A DNA stretch of 39,789 nucleotides from a virus: positions 1 to 39,789 of the IMG/VR virus record IMGVR_UViG_3300020281_000053. One strand, given 5' to 3'. The translations under genes and the position numbers were made by a program. Shown one piece after another: positions 1 through 39,789 of the stretch. Every line of letters starts with the position of its first letter. The stretch's first letter is position 1. The notes below the pieces were generated by a model, which was not told where the DNA came from, ran no database searches, and saw only the letters and a program-made list of their open reading frames with translations.

Positions 1-1
1 C

Positions 2-1741
2 AATCAAAGATTGAGTCTAGAGCGTGGTCGCTCTAACTATGGTAAGGCATCTATCAGAAACATGAGAGCATCAGGCACAGGTGGCAATGCTGCTGACCCT
101 GCTGAAAGACTTGTAGCAATGGACGCAAGACATAAAGCACACAAAGAGAAACGTGGTGTGAAGACTAAGGGTATGAAAGAAGAGGTGTATACAGGACCTA
201 AAAAAGGTGACTTAAAAGGATATGGATCTAAAGCATTCAAAGAATATGAGAAGAATATGGATCCTAAAAAACGTCAAGCACTCAAAGACAAGGCAACTAA
301 AGGTATGAAGTTTACTCATGAAGGAAAGGACACTTCAGCAATGAAAAAATTTCTTGATGATAAAGCAAAGAAATTAGAGAAGAAAAGAAATTCACAATCT
401 GATGCTGCTAAAAACAATCCTCATTTTGATAGCACATCTTCTATGCCTAGAAGTAAAGTATATGCAGGTCTACAACTAAGTGGTGACCCTAGACTTGGTA
501 AACTCTTAGAAGGTCTAACAGCAAAAGAGCGTTTGAAAAGAGACGCAGGTGCTATCGCTAAGAAAAAGATGAGACAGAAAGAGCATAACAAATATGTTAA
601 TTTCTTAGATGTTGATGAAGCATTACATCCTAATGTAGCAAGAAATGATGCTATTAATAAGGCAAATGCTATGAAGCGTGCAAAGGAGAGGGAAGCATCT
701 AAACCTTCTGCTGATGTAATTGCTGCTAGAAAGCGTCAGTATAAAGGTGGTAGTGACTATACTGCTGCTGATAGAAAGAAAGTTATTCAGTCTTATAAGA
801 AAGAAGAGACTATCTTAGAAACACCAAAGGGTGACGCAGGAAAAGACACACCAACTAAACAGGCAGATAGAGCTGCTCGTAGTTATGGTAGTGGTTACGG
901 TGCAAAGTATAATGCTCCTGCTCGTAAGACTATCCATAAGATGAAGAGAGGAGTCAAGAAGTATAAGGGTGAGAAGGAAAATAATGATGGGTCTACAAAG
1001 ATGACCAACTTCATTGATGATAGAAAGTCTCACTTCCATACACAAGGTAAGTCTTATGATGAGCCTTCAAGGAAGAAGATGAAGAAAGAAGAAGTTGCAA
1101 TTTCTGAAAAAATAAAGTATGATAGTAAAGGATCTTCTATGGATTACTTCCTAGGCAAAGATCCAAAGAAGACAAAATACTATAAAGATAATAAGAAAAA
1201 GAATGAATCTAAATCATCTTGCGAATGCAAGCATGAGTCATTCTCCGATTTCTTAAAGGAAGGTAACGCCACTGCTCGTATGCTTCATAAGTCAAAAACT
1301 CAGGTCACAGGGCACATTAGTGCTGACAGGGGGTCTGACGAAAAAAAGAATCAATCCAAGCGTAAAGGCTTGGAAAAAGATCTGAAGAAGCATGGGATCG
1401 GACACAAAAAAGGTGTAGGTGAATACAAGTATGACAGTGGAGAAACTGGTCGTGAAGTGTCCTATCAGACCTCAAAACCTGATAAGATGTCTAAACGTCG
1501 TTTTGGAAAAGTCATGCGACGTCTAGGACGTAAGCACGGACAAGAGTCTGTGATTACTAAAGACAAGGATAAACCCGCAAAGTTACATACTACCGAGAAA
1601 GGAAGTAAGCAAAAGTCTGAGACTATAGGTAAGTCTAAGGCAGGGAAACACCCTCAGGGTTATGGAGAAACTTCTGGCACCAAAGTCAGGAGTGCCAAAT
1701 TACCTAAGAAAACTAACAAATCATCTTATCACTATGGCTAA
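2..1741 (+). CDS. Lysine-rich, probably head-associated protein (5' partial)
   Basis: The frame is open to the left edge, so the start lies upstream; the TTG at position 11 is only the first start-like codon in the window. About 579 residues are visible. They are very rich in Lys, Gly, Ser and Asp, with no hydrophobic core pattern, as expected of a disordered, basic, nucleic-acid-binding protein. At about residue 413 is the motif FSDFLKE followed by GNA. This resembles the T4 capsid-targeting peptide and contains the (L/I)xE motif cut by the gp21 protease. What follows (to about residue 576) looks like a separate basic domain containing RRFGKVMRRLGRKHG, suggesting a fusion or polyprotein. Long Lys-rich proteins of this kind occur near structural genes in other cyanophages. 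Function as an internal head or DNA-condensing protein is inference; no enzyme motif is seen. Confidence 0.75.
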   Translation, partial: NQRLSLERGRSNYGKASIRNMRASGTGGNAADPAERLVAMDARHKAHKEKRGVKTKGMKEEVYTGPKKGDLKGYGSKAFKEYEKNMDPKKRQALKDKATKGMKFTHEGKDTSAMKKFLDDKAKKLEKKRNSQSDAAKNNPHFDSTSSMPRSKVYAGLQLSGDPRLGKLLEGLTAKERLKRDAGAIAKKKMRQKEHNKYVNFLDVDEALHPNVARNDAINKANAMKRAKEREASKPSADVIAARKRQYKGGSDYTAADRKKVIQSYKKEETILETPKGDAGKDTPTKQADRAARSYGSGYGAKYNAPARKTIHKMKRGVKKYKGEKENNDGSTKMTNFIDDRKSHFHTQGKSYDEPSRKKMKKEEVAISEKIKYDSKGSSMDYFLGKDPKKTKYYKDNKKKNESKSSCECKHESFSDFLKEGNATARMLHKSKTQVTGHISADRGSDEKKNQSKRKGLEKDLKKHGIGHKKGVGEYKYDSGETGREVSYQTSKPDKMSKRRFGKVMRRLGRKHGQESVITKDKDKPAKLHTTEKGSKQKSETIGKSKAGKHPQGYGETSGTKVRSAKLPKKTNKSSYHYG

Positions 1742-1874
1742 ACACAAGACCGATAAAAACGGATACGGAGTTTGGTATTGTATGTATTGTGGATTCACTG
1801 CACCGCAAGGGCATTGGAGACCTAAGACATATATTGAGAAACACGAAGAGCATTGTCCTAAAAGACCATCATGA
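1734..1874 (+). CDS. Small C2HC zinc-finger-like protein
   Basis: This 46-residue protein starts at ATG 1734, overlapping the end of the previous gene by 8 bases. The frame is open further upstream, but a longer start would lie deep inside that gene. It carries a CMYCGF knuckle followed by HEEHC about 17 residues later, a Cys-Cys-His-Cys arrangement typical of a small zinc finger, with aromatic and basic residues between. It overlaps the next start (ATGA). Role unknown; nucleic-acid or protein binding is likely from the finger alone. Confidence 0.7.
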   Translation: MAKHKTDKNGYGVWYCMYCGFTAPQGHWRPKTYIEKHEEHCPKRPS

Positions 1875-2128
1875 AAACATTCCAAGAATTTCACGAATCT
1901 GCTTGGCAGAGAAAAGAAGGAAAGAATAAGACAGGCGGTCTGAATGAAAAAGGACGCAAATCTTATGAGCGTGAAAATCCTGGTAGCGATCTGAAGGCAC
2001 CACAACCTGGTGGAGGACCTAGAAAGAGATCATTCTGTGCAAGAATGGGTGGAGTAAAAGGACCTATGAAAGACGAGAAAGGTCGTCCAACCCGTAAAGC
2101 ACTCGCACTTAGAAAATGGAAGTGCTAG
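1871..2128 (+). CDS. Small basic protein with capsid-targeting-like N-terminus
   Basis: This 85-residue protein starts at ATG 1871, overlapping the stop of the zinc-finger gene. Its first residues, MKTFQEFHESA, closely match the T4 internal-protein capsid-targeting sequence MKTYQEFIAEA (IPI/IPII/IPIII, Alt). The IAE cleavage triad is HES here, so processing by gp21 is uncertain. The remainder is a compact basic domain: GGLNEKGRKSYERENPG, then PQPGGGPRKRSFCARMGGVKGPMKDEKGRPTRKALALRKWKC (residues ~44-85). This domain occurs in other cyanophages without a known role. I infer packaging into the prohead, possibly to bind DNA or to be injected with it. Transcription probably ends before, or reads through, the late promoter just downstream. 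Confidence 0.75.
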   Translation: MKTFQEFHESAWQRKEGKNKTGGLNEKGRKSYERENPGSDLKAPQPGGGPRKRSFCARMGGVKGPMKDEKGRPTRKALALRKWKC

Positions 2129-2136
2129 TATAAATA
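2129..2136 (+). promoter_or_regulatory. Late promoter TATAAATA upstream of PTOX
   Basis: An exact match to the T4 late promoter octamer recognised by gp55-bearing RNA polymerase. It lies 18 bases before the PTOX start codon with no -35 element, so PTOX would be transcribed late from a leader of about 10 bases. Confidence 0.7.
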
Positions 2137-2154
2137 AGTATAAAGACTTATTAT

Positions 2155-2658
2155 ATGAAATTCCTTAATACCTTCTTGTTGGGTATATCGGTAACAATAT
2201 TAGATACCCTATACAAGGGAAGACATTTTGAAAGATTTTGGGTGCTAGAGGAGATTGCTCGGGCACCCTATTTTGCTTTTATAAGCGTATTACATTTACG
2301 AGAGTCATTAGGTTTGAGAGGACAAGTGCATACTGATCTTATGAAAGAGCACTTTGCACAGACTCTAAATGAGACAGAGCATCTAGAAGAGATGGAAAAG
2401 AGGGGAGGTAATAAGTATTGGATAGATAGATTCTTCGCACGTCATCTAGTATTACTATACTATTGGATCAATGTAGCATACTATTTGTTTGATCCCATAG
2501 ATGCATATGATCTTTCCGAGAAAATAGAGTGGCATGCAGCAGATACATACTCTAAATACTTAGAAGAATTTCCACAGGATGAAAAGATTTCTGCTATAAT
2601 GCAGGATGAGATTCATCATGCTCAGGAATTATCTGAAGCCATACGTCTTATAACATGA
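2155..2658 (+). CDS. ptox: Plastoquinol terminal oxidase (PTOX/alternative oxidase family)
   Basis: PTOX is a membrane-associated di-iron oxidase that oxidises plastoquinol and reduces oxygen to water, relieving over-reduction of the photosynthetic chain. The 167-residue protein keeps all six iron ligands: E32 in LEEIARAPYF, E73 and H76 in NETEH, E125 in EWHAADTY, and E152 and H155 in DEIHH. Spacing and surrounding residues follow plant PTOX (LETIAR, NEMHH, ESHAYETY, DEAEH), but the segment between the last two helices is short, as in cyanobacterial and phage forms. A late promoter precedes it. Cyanophages commonly carry this auxiliary gene; the inferred benefit is continued electron flow and ATP supply when carbon fixation declines during infection. 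Confidence 0.93.
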   Translation: MKFLNTFLLGISVTILDTLYKGRHFERFWVLEEIARAPYFAFISVLHLRESLGLRGQVHTDLMKEHFAQTLNETEHLEEMEKRGGNKYWIDRFFARHLVLLYYWINVAYYLFDPIDAYDLSEKIEWHAADTYSKYLEEFPQDEKISAIMQDEIHHAQELSEAIRLIT

Positions 2659-2867
2659 AGTCACAGTTTATCCTATTTGCATGTTTCTTACCACTTGCTG
2701 CGATATACATAGTGATGAAATTTGCTGTATGGATGAGTGCCGTAAACAACGAAACGATCTATGTTAGCAAAGAACGGTTTAGAAAGCGAGGACCCTATGT
2801 GGAGAATCCGTATGCGGACGTTGATGAAGAGGAAGAGGAGTATGGAGATACGACAGATTATAAATGA
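2655..2867 (+). CDS. Small membrane protein with acidic tail
   Basis: This 70-residue protein overlaps the PTOX stop (ATGA). Residues ~5-28 form one transmembrane helix. The C-terminus is strongly acidic (DVDEEEEEYGDTTD). Not recognised. Coupling to PTOX suggests co-expression, but no functional link can be shown. Confidence 0.6.
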   Translation: MKSQFILFACFLPLAAIYIVMKFAVWMSAVNNETIYVSKERFRKRGPYVENPYADVDEEEEEYGDTTDYK

Positions 2868-2994
2868 CGTCCTTCATCAATATTATGTTGTAGAGCGTGG
2901 TATGCCTATTCCTAGATGGAAAAGCAATACCGATCCACAGTGGTGGATAGATTATCTTGCATCATTAAAAGATGGTAGTAGTACACAGCGTTAA
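2842..2994 (+). CDS. Small hypothetical protein
   Basis: A 50-residue protein. I chose ATG 2842 because a purine-rich GAGGAAGAGGAG ribosome-binding stretch lies directly before it. The frame is open from 2761, but that extension lies wholly inside the upstream gene. It overlaps the previous gene by 26 bases. Tryptophan-rich C-terminal half (PRWKSNTDPQWWIDYLASL). Not recognised. Confidence 0.6.
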   Translation: MEIRQIINDVLHQYYVVERGMPIPRWKSNTDPQWWIDYLASLKDGSSTQR

Positions 2995-2998
2995 CATA

Positions 2999-3115
2999 AT
3001 GGTGCTAATACTTGTCATTTCTGTGACAATACTGATTGCCTATATAATGAAGTATGCGTATCAGGAGATGAATGATGGGAGCGATGACACCTCCAAGTCG
3101 GAAGAGTTGCTATAA
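2999..3115 (+). CDS. 38-residue membrane peptide
   Basis: ATG 2999 opens a frame encoding a hydrophobic helix (VLILVISVTILIAYIM, residues 2-17) and an acidic, Ser-rich tail, ending at 3115. It overlaps the thermonuclease start by 44 bases. Similar single-helix micro-genes recur in this window (15686, 21138, 29919). Real coding is plausible from composition and position but unproven. Confidence 0.45.
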   Translation: MVLILVISVTILIAYIMKYAYQEMNDGSDDTSKSEELL

Positions 3116-3539
3116 CTTCAGAGTTGTCGAAATCAATCGTGTAGTTGATGGAGATACAATCGACGTAACTATAGACTTAGGTTTTGATCTCAGCAAAAAA
3201 GAAAGGGTGCGTGTAGCAGGAGTTGATACTCCTGAGAAAAGGACAAGAGACCTAGAGGAGAAAGCACTTGGAATTGATGCGACGAACTGGCTTAAAGAAA
3301 AGCTTGAAGGAGCGATTGACGGTGAAGATGATCTTGTCATTAGGACTGAGCTCGTTGGTGGTATGGGCAAGTATGGTCGTCTTCTTGGCTGGCTTTATAT
3401 TGGGGATTCAACTGTGTCTCTCAATGAGCAGATGATTGACGAAGGATACGCTTGGTGCTATGATGGAGGGACAAAAAACAAAGACTTCGAGTCTCTTCGT
3501 GAGATTCGTAGATCACATGGCACACTACTAGAAGGATGA
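3072..3539 (+). CDS. Staphylococcal-nuclease-like (thermonuclease) protein
   Basis: A 155-residue SNase-fold nuclease, a calcium-dependent phosphodiesterase cutting DNA or RNA. The active site is intact relative to Staphylococcus nuclease: VVDGDTIDV (D26, D28), RVRVAGVDTPE (R47, D52, E55) and GKYGRLLGW (R103). The OB-fold end SLNEQMIDEGYAWCYDGG is also typical. Starts at 3075 or 3084 are possible alternatives; the first has a weak AGGAG upstream (the sequence reads caggagatga). No signal peptide, so it should act in the cytoplasm, perhaps in host DNA degradation or nucleotide salvage. Common in cyanophages beside the terminase gene. Confidence 0.9.
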   Translation: MMGAMTPPSRKSCYNFRVVEINRVVDGDTIDVTIDLGFDLSKKERVRVAGVDTPEKRTRDLEEKALGIDATNWLKEKLEGAIDGEDDLVIRTELVGGMGKYGRLLGWLYIGDSTVSLNEQMIDEGYAWCYDGGTKNKDFESLREIRRSHGTLLEG

Positions 3540-3736
3540 GAGACAAAATGATTGATGCCTTGCTGCAACATGCCAAGGGTCAAATACACAAACATAAAAT
3601 GAATGTTGAGGTTTACCTTACAAACCCAGTGGGTATTGGTGAGCATCCAGATGTGATGGAAGCAATCGAAAAAGAATTAGATATGATTGCACATTATCAT
3701 GATCAAATAGAAGTCATCTCTACTTACATTGAATAA
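3536..3736 (+). CDS. Conserved cyanophage-type hypothetical protein
   Basis: A 66-residue protein overlapping the nuclease stop by ATGA. Two amphipathic helical stretches rich in His and Glu (LLQHAKGQIHKHK; MEAIEKELDMIAHYHDQ) suggest a small helical-hairpin or dimerising protein. Located two genes before the terminase. No family assigned. Confidence 0.7.
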   Translation: MRDKMIDALLQHAKGQIHKHKMNVEVYLTNPVGIGEHPDVMEAIEKELDMIAHYHDQIEVISTYIE

Positions 3737-3924
3737 TGCAGATAGAAGAATTAGAAGAAGGTGATTGGTATTGCTCCATGAATATGGGGATAGAGGAGGT
3801 AAGGTATCTCTATGCTTTTTTTAAGAAAGCAAAGGGAGAGACTCCTGATGAAAAAGATTATATAGAGATGATGAGAAAAAGATTATTTGCAATGATGGCA
3901 GAGTTTGCGTTAACGGAGTTATGA
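3736..3924 (+). CDS. Small acidic hypothetical protein before terminase
   Basis: A 62-residue, mostly helical acidic protein, joined by TAATG to the previous gene and by ATGA to gp17. It occupies the slot just before the large terminase, but it is far too short for a T4-like small terminase gp16 and shows no helix-turn-helix. Not recognised; co-expressed with gp17. Confidence 0.65.
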   Translation: MQIEELEEGDWYCSMNMGIEEVRYLYAFFKKAKGETPDEKDYIEMMRKRLFAMMAEFALTEL

Positions 3925-5570
3925 GTCAACAGGAGATATATCTAGGCAATCCTAATCTGAAGAGGGCAAATGTTGCACAAAACTTTACCCCTGAGGAAGT
4001 AGAGGAGTTTGTCAAGTGTAGCAAAGATCCTGTATACTTTATTACTAACTACATCAAGATCATATCTCTTGACCTAGGTCTTGTGCCATTTGAATTGTAT
4101 CCGTTTCAAGCGGATATGGTAAATAAGTTTCACGACAATAGATTTAATATAGCAAAACTACCACGACAGTCAGGTAAGTCAACAGTTGTTACTGCCTATC
4201 TGTTGTGGTATTCCATTTTTAACGACAACGTAAACGTAGCAATCCTTGCTAACAAGGCAGCAACTGCTAGGGAAATGCTACAACGTCTCCAACTATCATA
4301 TGAAAACCTCCCTAAATGGCTCCAACAAGGAGTCGTCAACTGGAACAGAGGATCTCTGGAACTTGAAAACGGCAGTAAAATCATGGCTGCTTCTACTTCC
4401 GCTTCTGCTGTCAGGGGTATGTCATTTAATATTATATTTCTTGATGAATTCGCCTTTATTCCGACTCATATCGCTGATGAGTTTTTTAGTTCTGTGTATC
4501 CTACTATATCCTCTGGTAAGTCAACCAAGGTTATAATCATCTCTACCCCTAAGGGTATGAATATGTTTTATAAACTCTGGCATGATGCAGAGTTAAAGAG
4601 GAATGAGTATATCACAACAGAGGTGCACTGGTCTGAAGTGCCAGGTAGAGACGCACTGTGGCGAGAGCAGACTATTGCTAACACATCTGAAGAGCAGTTT
4701 AACCAAGAGTTTGAATGTGAATTCTTAGGATCTGTCAACACACTTATTACGTCAACTAAACTAAAGATCATGACGTATGAGGAGCCTTTAACTAAGAATG
4801 CAGGACTGGACATATACGAAGAGCCTATAGAAGGTAATCAATATGTGATGACTGTTGACGTGGCACGCGGTATAACTAAGGACTATTCTGCATTCTTAGT
4901 GTTTGATACGACCACTATTCCGTATAGAATCGTAGCAAAATATAGGAATAATGTAATTAAACCTATGCTATTTCCTAATGTTATACACCAAGTCGCAGTA
5001 AGTTACAATCATGCGTACATTATGGCGGAAGTAAATGATATTGGTGGGCAGGTTGCGGACATACTACAGTATGATCTTGAGTATGATAATCTTCTTATGT
5101 GTGCTATGCGTGGAAGGGCAGGTCAGGTTGTAGGACAAGGATTCTCTGGCAGTAAGACCCAACTAGGAGTCAAGATGAGCACTACAGTCAAGAAGACTGG
5201 TTGTTCTAATATGAAAACATTGATTGAAACAGACAAACTAGTATTCCAAGACTATGATATAATAAGTGAGTTAACTACTTTTATACAAAAAGGTCAAGCG
5301 TGGGAGGCAGAAGAAGGTTGTAATGATGACCTCGCCATGTGTATAGTTATCTTTAGTTGGTTAGCAACATCTGATTATTTCAGAGAGTTGCATGACAATG
5401 ACGTTAGAGCACGTCTGTATCAAGAGCAGAAAGAGCAGATTGAAGCAGACATGGCACCCTTTGGTTTCATTGATGATGGAATGAATGAGGAAACCTTCGT
5501 TGACAAAGATGGCGATGTATGGCATACTGACGAATACGGTGACCGATCTTACATGTGGGAGTTTCGATGA
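3921..5570 (+). CDS. gp17: Terminase large subunit gp17
   Basis: The packaging motor: an ATPase that pumps DNA into the prohead through the portal, plus a nuclease that cuts concatemers into headfuls. 549 residues. The N-terminal ATPase has Walker A PRQSGKST (81-88) and Walker B IIFLDEFAF (catalytic D175-E176), followed by the coupling motif IISTP. The C-terminal RNase H-like nuclease starts with TVDVARG (D313) and has the late acidic pair in NDDLAM (~500). T4 gp17 has 610 residues; the shorter N-terminus is normal for cyanophages. Head of the late structural cluster. Confidence 0.97.
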   Translation: MSQQEIYLGNPNLKRANVAQNFTPEEVEEFVKCSKDPVYFITNYIKIISLDLGLVPFELYPFQADMVNKFHDNRFNIAKLPRQSGKSTVVTAYLLWYSIFNDNVNVAILANKAATAREMLQRLQLSYENLPKWLQQGVVNWNRGSLELENGSKIMAASTSASAVRGMSFNIIFLDEFAFIPTHIADEFFSSVYPTISSGKSTKVIIISTPKGMNMFYKLWHDAELKRNEYITTEVHWSEVPGRDALWREQTIANTSEEQFNQEFECEFLGSVNTLITSTKLKIMTYEEPLTKNAGLDIYEEPIEGNQYVMTVDVARGITKDYSAFLVFDTTTIPYRIVAKYRNNVIKPMLFPNVIHQVAVSYNHAYIMAEVNDIGGQVADILQYDLEYDNLLMCAMRGRAGQVVGQGFSGSKTQLGVKMSTTVKKTGCSNMKTLIETDKLVFQDYDIISELTTFIQKGQAWEAEEGCNDDLAMCIVIFSWLATSDYFRELHDNDVRARLYQEQKEQIEADMAPFGFIDDGMNEETFVDKDGDVWHTDEYGDRSYMWEFR

Positions 5571-5776
5571 TTTTTATTTCTTGTCCACCAGTGTATACAT
5601 TACCTGGCACTTGGACAAAGTGTGACGCACTTATACCTCACGCAAACTATGATCCTAACTTTACCTTCCCAATAGCAGTAGCAGTTATTACTGTGTTGTT
5701 GGCAGGGTTTGGAGTTTACAGGGGATTCTTTGCTAACAAAGGATTATCAGATCCTTGGGATGATCATGACGACTAA
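5567..5776 (+). CDS. Small membrane protein after terminase
   Basis: A 69-residue protein starting at ATG 5567, overlapping the gp17 stop (ATGA); the frame could start 12 bases earlier. The N-terminal part has two Cys and is short and polar. Residues ~36-55 form a transmembrane helix (FPIAVAVITVLLAGFGVYRGFF), and the tail is acidic. Not recognised. Confidence 0.65.
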   Translation: MIFISCPPVYTLPGTWTKCDALIPHANYDPNFTFPIAVAVITVLLAGFGVYRGFFANKGLSDPWDDHDD

Positions 5777-5976
5777 TGTATCATAATAACTTTTTTACTG
5801 ATGAGCAATGGGAATGTATTAGGGTTTGTGTAGCAAACGCACCCATACCTTATGACATCTCTAAGAAAAAAATTCCTGCTTCTATCCTAGATAAGATAGG
5901 ACATCCTCAGAAAAAGCAACATAAGGGGATTGAAAAAGTTTATTACGATCTAACACCCTATGGAATTAACGACTGA
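5776..5976 (+). CDS. Small hypothetical protein
   Basis: A 66-residue soluble protein, linked by TAATG to its upstream neighbour. The sequence (TDEQWECIRVCVANAPIPYD, then a basic segment) suggests a small mixed alpha/beta fold. No family recognised. Part of the run of six small genes between gp17 and gp18. Confidence 0.65.
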   Translation: MYHNNFFTDEQWECIRVCVANAPIPYDISKKKIPASILDKIGHPQKKQHKGIEKVYYDLTPYGIND

Positions 5977-6220
5977 AATCATCGAAAAAATCCGAGAAGC
6001 AATGAGACATACCAAGAAGGATGGCACTGTCAACTGGAAAGATACTGATGAGATTGAGGTAAATCTAGCAGGGACATTTGCTGCTGATAGATTTATTGTT
6101 ATCAAAAACAAAACAAAAGATCCAGTAGTATCTGCTCAACCACATCCTTACTTTGATTATGAGAAGAAGGTCTTTACTAAAGATGGTAGAGAAGAGTATA
6201 TGAAGGAGCAAAAGAAATGA
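5960..6220 (+). CDS. Small hypothetical protein
   Basis: An 86-residue soluble, charged protein overlapping the previous gene by 17 bases. It starts with an amphipathic helix (ELTTEIIEKIREAM) and ends with a Lys/Glu-rich tail. No motif recognised. Confidence 0.65.
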   Translation: MELTTEIIEKIREAMRHTKKDGTVNWKDTDEIEVNLAGTFAADRFIVIKNKTKDPVVSAQPHPYFDYEKKVFTKDGREEYMKEQKK

Positions 6221-6480
6221 TTTTTTTCTCTCTTATACTTTCATTGTTTGCTAATCACTTGCCAGTAATGTATGTGCAAGTGCCTCAGTGGGCAGATGAT
6301 TGGGCAGTCTGTGCTGTAGATATACCAGACGCTAAGTGTCATTGGTATGTCATGGCACCTGATAATACATTCGGTGAAGGGTTTGATTGGGAAGAGGCAC
6401 CATGGTTTGATGCCACAGGTCTAAATGACGTTGCACCAATGCAAAAGGAAACCGTAGTACAAAAATTACAAAAGAAATGA
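6217..6480 (+). CDS. Small hypothetical protein with hydrophobic N-terminus
   Basis: An 87-residue protein overlapping the previous stop (ATGA). Residues 2-13 are hydrophobic (IFFSLILSLFAN) without a basic N-region, so a membrane anchor or atypical signal peptide is possible. The rest is acidic and Trp-rich (QWADDWAVCAVD, KCHWYVM, FDWEEAPWFD). Two Cys could form a disulfide if exported. Not recognised. Confidence 0.6.
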   Translation: MIFFSLILSLFANHLPVMYVQVPQWADDWAVCAVDIPDAKCHWYVMAPDNTFGEGFDWEEAPWFDATGLNDVAPMQKETVVQKLQKK

Positions 6481-6767
6481 TACAATTTTTACTAATCAAT
6501 GCAGGTTTTTTAAACCTAATGTTTTACATCTTTGCTATAGGATGTGGAATCTCATTTATTCTTGAGCAAATTCTTAAGGTCAGACCTCTATCTGTTGACT
6601 CAACAATGAATGAAAGAAACATGTATATCGTGCAGACTAATAGAAAATACTGTTGGAGACAGGCATGGATAACTAATGCTCTCTGGTTTCTATGTAATGT
6701 AGGATTGTATATAGTATCAAGAAATATGCAAACTACTCAGGTAGACACATTCTGGAATGGAATTTGA
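6477..6767 (+). CDS. Small two-helix membrane protein
   Basis: A 96-residue protein overlapping the previous stop (ATGA). Predicted transmembrane segments at ~4-30 and ~65-82 enclose a basic, polar loop. It could be holin-like by size and topology, but it lies in a structural cluster and no family is recognised. Confidence 0.6.
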   Translation: MIQFLLINAGFLNLMFYIFAIGCGISFILEQILKVRPLSVDSTMNERNMYIVQTNRKYCWRQAWITNALWFLCNVGLYIVSRNMQTTQVDTFWNGI

Positions 6768-6981
6768 CAAGGAATTAGAATTAGAGCATTTACTATTTGT
6801 AAACCGTCAGTGCAGGAGATGTCTTAGGACGTTTGACCTCATTGACGGTTTTTATCATACAAGGAAAGATAGAGGACATATACCATCAGCATATTCATAC
6901 GAGTGTAAGGAATGCACAGTTAAAAGAGTTTCAAAACGTAGAAGAAAGAAAGTAAAAGAAGGAGAATATCCAGACTGGTAG
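6757..6981 (+). CDS. Small zinc-ribbon protein
   Basis: A 74-residue protein. CRRC (residues ~19-22) and CKEC (~50-53), with a hydrophobic turn between, form a four-cysteine zinc ribbon resembling HNH-endonuclease or Zn-binding phage proteins. The C-terminus is strongly basic (KRVSKRRRKKVKEG). Nucleic-acid binding is likely. No HNH catalytic His-Asn pair is evident, so I do not call it an endonuclease. Last gene before the gp18 promoter. Confidence 0.7.
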   Translation: MEFDKELELEHLLFVNRQCRRCLRTFDLIDGFYHTRKDRGHIPSAYSYECKECTVKRVSKRRRKKVKEGEYPDW

Positions 6982-7021
6982 TATGCTCACGTCATGTTTC
7001 CCCGCTGAAAACATCATTTTT

Positions 7022-7029
7022 TCTAAATA
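7022..7029 (+). promoter_or_regulatory. Late promoter variant TCTAAATA before gp18
   Basis: Late-type octamer about 40 bases before the sheath gene, preceded by a T-run. It has C at position 2 of the octamer, like the copies before gp20 and the minus-strand operon, so the phage appears to accept A or C there. Confidence 0.6.
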
Positions 7030-7070
7030 CTAGTAGCATCCGTATTGACCCGTTCTAGGAGTATACAAAC

Positions 7071-9842
7071 ATGGCATCAACGCAGCTTTCACCAGGTGTT
7101 GTTGTACTGGAAAGAGATCTAACTAACGTCGTTAACGCTACAGTAGATAATGTAGCAGCACTCGTTGGTAGTTTTGAAAAAGGACCAGTAGAGCAAATCG
7201 TCTCGGTAACTAGTGAGAAAGAGCTTCTCGCAATATTTGGTAGACCAAGTAACTCAAACTTTGAGTATTGGTTTAGTGCAGCACAATATCTTCTTTATGG
7301 TGGCACCATGAAGATTGTCCGTGCAATGAGCAACTCACTTAAGAATGCCATTGACACAGCACAGTTTACAAACACAGTCTTCAGTGCAACTGATACAACT
7401 TTAACAGTTACATCTACAACTGATTTCGACGTCGCAGATCTACTATTGATCGACGCTGAAATTATGGCGATCGGATCTGTAACTGGTAACGACGCAGTTG
7501 TTACTCGTGCACAACTACAAACATCTGGGGTTTCACACGCAGCAGGATCACAAGTCACACTGATTGAAACATCAGGCACATCTTCTACTATTAACGAAGG
7601 TGGGACATATACGGACTCTGATACAACATTAACGGTTGCTTCTGCATCTACACTTGGTGCAGGTACAAACTCCTACATTAGGGTTGATGATGAGATTCTT
7701 CAAGTTACTGGTGTTGTAGGTAATAACCTTACAGTAACTCGTGGAGCACTAAGCACAACTGCTGCTGCACACACTGACGGATCAACTGTTACACTCCTAA
7801 CAGTATCAACAAACAAGACAACAATTAATGAGCAGACATCTACTGGTATCACCGCTCCATTAATTAAGAATCTAGATGCATACGAGTCAACAGTTAAAGA
7901 TGCTTCTAACAACTGGAAGTGGGCAAGTAAAACTGCAGGCACACACGGTAACAGCATTAGAGTCGTAGTAACAGACTCAGGTGCTGATCAGGTGTTATAC
8001 CTAGCACAACCAGGATCTGCTGAGTGGGAATTCGCATCAGGTGCGGAAGTTTCTTACTCCGCTGCTAATATCTTCGGTAAAGTCTACTCTTACACAGTTG
8101 TCATTACACTTGAAGAGAATTCAACTTTAGTTGGTAACTTCGCTGCAGGTAACTTCTATACTGGACTATCTGGTAACATCACTGGTGGTATCGTTGCATA
8201 CGACAAGGAAACACAGAAACTTGAAGTAAGTATTGATAACACTGCATCAGACTACTGGGAAGTTGGCGACACAATTACTGAGTTGGCAAACAATGGTGGA
8301 TCACCTGGATCTGCATCTGGCACATCAGGTAAGATTCTATCTATCTCAAGAGAATTAAGAGTATCTCTAAACAAAACATCACCTCTATTCCAAGCAAACC
8401 AAACTGTAACTGACGGAAACGCTGCTACTGTATCTGCTATCGCAGTCGCTAGTGACTATGAGTCAAGAATGTATGGTTACAACCAGAAGTGGATCAACGT
8501 TGCTCCAAGACCTGGCACATCAGCATGGGCAGATGAGCGTGGTGGATACAGAGACTTGTTACACGTCCTCATCATTGATGGAGACGGAGCACTAACAGGC
8601 ACACCTGGCTCACTACTAGAGAAATTCACAAACCTATCTAAAGCATCAGACGCTAAGTCACCACAAGGTGAGTCACTATACTACGTCGATGTTTTAATGA
8701 ATCAATCCTCCTATGTTTACTGGGGATCACACGAAACCGCTAACATCTTTGATCGCTCTGGCACAGCCGACGGATCATGGGGTGGAAGCGTAGTAAACCG
8801 TGACTTTGACTTGATCAAGGCAGATGCTGCACTATACGGTGGAGATAACATCACTGGTCTTGATCCAAATAGTATTCCTGTTATCGGGACAAAGAATAAC
8901 GGCACCGTCAAGTATCACCTACAAGGTGGAGTAGACGGATATACTGTTGACAGACCTTCACTTCTATCAGGTTACGACCTATTCAGCGATGCTGAAACAG
9001 AAGAAGTGGATTACGTCCTCATGGGTCCTTCCATGAGTAACATGAGCGATACAATCGCTAAGGCACAAAAGGTAATCGACATTGCAAGCACTCGTAAAGA
9101 TTGCATGGCATTCATCTCACCTTATCGTGGCGATGTTATTGGAATCGCATCAGTAGGAGATATCGTTGACAAGACTGTAAGTTTCTTTGATCAACTATCA
9201 TCTTCCTCATACGCAGTATTTGACAGTAACTACAAATACATCTATGACCGTTATAACGATGTCTATCGTTACATTCCATGTAATGCTGACGTTGCAGGTC
9301 TAACACTTAGCACAACTCTAAATCAGGAGCCATGGTTCTCACCTGCAGGTTTCAATAGAGGTCAACTTCGTAACGCAGTTAAACTTGCTTACTCACCTCT
9401 AAAAGATCACAGAGACAGACTATACGCTGCTAGAGTTAACCCAGTTGTTGCATTCCCTGGCGAAGGAATCGTCCTCTTCGGAGACAAGACTGCACTAGCA
9501 TATCAGTCTGCATTCGACAGAATCAACGTGAGACGCCTTTTCTTAGTATTAGAAAAAGCAATCGCACAGGCTGCTAAGACACAACTCTTTGAATTGAATG
9601 ATGAGTTTACTCGTCAAGGTTTCAAGAATATCGTAGAACCTTTCATGAGATCCGTACAATCACGTCGTGGTGTTACTGATTTCTTGGTTGTCTGTGATAG
9701 CACAAACAACCCTCCTGAGTCTATTGACAGAGGAGAATTCTACGCTGAGATCTTCATCAAACCTACTAGATCTATTAACTTCATTACACTTACCTTTACA
9801 GCAACAAGGACAGGAGCTAGCTTCTCTGAAGTTGCAACCTAA
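7071..9842 (+). CDS. gp18: Tail sheath protein gp18
   Basis: Contractile sheath subunit that polymerises around the gp19 tube and contracts to drive the tube through the host envelope. The N-terminus STQLSPGVVVLERDLTN and the C-terminal domain (from ~residue 760: PWFSPAGFNRG, then VNPVVAFPGEGIVLFGDKTA and VRRLFLVLEKAI) are sheath hallmarks; the C-terminal part forms the assembly interface. At 923 residues it is far longer than T4 gp18 (659). The surplus is surface insertions, including two tandem copies of a ~65-residue beta domain (~100-165 and ~178-243), each with a DTTLTV start and an end like GSQVTLIE/GSTVTLLT. A GGAG-type ribosome-binding site precedes the start (taggag). Confidence 0.96.
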   Translation: MASTQLSPGVVVLERDLTNVVNATVDNVAALVGSFEKGPVEQIVSVTSEKELLAIFGRPSNSNFEYWFSAAQYLLYGGTMKIVRAMSNSLKNAIDTAQFTNTVFSATDTTLTVTSTTDFDVADLLLIDAEIMAIGSVTGNDAVVTRAQLQTSGVSHAAGSQVTLIETSGTSSTINEGGTYTDSDTTLTVASASTLGAGTNSYIRVDDEILQVTGVVGNNLTVTRGALSTTAAAHTDGSTVTLLTVSTNKTTINEQTSTGITAPLIKNLDAYESTVKDASNNWKWASKTAGTHGNSIRVVVTDSGADQVLYLAQPGSAEWEFASGAEVSYSAANIFGKVYSYTVVITLEENSTLVGNFAAGNFYTGLSGNITGGIVAYDKETQKLEVSIDNTASDYWEVGDTITELANNGGSPGSASGTSGKILSISRELRVSLNKTSPLFQANQTVTDGNAATVSAIAVASDYESRMYGYNQKWINVAPRPGTSAWADERGGYRDLLHVLIIDGDGALTGTPGSLLEKFTNLSKASDAKSPQGESLYYVDVLMNQSSYVYWGSHETANIFDRSGTADGSWGGSVVNRDFDLIKADAALYGGDNITGLDPNSIPVIGTKNNGTVKYHLQGGVDGYTVDRPSLLSGYDLFSDAETEEVDYVLMGPSMSNMSDTIAKAQKVIDIASTRKDCMAFISPYRGDVIGIASVGDIVDKTVSFFDQLSSSSYAVFDSNYKYIYDRYNDVYRYIPCNADVAGLTLSTTLNQEPWFSPAGFNRGQLRNAVKLAYSPLKDHRDRLYAARVNPVVAFPGEGIVLFGDKTALAYQSAFDRINVRRLFLVLEKAIAQAAKTQLFELNDEFTRQGFKNIVEPFMRSVQSRRGVTDFLVVCDSTNNPPESIDRGEFYAEIFIKPTRSINFITLTFTATRTGASFSEVAT

Positions 9843-9851
9843 GTAAACCGT

Positions 9852-9867
9852 GCTACGACTTCGTAGT
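9852..9867 (+). other. Small hairpin between gp18 and gp19
   Basis: CTACG-ACTT-CGTAG can form a 5-bp stem (6 with a G-U pair) in the 53-base gap between sheath and tube genes. There is no following T-run, so it is not a terminator. An RNA-stability or processing element is possible; it could also be chance. Confidence 0.35.
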
Positions 9868-9895
9868 CAATTCACTAAAATAGGAGACACTTAAA

Positions 9896-10543
9896 ATGGC
9901 AGTAAACAACGTCGAAGGGGGGCAGATTAACTCTCCTATTTTCGACTTTAGAAATAAGATAGGCGATCTTGCCCGCCCTAATCTGTTCCAAGTAGAGTTA
10001 ACATTCCCTCAACTTACAGCAAACGCTAACATCGGTGGAAGCGGTGGAGCAGCAGACGCAGCAGAATCAGAAGCAGCACAAGCACCTTTCGGTGGAAACC
10101 TTGCAACACTTCTAGTTAAAGCAGCAAACATCCCCGCATCAACAGTTGGTGTAATTGAAGTTCCTTACAGAGGAAGGACAATTAAAATTGCAGGAGACAG
10201 GACATTCGAACCATGGACTGTTACTGTATTAAACGACGCTAACTTCGTTATCAGAAATCAGTTGGAGAATTGGTCAACACAGATCCAAGCACTACAACAA
10301 AACTTCCAGTCATTCGACTCACCTGCTAACTATCAAACAAATGCTATTGTCCGTCAGTATGACAGACAGTCTGAGCAAACCAGAGCATATAAGTTTGAAG
10401 GTATCTGGCCAAGTAACATCTCAGCAATCGATCTTGCATGGGATAGCAACGACACACCAGAAGAATACACAGTTGAGTTTCAGGTTCAGTACTGGACTTA
10501 TGCGTCAGACGTTAACGCAGCACATCACGTTCCTAAAAACTAG
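9896..10543 (+). CDS. gp19: Tail tube protein gp19
   Basis: Tube subunit forming the inner conduit of the tail. 215 residues against 163 in T4. The typical features are FDFRNKIGDLARPNLFQVELTFP at the start, then AANIPASTVGVIEVPYRGRTIKIAGDR, FEPWTVTVLND and RAYKFEGIWPSNISAIDLAWDS (each shared widely by myovirus tube proteins). A Gly/Ala/Glu-rich loop at ~47-65 (GGSGGAADAAESEAAQAP) is an insertion. The ribosome-binding site TAGGAGA lies 10 bases upstream. It has no promoter of its own and is presumably co-transcribed with gp18. Confidence 0.96.
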   Translation: MAVNNVEGGQINSPIFDFRNKIGDLARPNLFQVELTFPQLTANANIGGSGGAADAAESEAAQAPFGGNLATLLVKAANIPASTVGVIEVPYRGRTIKIAGDRTFEPWTVTVLNDANFVIRNQLENWSTQIQALQQNFQSFDSPANYQTNAIVRQYDRQSEQTRAYKFEGIWPSNISAIDLAWDSNDTPEEYTVEFQVQYWTYASDVNAAHHVPKN

Positions 10544-10555
10544 TTTTTGGAAGTC

Positions 10556-10563
10556 GCTAAATA
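10556..10563 (+). promoter_or_regulatory. Late promoter variant GCTAAATA before gp20
   Basis: Late-type octamer in the 44-base gap between gp19 and gp20, 25 bases before the portal start. The same octamer occurs on the minus strand at 37379-37386. Confidence 0.6.
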
Positions 10564-10587
10564 ACTATAACCTAGTTACATTTTTGA

Positions 10588-12213
10588 ATGGCACAATTAT
10601 TTGGTTATTCTCTTGATCGCAAGAAGAAGGGCTCTTTAGCTAAGGGTCCTTCTTTCGTGCGTAAAGATAGTGAGGACGCTGCCGAACCCATTGTAGCAGG
10701 TGGTTACTTTGGTCAGTATGTAGATTTTGGAGACAAAGAGTCATCCAAAGGTACAGAAATGGATCTCATTGGTAGATATCGTGAGATGTCTCTGCACCCA
10801 GAAGCGGATGCAGCAATCAATGATGTCGTAAATGAAGCGATTGCAGGTGAATTAGATGATCACCCTATTGATCTAGAGTTATCAAACCTGCAAGCAAGTG
10901 ATACTCTTAAGAAAAGAATTAGAGAAGAGTTTGAAAACGTCTTATCTCTATTAGACTTTGACAGAAGAGCATACGATATTTTCCGTAGATGGTATATCGA
11001 TGGTAGACTTTTCTACCATAAGATGATTAATCCTGATAAACCTTCCGAAGGTATTACAGAATTAAGGTATATCGATCCACGCAAAATTAAAAAGGTTGTC
11101 GAATTTGACAGAGGAAAAGGCGGATCAGGTTTAGCAAACGGACCTGGCGATCCGCAAGGAGAATCATTAGTACCCAAGTCACTTGAGTATTACATCTATG
11201 CTCCTAAAGGACTCCGTGGATTTGAAAACAAAGGTGTAAAGATTGCACCTGACGCTATCTGTTATGTCCACTCTGGTAAGAGGGACATGAATAGAAATAT
11301 TGTTTTATCTCACCTACATAAAGCAATCAAAGCACTCAATCAACTAAGAATGATTGAGGATTCTCTGGTTATCTATCGTCTATCCAGAGCACCCGAAAGA
11401 AGAATCTTCTATATCGATGTAGGAAACTTACCTAAGCAAAAAGCAGAGCAATATCTCCGCGAGGTAATGAGTCGATACAGAAACAAACTAGTGTATAACG
11501 CAGACACTGGTGAGATTCGAGACGACAAGAAATTCATGTCTATGCTAGAAGATTTCTGGTTACCAAGACGTGAAGGTGGTAGAGGCACAGAGATATCTAC
11601 ATTGCCAGGTGGACAAAACCTAGGTGAATTGGAAGATGTCAAGTATTTCCAGAAGAAATTATATCGTGCACTCAACGTACCTGAGTCTAGATTAGAGTCT
11701 GACTCAAGCTTCAACCTAGGAAGATCCGCTGAGATCACTAGAGATGAAGTTAAATTCCAAAAATTCATAGTCCGTCTCCGCAAGAGATTTAGTGATCTAT
11801 TCAATGATCTACTAAAAACTCAGTTAGTCCTTAAAGGTGTATGCACCTTGGAAGAATGGGATGATATGAAGGAGCATATTCAATACGATTACGTTGCGGA
11901 TAACTACTTCTCGGAGCTCAAAGCACAGGAAATCCTAACGGAAAGAATGGCTTTGTTACAGCAAATGGATCCATACGCAGGTAAATATTTCTCACTTGAG
12001 TATCTAAGACGTCAAATACTCCGTCAAACAGAGATGGAATTCAACGAAATAGATAAGCAAATGGATGAAGAAATGAAGTCTGGACAATTAGTCTCTCCAG
12101 TACAGATGCAGCAGTTAGAATTGCAGCAAATGGAGATGGCATTACAACCCCCAGAGCCTGATCCTGCACAGCAGGGAATAGATCCCGCAGACTACGATAA
12201 AGGAAATATATAA
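10588..12213 (+). CDS. gp20: Portal protein gp20
   Basis: Dodecameric portal ring at the head vertex: it nucleates prohead assembly, docks gp17 and joins the tail. 541 residues (T4: 524). Family features include GRYREMSLHPEADAAINDVVNEAI (residues ~62-85), LRYIDPRKIKKV, ALNQLRMIEDSLVIYRLSRAPERRIFYIDVGNLP (~250-285), the DFWLPRREGGRGTEISTLPGG segment, and LNVPESRL near the crown. The glutamine-rich C-terminus (MQQLELQQMEMAL) is common in cyanophages. No strong ribosome-binding site precedes the start. gp20 is a widely used cyanophage marker gene. Confidence 0.97.
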   Translation: MAQLFGYSLDRKKKGSLAKGPSFVRKDSEDAAEPIVAGGYFGQYVDFGDKESSKGTEMDLIGRYREMSLHPEADAAINDVVNEAIAGELDDHPIDLELSNLQASDTLKKRIREEFENVLSLLDFDRRAYDIFRRWYIDGRLFYHKMINPDKPSEGITELRYIDPRKIKKVVEFDRGKGGSGLANGPGDPQGESLVPKSLEYYIYAPKGLRGFENKGVKIAPDAICYVHSGKRDMNRNIVLSHLHKAIKALNQLRMIEDSLVIYRLSRAPERRIFYIDVGNLPKQKAEQYLREVMSRYRNKLVYNADTGEIRDDKKFMSMLEDFWLPRREGGRGTEISTLPGGQNLGELEDVKYFQKKLYRALNVPESRLESDSSFNLGRSAEITRDEVKFQKFIVRLRKRFSDLFNDLLKTQLVLKGVCTLEEWDDMKEHIQYDYVADNYFSELKAQEILTERMALLQQMDPYAGKYFSLEYLRRQILRQTEMEFNEIDKQMDEEMKSGQLVSPVQMQQLELQQMEMALQPPEPDPAQQGIDPADYDKGNI

Positions 12214-12216
12214 ATA
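12209..12216 (+). promoter_or_regulatory. Late promoter TATAAATA before prohead core gene
   Basis: Exact T4 late octamer overlapping the last codons of gp20, 22 bases before the next start codon. The resulting leader is AU-only around the start (tattttgttattattatg) and lacks a Shine-Dalgarno sequence. Confidence 0.7.
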
Positions 12217-12237
12217 ACTACATATTTTGTTATTATT

Positions 12238-12495
12238 ATGCCTACACAAGCAGCCCTAGATATAGTTAACGCATTATTTGCAGGAAAGAAGGACGTAAGT
12301 GATTACGTTGCTACTGGAATGAAAACTACTGCTGTTGACGCAATCGATGCTAGGAAAGCAGAGGTTGGTAAGACTATTCTTACACCTGAGCCTCCTGAGG
12401 AGGAAGAGGTAGAGCAACCCGAAGCATCAACTGAAACTGAAACTGAAGTAACACCAGAGGAATCTACAGATGAAACTGATCAGGGAGGAAATTGA
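12238..12495 (+). CDS. Prohead core protein (gp67/gp68-like)
   Basis: An 85-residue protein between gp20 and gp21, the position of gp67 and gp68 in T4. The N-terminal half is a helical segment (ALDIVNALFAGKKDVSDYV; MKTTAVDAIDARKAEVGKTIL), and the C-terminal half is a Glu/Thr/Pro-rich acidic tail (PEPPEEEEVEQPEAS...). This two-part layout matches T4 gp67, an internal core protein cleaved by gp21 during maturation. Assignment rests on position, size and composition, not strong identity. It overlaps gp21 by 26 bases. Confidence 0.7.
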   Translation: MPTQAALDIVNALFAGKKDVSDYVATGMKTTAVDAIDARKAEVGKTILTPEPPEEEEVEQPEASTETETEVTPEESTDETDQGGN

Positions 12496-13117
12496 GACCG
12501 CTAAGGTTTTGATAACCGAAGGAAAAGACGGAAAGAAAAAACACTTCATAGAAGGTGTGTTTCTTCAAGGTGCGATCAAAAATAGAAATGGTCGTATGTA
12601 TCCTGTCCCTACACTTCAGCGAGAAGTTGATAAATATAACGAATCATACATTAAAAAAGGACGTGCACTAGGAGAATTGGGTCACCCTGATGGTCCTACA
12701 ATTAACTTAGACCGCGTGTCACACTTAATTACCTCATTAAAGAATGAAGGTAATAACTTTATTGGAAGAGCGAGAATCCTCGACACTCCTATGGGTAACA
12801 TTGCTAAGAATCTTCTAGACGAAGGTGTAAAACTTGGCGTTTCCTCTAGAGGACTGGGGACAATCAAAGAAGAAAACGGTATGAAAGTCGTAATGGATGA
12901 CTTTATGCTCGCAACTGCAGCAGATATTGTTGCCGATCCATCAGCACCCGACGCTTTTGTCGATGGTATTATGGAAGGAAAAGAATGGATTTACGCAAAT
13001 GGTGCCATTCATGAGCAAACAATAGAGCAAATCCGCAAGAGAATTCATACTGCAGAGAGGTCACAAATGGAGGAAAGGAAGCTTTCCGCGTTTAGTGACT
13101 ACCTTCAAAGTTTCTAA
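12470..13117 (+). CDS. gp21: Prohead core protease gp21
   Basis: Serine protease of the herpesvirus-assemblin-like fold that cleaves scaffold, core and capsid proteins after (L/I)xE during prohead maturation and then destroys itself. 215 residues (T4: 212). The catalytic His is H72 in GELGHPDG and the nucleophile lies in GVSSRG (S125 or S126). FLQGAIKNRNGRMYP at the N-terminus and DFMLATAADIVADPSAPDAFV (~143-163) are typical of the family. Starts inside the previous gene, indicating coupling. Confidence 0.95.
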   Translation: MKLIREEIETAKVLITEGKDGKKKHFIEGVFLQGAIKNRNGRMYPVPTLQREVDKYNESYIKKGRALGELGHPDGPTINLDRVSHLITSLKNEGNNFIGRARILDTPMGNIAKNLLDEGVKLGVSSRGLGTIKEENGMKVVMDDFMLATAADIVADPSAPDAFVDGIMEGKEWIYANGAIHEQTIEQIRKRIHTAERSQMEERKLSAFSDYLQSF

Positions 13118-13119
13118 TA

Positions 13120-13127
13120 TATAAATA
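13120..13127 (+). promoter_or_regulatory. Late promoter TATAAATA before gp22
   Basis: Exact T4 late octamer immediately after the gp21 stop, 39 bases before the scaffold start. It probably also supplies transcripts for the major capsid gene, which shows no promoter of its own. Confidence 0.7.
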
Positions 13128-13165
13128 ACTATAGCAATTACCGCCCTTTGTACACTTAGGAGACA

Positions 13166-14221
13166 ATGATGTCTAAAATTGAAGAAAAAACACTGGATGA
13201 AAACGCAGTTACTGCAAACGCCAAACCTGCGGATCCGATGCCAAAATCTGAAGCTGGCACACCTGGTCAGGGTGGATACCAAGACCTTGGTGGACCTACA
13301 CCTCAGAACTCAAAACCTGATGATGACTCTAACAAGTACAAGACAGGTGGCGGACCTACTGCTACACCTCCTCAGACTAAACCATCTGATGCAAGTGGAC
13401 AGAAGGCAGAGTTTAGCACAAAGGGCGATGTCAAGGCGGGACATGAGCCTGAAGGTGACGTAATTGCTGAAGACGAAGCACAGAAAGAAGAGGAAGTAAT
13501 CGAAGTAGATCTTTCTGCTGATGTGCAGGCTCTTACAGAAGGCGAAGACCTAAGTGAAGAATTCAAAGAGAAAGCAAAGACTATCTTTGAAGCAGCGGTT
13601 GTTACTCGTCTAAACGAAGAACTAGGACGTATGCATGATGAGTATGCAAAAGTCTTAGAAGAAGAAATTGAAAAAGTCAAGACTGACCTTGCAGAGAAGG
13701 TTGACGACTACCTCTCATATTCAGTTAAAAACTGGATGGATACCAATTCCCTTGCTATTGAGCACGGTATCAAGAATGAGATGGCAGAAAACGTCCTTGA
13801 CGGAATCAAAAAAGTTTTCGTGGAGAATCACATTGAGCTCCCCGAAGAAAAACTTGATTTAGTAGATGAAATGACATCTCAACTAGATCAAATGGAAACA
13901 AAACTCAACCAGTCAATCGAAGAGAATGTTACTCTTAACAAAGAGATTGGCGGCTATATTAAGAATGGGATTGTGAATGAAGCGTCCGAGGGTTTGACCC
14001 TTTCGCAACGCGAAAAACTGTCTACTCTCGCAGAGGCTGTTGAGTTTAATGATGCTGAGAGTTACAAAAAGCAAATCCAAACACTCAGAGAGTCTTACTT
14101 CTCATCTAAGTCACCAGAAGCTGCAACTGCACCTTCCGCTGACACTGAGGTAGAGAATGTAGAACCTATCAATGAGGGAATGGACGCTTATGTAAAAGCT
14201 CTCTCCCGTTGGTCCAAATAA
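13166..14221 (+). CDS. gp22: Prohead scaffold protein gp22
   Basis: Main scaffold on which the gp23 shell assembles; degraded by gp21 before packaging. 351 residues against 269 in T4. The N-terminal ~100 residues are low-complexity Pro/Gly/Thr-rich, unlike T4. The rest is acidic and coiled-coil-like (~120-300), with EEFKEKAKTIFEAAVVTRLNEEL typical of gp22. Near the end, PINEGMDAYVKALSRW contains an (I)xE gp21 site (INE), which would release the C-terminal peptide; LTEG near residue 115 is another. Ribosome-binding site TTAGGAGA; the second ATG (13169) is an equally good start. Confidence 0.92.
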   Translation: MMSKIEEKTLDENAVTANAKPADPMPKSEAGTPGQGGYQDLGGPTPQNSKPDDDSNKYKTGGGPTATPPQTKPSDASGQKAEFSTKGDVKAGHEPEGDVIAEDEAQKEEEVIEVDLSADVQALTEGEDLSEEFKEKAKTIFEAAVVTRLNEELGRMHDEYAKVLEEEIEKVKTDLAEKVDDYLSYSVKNWMDTNSLAIEHGIKNEMAENVLDGIKKVFVENHIELPEEKLDLVDEMTSQLDQMETKLNQSIEENVTLNKEIGGYIKNGIVNEASEGLTLSQREKLSTLAEAVEFNDAESYKKQIQTLRESYFSSKSPEAATAPSADTEVENVEPINEGMDAYVKALSRWSK

Positions 14222-14253
14222 TCAATCCACATCCTTAACGAGGTATCACACAA

Positions 14254-15600
14254 ATGTTCAATTCTGAGCACTTGCAGGAGAAGTGGAACCCTATCCTAAC
14301 TCACGGAGATCTACCAGAGATCAAAGATAGTTACAGAAAGGCAGTTACCGCAGTCCTCCTAGAGAACCAAGAAAAATTTATTAAGGAAGAAGCTGGTGTA
14401 TTGACCGAAGCCGCTCCTACTATGTCTGCAGGTACTGCAGGTTTCAGTGGTAGTAGCACAGCTACAGGTCCAGTCGCAGGTTTCGACCCAGTTCTCATTT
14501 CATTGATCCGTAGATCAATGCCTAAGTTGATCGCATATGACATCGCAGGCGTTCAACCAATGACAGGTCCTACAGGACTTATCTTTGCGATGAGATCACG
14601 CTACGGCACAAACCGTACAGCAGGATCAGAAGCATTCTTCAACGAAGCAGATTCAGAGTTTTCAGCAGAAAACGCAGCATCTGACCTAGGAAGGACTGCT
14701 CAATCAGGAAGTAATCCAGGTCTTCTAAATGACTCTGGCACATACACCTTCTCAGGTGGTATGCCAACAGCTGAGTCTGAAGCATTGGGTGACGCTTCTG
14801 GTAACCAATTCGCTGAGATGAACTTCAGCATTGAGAAAGTTACTGTGACTGCGAAGTCCAGAGCACTCAAGGCAGAGTATTCTCTAGAATTGGCACAAGA
14901 CCTTAAGGCAGTACACGGTTTAGACGCTGAGTCTGAATTGGCAAACATCCTCTCAACTGAGGTACTTGCTGAGATCAACCGTGAAGTTGTAAGATCTGTA
15001 TACAAAGTCGCAAGACCTGGTGCACAGAATAATACAGCAACTGCAGGTATCTTTGACCTAGACGTTGACTCCAACGGTAGATGGTCAGTTGAGAAGTTTA
15101 AAGGTCTTCTATTCCAGATCGAGAGAGACATGAATGCAATCGGGCATGAAACTCGTCGTGGAAAGGGTAACATCCTCATCTGCTCAGCAGACGTGGCTAG
15201 TGCTCTATCAATGGCAGGTGTCCTAGATTACACTCCAGCTCTTGCAGGAAACAGCAACTTACTTCCAGATGACAACAGCAGCACTCTTGCTGGTACATTA
15301 AACGGTAGAATCAAGGTTTATGTTGATCCATATTCAGCAAACGTAAGTGACAGACACTTCTACGTTGGTGGATACAAAGGATCATCTGCATACGATGCAG
15401 GAATCTTCTACTGCCCATATGTCCCACTACAGATGGTCAGAGCTGTGGGTCAGGATACATTCCAGCCAAAAATCGGGTTTAAGACTCGTTATGGCATGGT
15501 TGCTAACCCATTTGCTGAAGGCACAGACCAAGGTGGCGGAGATCTTGATGCTAACAAGAACCGTTACTACAGACGTGTGCTAGTTGACAACTTAATGTAA
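14254..15600 (+). CDS. gp23: Major capsid protein gp23
   Basis: HK97-fold shell protein, 448 residues (T4: 521). Hallmarks: SLIRRSMPKLIAYDIAGVQPMTGPTGLIFAMRSRYG (from ~residue 85), AKSRALKAEYSLELAQDLKAVHGLDAESEL, the INREVV motif and, near the end, FQPKIGFKTRYGMVANPFAEG. A gp21 cleavage site LTE (50-52) followed by A53 fits removal of a ~52-residue propeptide (65 in T4). No promoter is seen in the 32-base gap after gp22. A strong terminator follows, as expected for the most abundant late message. Confidence 0.98.
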   Translation: MFNSEHLQEKWNPILTHGDLPEIKDSYRKAVTAVLLENQEKFIKEEAGVLTEAAPTMSAGTAGFSGSSTATGPVAGFDPVLISLIRRSMPKLIAYDIAGVQPMTGPTGLIFAMRSRYGTNRTAGSEAFFNEADSEFSAENAASDLGRTAQSGSNPGLLNDSGTYTFSGGMPTAESEALGDASGNQFAEMNFSIEKVTVTAKSRALKAEYSLELAQDLKAVHGLDAESELANILSTEVLAEINREVVRSVYKVARPGAQNNTATAGIFDLDVDSNGRWSVEKFKGLLFQIERDMNAIGHETRRGKGNILICSADVASALSMAGVLDYTPALAGNSNLLPDDNSSTLAGTLNGRIKVYVDPYSANVSDRHFYVGGYKGSSAYDAGIFYCPYVPLQMVRAVGQDTFQPKIGFKTRYGMVANPFAEGTDQGGGDLDANKNRYYRRVLVDNLM

Positions 15601-15622
15601 ATTGTCAGTATATACAGACAGG

Positions 15623-15650
15623 GGCACCTCTCCGAGGTGCCTTTTTTATT
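15623..15650 (+). terminator. Intrinsic terminator after gp23
   Basis: Perfect 8-bp GC-rich stem GGCACCTC/GAGGTGCC with a 3-base loop and a following TTTTTTATT. The clearest rho-independent terminator in the window, 22 bases after the capsid stop codon. Confidence 0.93.
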
Positions 15651-15657
15651 AGGCGAT

Positions 15658-15665
15658 CATAAATA
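15658..15665 (+). promoter_or_regulatory. Late promoter CATAAATA after the gp23 terminator
   Basis: Late-type octamer 8 bases beyond the terminator T-run, 21 bases before a micro-gene. It restarts late transcription for the small genes leading to gp3. Confidence 0.6.
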
Positions 15666-15685
15666 CAGCAACTAACAAAATAGAC

Positions 15686-15769
15686 ATGGTAGCAGAGGTT
15701 ACATATTACGTTATGCTTTTCCTAATATTGGGATTATTTACCATCTACCTATTGCGTTTGGGTGCATAA
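15686..15769 (+). CDS. 27-residue membrane peptide
   Basis: ATG 15686 opens a short frame encoding almost only a transmembrane helix (TYYVMLFLILGLFTIYLL) with a single terminal Arg. It sits alone between a late promoter and the next gene. The hydrophobic composition and a promoter 20 bases upstream support expression, but there is no strong ribosome-binding site. Confidence 0.45.
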   Translation: MVAEVTYYVMLFLILGLFTIYLLRLGA

Positions 15770-15780
15770 TATAGTAAGAT
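15752..15780 (+). promoter_or_regulatory. Possible sigma70 promoter before the uvsY-uvsW region
   Basis: TTGCGT, a 17-base spacer and TAAGAT, 18 bases before ATG 15799. A weak -35 (3 of 6 certain) makes this tentative, but an early promoter downstream of the gp23 terminator is expected for uvsY and uvsW. Confidence 0.3.
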
Positions 15781-15798
15781 ATAAAAAACTTATCACAT

Positions 15799-15960
15799 AT
15801 GCCCAGAAAAGATTTAGATCGACTCGATGATCTCTTAGATGACATCGAGAAGATGAAACACAAAATCACAGGAATTGAAGACGTTACGGATTCTCCGAAA
15901 GACTGGCATGATTTCTGGTACAATTCAAAGGACATCAATGATAAACAAACTGATCAGTGA
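15799..15960 (+). CDS. 53-residue acidic hypothetical protein
   Basis: Starts at ATG 15799 and ends at TGA 15958-15960. The N-terminal half is a heptad-like acidic/basic helix (DLDRLDDLLDDIEKMKHKI) that could form a coiled coil. The C-terminal half is polar (DWHDFWYNSKD). It overlaps the next gene by 23 bases. No family recognised. Confidence 0.6.
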   Translation: MPRKDLDRLDDLLDDIEKMKHKITGIEDVTDSPKDWHDFWYNSKDINDKQTDQ

Positions 15961-16309
15961 GTTTCCTCGCACAGACGTTGTAGACATCGGTATGACCGAA
16001 AGAAAAATACGACAAGTATCCTATACAAAAGAGGAAGTTGATGCTTTGATAGCAGAGGCAATAGAAGAAGCACGTCGTATTGATGAAGAGTCAATGCGTA
16101 AGCACAATAGAGACGCAACGGTAATCTCTATGATCTTAGGTTTCACAGCACTAGCATTATTTGTTGATGGATTGCTAAGGATGTTAGGAATCATTCCTCC
16201 ATTTATGCACATCGATATAAACATTTTAGATAGGATCGTTGACGAAGTTAAAAACGATCTTGGAGAAAAGATTATCACACCAATACAGAGGTATGGACTA
16301 CGGCAGTAA
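15938..16309 (+). CDS. Membrane-anchored hypothetical protein
   Basis: A 123-residue protein. I prefer ATG 15938, with AAAGGA upstream, over the upstream ATG 15875, which would overlap the previous gene by 86 bases; ATG 15992 is a further option. An acidic helical region (SYTKEEVDALIAEAIEEARRIDEES, residues ~30-54) precedes a transmembrane segment (~62-87: VISMILGFTALALFVDGLLRMLG). The C-terminal ~35 residues may be amphipathic. Unknown role. Confidence 0.6.
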   Translation: MINKLISEFPRTDVVDIGMTERKIRQVSYTKEEVDALIAEAIEEARRIDEESMRKHNRDATVISMILGFTALALFVDGLLRMLGIIPPFMHIDINILDRIVDEVKNDLGEKIITPIQRYGLRQ

Positions 16310-16463
16310 GATTTTAGTAATACAATTTTTGAAAGGGATAACATACGGACTATTTGCTCACTTCATACTGAAGGTGATCTTTGATCTGTACGATATAAAT
16401 AATGATGACGACGATGATGATCCCGAAGGAGGTCTCATGTCGCCTGTTTACATGGGTGCCTAA
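16293..16463 (+). CDS. Small membrane protein with poly-Asp tail
   Basis: A 56-residue protein; ATG 16293 follows AGAGGT. The frame extends back to a TTG at 16239, which is less likely. Hydrophobic residues ~6-30 (ILVIQFLKGITYGLFAHFILKVIF) are followed by DINNDDDDDDPEGG. The Asp run and Tyr-Asp codons contain a late promoter for gp3. An internal ATG at 16437 with a strong GAAGGAGGT defines an in-frame 8-residue minicistron that shares this stop codon and ends on the gp3 start. Confidence 0.55.
   Translation: MDYGSKILVIQFLKGITYGLFAHFILKVIFDLYDINNDDDDDDPEGGLMSPVYMGA
16394..16401 (+). promoter_or_regulatory. Late promoter TATAAATA inside the gene before gp3
   Basis: Exact late octamer embedded in the coding sequence of the upstream membrane protein, 62 bases before gp3. 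The transcript would begin near 16408 and include the GAAGGAGGT site at 16425-16433. Confidence 0.65.
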
Positions 16464-17035
16464 TGACGACTTGGAATAAACAGATAGAAAATAGAAACTT
16501 TCTATCACCACTAGGATTTAAGATGGTGATGCCTAAGTTTCCTAAGGTAGTGTACTTTAGTCAAACTGCTGCTATTCCTGCGATCACAATTACACAACCA
16601 ATGCAGTCCACAAGGTATGGACGTCAACTACCACTAGAAGGTACATTTCAATACGAAGATTTTGAAATGTCTTTCATAGTAGATGAGGATATGGAAAACT
16701 ATCTGCTACTACATAACTGGTTGCGTGCTCTCGGTGTCCCCGAGAAGGCAAAAGAAAGGACAGATTTTATGGCATTTATGAAGTCTAGATTCCAATACGA
16801 TGCAAAAGACTGGGATCTGATATCTGCTGATGCATCTTTGACAGTGCTCAACAGTAACTTCAATGCAAACTTCAACGTTGTATTTAAAGGATTGTTTCCA
16901 GTGTCCTTGTCAGGATTGGATTTTAATGCTACAATAGATGGCACACAGTATGCCACTGCTAATGCAACATTCAAGTATATCTTGTATGAGATACAGGGTG
17001 GCGAAAGTAACGTCCGCTCTAGCAGTTTGGAATAA
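16463..17035 (+). CDS. gp3: Tail completion and sheath stabiliser protein gp3
   Basis: In T4, gp3 forms a hexameric ring terminating the tail tube and stabilising the sheath; it has the same fold as tube protein gp19. This 190-residue protein shows that relationship: an N-terminal arm with NRNFLSPLGFKMVMPKFP, then PAITITQPMQSTRYGRQLPLEG and YEDFEMSFIVDEDMENYLLLHNWLRALG (~65-95), the usual tube-like order. Position between gp23 and uvsY is the standard cyanophage location for gp3. Start overlaps the upstream stop (TAATG). Confidence 0.8.
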   Translation: MTTWNKQIENRNFLSPLGFKMVMPKFPKVVYFSQTAAIPAITITQPMQSTRYGRQLPLEGTFQYEDFEMSFIVDEDMENYLLLHNWLRALGVPEKAKERTDFMAFMKSRFQYDAKDWDLISADASLTVLNSNFNANFNVVFKGLFPVSLSGLDFNATIDGTQYATANATFKYILYEIQGGESNVRSSSLE

Positions 17036-17464
17036 ATGAATTTATCAAAAATTGAAGAGATGTGGGAGAAGGACTCTGAGCTTCATAGGGAGTTGCCTGA
17101 GCTTCTTGCAAATGATTCATTAGAATCTGCTAAACTACACTCTAAGTATTTGAAATGGTTAAATCAATTTCGTCTGATGCTTTCAGAAGCAGAAAGAGAT
17201 CAGAAGATGTTGAGGTTATCTAAATTCGAGTATTACTCTGGTAAGAAACCAGACGCAGAAGGAAAAATAAATCCCTTAAAGATATTGAAATCAGATCTAG
17301 GTCTATACTTAGATGGTGATGCTGATTTATGTCGTGCAAACAGTAAAGTCCACTACCTTGAAACTTGTATAAGTACTTGCGAGAGGATTCTTAAATCAAT
17401 AGACAACCGTGGGTTTGCTATTAAGAATGCATTTGACATAATCAAATACTATGACATACGTTAG
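17036..17464 (+). CDS. uvsY: Recombination mediator UvsY
   Basis: UvsY loads the UvsX recombinase onto gp32-coated single-stranded DNA. 142 residues (T4: 137). Shared pattern with T4: LHSKYLKWLNQFRLM, a KLSKFEYYSGKK segment (T4 ARLDYYSGR), LSKxD-like D-rich KSDLGLYLDGDADL, and RGFAIKNAFDIIKYYDI at the end (T4 RGFAIKHIQDMRAFE). Begins directly at the gp3 stop and overlaps uvsW by 14 bases, so recombination mediator and helicase are coupled. Confidence 0.93.
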   Translation: MNLSKIEEMWEKDSELHRELPELLANDSLESAKLHSKYLKWLNQFRLMLSEAERDQKMLRLSKFEYYSGKKPDAEGKINPLKILKSDLGLYLDGDADLCRANSKVHYLETCISTCERILKSIDNRGFAIKNAFDIIKYYDIR

Positions 17465-18911
17465 GAAGAAAAATGAAGTATATCTCAAGGTAGAAACCGA
17501 GCAGCATATACACAAGGAGTTATCAGACTACTTTTGTTTTGATGTCCCTAACGCTAAATTCATGCCACACTATAAAAAACGTGTGTGGGATGGAAAGATT
17601 AGATTATACTCGCCAGGCACAGGTGAAATATACTGTGGACTATATGATTACCTAGAGGAATTCTTTAACAATAAAGGATATGAATACGTCGTCAAACAAG
17701 ACGACCACTATGGAATACCACAGGAGGATGAAGAGTATGTCACACCTCAAAGCACAGCGGCTTTTGTTGGGTCTTTGGGTCTCCCTTTCAAAGCAAGGGA
17801 CTACCAACTACGAGGCATATATCAAGCACTTAAGTCGCGTAGGAAGCTTCTACTATCCCCCACAGGATCAGGGAAATCCTTAATAATATATGCACTAGTC
17901 CGATGGTATATGCAGAAAGGACTAGAAACACTAATCATTGTGCCTACCACATCACTGGTAGAGCAGATGTATAAAGATTTTGAAATTTATGGTTGGAAAG
18001 CAAGTGCTTACTGCCATAAGATTAGAGCAGGGAAAGAGAAATATGTTGACAAACCAGTTGTAATATCTACTTGGCAGAGTATATACAAAGAAGGTAAAAA
18101 TTTCTTTGACAGATTTGATGCTGTCATAGGAGATGAGGCACACTTATATAAAGCAAAGTCATTGTCGGGTATCCTCACCAAGATGGTCGATACAAAATAT
18201 CGTATTGGTCTTACAGGGACACTAGATGGGTTGCAAACCCACCAACTAGTATTAGAAGGATTGTTTGGTAGTGTAGATCAGGTCACAAAGACTAAGGATC
18301 TACAGAAGAAAGGACATCTAACACCACTAAAGGTAAATATTATACTACTAAAACATGGGTGGGTGCCGTTTGATTACTATCAACAGGAGATAGAATACCT
18401 GTGCATGCATGAAAGACGTAACAAATTTATTAGTAAATTGGCAATGGATACGGTTGGCAACACCTTAATTCTATTCAATTACGTCGAGAAACATGGTGAG
18501 CCTCTTTACGAATTGATAAATAGTTACAATTCCAACCGCCGTTTGTTTTTCATTCATGGTGGAATTGACACAGAAGATCGTGAAGAAGCGAGAAGGATCA
18601 CAGAATCACAGAAGGATGCTATAATCATTGCGAGCTATGGCACATTCTCGACTGGTATCAATATTCGCAACCTGCATAACGTTATCTTTGCTAGTCCATC
18701 CAAGTCTAGAGTCCGTAACTTACAGTCTATAGGTAGGGTGCTTAGAAAAGGTGAGAATAAATCACAGGCAACACTATATGATATCGCTGATGATTGCACG
18801 AAGGGATCATACCATAACTATACTTTCAGACATCTTATAGAAAGGATGAAGATATACGAGTCTGAAGAGTTTGATTATGAAGTCACTAAAGTAAGATTCA
18901 AAAATGATTAA
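17451..18911 (+). CDS. uvsW: Recombination helicase UvsW
   Basis: Superfamily 2 DNA/RNA-DNA helicase that unwinds R-loops and branch-migrates recombination intermediates, switching T4 from origin- to recombination-dependent replication. 486 residues (T4: 503). Motifs: an N-terminal DNA-binding domain with MPHYKKRVWDGKIRLY, Walker A SPTGSGKS (136-143), GDEAH (227-231), GLTGTL (~251), and motif VI QSIGRVLRKG. The complete motif set supports activity. Confidence 0.96.
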   Translation: MTYVRKKNEVYLKVETEQHIHKELSDYFCFDVPNAKFMPHYKKRVWDGKIRLYSPGTGEIYCGLYDYLEEFFNNKGYEYVVKQDDHYGIPQEDEEYVTPQSTAAFVGSLGLPFKARDYQLRGIYQALKSRRKLLLSPTGSGKSLIIYALVRWYMQKGLETLIIVPTTSLVEQMYKDFEIYGWKASAYCHKIRAGKEKYVDKPVVISTWQSIYKEGKNFFDRFDAVIGDEAHLYKAKSLSGILTKMVDTKYRIGLTGTLDGLQTHQLVLEGLFGSVDQVTKTKDLQKKGHLTPLKVNIILLKHGWVPFDYYQQEIEYLCMHERRNKFISKLAMDTVGNTLILFNYVEKHGEPLYELINSYNSNRRLFFIHGGIDTEDREEARRITESQKDAIIIASYGTFSTGINIRNLHNVIFASPSKSRVRNLQSIGRVLRKGENKSQATLYDIADDCTKGSYHNYTFRHLIERMKIYESEEFDYEVTKVRFKND

Positions 18912-19326
18912 TTACATTCAACACGAAAAAGAATTCTATGGAGTAGTCAAACTAGTCTCTGGTGATGAGGTTTTAGGACCTATGATCGCTACTGAGGACA
19001 AGGGAGATACTCTTATTTTTGTGTCTAATCCTGCCAAACCACATGCAAACCCTGTATCAGATGGTAAGCATCAAGGTCTTGCTATTGGATTTACCAAATG
19101 GATGATGTTTAGTGAAGAAGATTTCTATCTCATCAGAGAACCTGATGTTATATGTGTCGCTCCTATGAGTGAGGACTCCATTGCCATGTATCGTATGTGG
19201 TTACGACGAGAATATGGAAGTCCTAAAGATGATTATACTGCACCAATGAATCAATCTATGGGACTCATTGGTAAAGTTGATGATTTCCGTAATAAGCTAG
19301 AGAAGGAGTGGCGTAACAAAGGTTGA
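18904..19326 (+). CDS. Hypothetical protein with possible Sm-like N-terminus
   Basis: A 140-residue protein overlapping uvsW by 8 bases. The N-terminus GVVKLVSGDEVLGPM has the pattern of an Sm1-like strand-turn (basic/hydrophobic, G-[DE]-x-V, G). Residues ~75-103 read EEDFYLIREPDVICVAPMSEDSIAMYRMWL. The same two-part pattern recurs in the proteins at 38026 and 38396, so these look like one family. A role in RNA binding or RNA polymerase modulation is speculation. Its stop codon lies inside the -35 box of the gp55 promoter. Confidence 0.75.
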   Translation: MINYIQHEKEFYGVVKLVSGDEVLGPMIATEDKGDTLIFVSNPAKPHANPVSDGKHQGLAIGFTKWMMFSEEDFYLIREPDVICVAPMSEDSIAMYRMWLRREYGSPKDDYTAPMNQSMGLIGKVDDFRNKLEKEWRNKG

Positions 19327-19351
19327 CGTAAAGATATAACTGTTGTATACT
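19323..19351 (+). promoter_or_regulatory. Sigma70 promoter for gp55
   Basis: TTGACG (19323-19328), a 17-base spacer and TATACT (19346-19351), a near-consensus host promoter. Predicted start near 19358, 15 bases before gp55. The -35 box overlaps the stop of the preceding gene. Confidence 0.82.
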
Positions 19352-19372
19352 AAAGTCATTCGGAAGCAATAA

Positions 19373-19843
19373 ATGCCACGGAAAGCGAAAAAACAACACT
19401 ATGTAGATAATAAAAAGTTTCTCGACGAGCTCGTGGTATACCGCAAGGATGTCAAGCACGCTGCAGAATTTGATCTACCCAAACCAAGAATCCCAAACTA
19501 TATCGGAGAGTGCTTCTTAAAAATTGCTACTCACCTATCATATCGTCCTAACTTTATTAACTACATGTATAAGGATGACATGATCTGCGATGGGATAGAG
19601 AATTGCGTACAGTATATTGATAACTTTGACCCTGCAAAATCTACTAATCCATTTGCATATTTTACTCAGATAGTGTATTATGCATTTCTACGTCGTATTG
19701 CTAAGGAAAAACGTCAGATGGATATCAAAGACAAACTGATTGAAAAGAGTGGATATGATGAAGTATTTTCTACAGACAATAAAGATGACCATGCCCAGAT
19801 GAATTCCATCAAGAGCAGAATTGAAACAACTATGAGAGGGTAA
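19373..19843 (+). CDS. gp55: Late-transcription sigma factor gp55
   Basis: Small sigma factor that directs host RNA polymerase to the late octamer, helped by the sliding clamp gp45. 156 residues (T4: 185). The region-2-like segment IGECFLKIATHLSYRPNF, YMYKDDMICDGIENCVQYIDNFDP and NPFAYFTQIVYYAFLRRIAKEKRQ is the gp55/sigma core that binds polymerase and the -10-like octamer. Driven by its own sigma70 promoter, so it is made before the late genes. Confidence 0.95.
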   Translation: MPRKAKKQHYVDNKKFLDELVVYRKDVKHAAEFDLPKPRIPNYIGECFLKIATHLSYRPNFINYMYKDDMICDGIENCVQYIDNFDPAKSTNPFAYFTQIVYYAFLRRIAKEKRQMDIKDKLIEKSGYDEVFSTDNKDDHAQMNSIKSRIETTMRG

Positions 19844-19846
19844 TGC

Positions 19847-20872
19847 ATGAATGTATTGGTTATAACTGACCAACACTTTGGAGTTCGTAATGACAGTCTG
19901 ATATTCCTAGAAAGATACAGACAATTCTATTCTCAAATTGTTATACCAACCATTGATAAGATGGGAATCACTGAGGTGTTATGTCTAGGTGATACATTTG
20001 ATAAAAGAAAGACTATAAACTTCAATAGTCTAGACGCTGCTAAAGAGATGTGGTTTGATCCACTTCGTGATCGTGGTGTTACTATGAATATGTTGATTGG
20101 TAATCATGATATCTACTTTAAGAATACTCTTAAGGTAAACGCACCAGAGTTATTGCTACAAGACTATGGCAACATTAATATTATTGACGTACCTGGAGAC
20201 TATTCTATTGGTGGGAGGGATATGTGCTGTATTCCTTGGGTCTGTGATGAGAGCAGAGATACCACAAGAGATGCAATCGAGACTAGTGCTGCAGATATCT
20301 GTGTGGGGCATCTCGAGCTTAGTGGTTTTGAGGCTATACCTGGAATTGTTATGTCTCATGGGGATGACTCAGCACCCTACGATAAATTCGATATGGTCTT
20401 ATCAGGACACTATCATCTAAAGAGTAAGAAAAAGAATATTCAATACCTCGGTAATCCGAATCAACTCTACTGGAATGATTACGGTCAGAAAAAAGGGTTT
20501 CATATACTAAATACAGATGATCTTGCACTTTCGTTTACTCATAATCCATACGAAGTGTTTCATAAGATCTTCTATTCAGAAACAACTATAGATGATATCA
20601 AGGGTCTTGACTTTACTAACACCTACGTTAAACTGATAGTTGACGACAAGACCGACCAAGCAAAGTTTGACCAGACTATTCGCTACATCCAATGTGCAGG
20701 TGTAGCAGATCTGAAAATTATAGAAGATAACACCTATATTCTGGAAGATGCAACTGACGTAGAGGTAGAGGATACACTTACTATCCTTGAGACCTGTGTC
20801 CAAGAGTTGCCACACAAGGAAGAAATTTTTGCTATCCTTAAGAATCTATACATGGAATCAGTAGAAGTATGA
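19847..20872 (+). CDS. gp47: Recombination nuclease subunit gp47 (Mre11/SbcD-like)
   Basis: Metallophosphoesterase nuclease that with gp46 resects DNA ends for recombination-dependent replication. 341 residues (T4: 339). Metal-binding motifs are intact: ITDQHFG (~7-13), LGDTFDKR, IGNHDIYF, and SGHYHLKSKKKNI (~185-197). Three bases separate it from gp55, consistent with one operon. Confidence 0.96.
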   Translation: MNVLVITDQHFGVRNDSLIFLERYRQFYSQIVIPTIDKMGITEVLCLGDTFDKRKTINFNSLDAAKEMWFDPLRDRGVTMNMLIGNHDIYFKNTLKVNAPELLLQDYGNINIIDVPGDYSIGGRDMCCIPWVCDESRDTTRDAIETSAADICVGHLELSGFEAIPGIVMSHGDDSAPYDKFDMVLSGHYHLKSKKKNIQYLGNPNQLYWNDYGQKKGFHILNTDDLALSFTHNPYEVFHKIFYSETTIDDIKGLDFTNTYVKLIVDDKTDQAKFDQTIRYIQCAGVADLKIIEDNTYILEDATDVEVEDTLTILETCVQELPHKEEIFAILKNLYMESVEV

Positions 20873-21138
20873 TGTATGTCTTAGTCGAATCAGAAACTGG
20901 CGGTGTGTATGCTGTGAAGGACGACAAGTCCCACGAGCGTATCGTACAGATCTTTTCGCTTAAAGACGATGCTGAAAGGTATCACATGATGCTAGACAAT
21001 ATTGATTTTCCTAGAGATCTAGAGGTAGCAGAGGTACAACGTAAAGATGTTATATCAAACTGTAGACAACATGGATACAGGTATGCTATCATAACACCAA
21101 ACGATTTCGTTATTCCTCCACCTTCAGTAATAGACTAA
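20869..21138 (+). CDS. Conserved hypothetical between gp47 and gp46
   Basis: An 89-residue protein overlapping gp47 by 4 bases (second ATG at 20872 possible). The N-terminal half resembles a small alpha/beta barrel-like repeat (MYVLVESETGGVYAVKDD, VQIFSLKDDAERYHMMLD), then ISNCRQHGYRYAIITPNDFVIPPP. Genes in this slot are common in cyanophages, with unknown function. Confidence 0.75.
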   Translation: MMYVLVESETGGVYAVKDDKSHERIVQIFSLKDDAERYHMMLDNIDFPRDLEVAEVQRKDVISNCRQHGYRYAIITPNDFVIPPPSVID

Positions 21139-21230
21139 TGCCTTTATTTTTAATCGTCCTAGGTGCATCAACAGTTGGTGCTGCCATTGCACTTTATATT
21201 CTTCGTAAGTACGACGACCCTAATACATGA
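21138..21230 (+). CDS. 30-residue membrane peptide
   Basis: ATG 21138 overlaps the previous stop (TAATG) and the TGA overlaps the gp46 start (ATGA), so it fits exactly between its neighbours. The sequence is a hydrophobic helix (LFLIVLGASTVGAAIALYIL) with a polar tail RKYDDPNT. The perfect overlap at both ends is the best evidence it is translated. Confidence 0.6.
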   Translation: MPLFLIVLGASTVGAAIALYILRKYDDPNT

Positions 21231-22951
21231 TTGTTTTTGAAAAAGTGAAGTGGAAAAATTTCCTATCAACAGGAAATGGATTCACATATTTAGATCTTGA
21301 AAGATATAAATCTACCGTTGTCTTTGGAGAGAATGGTGCAGGAAAATCAACAATGCTTGATGCCTTGTGCTTTGTATTGTTTAATAAACCCTTTAGAAAG
21401 ATTACCAGATCGCAGTTAGTTAACACGATCAATGAGAGGGATACTATAGTTGAGTGTGAATTTAGAGTAGGGCAGTCAAGTTATAAAGTAGTAAGGGGGA
21501 TCAAACCTAATGTCTTTGAGATATATCGTAACGGCACACTTATTGACCAGTCTGCAGCAAATAACGACTACCAAAAATATCTTGAGCAAAAGATACTCAA
21601 ATTCAATTACAAATCTTTCACACAGATTTCTATTCTTGGCAGTAGCACTTTCGTGCCATTTATGCAACTCAATGCTCCTAATAGAAGAGAGGTTATCGAA
21701 GACCTCCTCGACATCAAAGTATTCTCACGCATGAATTTATTGCTCAAGGATCGCTTGAGAGACCTTAATAATGAGGTAAAAGAGTGTGAGCACACAGTCA
21801 CACTACATCAAAAGACTTTTGACATGCAAACTGCAACCGTGCAACGCATGGAGGGTATGGTTAAAGATCAACAAAATGATCTTACATCACAATTACTAGC
21901 ATTAAAAGAAGAAAACTTTGCTGTTGAGACAAATCTAGCAAATGCAGAGACTGAATTGCGTGACCTGACTGACAAACTTGCCACCTCTGCATCCTCACAG
22001 GCACAGTATAGTAAGATGAGAGAGTATATTACGTCAGTAAAAGCAAAAGTCAACAGAAATTTATCTGATATTGACTTCTTTATGAAGAATGACACCTGTC
22101 CTACCTGCACACAGTCTATCGATAAAGACATAAAGGTGTCTAGAGTAGAAGAGTTTACCAAAAAAGATGAGGATTATCAGGCAAAACTCAAAGAGATGGA
22201 GAGTGTCTTAGATAAACTTGACAAGAAGGTCAAGGAAGACAGCAAAATGGCAGAAAAATACCAAACATTGAAGGGAGATATCAAAGGATATAACAAAGAG
22301 AAGAAAACTATTGCTGCTAGACTCAATGCAATCAAGGGAAAGAAGACTACAAACAAAGATTTAGAGTCTGAGAAGAAACAATTATCAGTTTATAAGGAAG
22401 AATTAGAGAAAAAGGTAGCAGAATGTGCAGATGTGAATACTCAGCAGTCACATCACAAAGTGGTCAGCACCTTGTTGCGTGATAATGGTATTAAGAGTAA
22501 GATAATTAAGAAGTTTATCCCTATTATTAACACTCACATTAATAAATACCTACAAGATATGGATTTCTACGTCAATTTTACCCTTGACGAGGAGTTTAAT
22601 GAGGTAATTAAGAGTAGACATAGAGATATTTTCTCCTACGCATCATTTTCTGAGGGAGAAAAACAAAAAATTGACCTAGCACTCTTGTTTACATGGAGAG
22701 ACATTGCTAGAATGAAAAATTCTGCAGCAACTAATCTTCTATTACTTGATGAAGTATTTGACTCTAGTCTAGATACCAACGCAACAACAGATCTTCTTAA
22801 GATCTTGCGTAAAATGACTGACAAATCAAACATTTATGTGATATCTCACAAAATGATTGACACATTGTTAGATGCATTTGAATCTAGTCTTGAATTTGTT
22901 AAAGAAAACGATTTCTCATCCGTGAGGTATTCAGACCGTGACAACCCCTAA
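21227..22951 (+). CDS. gp46: Recombination nuclease subunit gp46 (Rad50/SbcC-like)
   Basis: SMC-like ATPase partner of gp47. 574 residues (T4: 560). Walker A GENGAGKST (34-42), coiled-coil arms (~180-285 and ~300-400), zinc hook CPTC (C291, C294), signature SFSEGEKQKIDLAL (~475) and Walker B LLLLDEVFD (D508, E509), then the H-loop VISHK. All elements needed for the Rad50 cycle are present. Confidence 0.97.
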   Translation: MIVFEKVKWKNFLSTGNGFTYLDLERYKSTVVFGENGAGKSTMLDALCFVLFNKPFRKITRSQLVNTINERDTIVECEFRVGQSSYKVVRGIKPNVFEIYRNGTLIDQSAANNDYQKYLEQKILKFNYKSFTQISILGSSTFVPFMQLNAPNRREVIEDLLDIKVFSRMNLLLKDRLRDLNNEVKECEHTVTLHQKTFDMQTATVQRMEGMVKDQQNDLTSQLLALKEENFAVETNLANAETELRDLTDKLATSASSQAQYSKMREYITSVKAKVNRNLSDIDFFMKNDTCPTCTQSIDKDIKVSRVEEFTKKDEDYQAKLKEMESVLDKLDKKVKEDSKMAEKYQTLKGDIKGYNKEKKTIAARLNAIKGKKTTNKDLESEKKQLSVYKEELEKKVAECADVNTQQSHHKVVSTLLRDNGIKSKIIKKFIPIINTHINKYLQDMDFYVNFTLDEEFNEVIKSRHRDIFSYASFSEGEKQKIDLALLFTWRDIARMKNSAATNLLLLDEVFDSSLDTNATTDLLKILRKMTDKSNIYVISHKMIDTLLDAFESSLEFVKENDFSSVRYSDRDNP

Positions 22952-23126
22952 CTGGCAACACCATTCTAAGAAAGAAAAGAAACGACACTTGAAACCACAA
23001 GCATTGCGTCAAGCAAGAAAACGTCGTGGACAGTTGTTAAAGTGTCTACAGCACCGCCCCAAGAGGCGGTTTTCTATTATAATGTGTATATACGATACAA
23101 CACAGCATGTCACAACAAGAAATTAA
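22938..23126 (+). CDS. Small basic hypothetical protein
   Basis: A GTG-started frame of 62 residues overlapping gp46 by 14 bases. The first ~40 residues are strongly basic (KKEKKRHLKPQALRQARKRRGQLLK), like nucleic-acid-binding small proteins following gp46 in related phages. The last ~25 residues run through an intrinsic terminator, a TATAAT and the start of the next gene, so the C-terminus may be translated only on readthrough transcripts. The true gene may be shorter-lived or mis-delimited. Confidence 0.5.
   Translation: MTTPNWQHHSKKEKKRHLKPQALRQARKRRGQLLKCLQHRPKRRFSIIMCIYDTTQHVTTRN
23053..23075 (+). terminator. Intrinsic terminator at end of gp46 operon
   Basis: Stem ACCGCC/GGCGGT with loop CCAAGA and TTTTCT following. 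Located between gp46 and the CobT-like gene. It is embedded in the coding frame starting at 22938. Confidence 0.75.
23078..23083 (+). promoter_or_regulatory. Candidate -10 TATAAT before the CobT-like gene
   Basis: Perfect TATAAT directly after the terminator tail, 23 bases before ATG 23107. No -35 box is found at 16-18 bases upstream (that position lies in the terminator stem), so activity would need an activator or be weak. Confidence 0.4.
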
Positions 23127-25311
23127 AGGAGCACTCGCTAAACTACTAGCAACAGAAAACCTAACTGTTGAGCATACTAAGTGCGAGACAGCATCATTCG
23201 ATGTCAAGAATAGAGTCCTCTCATTGCCCCTCTGGATCGCTTCAGAGAGCGTTTATGATATGTTAGTGGGTCATGAAGTAGGTCATGCTCTATATACACC
23301 TGCTGAAGAGTGGACAGATATGCTCAATGTGCCTCAGTCTTACGTCAATATTCTAGAGGATGTGCGTATCGAGAAAGCAATGAAAGAAAAGTTTCCAGGT
23401 CTTCGTAAAGATTTCTTCCAAGGTTACAAAGAGTTGAATGAAAAAGACTTCTTCGGTATCGAAATTCTTGACTTAGAGAAACTAAAACTAATTGACCGCA
23501 TCAATCTACATTATAAGGTAGGTATCGTTGATCATACTAAACCAATTCCATTCTTCTCAGATGAAGAAAACGAGTGGGTTGCACTAGCAGACAAGTGTGA
23601 GACATTTGACGATGTAACTGACCTTGCACGTCGTATCTTTGAGTGGCAAGGTGAGCAAAACGAAAAGCAAGAAGAGATTGACAATGCACCTTCTACTGAA
23701 GATGAAGGTTTCAGTGGTAAGCAAATGGATCAAATGAAGACTGAGGTAGGAGACAAAGAAGAGGAAGAAGGTCAAGCAGACGTGCCCAATACAATGAATC
23801 AAAGAGGTGAGTCTGATAGAGAAGAGAGTGATGAGTTTGATGACATGCCTGATCAATCTAATGAAGGTGGTTTTGAATACAACGACGGTGTTACAGATAA
23901 AAACTTTGCTGACAATCTTAAGGACATTGCAGACACAAACGACTACAACAATCCAACATACTGTGATGTGCCAGATGTAAATCTTAATCACTTAATCGTA
24001 AAACCAGAAGTATGGTTGACAGGTCTTAAAGAATTCTGGGGTAATGAAGTATACACTAACCCTGATCACAAAGACTACGTTGGTATTGACTTCTCTAAGG
24101 TTGACGCAAAGTATGCAGCATTCAAGAAGAAGTCTAATCAAGAAGTAAACTACATGGTTAAAGAGTTTGAGTGTAAAAAAGCAGCAACTGCATATGCTAG
24201 AGCATCTGTTTCTAAGACTGGTGTCCTAGATACTACTAAACTCTTCCAATACAAATACAATGATGATATCTTCAAGAAGATTACATCAACACCTGATGGT
24301 AAAAGTCATGGTCTTATCTTCCTACTTGACTGGTCAGGATCTATGTGTGCTCAACTACAGCAGACCGTCAAGCAACTTCTTTCTCTTGCACAATTCTGTC
24401 GTAAAGTAAAGATTCCATTCGTTGTATATTCATTCAGCGATTCATACTGGGAGTATCGTGACCCAGAAGCACCTTACAGAAGTCGTGACAATGACTATGC
24501 AGCATACAAGAATGCTCCTAAGGCAGGTGAGTTTTCTATCTACACTCAACTACGTCTAATTCAATTACTTGATAGTGATTCAAACAAGGCAACATTTGAT
24601 GAGCAGGCACATATGTTATTCAGACTAGGTGCTCACTTTGAAAACAGATATGATCATTGGGGTTACAACTATCCTATTCCTCCTAACATGAATCTAGGTG
24701 GCACACCACTCAATGACTCTCTAGTTTGCTTAAAGACTATCATCCCTACATTCAAAGCAAAGTATGGTGTAGAAAAATTACATGTTGTTACACTTACTGA
24801 CGGCGAATCAAATACAATCGGTGTCCTACAGCAACCACGTTACGACTATGACACAGGTTTATACAGAGGAGGAGTCCATGGAGCAGCAGTTGTCAGAGAC
24901 AGAAAATTAGGTTATCATAGTAAAGCATCTAGAGATTCACATTCTGGTATGACTACTATCCTTCTTTCATATCTCAAGAATAGATTCCCTGAGTCTAACT
25001 TCATAGGTTTCCGTGTTATCTCAGGTCAAGATTGTGGTCACTTCCTAAAGTGGAATGTATCAACTAATCAGGAGATTGACTATGATGCTAAAATGAAACA
25101 GTGGAGAAAAGACAAGTCACTATGTCTTCGCAACACAAACGGATACCAAGAGTTGTTTCTTCTCAACCAAAAGACTATGAATGTCGAGACAGAGTTTGAG
25201 GTCAAGCAAGATGCTACTAACGCACAGATCAGGACTGCATTCAAGAAGTCACTCGGTGCTAAAGCAAACAACAAAAAAGTCCTAACCAATTTCATCACAC
25301 AGATTGCATGA
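23107..25311 (+). CDS. cobT: CobT-like protein: zincin-like domain plus VWA domain
   Basis: 734 residues. Commonly annotated in cyanophages as cobalt chelatase CobT subunit. Near the N-terminus GHEVGHAL (H56, E57, H60) followed by ILEDVRIE (E84, E89) has the form of a zinc-metallopeptidase (HExxH...E). Residues ~190-270 are acidic and disordered. The C-terminal von Willebrand A domain has the metal-binding MIDAS motif DWSGS (D408, S410, S412), GGTPLND and LTDGES. VWA proteins of this kind act with MoxR-type AAA+ ATPases, and one (CobS-like) is encoded nearby. The catalytic CobN subunit is not in the window, so cobalt insertion could only occur with host or other proteins; a distinct remodelling role is possible. 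Confidence 0.88.
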   Translation: MSQQEIKGALAKLLATENLTVEHTKCETASFDVKNRVLSLPLWIASESVYDMLVGHEVGHALYTPAEEWTDMLNVPQSYVNILEDVRIEKAMKEKFPGLRKDFFQGYKELNEKDFFGIEILDLEKLKLIDRINLHYKVGIVDHTKPIPFFSDEENEWVALADKCETFDDVTDLARRIFEWQGEQNEKQEEIDNAPSTEDEGFSGKQMDQMKTEVGDKEEEEGQADVPNTMNQRGESDREESDEFDDMPDQSNEGGFEYNDGVTDKNFADNLKDIADTNDYNNPTYCDVPDVNLNHLIVKPEVWLTGLKEFWGNEVYTNPDHKDYVGIDFSKVDAKYAAFKKKSNQEVNYMVKEFECKKAATAYARASVSKTGVLDTTKLFQYKYNDDIFKKITSTPDGKSHGLIFLLDWSGSMCAQLQQTVKQLLSLAQFCRKVKIPFVVYSFSDSYWEYRDPEAPYRSRDNDYAAYKNAPKAGEFSIYTQLRLIQLLDSDSNKATFDEQAHMLFRLGAHFENRYDHWGYNYPIPPNMNLGGTPLNDSLVCLKTIIPTFKAKYGVEKLHVVTLTDGESNTIGVLQQPRYDYDTGLYRGGVHGAAVVRDRKLGYHSKASRDSHSGMTTILLSYLKNRFPESNFIGFRVISGQDCGHFLKWNVSTNQEIDYDAKMKQWRKDKSLCLRNTNGYQELFLLNQKTMNVETEFEVKQDATNAQIRTAFKKSLGAKANNKKVLTNFITQIA

Positions 25312-25856
25312 ATATCTTCGCAGTTAACAACGACCCTTATCTGTCAGCATACCAGTTGCCAGATAAGCATGTTGTTAAGATGCCCCTAGAAACATGTCAA
25401 ATGCTCAGCATTGTATATTCTGACTGGTATCACAGTATCGGTCAGATTTTCAAGTCTGATGGCACACCATATAAAACAGAGAAGGGTGCCTTCCGTAATC
25501 ATCCATGCACCAAGTGGGTAGCAGAGTCTAATCACAATATTGCATGGTTGATTGAGCATGGTATTGCACTTTGTGAAGAGTATACTTATAGATATGATAA
25601 GAAACATGGATGTGAAGATAGTATAAGATTTGCTGCAGCAATAGCACCCGAAGGTTGTAGTGCTAGACACACACCATTCGCTCGTGCTATGCCAGACAAG
25701 TGGAAGTTTGACTATGATATCCCTACCACACTTGCGTATAGACGCTATGTTGCTAGTAAACCATGGGCAGCAGATAATTACCTTCGTAAACCAGAGCGTA
25801 GACCAGTTTGGATAGTGTCCACTAACAGTGGCATTGCAGATTTTATTCTTGTATAA
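25308..25856 (+). CDS. Conserved hypothetical protein
   Basis: A 182-residue protein overlapping cobT by ATGA. Strong family-like pattern: DPYLSAYQLPDKHVVKMPLETCQMLS at the start, then NHPCTKWVAESNHNIAWLIEHGIALCEEYTYRYDKKHGCED (~65-105). The spacing of Asp-Lys-His and His-Pro residues suggests an enzyme active site or metal site. The pattern is shared by other phage proteins of unknown function. I considered a pyrimidine-dimer glycosylase-like fold but cannot support it. Confidence 0.75.
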   Translation: MNIFAVNNDPYLSAYQLPDKHVVKMPLETCQMLSIVYSDWYHSIGQIFKSDGTPYKTEKGAFRNHPCTKWVAESNHNIAWLIEHGIALCEEYTYRYDKKHGCEDSIRFAAAIAPEGCSARHTPFARAMPDKWKFDYDIPTTLAYRRYVASKPWAADNYLRKPERRPVWIVSTNSGIADFILV

Positions 25857-25857
25857 T
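25852..25857 (+). promoter_or_regulatory. Candidate -10 TATAAT before cobS
   Basis: Perfect TATAAT 29 bases before ATG 25886, overlapping the stop of the previous gene. No clear -35 at proper spacing. Confidence 0.4.
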
Positions 25858-25885
25858 ATTCATATAGACACAAACAAATACGATT

Positions 25886-26980
25886 ATGCCTTTCGAGCCA
25901 GTCCCAGTTACTACAGAAGATTTCAAAGCATATCTTTCTGACAAGCACGGTAACGACATCACATTCCAAAACTTAGTTGAAGCATCAGATCACTTCAACT
26001 GCTCCGTAGCAACGGTCAAGAAAAGACTTAAGCAATACAAAAAAGGTATTGGTAAGTGGGATCTCTCAATTACTGAGCAACTTGAGAAGGCACTCGCAGC
26101 ATCACCTCTAACTGCAACAGTCAAAGAAAAATTGATTCCAACTAAAGACGACAACTTTGTGCCCTTCGGTAACTTCTCTGATCTTAAGAAGATCATCAAG
26201 TCCAAGGTATTCTACCCTGCATTCATCACAGGTCTATCAGGTAACGGTAAGACCATGAGTGTAGAGCAGGCATGTGCCCAGTTGAATCGTGAGGTGATTC
26301 GTGTTAACATTACTATTGAGACTGATGAAGACGATTTGATCGGTGGATTCAGACTTGTCGATGGCAACACTGTGTGGCATAATGGTCCTGTAGTCGAAGC
26401 ACTCGAGCGTGGTGCAGTCCTTCTTCTTGATGAGATTGACCTTGCATCTAACAAAATCCTTTGTCTTCAGTCTATACTAGAAGGTAAAGGTGTCTTCCTC
26501 AAGAAGATCGGTAGATATGTATTACCTGCTAAAGGTTTTACAGTTATCGCTACTGCTAACACAAAAGGTAAGGGTAGTGATGATGGTCGTTTTATCGGCA
26601 CTAATGTCCTCAACGAAGCATTCCTTGAGAGATTCCCATTGACATTCGAGCAAGAGTATCCTACTCCTGCTATCGAGACTAAGATGCTAAACAACTACTG
26701 CAAAGAGTTGGATGCATGTGATGACAAATACATCGCTAACTTAGTTACATGGGCAGACATGATTCGTAGGACATTCAGAGAAGGTGGTGTTGACGAAGTT
26801 ATCTCAACTCGTCGTCTTGTGCACATCATTCGTGCATATGCTATCTTCAGCGATCGTGCTAAAGCAATCAAAGTTTGTCTAAACAGATTCGATGACGAGA
26901 CAAAACAGTCATTCATGGATTTATATGATAAGATTGATGGTGAGGTAGACATGTCTAACGTAGCACAACTATTTTCCTAA
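25886..26980 (+). CDS. cobS: CobS-like MoxR-family AAA+ ATPase
   Basis: 364 residues. Walker A GLSGNGKT (116-123), Walker B LLLDEID (D182, E183), sensor FTVIATANTKGKG (~214-226) and arginine-finger region NEAFLERFPLTFE. Residues 1-55 include a helix-turn-helix-like segment (NLVEASDHFNCSVATVKKRLKQYKKG), also seen in other phage CobS-like proteins. In bacteria CobS and CobT form the ATPase of aerobic cobaltochelatase with CobN. Here only a CobT-like VWA protein is nearby, so either interaction with host CobN or an independent MoxR-VWA chaperone function is possible. cobS is part of the cyanophage core. Confidence 0.92.
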   Translation: MPFEPVPVTTEDFKAYLSDKHGNDITFQNLVEASDHFNCSVATVKKRLKQYKKGIGKWDLSITEQLEKALAASPLTATVKEKLIPTKDDNFVPFGNFSDLKKIIKSKVFYPAFITGLSGNGKTMSVEQACAQLNREVIRVNITIETDEDDLIGGFRLVDGNTVWHNGPVVEALERGAVLLLDEIDLASNKILCLQSILEGKGVFLKKIGRYVLPAKGFTVIATANTKGKGSDDGRFIGTNVLNEAFLERFPLTFEQEYPTPAIETKMLNNYCKELDACDDKYIANLVTWADMIRRTFREGGVDEVISTRRLVHIIRAYAIFSDRAKAIKVCLNRFDDETKQSFMDLYDKIDGEVDMSNVAQLFS

Positions 26981-27291
26981 TGGCATTCAAATATAATGAA
27001 GACGGCATCTTGCAAGAGGTGTCGTCTTACATTGCGACAACATACAAACAACATTATTCCTCAGGTGATGTTGGTGAAGGTATTCAAACACTCGACTTGA
27101 TTGAAGCAGTCGGTGATGCTGAGGCATTCTGCAGGTCAAATGCTATTAAGTATTTGTCACGCTATGATAAAAAGGGCACCGCAAGGGTTGACATTATGAA
27201 GGCAATGCATTATTGTATACTTCTAATGTGTTTTAACGACCGCACTAGCGTACGCATGCAAAACAAAATTGATCAACAACATTATGAATGA
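26980..27291 (+). CDS. DUF3310-family protein
   Basis: A 103-residue protein. The order YSSGDVGEGIQTLDLIEAVGDAEAFCRSNAIKYLSRYDKKGTARVDIMKAMHYC follows DUF3310 (IQ-x-DL-E... FcxxNaIKYl-RyxkKg... DL-KA-wY), a small helical phage family sometimes annotated as nucleotide kinase-like without experimental basis. Joined by TAATG to cobS and overlaps the gp45 start. Confidence 0.82.
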   Translation: MAFKYNEDGILQEVSSYIATTYKQHYSSGDVGEGIQTLDLIEAVGDAEAFCRSNAIKYLSRYDKKGTARVDIMKAMHYCILLMCFNDRTSVRMQNKIDQQHYE

Positions 27292-28015
27292 AGCACAAGA
27301 GATCCGTCTCTCCAAAAAGACTATTGGTTTCCTAAAGAATTTTAGTGAGATTAATAAGTCGATTGTAATTAAAGCACTGGATAAAACTCTTGCAACAATG
27401 GCGGTTAATAAGAATATTCTTGCATTTTCTTCTTGCTCAGAAGAGTTTCCAGAGGATATTCCCATCTATGATCTTCCATTATTTGTGAAGACTTGCTCTA
27501 TGTTTGAGCAACCACATCTAGTATTTCTAGGAAAGAATAAAGTCTATATTGCAGACAAAGCAACCAAGGGTAAAGCGACTTATATGAAGTCTGACCCTGA
27601 TATCATTGTGCAACCTCCAAAAACTTACGACCCTAATCTTCCTGAGAAGGTTGTAAACTTTGAGTTGACTATGAAGAATTTAAAACTTCTTCGTGAAGCA
27701 GCATACAACTTTGGTGTGACTGATTTCTGTGTCAATTCTTTCCAAGGAGAGTTGTCTATTTCTGTTAGAGATAAAAAGACTGAATCTAGTCATGTATTCT
27801 CAGTCCCTGTAGACAAAGTAATCTGGGAAGCAGAATTCTGGGGCACTACACCTACTCATGAGCGTAACTTCTGTTACTGCCTTAAGATGGAAAACCTTAA
27901 GATTCTTGATGGCACATATCATGTGTGTATTTCAGACAAGAATGTAATTAATTTCAACTCTTTATCTGAGTCATCACTTAATTACTTCATCGCTCTGGAG
28001 CCTAATCAAGACTAA
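27284..28015 (+). CDS. gp45: Sliding clamp gp45
   Basis: DNA polymerase processivity clamp (trimeric ring) and activator of late promoters with gp55. 243 residues from ATG 27284 (T4: 228); an in-frame TTG at 27269 is less likely. The family start EIRLSKKTIGFLKNFSEINKSIVIKA and IYDLPLFVKTCSMFEQPHLVF are typical, as is NFELTMKNLKLLREAAYNFGVTDF (~125-150). Overlaps the upstream gene by 8 bases and gp44 by TAATG. Confidence 0.95.
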   Translation: MNEAQEIRLSKKTIGFLKNFSEINKSIVIKALDKTLATMAVNKNILAFSSCSEEFPEDIPIYDLPLFVKTCSMFEQPHLVFLGKNKVYIADKATKGKATYMKSDPDIIVQPPKTYDPNLPEKVVNFELTMKNLKLLREAAYNFGVTDFCVNSFQGELSISVRDKKTESSHVFSVPVDKVIWEAEFWGTTPTHERNFCYCLKMENLKILDGTYHVCISDKNVINFNSLSESSLNYFIALEPNQD

Positions 28016-28956
28016 TGAGTAAACTGTTTCTTTGGGTTGAAAAGTATCGTCCAAGGACAGTTTCTGATTGCATCCTAACAGATGTCAACCAAGCAGTTTT
28101 CCAAGGATATGTAGATAATGGAGAGATTCCTAATCTACTTTTGCCTGGCACTGCAGGTATCGGTAAAACTACCCTTGCCAAGGCACTGTGTGAAGAAATT
28201 GGTGCTGACTATTATCTAATCAATGGATCTGATGAAGGTCGTTACTTAGATACAGTCCGCACAAAGTGTAAGTCCTTTGCATCATCCTCGTCTCTTGTGG
28301 GAGGTAAACACAAGGTCGTAATTATTGATGAGGCAGACAATTCTACACCCGATGTGCAGTTACTATTGCGTGCTGTCATCGAGGAGTTTCAGAATAACTG
28401 TCGTTTTATTTTCACATGTAACTATATCAACAAGATCATTGACCCTATCAAGAGTCGATGCTCTGTTGTAGATATGTCTACTAAGGGAAAGAATCGTGCC
28501 ATCCTCGCTTCTAATTTTCATAAGCGATGCATGGAGATTCTTACTAAAGAAAATATTGAATACGATGCAAAAGTATTAGCAGAGGTAGTCGGTAAGTATT
28601 TCCCTGACTTTCGTCGCACACTCAATGAGTTGCAGGCATATTCCTCTACAGGTAAGATCGATGTTGGTATCTTAGGAAGGTCTAACAGTCAAAATATTGA
28701 CAAGTTAATTAATTTCCTAAAGAATAAAGAGTTTACTAACATGCGTAAGTGGGTTGTCACTAATATGGACAACGATTATAAGGTATTGTTTCGTGCTATA
28801 TACGATAAATTGTATGATTATCTCCAACCTCAATCAATACCTGAGGCGGTGCTCATCATAGGTGAGTATCAATACAAGGCAGCATTCGTTGCTGACATGG
28901 AGATCAACTCTGTTGCATTCTTAACTGAAATTATGATGAGGTGTGAATTCAAATAA
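28015..28956 (+). CDS. gp44: Clamp loader large subunit gp44
   Basis: AAA+ ATPase that with gp62 opens and loads the gp45 clamp. 313 residues (T4: 319). WVEKYRPRTVSDCIL at the start, Walker A GTAGIGKT (45-52), Walker B IIDEADN (D105-D108), the SRC arginine-finger motif in DPIKSRCSVVDM (~143-154). Normally next to gp62, but here separated from it by a ~3.9-kb accessory block. Confidence 0.96.
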   Translation: MSKLFLWVEKYRPRTVSDCILTDVNQAVFQGYVDNGEIPNLLLPGTAGIGKTTLAKALCEEIGADYYLINGSDEGRYLDTVRTKCKSFASSSSLVGGKHKVVIIDEADNSTPDVQLLLRAVIEEFQNNCRFIFTCNYINKIIDPIKSRCSVVDMSTKGKNRAILASNFHKRCMEILTKENIEYDAKVLAEVVGKYFPDFRRTLNELQAYSSTGKIDVGILGRSNSQNIDKLINFLKNKEFTNMRKWVVTNMDNDYKVLFRAIYDKLYDYLQPQSIPEAVLIIGEYQYKAAFVADMEINSVAFLTEIMMRCEFK

Positions 28957-28972
28957 ATGTCAAGATTTTGAG

Positions 28973-29005
28973 CATGACATGTCATGACATGGCACGACAT
29001 GGCAC
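28973..29005 (+). repeat. Tandem decamer repeats with internal palindromes
   Basis: Three consecutive decamers CATGACATGT, CATGACATGG and CACGACATGG plus CAC of a fourth. The first junction makes the perfect 12-base palindrome ATGACATGTCAT. They occupy the gap after gp44, 8 bases upstream of a sigma70 -35 box, a natural operator position. Confidence 0.85.
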
Positions 29006-29012
29006 AAAACCC

Positions 29013-29041
29013 TTGTTATACCAATAGGTTTGTGATATTAT
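29013..29041 (+). promoter_or_regulatory. Extended -10 sigma70 promoter for the accessory block
   Basis: TTGTTA (29013-29018), a 17-base spacer and TATTAT (29036-29041) preceded by TGA, an extended -10. Start expected near 29048, 17 bases before ATG 29065. Decamer repeats lie just upstream. Confidence 0.7.
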
Positions 29042-29064
29042 TATCATAGTTACATAAAATTCAA

Positions 29065-29922
29065 ATGAAACAAATTATTACTCTTCCTTTCAACCCACTC
29101 TCAAAAACGAAAGACGCAAAGGTCACAGCAATGACACCTGCCATGGCAAGAATAATTCTTACACATCATAACGGTGATAATCGTCAATTATTCCCATCGC
29201 AGGTCAATAAGATTGCTCAATCTGTTAAAACTTCTGGGTGGTTATTTGATGGTAATCCAATCGCTTTTAATTACCAAGGTAACTTAACAGAGGGTCAACA
29301 TAGATTGAAATTTATTGCCACGCAAGATGATGGTGAGTATGATGTTGTGGTTGTTGTTGGAGTAGAACCTGATACTTTCTCTAATGCTGCTCTTGGAAAA
29401 GCTCGTCGTCCTCATGATGAAATTTATAGAAAAGATAAGACCGCTAAGGCTTCACAAACTGCTGCTTTGGGAGATATAATGAAACGTAGAAAAGGAGAGA
29501 GGTTTACTATCAATACTGCTGTCAGAAATTGGGAGGATTGGAAAGATGAAATTATAAAAGGAGAAGATCTTTGCAATACATTTTTAAGTGGGACTTCAGA
29601 TTACTCATCACAAACTAAAACTATTGTTGCGTGGGCATCTCTTTGTGTGAATGCTAAGTATGCTGATCAAGTAGAAGCATTTTTAGACCTTCTCAAGGAT
29701 CAAGTAAATGAAAAAGGTGTTACTCGTTTGACAAAAGATTTTTATGAAACCTTTAAAGATCTTTCATGGAATATGGGTAACGAACCTAAACTCACACTCA
29801 TGTATAATATGCTTTGCCTTGCTATGGATAGGTTTTTAGAGAGACCTGACGGAGCAATCGCTCTTAATTATAGTATTACCAACTCTACCAATAGTAAATG
29901 TTACCGTAAATTCCTAGCATGA
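29065..29922 (+). CDS. ParB-like (GQHRL-motif) protein
   Basis: A 285-residue protein whose N-terminal domain reads SGWLFDGNPIAFNYQGNLTEGQHRLKFIA (~57-85), with the (D/E)GQHR box (E76-R80) of the ParB/sulfiredoxin-like superfamily; GQHR corresponds to the GERR box which in ParB contacts CTP. The next part, VVGVEPDTFSNAALGKARRPHDE, and a helical C-terminal half fit the phage/plasmid family of this type, whose function is unknown. Its own sigma70 promoter and upstream palindromic repeats suggest early, possibly autoregulated expression. It starts the accessory block between gp44 and gp62. There is no Shine-Dalgarno sequence. Confidence 0.75.
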   Translation: MKQIITLPFNPLSKTKDAKVTAMTPAMARIILTHHNGDNRQLFPSQVNKIAQSVKTSGWLFDGNPIAFNYQGNLTEGQHRLKFIATQDDGEYDVVVVVGVEPDTFSNAALGKARRPHDEIYRKDKTAKASQTAALGDIMKRRKGERFTINTAVRNWEDWKDEIIKGEDLCNTFLSGTSDYSSQTKTIVAWASLCVNAKYADQVEAFLDLLKDQVNEKGVTRLTKDFYETFKDLSWNMGNEPKLTLMYNMLCLAMDRFLERPDGAIALNYSITNSTNSKCYRKFLA

Positions 29923-30077
29923 TCACTCCAAGGACACCTAGAAGATGGAAATCATCTAAAAGAGTTTTAATTTTCCTAGCAGTTACAGGTCTGGCAAGAG
30001 TATTGATCTTTGCTGTCCCTGTAGTGGGTGTTTGGTTTGGTGTAACTCAGACAGAAGAGGTGCGTAATGAAAACTGA
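29919..30077 (+). CDS. 52-residue membrane protein
   Basis: ATG 29919 overlaps the stop of the ParB-like gene (ATGA) and the frame ends at 30077, 11 bases into the next gene. A basic N-terminus (TPRTPRRWKSSKR) precedes a transmembrane helix (VLIFLAVTGLARVLIFAVPVVGVWFGV), a positive-inside arrangement. Coupling at both ends supports translation. Unknown role. Confidence 0.6.
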   Translation: MITPRTPRRWKSSKRVLIFLAVTGLARVLIFAVPVVGVWFGVTQTEEVRNEN

Positions 30078-30699
30078 CTACACAGAGAAACTTTGGTTTC
30101 CTGTTAGAGTGTGGGAGTTTACAAGTCCTAAGTCTCTATGGAAAAAAACTTTTGAATTAGCACAAAAAGAAGAATACAGAGCATATAATACAGATGGTGG
30201 AGTAGGCACATCACATCCACACCTTGAGCAACGTCCCGAGTGGAATGAGTTGAAGGTGTGGTTAGAATTATGTGCCAATAAAATCCTAAAGGATAACAAA
30301 TTCCTTGCTGATAGGATGGAAATTACATCAATGTGGTGTAATAGAGCGAATGCTGAGACAGGTCATCATCACACTCCACATAGACATCCCATGTCTTATT
30401 GGAGTAGTATCTACTACATCACAAAAGCAACTCCTACTACGTTTGTAGACCCTCTTGCACAGAGAGAATGGGCACAGTTGCATTTAGATGGAGGTCCGTA
30501 TCCAGAAACTAGATATAATTACTGTCCAGAGCCAGGCACACTATTAATTTTTCCTGCTTACCTAGTGCATGGGTCACAACCTAACGTAAGAGTGGTTGAT
30601 AGACTCACACTTGCTGCTAACTTCTTCCCTTTTGGAAATCAAAATATAGGTGGATGGGATGTGCCTATGATGAATCTAGAAAAGAAGGATGTTAAATGA
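30067..30699 (+). CDS. 2OG-Fe(II) oxygenase (first of two)
   Basis: A 210-residue protein of the 2-oxoglutarate/Fe(II)-dependent oxygenase superfamily, close to the type common in cyanophages (PF13759-like). Fe/2OG-binding residues: HRHPMSYWSSIYYI (H105 or H107), the Asp in TTFVDP (D128), H168 in FPAYLVHGS and R179 in VDRLTLAANFF for 2OG. An intact double-stranded beta-helix motif set. Substrate unknown; such enzymes hydroxylate proteins, nucleobases or small molecules. Adjacent to a second copy and a DNA methylase. Confidence 0.88.
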   Translation: MKTDYTEKLWFPVRVWEFTSPKSLWKKTFELAQKEEYRAYNTDGGVGTSHPHLEQRPEWNELKVWLELCANKILKDNKFLADRMEITSMWCNRANAETGHHHTPHRHPMSYWSSIYYITKATPTTFVDPLAQREWAQLHLDGGPYPETRYNYCPEPGTLLIFPAYLVHGSQPNVRVVDRLTLAANFFPFGNQNIGGWDVPMMNLEKKDVK

Positions 30700-31313
30700 A
30701 AATAAACAAATTATTCCCAGTTATTGTCCCAGAATTTACCTATGAAGAAGATCTTGAAGAAATTAAAGAATCTCTTAGATCCGAGAGAAGAGAGCAGTTT
30801 AATTTTCCAGAGGGAGTTGAGACGACGTGTGGCAACCTTCACAAAAATGAGAGATTCCACTCGCTCGTAGAGTGGTTTGAAGAATGTCTAGAAGAATATA
30901 AAGTGACATTTGCTCTACAATGTGATAGACTAGACATATCACTCATGTGGGGCAACATTGCACCTGCAGGATCAGGGGTAGGGCACCCACGACACAGACA
31001 TAATATGTCATTAGTCTCAGGAGTTTTCTATCTTACAAATGGAGTAGCAACAGTATTCCATGATCCAGTATATCCTCGCACAATGGACTGTATGGAGGTC
31101 ATATCTGACAATCTTAAAGTCCGTGGAGGTCCTATAGAAAAGATCGCAGCAGAAGAGGGTAAACTCATTCTGTTTCCTTCATGGTTAGTCCATGAAAGTG
31201 ATCGCCATTTCTTTGATTATGATAGGATGACCATTAGTTTTAATGCGTTTCCTGCAGGAAATATAAATCCTGGTCCTTTTGACTATCCAATGGCAAACAT
31301 TGAAGTATTATGA
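30696..31313 (+). CDS. 2OG-Fe(II) oxygenase (second of two)
   Basis: A 205-residue paralogue of its upstream neighbour, overlapping it by ATGA. Likely ligands: H100 or H102 (HPRHRHNMSLVSGVFYL), D123 (FHDP), H166 (FPSWLVHES) and R177 (YDRMTISFN). The shared layout but low overall identity points to an old duplication with different substrates, or two independently acquired members. Substrate unknown. Confidence 0.88.
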   Translation: MKINKLFPVIVPEFTYEEDLEEIKESLRSERREQFNFPEGVETTCGNLHKNERFHSLVEWFEECLEEYKVTFALQCDRLDISLMWGNIAPAGSGVGHPRHRHNMSLVSGVFYLTNGVATVFHDPVYPRTMDCMEVISDNLKVRGGPIEKIAAEEGKLILFPSWLVHESDRHFFDYDRMTISFNAFPAGNINPGPFDYPMANIEVL

Positions 31314-32161
31314 GATACATTAAGACACCGCTCAGATATCCTGGCGGTAAATCCAGAGCAGCAGAAAGACTACTCAAACTAGCACCACAATGTAAGGAGT
31401 TTAGAGAGCCATTTCTGGGTGGTGGTAGTGTTGCACTACGATTTACACAAGATAATCCTACTGCAGATGTATGGGTGAATGACCTGTATGGACACCTCTA
31501 TAATTTCTGGAAGGTATTGCAGTCAGACTATAAGAATTTGTCTGATTCACTCATAGAATACAAGAATTCACACAATGATGAGGTCTTGGCAAAAGAATTG
31601 TTTAACACTGCCAAGGAGTCTATCGCTGACGCTGAATCATTTGATGCAGCATGTTACTTTTGGATCTTAAATAAGTGTAGTTATAGTGGTTTGACAGAAA
31701 ATTCGTCGTTTTCTAAGACTGCATCCAAGCAAAATTTTACAGTCAGTGGAGCACAAAATCTGAAGTCAGTAGGTGCACTCATAGGTCACTGGACTATCAC
31801 CAATTATGACTATTCAGAGGTCATGAATGACGATCATGACCATAGAGGTGACGTATTTGTATTTCTAGATCCTCCATACAAAATTAAGTCATACTTGTAT
31901 GGCACAAACGCTGAGTTACACAAGGATTTTGACCATAAAATCTTCTATGATAACTGTCAAGTGTGTCCACACAAGTGGATGATCACATATAATATTGATG
32001 ATGAGATAGAAGAGTGGTATGATAACTATAAGCAAGAGTATTTTCAACTAACATACGGTATGAAACATAGAGGTAGTAAGAATCGTAACCAACAAGAGTT
32101 ATTGATCAAGAATTACGAGGCAAAAGTCGCTAATCCTCTAGAGGTAATGTATGCAGGATGA
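31310..32161 (+). CDS. dam: DNA adenine methyltransferase (Dam family)
   Basis: A 283-residue SAM-dependent N6-adenine methylase of the D12 class. TPLRYPGGKSRAAERLL (motif X, SAM-binding), FREPFLGGGSVAL (motif I), VWVNDLYGHLYNFWKVLQ, KCSYSGLTEN, and the catalytic DPPY (D187-Y190). It would methylate phage DNA (GATC in classic Dam), to protect against host nucleases or to regulate. Overlaps both neighbours. Confidence 0.93.
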   Translation: MRYIKTPLRYPGGKSRAAERLLKLAPQCKEFREPFLGGGSVALRFTQDNPTADVWVNDLYGHLYNFWKVLQSDYKNLSDSLIEYKNSHNDEVLAKELFNTAKESIADAESFDAACYFWILNKCSYSGLTENSSFSKTASKQNFTVSGAQNLKSVGALIGHWTITNYDYSEVMNDDHDHRGDVFVFLDPPYKIKSYLYGTNAELHKDFDHKIFYDNCQVCPHKWMITYNIDDEIEEWYDNYKQEYFQLTYGMKHRGSKNRNQQELLIKNYEAKVANPLEVMYAG

Positions 32162-32858
32162 TCTAGCACAACTGATTAGGCAACAACTTATATCTCTACC
32201 TCACCTAGAGGTTGTAGAGACTGATCATAAGTTAATTGAGCATGAAAAAGTCACTATTCACAATGAAATGTGGAAGTGTAAAGGTCTCAGAAAAATACAT
32301 CTCGAGAGAGCAACACTAGAAGACAGGTTAAAGATAGTCCATTGTGTTTTTTACCCAGATCCTGAGTATAGAATCCCTATTTTTGGGTGTGATATCATAG
32401 AAACACCAAAGCAAGTCACTGCTGCTATCGTTGATATTTCTCCTGTGCATGGTGTTAGTTTTGACTATCAACTTGCTCCAATATGTGACAGATATCACTT
32501 CACAAACGATAGAATTCTACCTCAATGGGCAGAAGAAGTCTTCTCACCTTACTGTAAATTTGCTAGGTTAAATGATGATCAGGACAAGAGAATTTATCTT
32601 GATGTAACTAGAGAATATTTACGAGAATTCGTCAAATATGTTAGAATAGCAGAGAAAGATTACAAACATAAGGACTGGATATCTATCATGAAAAGAATAG
32701 ACGATCAGTCTTGGTATTGCACATCACAGAGGAAGAATAAGAAGACAAAAGCAGTGTTAACTCAGTGGTTTGACGAGGAATGGGCAGACAATTATATCAA
32801 CAACGTATTATTTGACAAACCTTTTATTAATTATGGCACAAGATTACAATCCGTTTGA
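32151..32858 (+). CDS. pcyA: Phycocyanobilin:ferredoxin oxidoreductase PcyA
   Basis: Ferredoxin-dependent bilin reductase converting biliverdin IX-alpha to phycocyanobilin in a four-electron reduction. 235 residues (Synechocystis PcyA: 248). The conserved run RKIHLERA...KIVHCVFYPDPEYRIPIFGCDI contains the residues matching PcyA E76, H88 and D105 (here E52, H64, D81). The C-terminus (KNKKTKAVLTQWFDEEWADNYINNVLFD) also follows PcyA. The PcyA-type Glu is kept, which distinguishes it from phage PebS and supports phycocyanobilin as product. Overlaps gp62 by 26 bases. An auxiliary gene linked to host light harvesting or bilin signalling. Confidence 0.92.
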   Translation: MQDDLAQLIRQQLISLPHLEVVETDHKLIEHEKVTIHNEMWKCKGLRKIHLERATLEDRLKIVHCVFYPDPEYRIPIFGCDIIETPKQVTAAIVDISPVHGVSFDYQLAPICDRYHFTNDRILPQWAEEVFSPYCKFARLNDDQDKRIYLDVTREYLREFVKYVRIAEKDYKHKDWISIMKRIDDQSWYCTSQRKNKKTKAVLTQWFDEEWADNYINNVLFDKPFINYGTRLQSV

Positions 32859-33225
32859 CTATGTTAACTCTATAAACTTAAAAACTGCAGATTACACCAG
32901 TGATGAGGGGTATATGAAGCATTATCCTGCATTCATGGTCAACAAGGCACTGTCATACTTTATCGATACCATCATGCACTCCAATGAGATGAATAGATTG
33001 GGTGCAACTCTAGACAAGGACATGCAATATAACTTTTTTATACATAGTGTTAGGAAATCTAAGAGGTTTTCTCCTTGGGCAAAAAAGTCTACTAACCCCG
33101 ATCTAGACATAGTAAAACAATACTATAACTACTCCACAGAGAAGGCAGAGCAGGCACTAAAACTACTCAGTAAGGAAGAAATCCAAGTAATTAGGTCTAA
33201 ATTATCCGTTGGAGGAATTAAATGA
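32833..33225 (+). CDS. gp62: Clamp loader small subunit gp62
   Basis: 130-residue partner of gp44. ATG 32833 lies inside the end of pcyA; the frame is open further upstream only via non-ATG starts, and family members begin PFDYVNSIN, seen here at residues 7-15. Also YPAFMVNKALSYFIDTIMHSNEMN and NFFIHSVRKSKRFSPWAKKS, typical of gp62. Necessarily translated with pcyA. Confidence 0.92.
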   Translation: MAQDYNPFDYVNSINLKTADYTSDEGYMKHYPAFMVNKALSYFIDTIMHSNEMNRLGATLDKDMQYNFFIHSVRKSKRFSPWAKKSTNPDLDIVKQYYNYSTEKAEQALKLLSKEEIQVIRSKLSVGGIK

Positions 33226-33653
33226 GTGACGAGATCAACTGGTCTCCTAGCATGATGGTTGAGGTTACATTAAAAGAACCAGATGACTTCCTAAAGGTTA
33301 GAGAAACCCTTACCAGAATCGGTGTAGCGTCCAGAAAAGAGAAGAAGCTATATCAATCGTGTCATATCCTGCATAAGAAGGGTAAATACTACATCGTACA
33401 CTTCAAAGAGTTGTTTGCTCTTGACGGTAAACCGTCTAACATGACAACTAACGATGCTCAACGTAGAAACAGAATCGCTAGACTATTATCTGACTGGGGT
33501 CTCATAATTGTGTCATCACCTGTAGCAGATACAGACTTGGCACCGTTAAATCAGATCAAAGTCCTGTCATATAAAGACAAAGGCGAATGGAATTTAGAGA
33601 GTAAATATAATATCGGAAAGAAAAAACAACCTGTAGAAACTGTTAGTAAATAA
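33222..33653 (+). CDS. regA: Translational repressor RegA
   Basis: RNA-binding repressor of early messages. 143 residues (T4: 122, extra at both ends). Very close to T4 in the core: VTLKEPDDFLKVRETLTRIGVA (T4 ITLKKPEDFLKVKETLTRMGIA), LYQSCHILHKKGKYYIVHFKE and RNRIARLLSDWGLI, IKVLSYKDKGEWNLESKYNI. In T4 it represses 44, 45 and 62 among others, which here lie just upstream. Confidence 0.96.
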   Translation: MSDEINWSPSMMVEVTLKEPDDFLKVRETLTRIGVASRKEKKLYQSCHILHKKGKYYIVHFKELFALDGKPSNMTTNDAQRRNRIARLLSDWGLIIVSSPVADTDLAPLNQIKVLSYKDKGEWNLESKYNIGKKKQPVETVSK

Positions 33654-33685
33654 ACACCTATATAATAATAGTGTAGGCATATACC

Positions 33686-34081
33686 ATGGCAGAAGTAAAA
33701 GAAAAACCAAAAGGTCCTATAGGTAAACTTAAAGAAGTGGCTGAAGATAAAGAAGAGCAACTTCAATACCTAGCAACACTCATAAGAGTGATAGTCCTCG
33801 TGTGGTCAGCAGGAATTTTGACTTTAAACTACGTTAAAATACCAGGCTACGAGAGAGGAGAAAGGATTGATCCAACTTTCATAGCTTCGGTCTTCACAGG
33901 TACTTTAGCTACTTTCGGCGTCTCCGCAGGAGGTAAGAAAAAGAAAGATGATGGTGGTGGTAGTGCCAATATATCTAAAAAAGATATGGAGTTTCTTATT
34001 GCTAAGGCATCAGAGACTGCACCTGCTCAAACTATCAGGATTGAATCTGGTCCTGTAAAAATTGTCCCAGACACTAAGTAA
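33686..34081 (+). CDS. Two-helix membrane protein
   Basis: A 131-residue protein with a Lys/Glu-rich N-terminus, hydrophobic segments ~28-47 (YLATLIRVIVLVWSAGILTL) and ~65-82 (TFIASVFTGTLATFGVSAGG), then a Lys/Gly linker and an acidic tail. Holin-like topology but no family match. A TATAAT (33661-33666) and an AGTAAATA octamer (33645-33652) lie upstream as possible promoters. First of four linked membrane genes. Confidence 0.65.
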   Translation: MAEVKEKPKGPIGKLKEVAEDKEEQLQYLATLIRVIVLVWSAGILTLNYVKIPGYERGERIDPTFIASVFTGTLATFGVSAGGKKKKDDGGGSANISKKDMEFLIAKASETAPAQTIRIESGPVKIVPDTK

Positions 34082-34083
34082 TC

Positions 34084-34314
34084 ATGCAAAAAATTATTAA
34101 CGGAATCGCTATTTTCTCAGGTGTAGTAGCACTTGGAGTAGTTGGTCTCGGTGGATATGTATTCATTAGAAAGGATGCAATCATTGAAGACGTTAAATCA
34201 AAAATTACAGAGGCAGCACTAGGATCTGTCACTGGATCTCTACCAGATATGCTTCCAGATGCAACTGGTCCTGCGATCCCTGATTTTGGTGGCGTAGGAA
34301 TGCCTAAACTCTAG
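34084..34314 (+). CDS. Small N-terminally anchored protein
   Basis: A 76-residue protein two bases after its upstream neighbour. Residues ~5-27 are a transmembrane helix (NGIAIFSGVVALGVVGLGGYVFI), followed by a polar region and a Pro/Gly/Asp-rich tail (LPDMLPDATGPAIPDFGGVG). Unknown function. Confidence 0.65.
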   Translation: MQKIINGIAIFSGVVALGVVGLGGYVFIRKDAIIEDVKSKITEAALGSVTGSLPDMLPDATGPAIPDFGGVGMPKL

Positions 34315-34323
34315 GAGGGCACC

Positions 34324-34935
34324 ATGCTTACTAATAAGTGGAAGTGGATATCATTTGGTGTGGTAGGCAGTCTATTCGCTGTCTCACATCTTGGTATGAT
34401 AGGATATATTGCTACAAGAGAGAAAGAAGCACCACTACCATCAGTGGATTTACCTGTAGGTCCTTACACATCATATAAGGTGAGTGTATCGGACGAGGGA
34501 TATGCTATTTCATATTCAGCAAACGATCCAAAGACAGCATTTATCACTAAGGATATCAAAGAGAAAGGTGGATTCTTAGGACTTGCAACTGAGACTACTA
34601 AGGTCACAGAAGAATACTTCATGGATGGTCAGATCAATCAAGGTGGTGCAGTATCTAATACTAGATCATGGATAGATCAGAAGCCTGGTTTGACTGTAGG
34701 ACAGGCAGCAGAGATAGGTGCAATCAGACAATCTGAAGCATGTATCAAGGCAGTTGGAAGTGCAGAAGGCACAGGTAGATTGGTTGGCACATCGATTGGT
34801 GCTGCAGCAGCACCTAGTCTTAGCACTATTCCATTCGTAGGATGGGTAGCAGCAGGATGGGTAGCAATGTTTGGTGGTAATCAAGGTGCAGAGATAGGTG
34901 GAAATATGGCAGAGGACTTGAATAAGAACTGCTGA
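34324..34935 (+). CDS. Membrane protein with glycine-zipper-like C-terminus
   Basis: 203 residues. Strong ribosome-binding site AGGAGG five bases before the start. An N-terminal transmembrane helix (~9-30) is followed by a soluble domain with beta character (YTSYKVSVSDEGYAISYSANDPK...; ~45-110) and a small-residue-rich hydrophobic region (~150-195: GTGRLVGTSIGAAAAPSLS, FVGWVAAGWVAMFGG), which resembles glycine-zipper membrane segments. Two Cys flank that region. Could be an envelope-associated or pore-like protein; function not established. Confidence 0.65.
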   Translation: MLTNKWKWISFGVVGSLFAVSHLGMIGYIATREKEAPLPSVDLPVGPYTSYKVSVSDEGYAISYSANDPKTAFITKDIKEKGGFLGLATETTKVTEEYFMDGQINQGGAVSNTRSWIDQKPGLTVGQAAEIGAIRQSEACIKAVGSAEGTGRLVGTSIGAAAAPSLSTIPFVGWVAAGWVAMFGGNQGAEIGGNMAEDLNKNC

Positions 34936-35711
34936 TGACTATCCCAAGTATACAGATCAACAGCACTCACGTTGATACTATAGGGATATTCAAGGTTAAC
35001 GTGCCAGAGTGGTTAACATCCACTCCGACACATGCTGTACCTACTCATCCACCTGCTACTGTCATTATAGGTAGTCCTATTATTGACATGCCAGGTTGTG
35101 TTGAGACACACGAGTTTAGTGATAGAAATAATAGTATAATTAAAGACGATGAAGATAATCTATTAGTATTCTGTGATGCAGAGTATCCATCTTATAATGC
35201 GATGGATTATGAGCCTGATCAGTTACAGTTAGAGATGGAGGCAACACCTCCACCTGTTGTTGATCCACCACCTGCACCAGATGTAAATGCACCTGAGGTG
35301 CCACCAATAGATCCACCTGAGACTGAGTGTCCTGCACCTAATCAGCCGCGAGTGGGTGACTTAACACAGGATGGTAGTGAGAAAGTCATAGGTCATGAGC
35401 TACAAGGCACTACCTGTGTGGTATTGTATGAAGATACTACAGCAATCGAAAAATTTTTACCCTCTACAAATCAAGTGAGCACTACAGCAGCGATAGCAGT
35501 AGTCGCAACAGCTGCGGCTGCTGCTACACCTTTACTATTGAGAGTCATAAAACCAGTCATAAAAAAACTCACGACTACTGTCCAAAAGAAACTTGGAAAG
35601 CATCGTGAGTTGTCTAGGAATGAGATTATGACTAATAAGTATCGTGAGAAGAAAGGACTCCCTCCTCTCAAGATTCCTAAGAAAAGTATTATTAACAGAT
35701 ATAAGAAGTAA
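34935..35711 (+). CDS. Proline-rich protein with C-terminal membrane anchor
   Basis: 258 residues, overlapping its upstream neighbour by one base. The N-terminal ~90 residues are soluble and acidic. Residues ~95-140 are Pro-rich (TPPPVVDPPPAPDVNAPEVPPIDPP). An Ala-rich hydrophobic helix follows (~180-200: STTAAIAVVATAAAAATPLLL), then a strongly basic tail. Four or so Cys lie in the front half. There is no signal peptide, so tail-anchored topology is plausible. Its stop codon abuts that of the minus-strand operon. Confidence 0.65.
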   Translation: MTIPSIQINSTHVDTIGIFKVNVPEWLTSTPTHAVPTHPPATVIIGSPIIDMPGCVETHEFSDRNNSIIKDDEDNLLVFCDAEYPSYNAMDYEPDQLQLEMEATPPPVVDPPPAPDVNAPEVPPIDPPETECPAPNQPRVGDLTQDGSEKVIGHELQGTTCVVLYEDTTAIEKFLPSTNQVSTTAAIAVVATAAAAATPLLLRVIKPVIKKLTTTVQKKLGKHRELSRNEIMTNKYREKKGLPPLKIPKKSIINRYKK

Positions 35712-36563
35712 TTATAACTTAGAGTTGTTTCCTATAGAGATTTCTTTTAGGCTGCTTGCGTTGCCATTAGGTATCGTGTGTGCATGGGGAGCCACAACAT
35801 TAACATTCTGCACCACAACATCAGCACATACACTATAATAAGGTGACTTTGGATGGAAGGTGATCCCAGCCTTCATCAGCTCACCGCAGTTTTTCAATCT
35901 CGCAATCTCAAAGTCTAATCTCTTATTTGCATTTGCCTGTACCATCAATGCTATATTTGCGTCTGCTGCTTCTTTACATTGCTGTTGTAGTTTCTTATCT
36001 AATGGTTTAGACCACGTTGCTGAGACACCTATTGAGAAGTTATAGTTATCTTTCTGAGCTGTCCTAGTGGGGACGTAGTATAAAATATCACCTGGATTGT
36101 CTAACACACCGTCATCATTGACGTCTGACATGTCGTACACTGGCGAATCCCAATAATCCTCAAACGGTTTTTGAGATGATGCTGTTGCTGTGGCATATGG
36201 TGTAACGTTGAGGGTAGGACCCTGACACTGTATACCATTACCATATGTGTTAGTTATATATGGACCTTGTAAAACCTGTATAGCTTGGTTGGTCACTGAG
36301 CCAGAAGAATTCGCGATCGGCGATGCAGTCGCACTAACTCCACCAACTGTCTCTGCTATAGCAGAGGGCATAAACCCAGTCATAGCAAGGGATATCCCTA
36401 TTGCTGAAAGATACTGGTTGTGTCTGTGACGCTTGTTACGGTTGTTTCTCTTTGTATTATTGTGTGATTCGACAAGCCTGGTCCGCTGTATGTTTCCGTG
36501 AATTGAAACGGTGCACCTGGTGTTGTCTGTGTGAAGGTGGGTGTTGTCCCTACTCCTGTCCAT
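35712..36563 (-). CDS. Exported protein C of minus-strand operon (start uncertain)
   Basis: The open frame from ATG 36563 gives 283 residues, but the first ~50 lie antiparallel-frame inside gene B and are polar and basic. A Sec signal-like stretch follows (YLSAIGISLAMTGFMPSAIA, cut before ETVGG), preceded by KRNNRNKRHRHN. No usual start codon sits at its ideal position; ATG 36383 would truncate the signal. The mature part has a conserved-looking block (NQAIQVLQGPYITNTYGNG, CQGPTLNVTPYAT), an Asp/Asn-rich calcium-loop-like segment (36087-36125), four Cys and a helical C-terminal half. No recognised family. Last gene of the operon. Confidence 0.7.
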   Translation of the reverse strand: MDRSRDNTHLHTDNTRCTVSIHGNIQRTRLVESHNNTKRNNRNKRHRHNQYLSAIGISLAMTGFMPSAIAETVGGVSATASPIANSSGSVTNQAIQVLQGPYITNTYGNGIQCQGPTLNVTPYATATASSQKPFEDYWDSPVYDMSDVNDDGVLDNPGDILYYVPTRTAQKDNYNFSIGVSATWSKPLDKKLQQQCKEAADANIALMVQANANKRLDFEIARLKNCGELMKAGITFHPKSPYYSVCADVVVQNVNVVAPHAHTIPNGNASSLKEISIGNNSKL

Positions 36564-36826
36564 GTTGAAGTCACTCCGTCAATAGTTACATTAGTTGTAG
36601 ATGTGGTTGGTGATAAATTATCAGTTGTTGTAATTCCATTTCCTGTTACCGACCATTGATAGCCTGTATTATAATCCATGGAATTTATGGTCTCTTTCAC
36701 CGTAGAAGTCGTTTCCGTGTGGGTAGTCATCGAACCTTGGGTGAAATTTGGTACCACAGGCACTGCTATGACTGGGGTTACGCCCATTGCAAAGAACATG
36801 AGGAATAGTTTATATGTATTCCTCAT
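36398..36826 (-). CDS. Exported threonine-rich protein B of minus-strand operon
   Basis: 142 residues from ATG 36826 (an upstream in-frame TTG at 36838 overlaps gene A). Signal peptide MRNTYKLFLMFFAMGVTPVIA with cleavage before VPVVP. The mature part is Thr/Ser-rich, of low complexity, probably beta-rich (NGITTTDNLSPTTSTTNVTIDG) and has no Cys. Four bases after gene A. Its 3' end overlaps the coding frame of gene C by up to 166 bases. Not recognised. Confidence 0.72.
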   Translation of the reverse strand: MRNTYKLFLMFFAMGVTPVIAVPVVPNFTQGSMTTHTETTSTVKETINSMDYNTGYQWSVTGNGITTTDNLSPTTSTTNVTIDGVTSTWTGVGTTPTFTQTTPGAPFQFTETYSGPGLSNHTIIQRETTVTSVTDTTSIFQQ

Positions 36827-36830
36827 GATG

Positions 36831-37346
36831 TTAATCAAAGATAGTGACTTCGCTTACAAACTGACCTGTTGTAGATGTACCTACATTACCTGTACCTGTT
36901 AGGGTAATTGCATGAGCAGCAGTAATAGTACCTGGTGCATTAGTTGAACTCTCCTGAGTTCCTGCAGATGTAATTGATACACTACCGAAGTCTGAATATT
37001 CAGATGCTGTACCTGCTATGTCACCCTTAGTGAATGACTGAGCAAAGGAAAAGGATCCTGATCCTGTCTGTGTTCCTGTGATAGATCCTACTGTTGCGAC
37101 ACCTGTTGTGCCATCGTAGGTGTTAATTCCAATACCATTTGCGGTTGCACTCGATGCACCTGCTGCTGTATGGGATGTTGTCACGTTTGTACCTGAGATT
37201 GAAAAAGAATTTCCAACTCTTGAATAGGTTGCTTGCTGTGCATCTACTGTGTGTTGTAAACTTGACTGGTGTCTAGTTGACAATCCACCTGCATTTGCAG
37301 CTGATCCTAGGGACAATAACATAATAAAGAATAATGTTTTCTTCAT
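36831..37346 (-). CDS. Exported Ser/Thr/Gly-rich protein A of minus-strand operon
   Basis: 171 residues. ATG 37346 is chosen because GAGGA lies just upstream and a classic signal peptide begins there (MKKTLFFIMLLSLGSAANA, cleavage before GG). The mature protein is a repetitive Ser/Thr/Gly/Ala-rich, Cys-free beta-like sequence (GTQTGSGSFSFAQSFTKGD, ITAAHAITLTGTGNVGTS), reminiscent of secreted fibre or adhesin-like proteins by composition only. First gene behind a late promoter. Unknown function. Confidence 0.75.
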   Translation of the reverse strand: MKKTLFFIMLLSLGSAANAGGLSTRHQSSLQHTVDAQQATYSRVGNSFSISGTNVTTSHTAAGASSATANGIGINTYDGTTGVATVGSITGTQTGSGSFSFAQSFTKGDIAGTASEYSDFGSVSITSAGTQESSTNAPGTITAAHAITLTGTGNVGTSTTGQFVSEVTIFD

Positions 37347-37378
37347 TTTATCCTCGCGAGGGATTACTACTGTAGCTT

Positions 37379-37386
37379 TATTTAGC
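37379..37386 (-). promoter_or_regulatory. Late promoter GCTAAATA driving the minus-strand operon
   Basis: Read on the minus strand the octamer is GCTAAATA, identical to that before gp20. It lies 33 bases before the start of gene A, so the exported operon is probably expressed with the virion genes. Confidence 0.62.
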
Positions 37387-37455
37387 ATAGTTATTATTAC
37401 GGTATTCTGTAACAATCGAGACGGTAGTCACCATATACAGTTACATTACTTCATG

Positions 37456-37463
37456 GTTAAATA
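37456..37463 (+). promoter_or_regulatory. Possible late promoter GTTAAATA before hsp20
   Basis: Late-like octamer with T at the second position, 53 bases before hsp20. A hairpin begins four bases later. Weaker match than others. Confidence 0.4.
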
Positions 37464-37466
37464 GTA

Positions 37467-37485
37467 GTGTCGCCTTCGGGGACAC
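37467..37485 (+). other. UUCG-capped hairpin in the hsp20 leader
   Basis: GTGTCGCC-TTC-GGGGACAC, equivalently a C(UUCG)G tetraloop with seven pairs and one bulged G. Exceptionally stable loop type. No T-run follows, so it is more likely a 5' stability element than a terminator. The hsp20 ribosome-binding site is 20 bases downstream. Confidence 0.6.
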
Positions 37486-37515
37486 AAACAACTAACTCGC
37501 TTTTAAAGGAGAATT

Positions 37516-37959
37516 ATGAAACTAACTAAATGGACATCTAAGGATGTCGATGCAATCTTTGATGCAGCAAATCGCTACAGTGTAGGGTTTGACGATCTAT
37601 TTTACAGACTACATGCATATGGAATAGGGTCTCCACAGACACAATACCCACCATATAATATTGTCAAAGAGTCTGAAGAGACATGGAGAATCGAATTAGC
37701 ACTAGCAGGATGGGATCCAAAAGATGTAGAGGTCTCAACAGAAACAAACGTGCTGATAATCAAGTCAGTAGATAAAGATGAGACTGACAGTCAAGAGTAT
37801 ATACACAGGGGTGTGGCAGCAAGATCATTCTCTAGAGGATTTAACCTCAGTGATGATGTAGAGGTAGGTGATGTTAAGTTTACCAATGGATTGCTATCTA
37901 TTACTCTAACTAAGATCATTCCCGATCATCAAAAACGTAAGGTATATGATATATCTTAA
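37516..37959 (+). CDS. hsp20: Small heat-shock protein Hsp20
   Basis: 147-residue alpha-crystallin-type chaperone that binds unfolding proteins. The core domain spans ~45-140 (PPYNIVKESEETWRIELALAGWDPKDVEVSTE..., then ARSFSRGFNLSDDVEVGDVKFTNGLLSITL), with the typical GLL-I-L ending; a short N-terminal arm precedes it. AAAGGAGA ribosome-binding site. Hsp20 is core in T4-like cyanophages and may help capsid or photosystem protein folding (inference). Followed by its own terminator. Confidence 0.95.
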   Translation: MKLTKWTSKDVDAIFDAANRYSVGFDDLFYRLHAYGIGSPQTQYPPYNIVKESEETWRIELALAGWDPKDVEVSTETNVLIIKSVDKDETDSQEYIHRGVAARSFSRGFNLSDDVEVGDVKFTNGLLSITLTKIIPDHQKRKVYDIS

Positions 37960-37963
37960 AATT

Positions 37964-37990
37964 AAGGAGGTGCTTGACACCTCCTTTTTT
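37964..37990 (+). terminator. Intrinsic terminator after hsp20
   Basis: Perfect 9-bp stem AAGGAGGTG/CACCTCCTT with loop CTTGA and a T-run. Overlaps a sigma70 -35 box. Confidence 0.9.
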
Positions 37991-38001
37991 CATGGTAAGA
38001 T
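37974..38001 (+). promoter_or_regulatory. Sigma70 promoter for the gp43 cluster, inside the terminator
   Basis: Consensus TTGACA (37974-37979), a 16-base spacer and TAAGAT (37996-38001), 24 bases before ATG 38026. The -35 is made by the terminator loop and stem. Confidence 0.6.
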
Positions 38002-38006
38002 AAATA
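37999..38006 (+). promoter_or_regulatory. Late promoter GATAAATA overlapping the early promoter
   Basis: NATAAATA late octamer, sharing three bases with the sigma70 -10, 19 bases before ATG 38026. Confidence 0.55.
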
Positions 38007-38025
38007 GGTCACTAGTCTTTCTAAT

Positions 38026-38451
38026 ATGAGTATCAAAATTGCTAGGATGGTTAACGGCGAAGATGTAGTCGCTGACATTAAAGAAGTAAGGAATGCACCG
38101 TCTAAGGATTTCACAAGTAATCCAGAGGATCTTCGTGTGCTTGCTTATGAATTTAAAGATGCATTTTCTATTCAATTAGAAATGAATGAAAAGGATTTCC
38201 TTGTAGAAGAAGAAGGGAATGGGGAGAATCCACTAAAGGATATCCGTATGAGATTTTATCCATACTTCCCACTAACAGTCGGGGCAAATTTTATTTCCCT
38301 ACACCATGTTGTAAGTATTGCTGACCCTCATCATGAGGTGCTTAAAAGATATGAGCAAGCGTTGACCACTATTAAAAATTCAAAACCCCAAAAAGATGAT
38401 GTTAAAGTTGATTATACTGAAATCCCACCCGAAGGTCTTCTTGTTGGGTGA
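38026..38451 (+). CDS. Hypothetical protein, possible Sm-like family
   Basis: A 141-residue protein. The start, IKIARMVNGEDVVADIKEV, resembles an Sm1-type pattern; a middle beta region RMRFYPYFPLTVG precedes HHVVSIADPHHEVLKRYEQAL (~97-117). Both ends parallel the proteins at 18904 and 38396. First gene of the gp43 operon. Unknown function. Confidence 0.75.
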   Translation: MSIKIARMVNGEDVVADIKEVRNAPSKDFTSNPEDLRVLAYEFKDAFSIQLEMNEKDFLVEEEGNGENPLKDIRMRFYPYFPLTVGANFISLHHVVSIADPHHEVLKRYEQALTTIKNSKPQKDDVKVDYTEIPPEGLLVG

Positions 38452-38665
38452 CGTTGTAGAATTAGACGAAGAACCTAGTTACCTCTTACAAAACTGCCAT
38501 GAAGTTACAGGTCATGGACTGTCAAAGTATCCTCCCTACTCAGATCAAGATGATCTATTCCTAGAGAGCACAGATGTATTGACTGTCGTAGATCCATCAC
38601 CTGCTATTGCAAAGAAGTATCTAGTCATGTTAGAATCAAAGGATAAGAAAGCAAAGAATGAGTGA
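38396..38665 (+). CDS. Small hypothetical protein before gp43
   Basis: 89 residues from ATG 38396, but this overlaps the previous gene by 56 bases. TTG 38441 or 38444, with GAAGG upstream, gives a 74- or 73-residue protein that begins LLGDVVELDEEPSYLLQN and is a likely true start. The end, DDLFLESTDVLTVVDPSPAIAKKYLVMLE, matches the C-terminal motif of the two related proteins. Overlaps gp43 by 8 bases. Confidence 0.65.
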   Translation: MMLKLIILKSHPKVFLLGDVVELDEEPSYLLQNCHEVTGHGLSKYPPYSDQDDLFLESTDVLTVVDPSPAIAKKYLVMLESKDKKAKNE

Positions 38666-39789
38666 TTTTTATACTAACGTAATTATCTTCGGAGATACAG
38701 CGTTGGTAAGGGGATATCGAAACGGTGAGCGTGTGCAATACCGTGAAAAGACATCCCCTTCTCTGTTTCTAGTGCCCACTAATCAGTCAAAGAAGTCTAA
38801 GTATAGGACTCTTGATGGTAGGTATGCACATAAGAAAAAGTTTGACGGAGTAAGAGAGGCAAGAGATTTCCTACAGAAGTATTCTGATGTAGAAGGTATG
38901 GAAGTGCATGGATATGAGAGGTTTGTCTTCCAACATATCGCACAGAAGTTTCCTAATCGTGTCAACTATGACATAAGGAAGATGGGTATATGGACTATTG
39001 ATATTGAGGTTGCATGTGAGAATGGATTCCCTGATGTAGAAGCATGCCAAGAGGATATGCTCTGCATAACCATGAAGAATATGATCACTAAACAGATCAT
39101 TACATGGGGCACAAGAGAGTATACAGCACCTGACACTGTAGAGTATCGTGTATTTAATACTGAGCATGAGATGCTACAGGACTTCCATAAATTCTGGGTG
39201 CATAACACTCCTGACATCATCACAGGGTGGAATAATAACTTCTATGACATGCCTTATATCTGTCGTAGGATTGAAAAGATCCTAGGAGAGAAGTGGATGA
39301 AGAGTCTCTCACCTTGGAATGTTGTAAAAGACCGCATCGTAAATGTGCAAGGCCGAGCAAATCTCGTCTATGATATTCTTGGTGTAACTATCCTAGATTA
39401 CCTTGATCTATACAAAAAATTTACCTATTCTGCACAAGAATCATACAGTCTAGAGCATATATCTACAGTTGAGTTGGGAGAGAATAAGTTAGACCATAGC
39501 ATGTATGAAAACTTCAAAGACTTTTATACCTCAGACTGGAAAAGATTTGTAGATTACAACATCCATGACGTTGAGTTGGTTGATCAACTAGAAAGCAAGA
39601 TGAAACTTGTTGAGTTGGCAGTCACTATGGCATACGATGCTAAAGTAAACATTGATGATGTATTCTCACAGGTAAAGATGTGGGATACTCTCATATATAA
39701 TGACTTGTATTCAAAGAATATTGTTGTGCCCCCTAAGCAAACATCCGACAAGGATGATAAGTATGCAGGGGCATACGTCAAAGAGCCTG
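38658..39789 (+). CDS. gp43: DNA polymerase gp43 (3' partial)
   Basis: Family B replicative polymerase; the first 377 residues are visible and the frame runs off the window. The proofreading exonuclease motifs are intact: Exo I WTIDIEVA (D115, E117), Exo II GWNNNFYDMPYI (D197) and Exo III YNIHDVELV (D304), close to T4 D112, E114, D219 and D324. The polymerase domain lies beyond the window. ATG 38658 overlaps the previous stop. Confidence 0.96.
   Translation, partial: MSDFYTNVIIFGDTALVRGYRNGERVQYREKTSPSLFLVPTNQSKKSKYRTLDGRYAHKKKFDGVREARDFLQKYSDVEGMEVHGYERFVFQHIAQKFPNRVNYDIRKMGIWTIDIEVACENGFPDVEACQEDMLCITMKNMITKQIITWGTREYTAPDTVEYRVFNTEHEMLQDFHKFWVHNTPDIITGWNNNFYDMPYICRRIEKILGEKWMKSLSPWNVVKDRIVNVQGRANLVYDILGVTILDYLDLYKKFTYSAQESYSLEHISTVELGENKLDHSMYENFKDFYTSDWKRFVDYNIHDVELVDQLESKMKLVELAVTMAYDAKVNIDDVFSQVKMWDTLIYNDLYSKNIVVPPKQTSDKDDKYAGAYVKEP

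Follow-up and report, generated by a model that had tools for sequence, protein, structure and literature searches.

Three tandem repeats stand directly in front of a promoter and a ParB-like gene in a T4-like marine cyanophage, raising the question of whether they form an operator for that gene and how the arrangement came about. The DNA analysed (the window, a 39,789-base fragment of the phage) has Prochlorococcus phage P-TIM40 (Kyanoviridae) as its nearest named genome, with about 79-85% identity in large aligned blocks. The gene, here called the accessory gene, is flanked by replication and metabolic genes and lies between gp44, coding for a sliding-clamp loader subunit, and a small ORF (Table 1). 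Searches within the genome for repeats, and the view of neighbouring genes for a ParA partner, covered this 39.8-kb window, which is one part of the phage genome.

Table 1. Features around the 3' end of gp44 (window coordinates)
Feature	Position	Strand	Basis or remark
gp44, sliding-clamp loader subunit	28015..28956	+	phrog_168, E 2e-127; Pfam Gp44_lid
Left copy of flanking direct repeat, AATTCAAATAA	28946..28956	+	repeat search; relatives without insert
112-bp insertion (103 unique bases plus one 9-bp copy of AATTCAAAT)	28955..29066	+	comparison with relatives
Degenerate CATGN tract (decamers and palindromes)	about 28972-29005	.	copy search, TRF, self-match
-35-like hexamer TTGTTA	29013..29018	+	TTGTCA in L061
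Extended -10, TGATATTAT	29033..29041	+	unchanged in L061
Right copy of flanking direct repeat, AATTCAAATGA	29058..29068	+	repeat search; holds start codon of next gene
Accessory gene, 285 aa	29065..29922	+	phrog_5931; predicted ParB/sulfiredoxin-like N-terminal domain
Small ORF, homologue of PTIM40_155	29919..30077	+	start codon overlaps accessory-gene stop (ATGA)

An optional gene and an insertion at the gp44 seam

Across viral contigs, the ATGA seam that follows gp44 (loci L070-L149; window 28945-28956) is succeeded by many different genes. When 80 other gp44 3' ends were gathered with one DNA pattern, the gp44 stop overlapped the next start by ATGA in all of them (80/80) and the next genes were very diverse, suggesting that the seam is a site of frequent gene exchange at which the overlap is kept each time. 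Comparison of phages that are 97-99% identical around the seam showed the accessory gene to be optional there: L113 and L092 have neither the gene nor the insert (their alignment with the window passes straight from 28954 to 29919, and L113 is 99.2% identical to the window upstream and 97.1% downstream), and the gene is also absent from P-TIM40. Two further relatives, L003 and L018, lack the insert (the alignment jumps from 28957 to 29058); the accessory gene of L003 is 92% identical to that of the window in protein, and L018 matches the window at 99.3% identity across 3,005 bp upstream. The gene also comes straight after gp44 in L004-L010 and L012, which hold more distant homologues at this position. 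Only two sequences carry the insert, namely the window and L061, a contig from a separately named IMG/VR record that shares 98.9% identity with the window across 6,113 bp and stops 7 nt into the accessory gene.

Both the repeats and the promoter lie within this insert, which occurs in some members of a single marine cyanophage species. It is flanked by an imperfect 11-bp direct repeat, AATTCAAATRA, which restores both the gp44 stop (a TAA from the left copy in the window) and the next start, so that both reading frames are intact. Deletion between the two direct repeats would leave an identical empty sequence; parsimony favours insertion, because the distant homologues also follow gp44 directly. 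Terminal inverted repeats of the MITE-like kind were not evident by eye at the insert ends, and no second copy was found in the window, P-TIM40 or named phages, L061 being the only match among viral contigs. A P-TIM40 match to the insert (E 0.018) was rejected, as it is located inside a coding gene. A structured RNA was likewise rejected: folding of the full insert was no stronger than that of shuffles (z -0.76), and Rfam returned no family, its best hit (E 0.78) reaching 12.4 bits where 65 is the cut-off.

Window and L061 differ at 4 of 108 positions in the insert (28963, 29017, 29027 and 29032) and at 7 of 942 in gp44. None of the four substitutions falls in the repeat tract or the extended -10, and one shifts the -35 towards consensus (TTGTTA to TTGTCA). 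With 33 repeat bases and four changes in the insert, the unchanged tract cannot tell neutral drift from constraint.

The repeat tract and the promoter

The three tandem 10-bp repeats reported in the preliminary description are real, and no short tandem repeat in the window is stronger. Three 13-nt copies begin at 28972, 28982 and 28992 (spacing 10 and 10 nt), TRF returned a period of 10 (3.3 copies, 28972-29004) and also a period of 5 (5.8 copies of CATGA), and the lag-10 self-match of the tract (21/23 positions) was the highest for all lags 5-30 in the 39.8-kb window, against a maximum of 18 at any lag in 30 dinucleotide shuffles of the whole window. The accompanying palindrome, described as 12 bp long, is also present, its length having been understated: there are two overlapping perfect palindromes of 14 bp (28973-28986 and 28978-28991). 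Split into fives, the tract reads CATGA CATGT CATGA CATGG CACGA CATGG CAC, so that decamers and palindromes are one simple-sequence feature and not two independent signals; since CATG equals its own reverse complement, CATGN arrays readily produce palindromes, which need no separate cause. When bacterial genomes were scanned for the triple decamer, 38 stretches were returned, none with a marine picocyanobacterium in its title, and the majority were (CATGA)n arrays in unrelated bacteria, which counted in favour of a simple repeat. Taken as a whole, the repeats resemble a degenerate simple repeat with a five-base unit rather than a conserved protein-binding site.

The proposal that the tract serves as an operator or parS-like site for the gene's own product, with repeats conserved upstream of homologues, was not supported. 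Repeats of the CATGN kind were absent upstream of every homologue tested outside the window/L061 lineage (the upstream sequence of L003 being short), even at 92% protein identity or 99.3% upstream identity, and CATGACATG, for which the preliminary description suggested a search elsewhere, showed no excess in the window outside the tract. Motifs of host regulators were also considered. HLR1, the site of the OmpR-type regulator RpaB, consists of two (G/T)TTACA(T/A)(T/A) direct repeats 2 nt apart (PMC9241938); it was rejected, the best score in the insert (11/16) being equalled by 97% of shuffles, and Pho, NtcA and LexA motifs were not found in the insert or were at chance level.

The extended -10 sigma70 promoter of the preliminary description is present just downstream of the repeats, the tract ending about 8 nt upstream of the -35. 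Its layout, TTGTTA-N17-TATTAT (29013-29041) with TGA preceding the -10, makes a sigma70-like promoter plausible and would place the transcription start near 29048. The promoter scored 9/12 plus TG in the window and 10/12 plus TG in L061, and a plus-strand site this good occurred in 9% of insert shuffles for the window (P 0.09) and in 1.1% for the L061 copy (P 0.011); the window match alone is thus modest evidence, not exceptional, and the L061 match is better. The late-promoter motif (TATAAAT) was not found in the insert. No terminator-like site was found on its plus strand, so gp44 read-through into the accessory gene probably continues. According to a review (PMC2984593), transcription of the early genes of T4-like cyanophages is believed to rely on unmodified host RNA polymerase acting at sigma70-like promoters. 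The early promoters of S-PM2 and Syn9 have the same -35/-10 layout, whereas the insert promoter appears newly placed between gp44 and the accessory gene and limited to some members of a single phage group.

The accessory gene product

Several weak lines point to a predicted ParB/sulfiredoxin-like N-terminal domain, in agreement with the ParB-like product named at the outset. The product matched phrog_620 ('ParB-like partition protein') weakly (E 0.003), Foldseek matched it to phage proteins of the 'ParB-like nuclease' and helix-turn-helix types (E about 1e-6 to 1e-5, with 2e-6 for a phage ParB-like protein), and nearly all listed structural matches of the N-domain model were ParB/Srx-type chains, with ParB, Noc, sulfiredoxin and free serine kinase dominating (Z <=4.9, model mean pLDDT 60). 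Confidence in both models of the product is low (mean pLDDT 66 and 60). There was no Pfam match, ParB included, a sequence search of solved structures and NCBIfam gave nothing usable, and none of the defence-system families matched. In its predicted N-terminal fold and xQHR-like motif region the product resembles the 'ParB-like nuclease domain protein' of Mycobacterium phage Baee and a hypothetical protein of Prochlorococcus phage P-HS2; unlike ParB/sulfiredoxin-like phage proteins, it has neither a Pfam ParB match nor a recognised helix-turn-helix, and its C-terminal half has no assigned fold. The ParB/sulfiredoxin superfamily includes enzymes that do not bind DNA, such as sulfiredoxin and free serine kinase, and membership therefore does not establish DNA binding by the product. 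GxxR is the nucleotide-binding motif of CTP-binding ParBs, and a motif of this type is not conserved across the subfamily, the window having EGQHR, most homologues ESQHR and both L017 and L018 EKQHG.

Between the window (29065-29922) and L003 (96-950), the accessory gene showed dN 0.045 and dS 0.055 (dN/dS about 0.8), compared with dN/dS of 0.08-0.16 for three downstream genes. The difference hints at rapid or relaxed evolution, although dS could also have been lowered by recombination. In L018 (3001-3474) the gene looks mosaic, with window-like ends and an L017-like middle, which could be due to recombination or to chimeric assembly at the contig end.

Origin and role of the insert

The insert appears ordinary in kind and, on our best reading, comparable to the PeSL elements (promoter-early stem-loops) of T4-type phages, reportedly described by Arbiol in 2010 and Comeau in 2014. 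As in PeSLs, a small intergenic cassette carries an inverted-repeat tract before a candidate sigma70-like promoter, at a site of accessory-gene presence or absence in a T4-like phage. Unlike PeSLs, it has a weak hairpin (-10.4 kcal/mol, z -1.95) that is followed by CCCTTG and no terminator T-run, it was found in a single copy (no second one in the 39.8-kb window or P-TIM40), and it lies in the replication gene cluster, not in a hypervariable region. As the sequence of the insert lacks the stem-loop terminator feature, we do not file it as a PeSL; as a cassette that brings a promoter to a gene seam, it may still act in a similar way. A strict PeSL cassette, whose hairpin stops gp44 read-through, whose promoter starts the next gene and whose recombination with other cassettes moves genes, is quite unlikely: the order of stem-loop and promoter at a gene presence/absence site agrees with it, as do a similarly arranged element that recurs in the hypervariable region of the near relative P-TIM40 and a passage in PMC4503421 citing PeSLs as mediators of shuffling in T4-like phages, but the weakness of the hairpin, the missing T-run and the lack of a second insert copy in the window, P-TIM40 or viral contigs other than L061 do not.

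The recurring intergenic element of P-TIM40 (KP211958; L184/L185) has a PeSL-like layout consisting of GTGACAGTTnnATTAGTGKCACA, about 8 nt, CACTACC and then a TATAAT-like -10. It is located at about 50.3, 52.5, 53.3, 53.8 and 54.3 kb, where it precedes several small hypervariable-region genes, and elements of this type also occur in viral contigs L204-L207, L212-L214, L217 and L219; none was found in the window.

The tract might instead be a real operator, with a dimeric regulator (from the phage or the host, or the ParB-like product) binding the near-palindromic decamers, which would lie on one DNA face at about -41 to -76 from the inferred start, and activating or repressing the promoter. 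The prominence of the repeat in the window, its closeness to the -35, its identity in L061 and the predicted ParB/Srx-like product fit such an operator, but we consider it not very likely, since the repeats are conserved upstream of no homologue outside the lineage, the subfamily does not keep the GxxR-type motif of CTP-binding ParBs, HLR1, Pho, NtcA and LexA motifs do not fit, and the palindromes follow from CATG units. That the CATGN tract arrived with the insert as a functional regulatory site, bringing the accessory gene a new and perhaps self-regulating control absent in relatives, seems quite unlikely; if true, a single event at a coupled gene seam would have supplied both operator and promoter. 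It is also unlikely that the insert is a non-functional indel, neutral filler from illegitimate recombination with a chance promoter match in AT-rich DNA. The frequency of equally good sites among shuffles of the window insert and the greater window-L061 divergence in the insert than in gp44 would be expected of such filler; the better -35 combined with the same extended -10 in L061, and the survival of the insert in two diverged genomes whose genes are closely packed, would not.

We regard it as fairly probable that the 112 bp are a regulatory, promoter-bearing insertion that separates the accessory gene from gp44, and that their CATGN tract is no conserved operator of the product. Judged from the sequence, the insert probably gives the optional ParB-like gene an early promoter of its own. 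As the comparison shows, gp44 usually overlaps the next gene by ATGA, the optional phrog_5931 gene is present or absent at this point, and in the window lineage a further 112 bp lie between gp44 and the phrog_5931 gene with both frames intact. The sigma70-type promoter of the insert would be read by host RNA polymerase early in infection, and the accessory gene could thereby be transcribed independently of gp44 and freed from translational coupling. The CATGN tract, presumably a slippage-type simple repeat that came with the insert or expanded in it, would at most tune the promoter, as a spacer or weak hairpin; repeats and a palindrome beside a promoter need not signify an operator. Among close phages, one seam thus occurs in three states, empty, with the gene coupled to gp44, and with the gene separated and probably provided with its own promoter, which helps to show how an accessory gene of a phage may come to be expressed independently.
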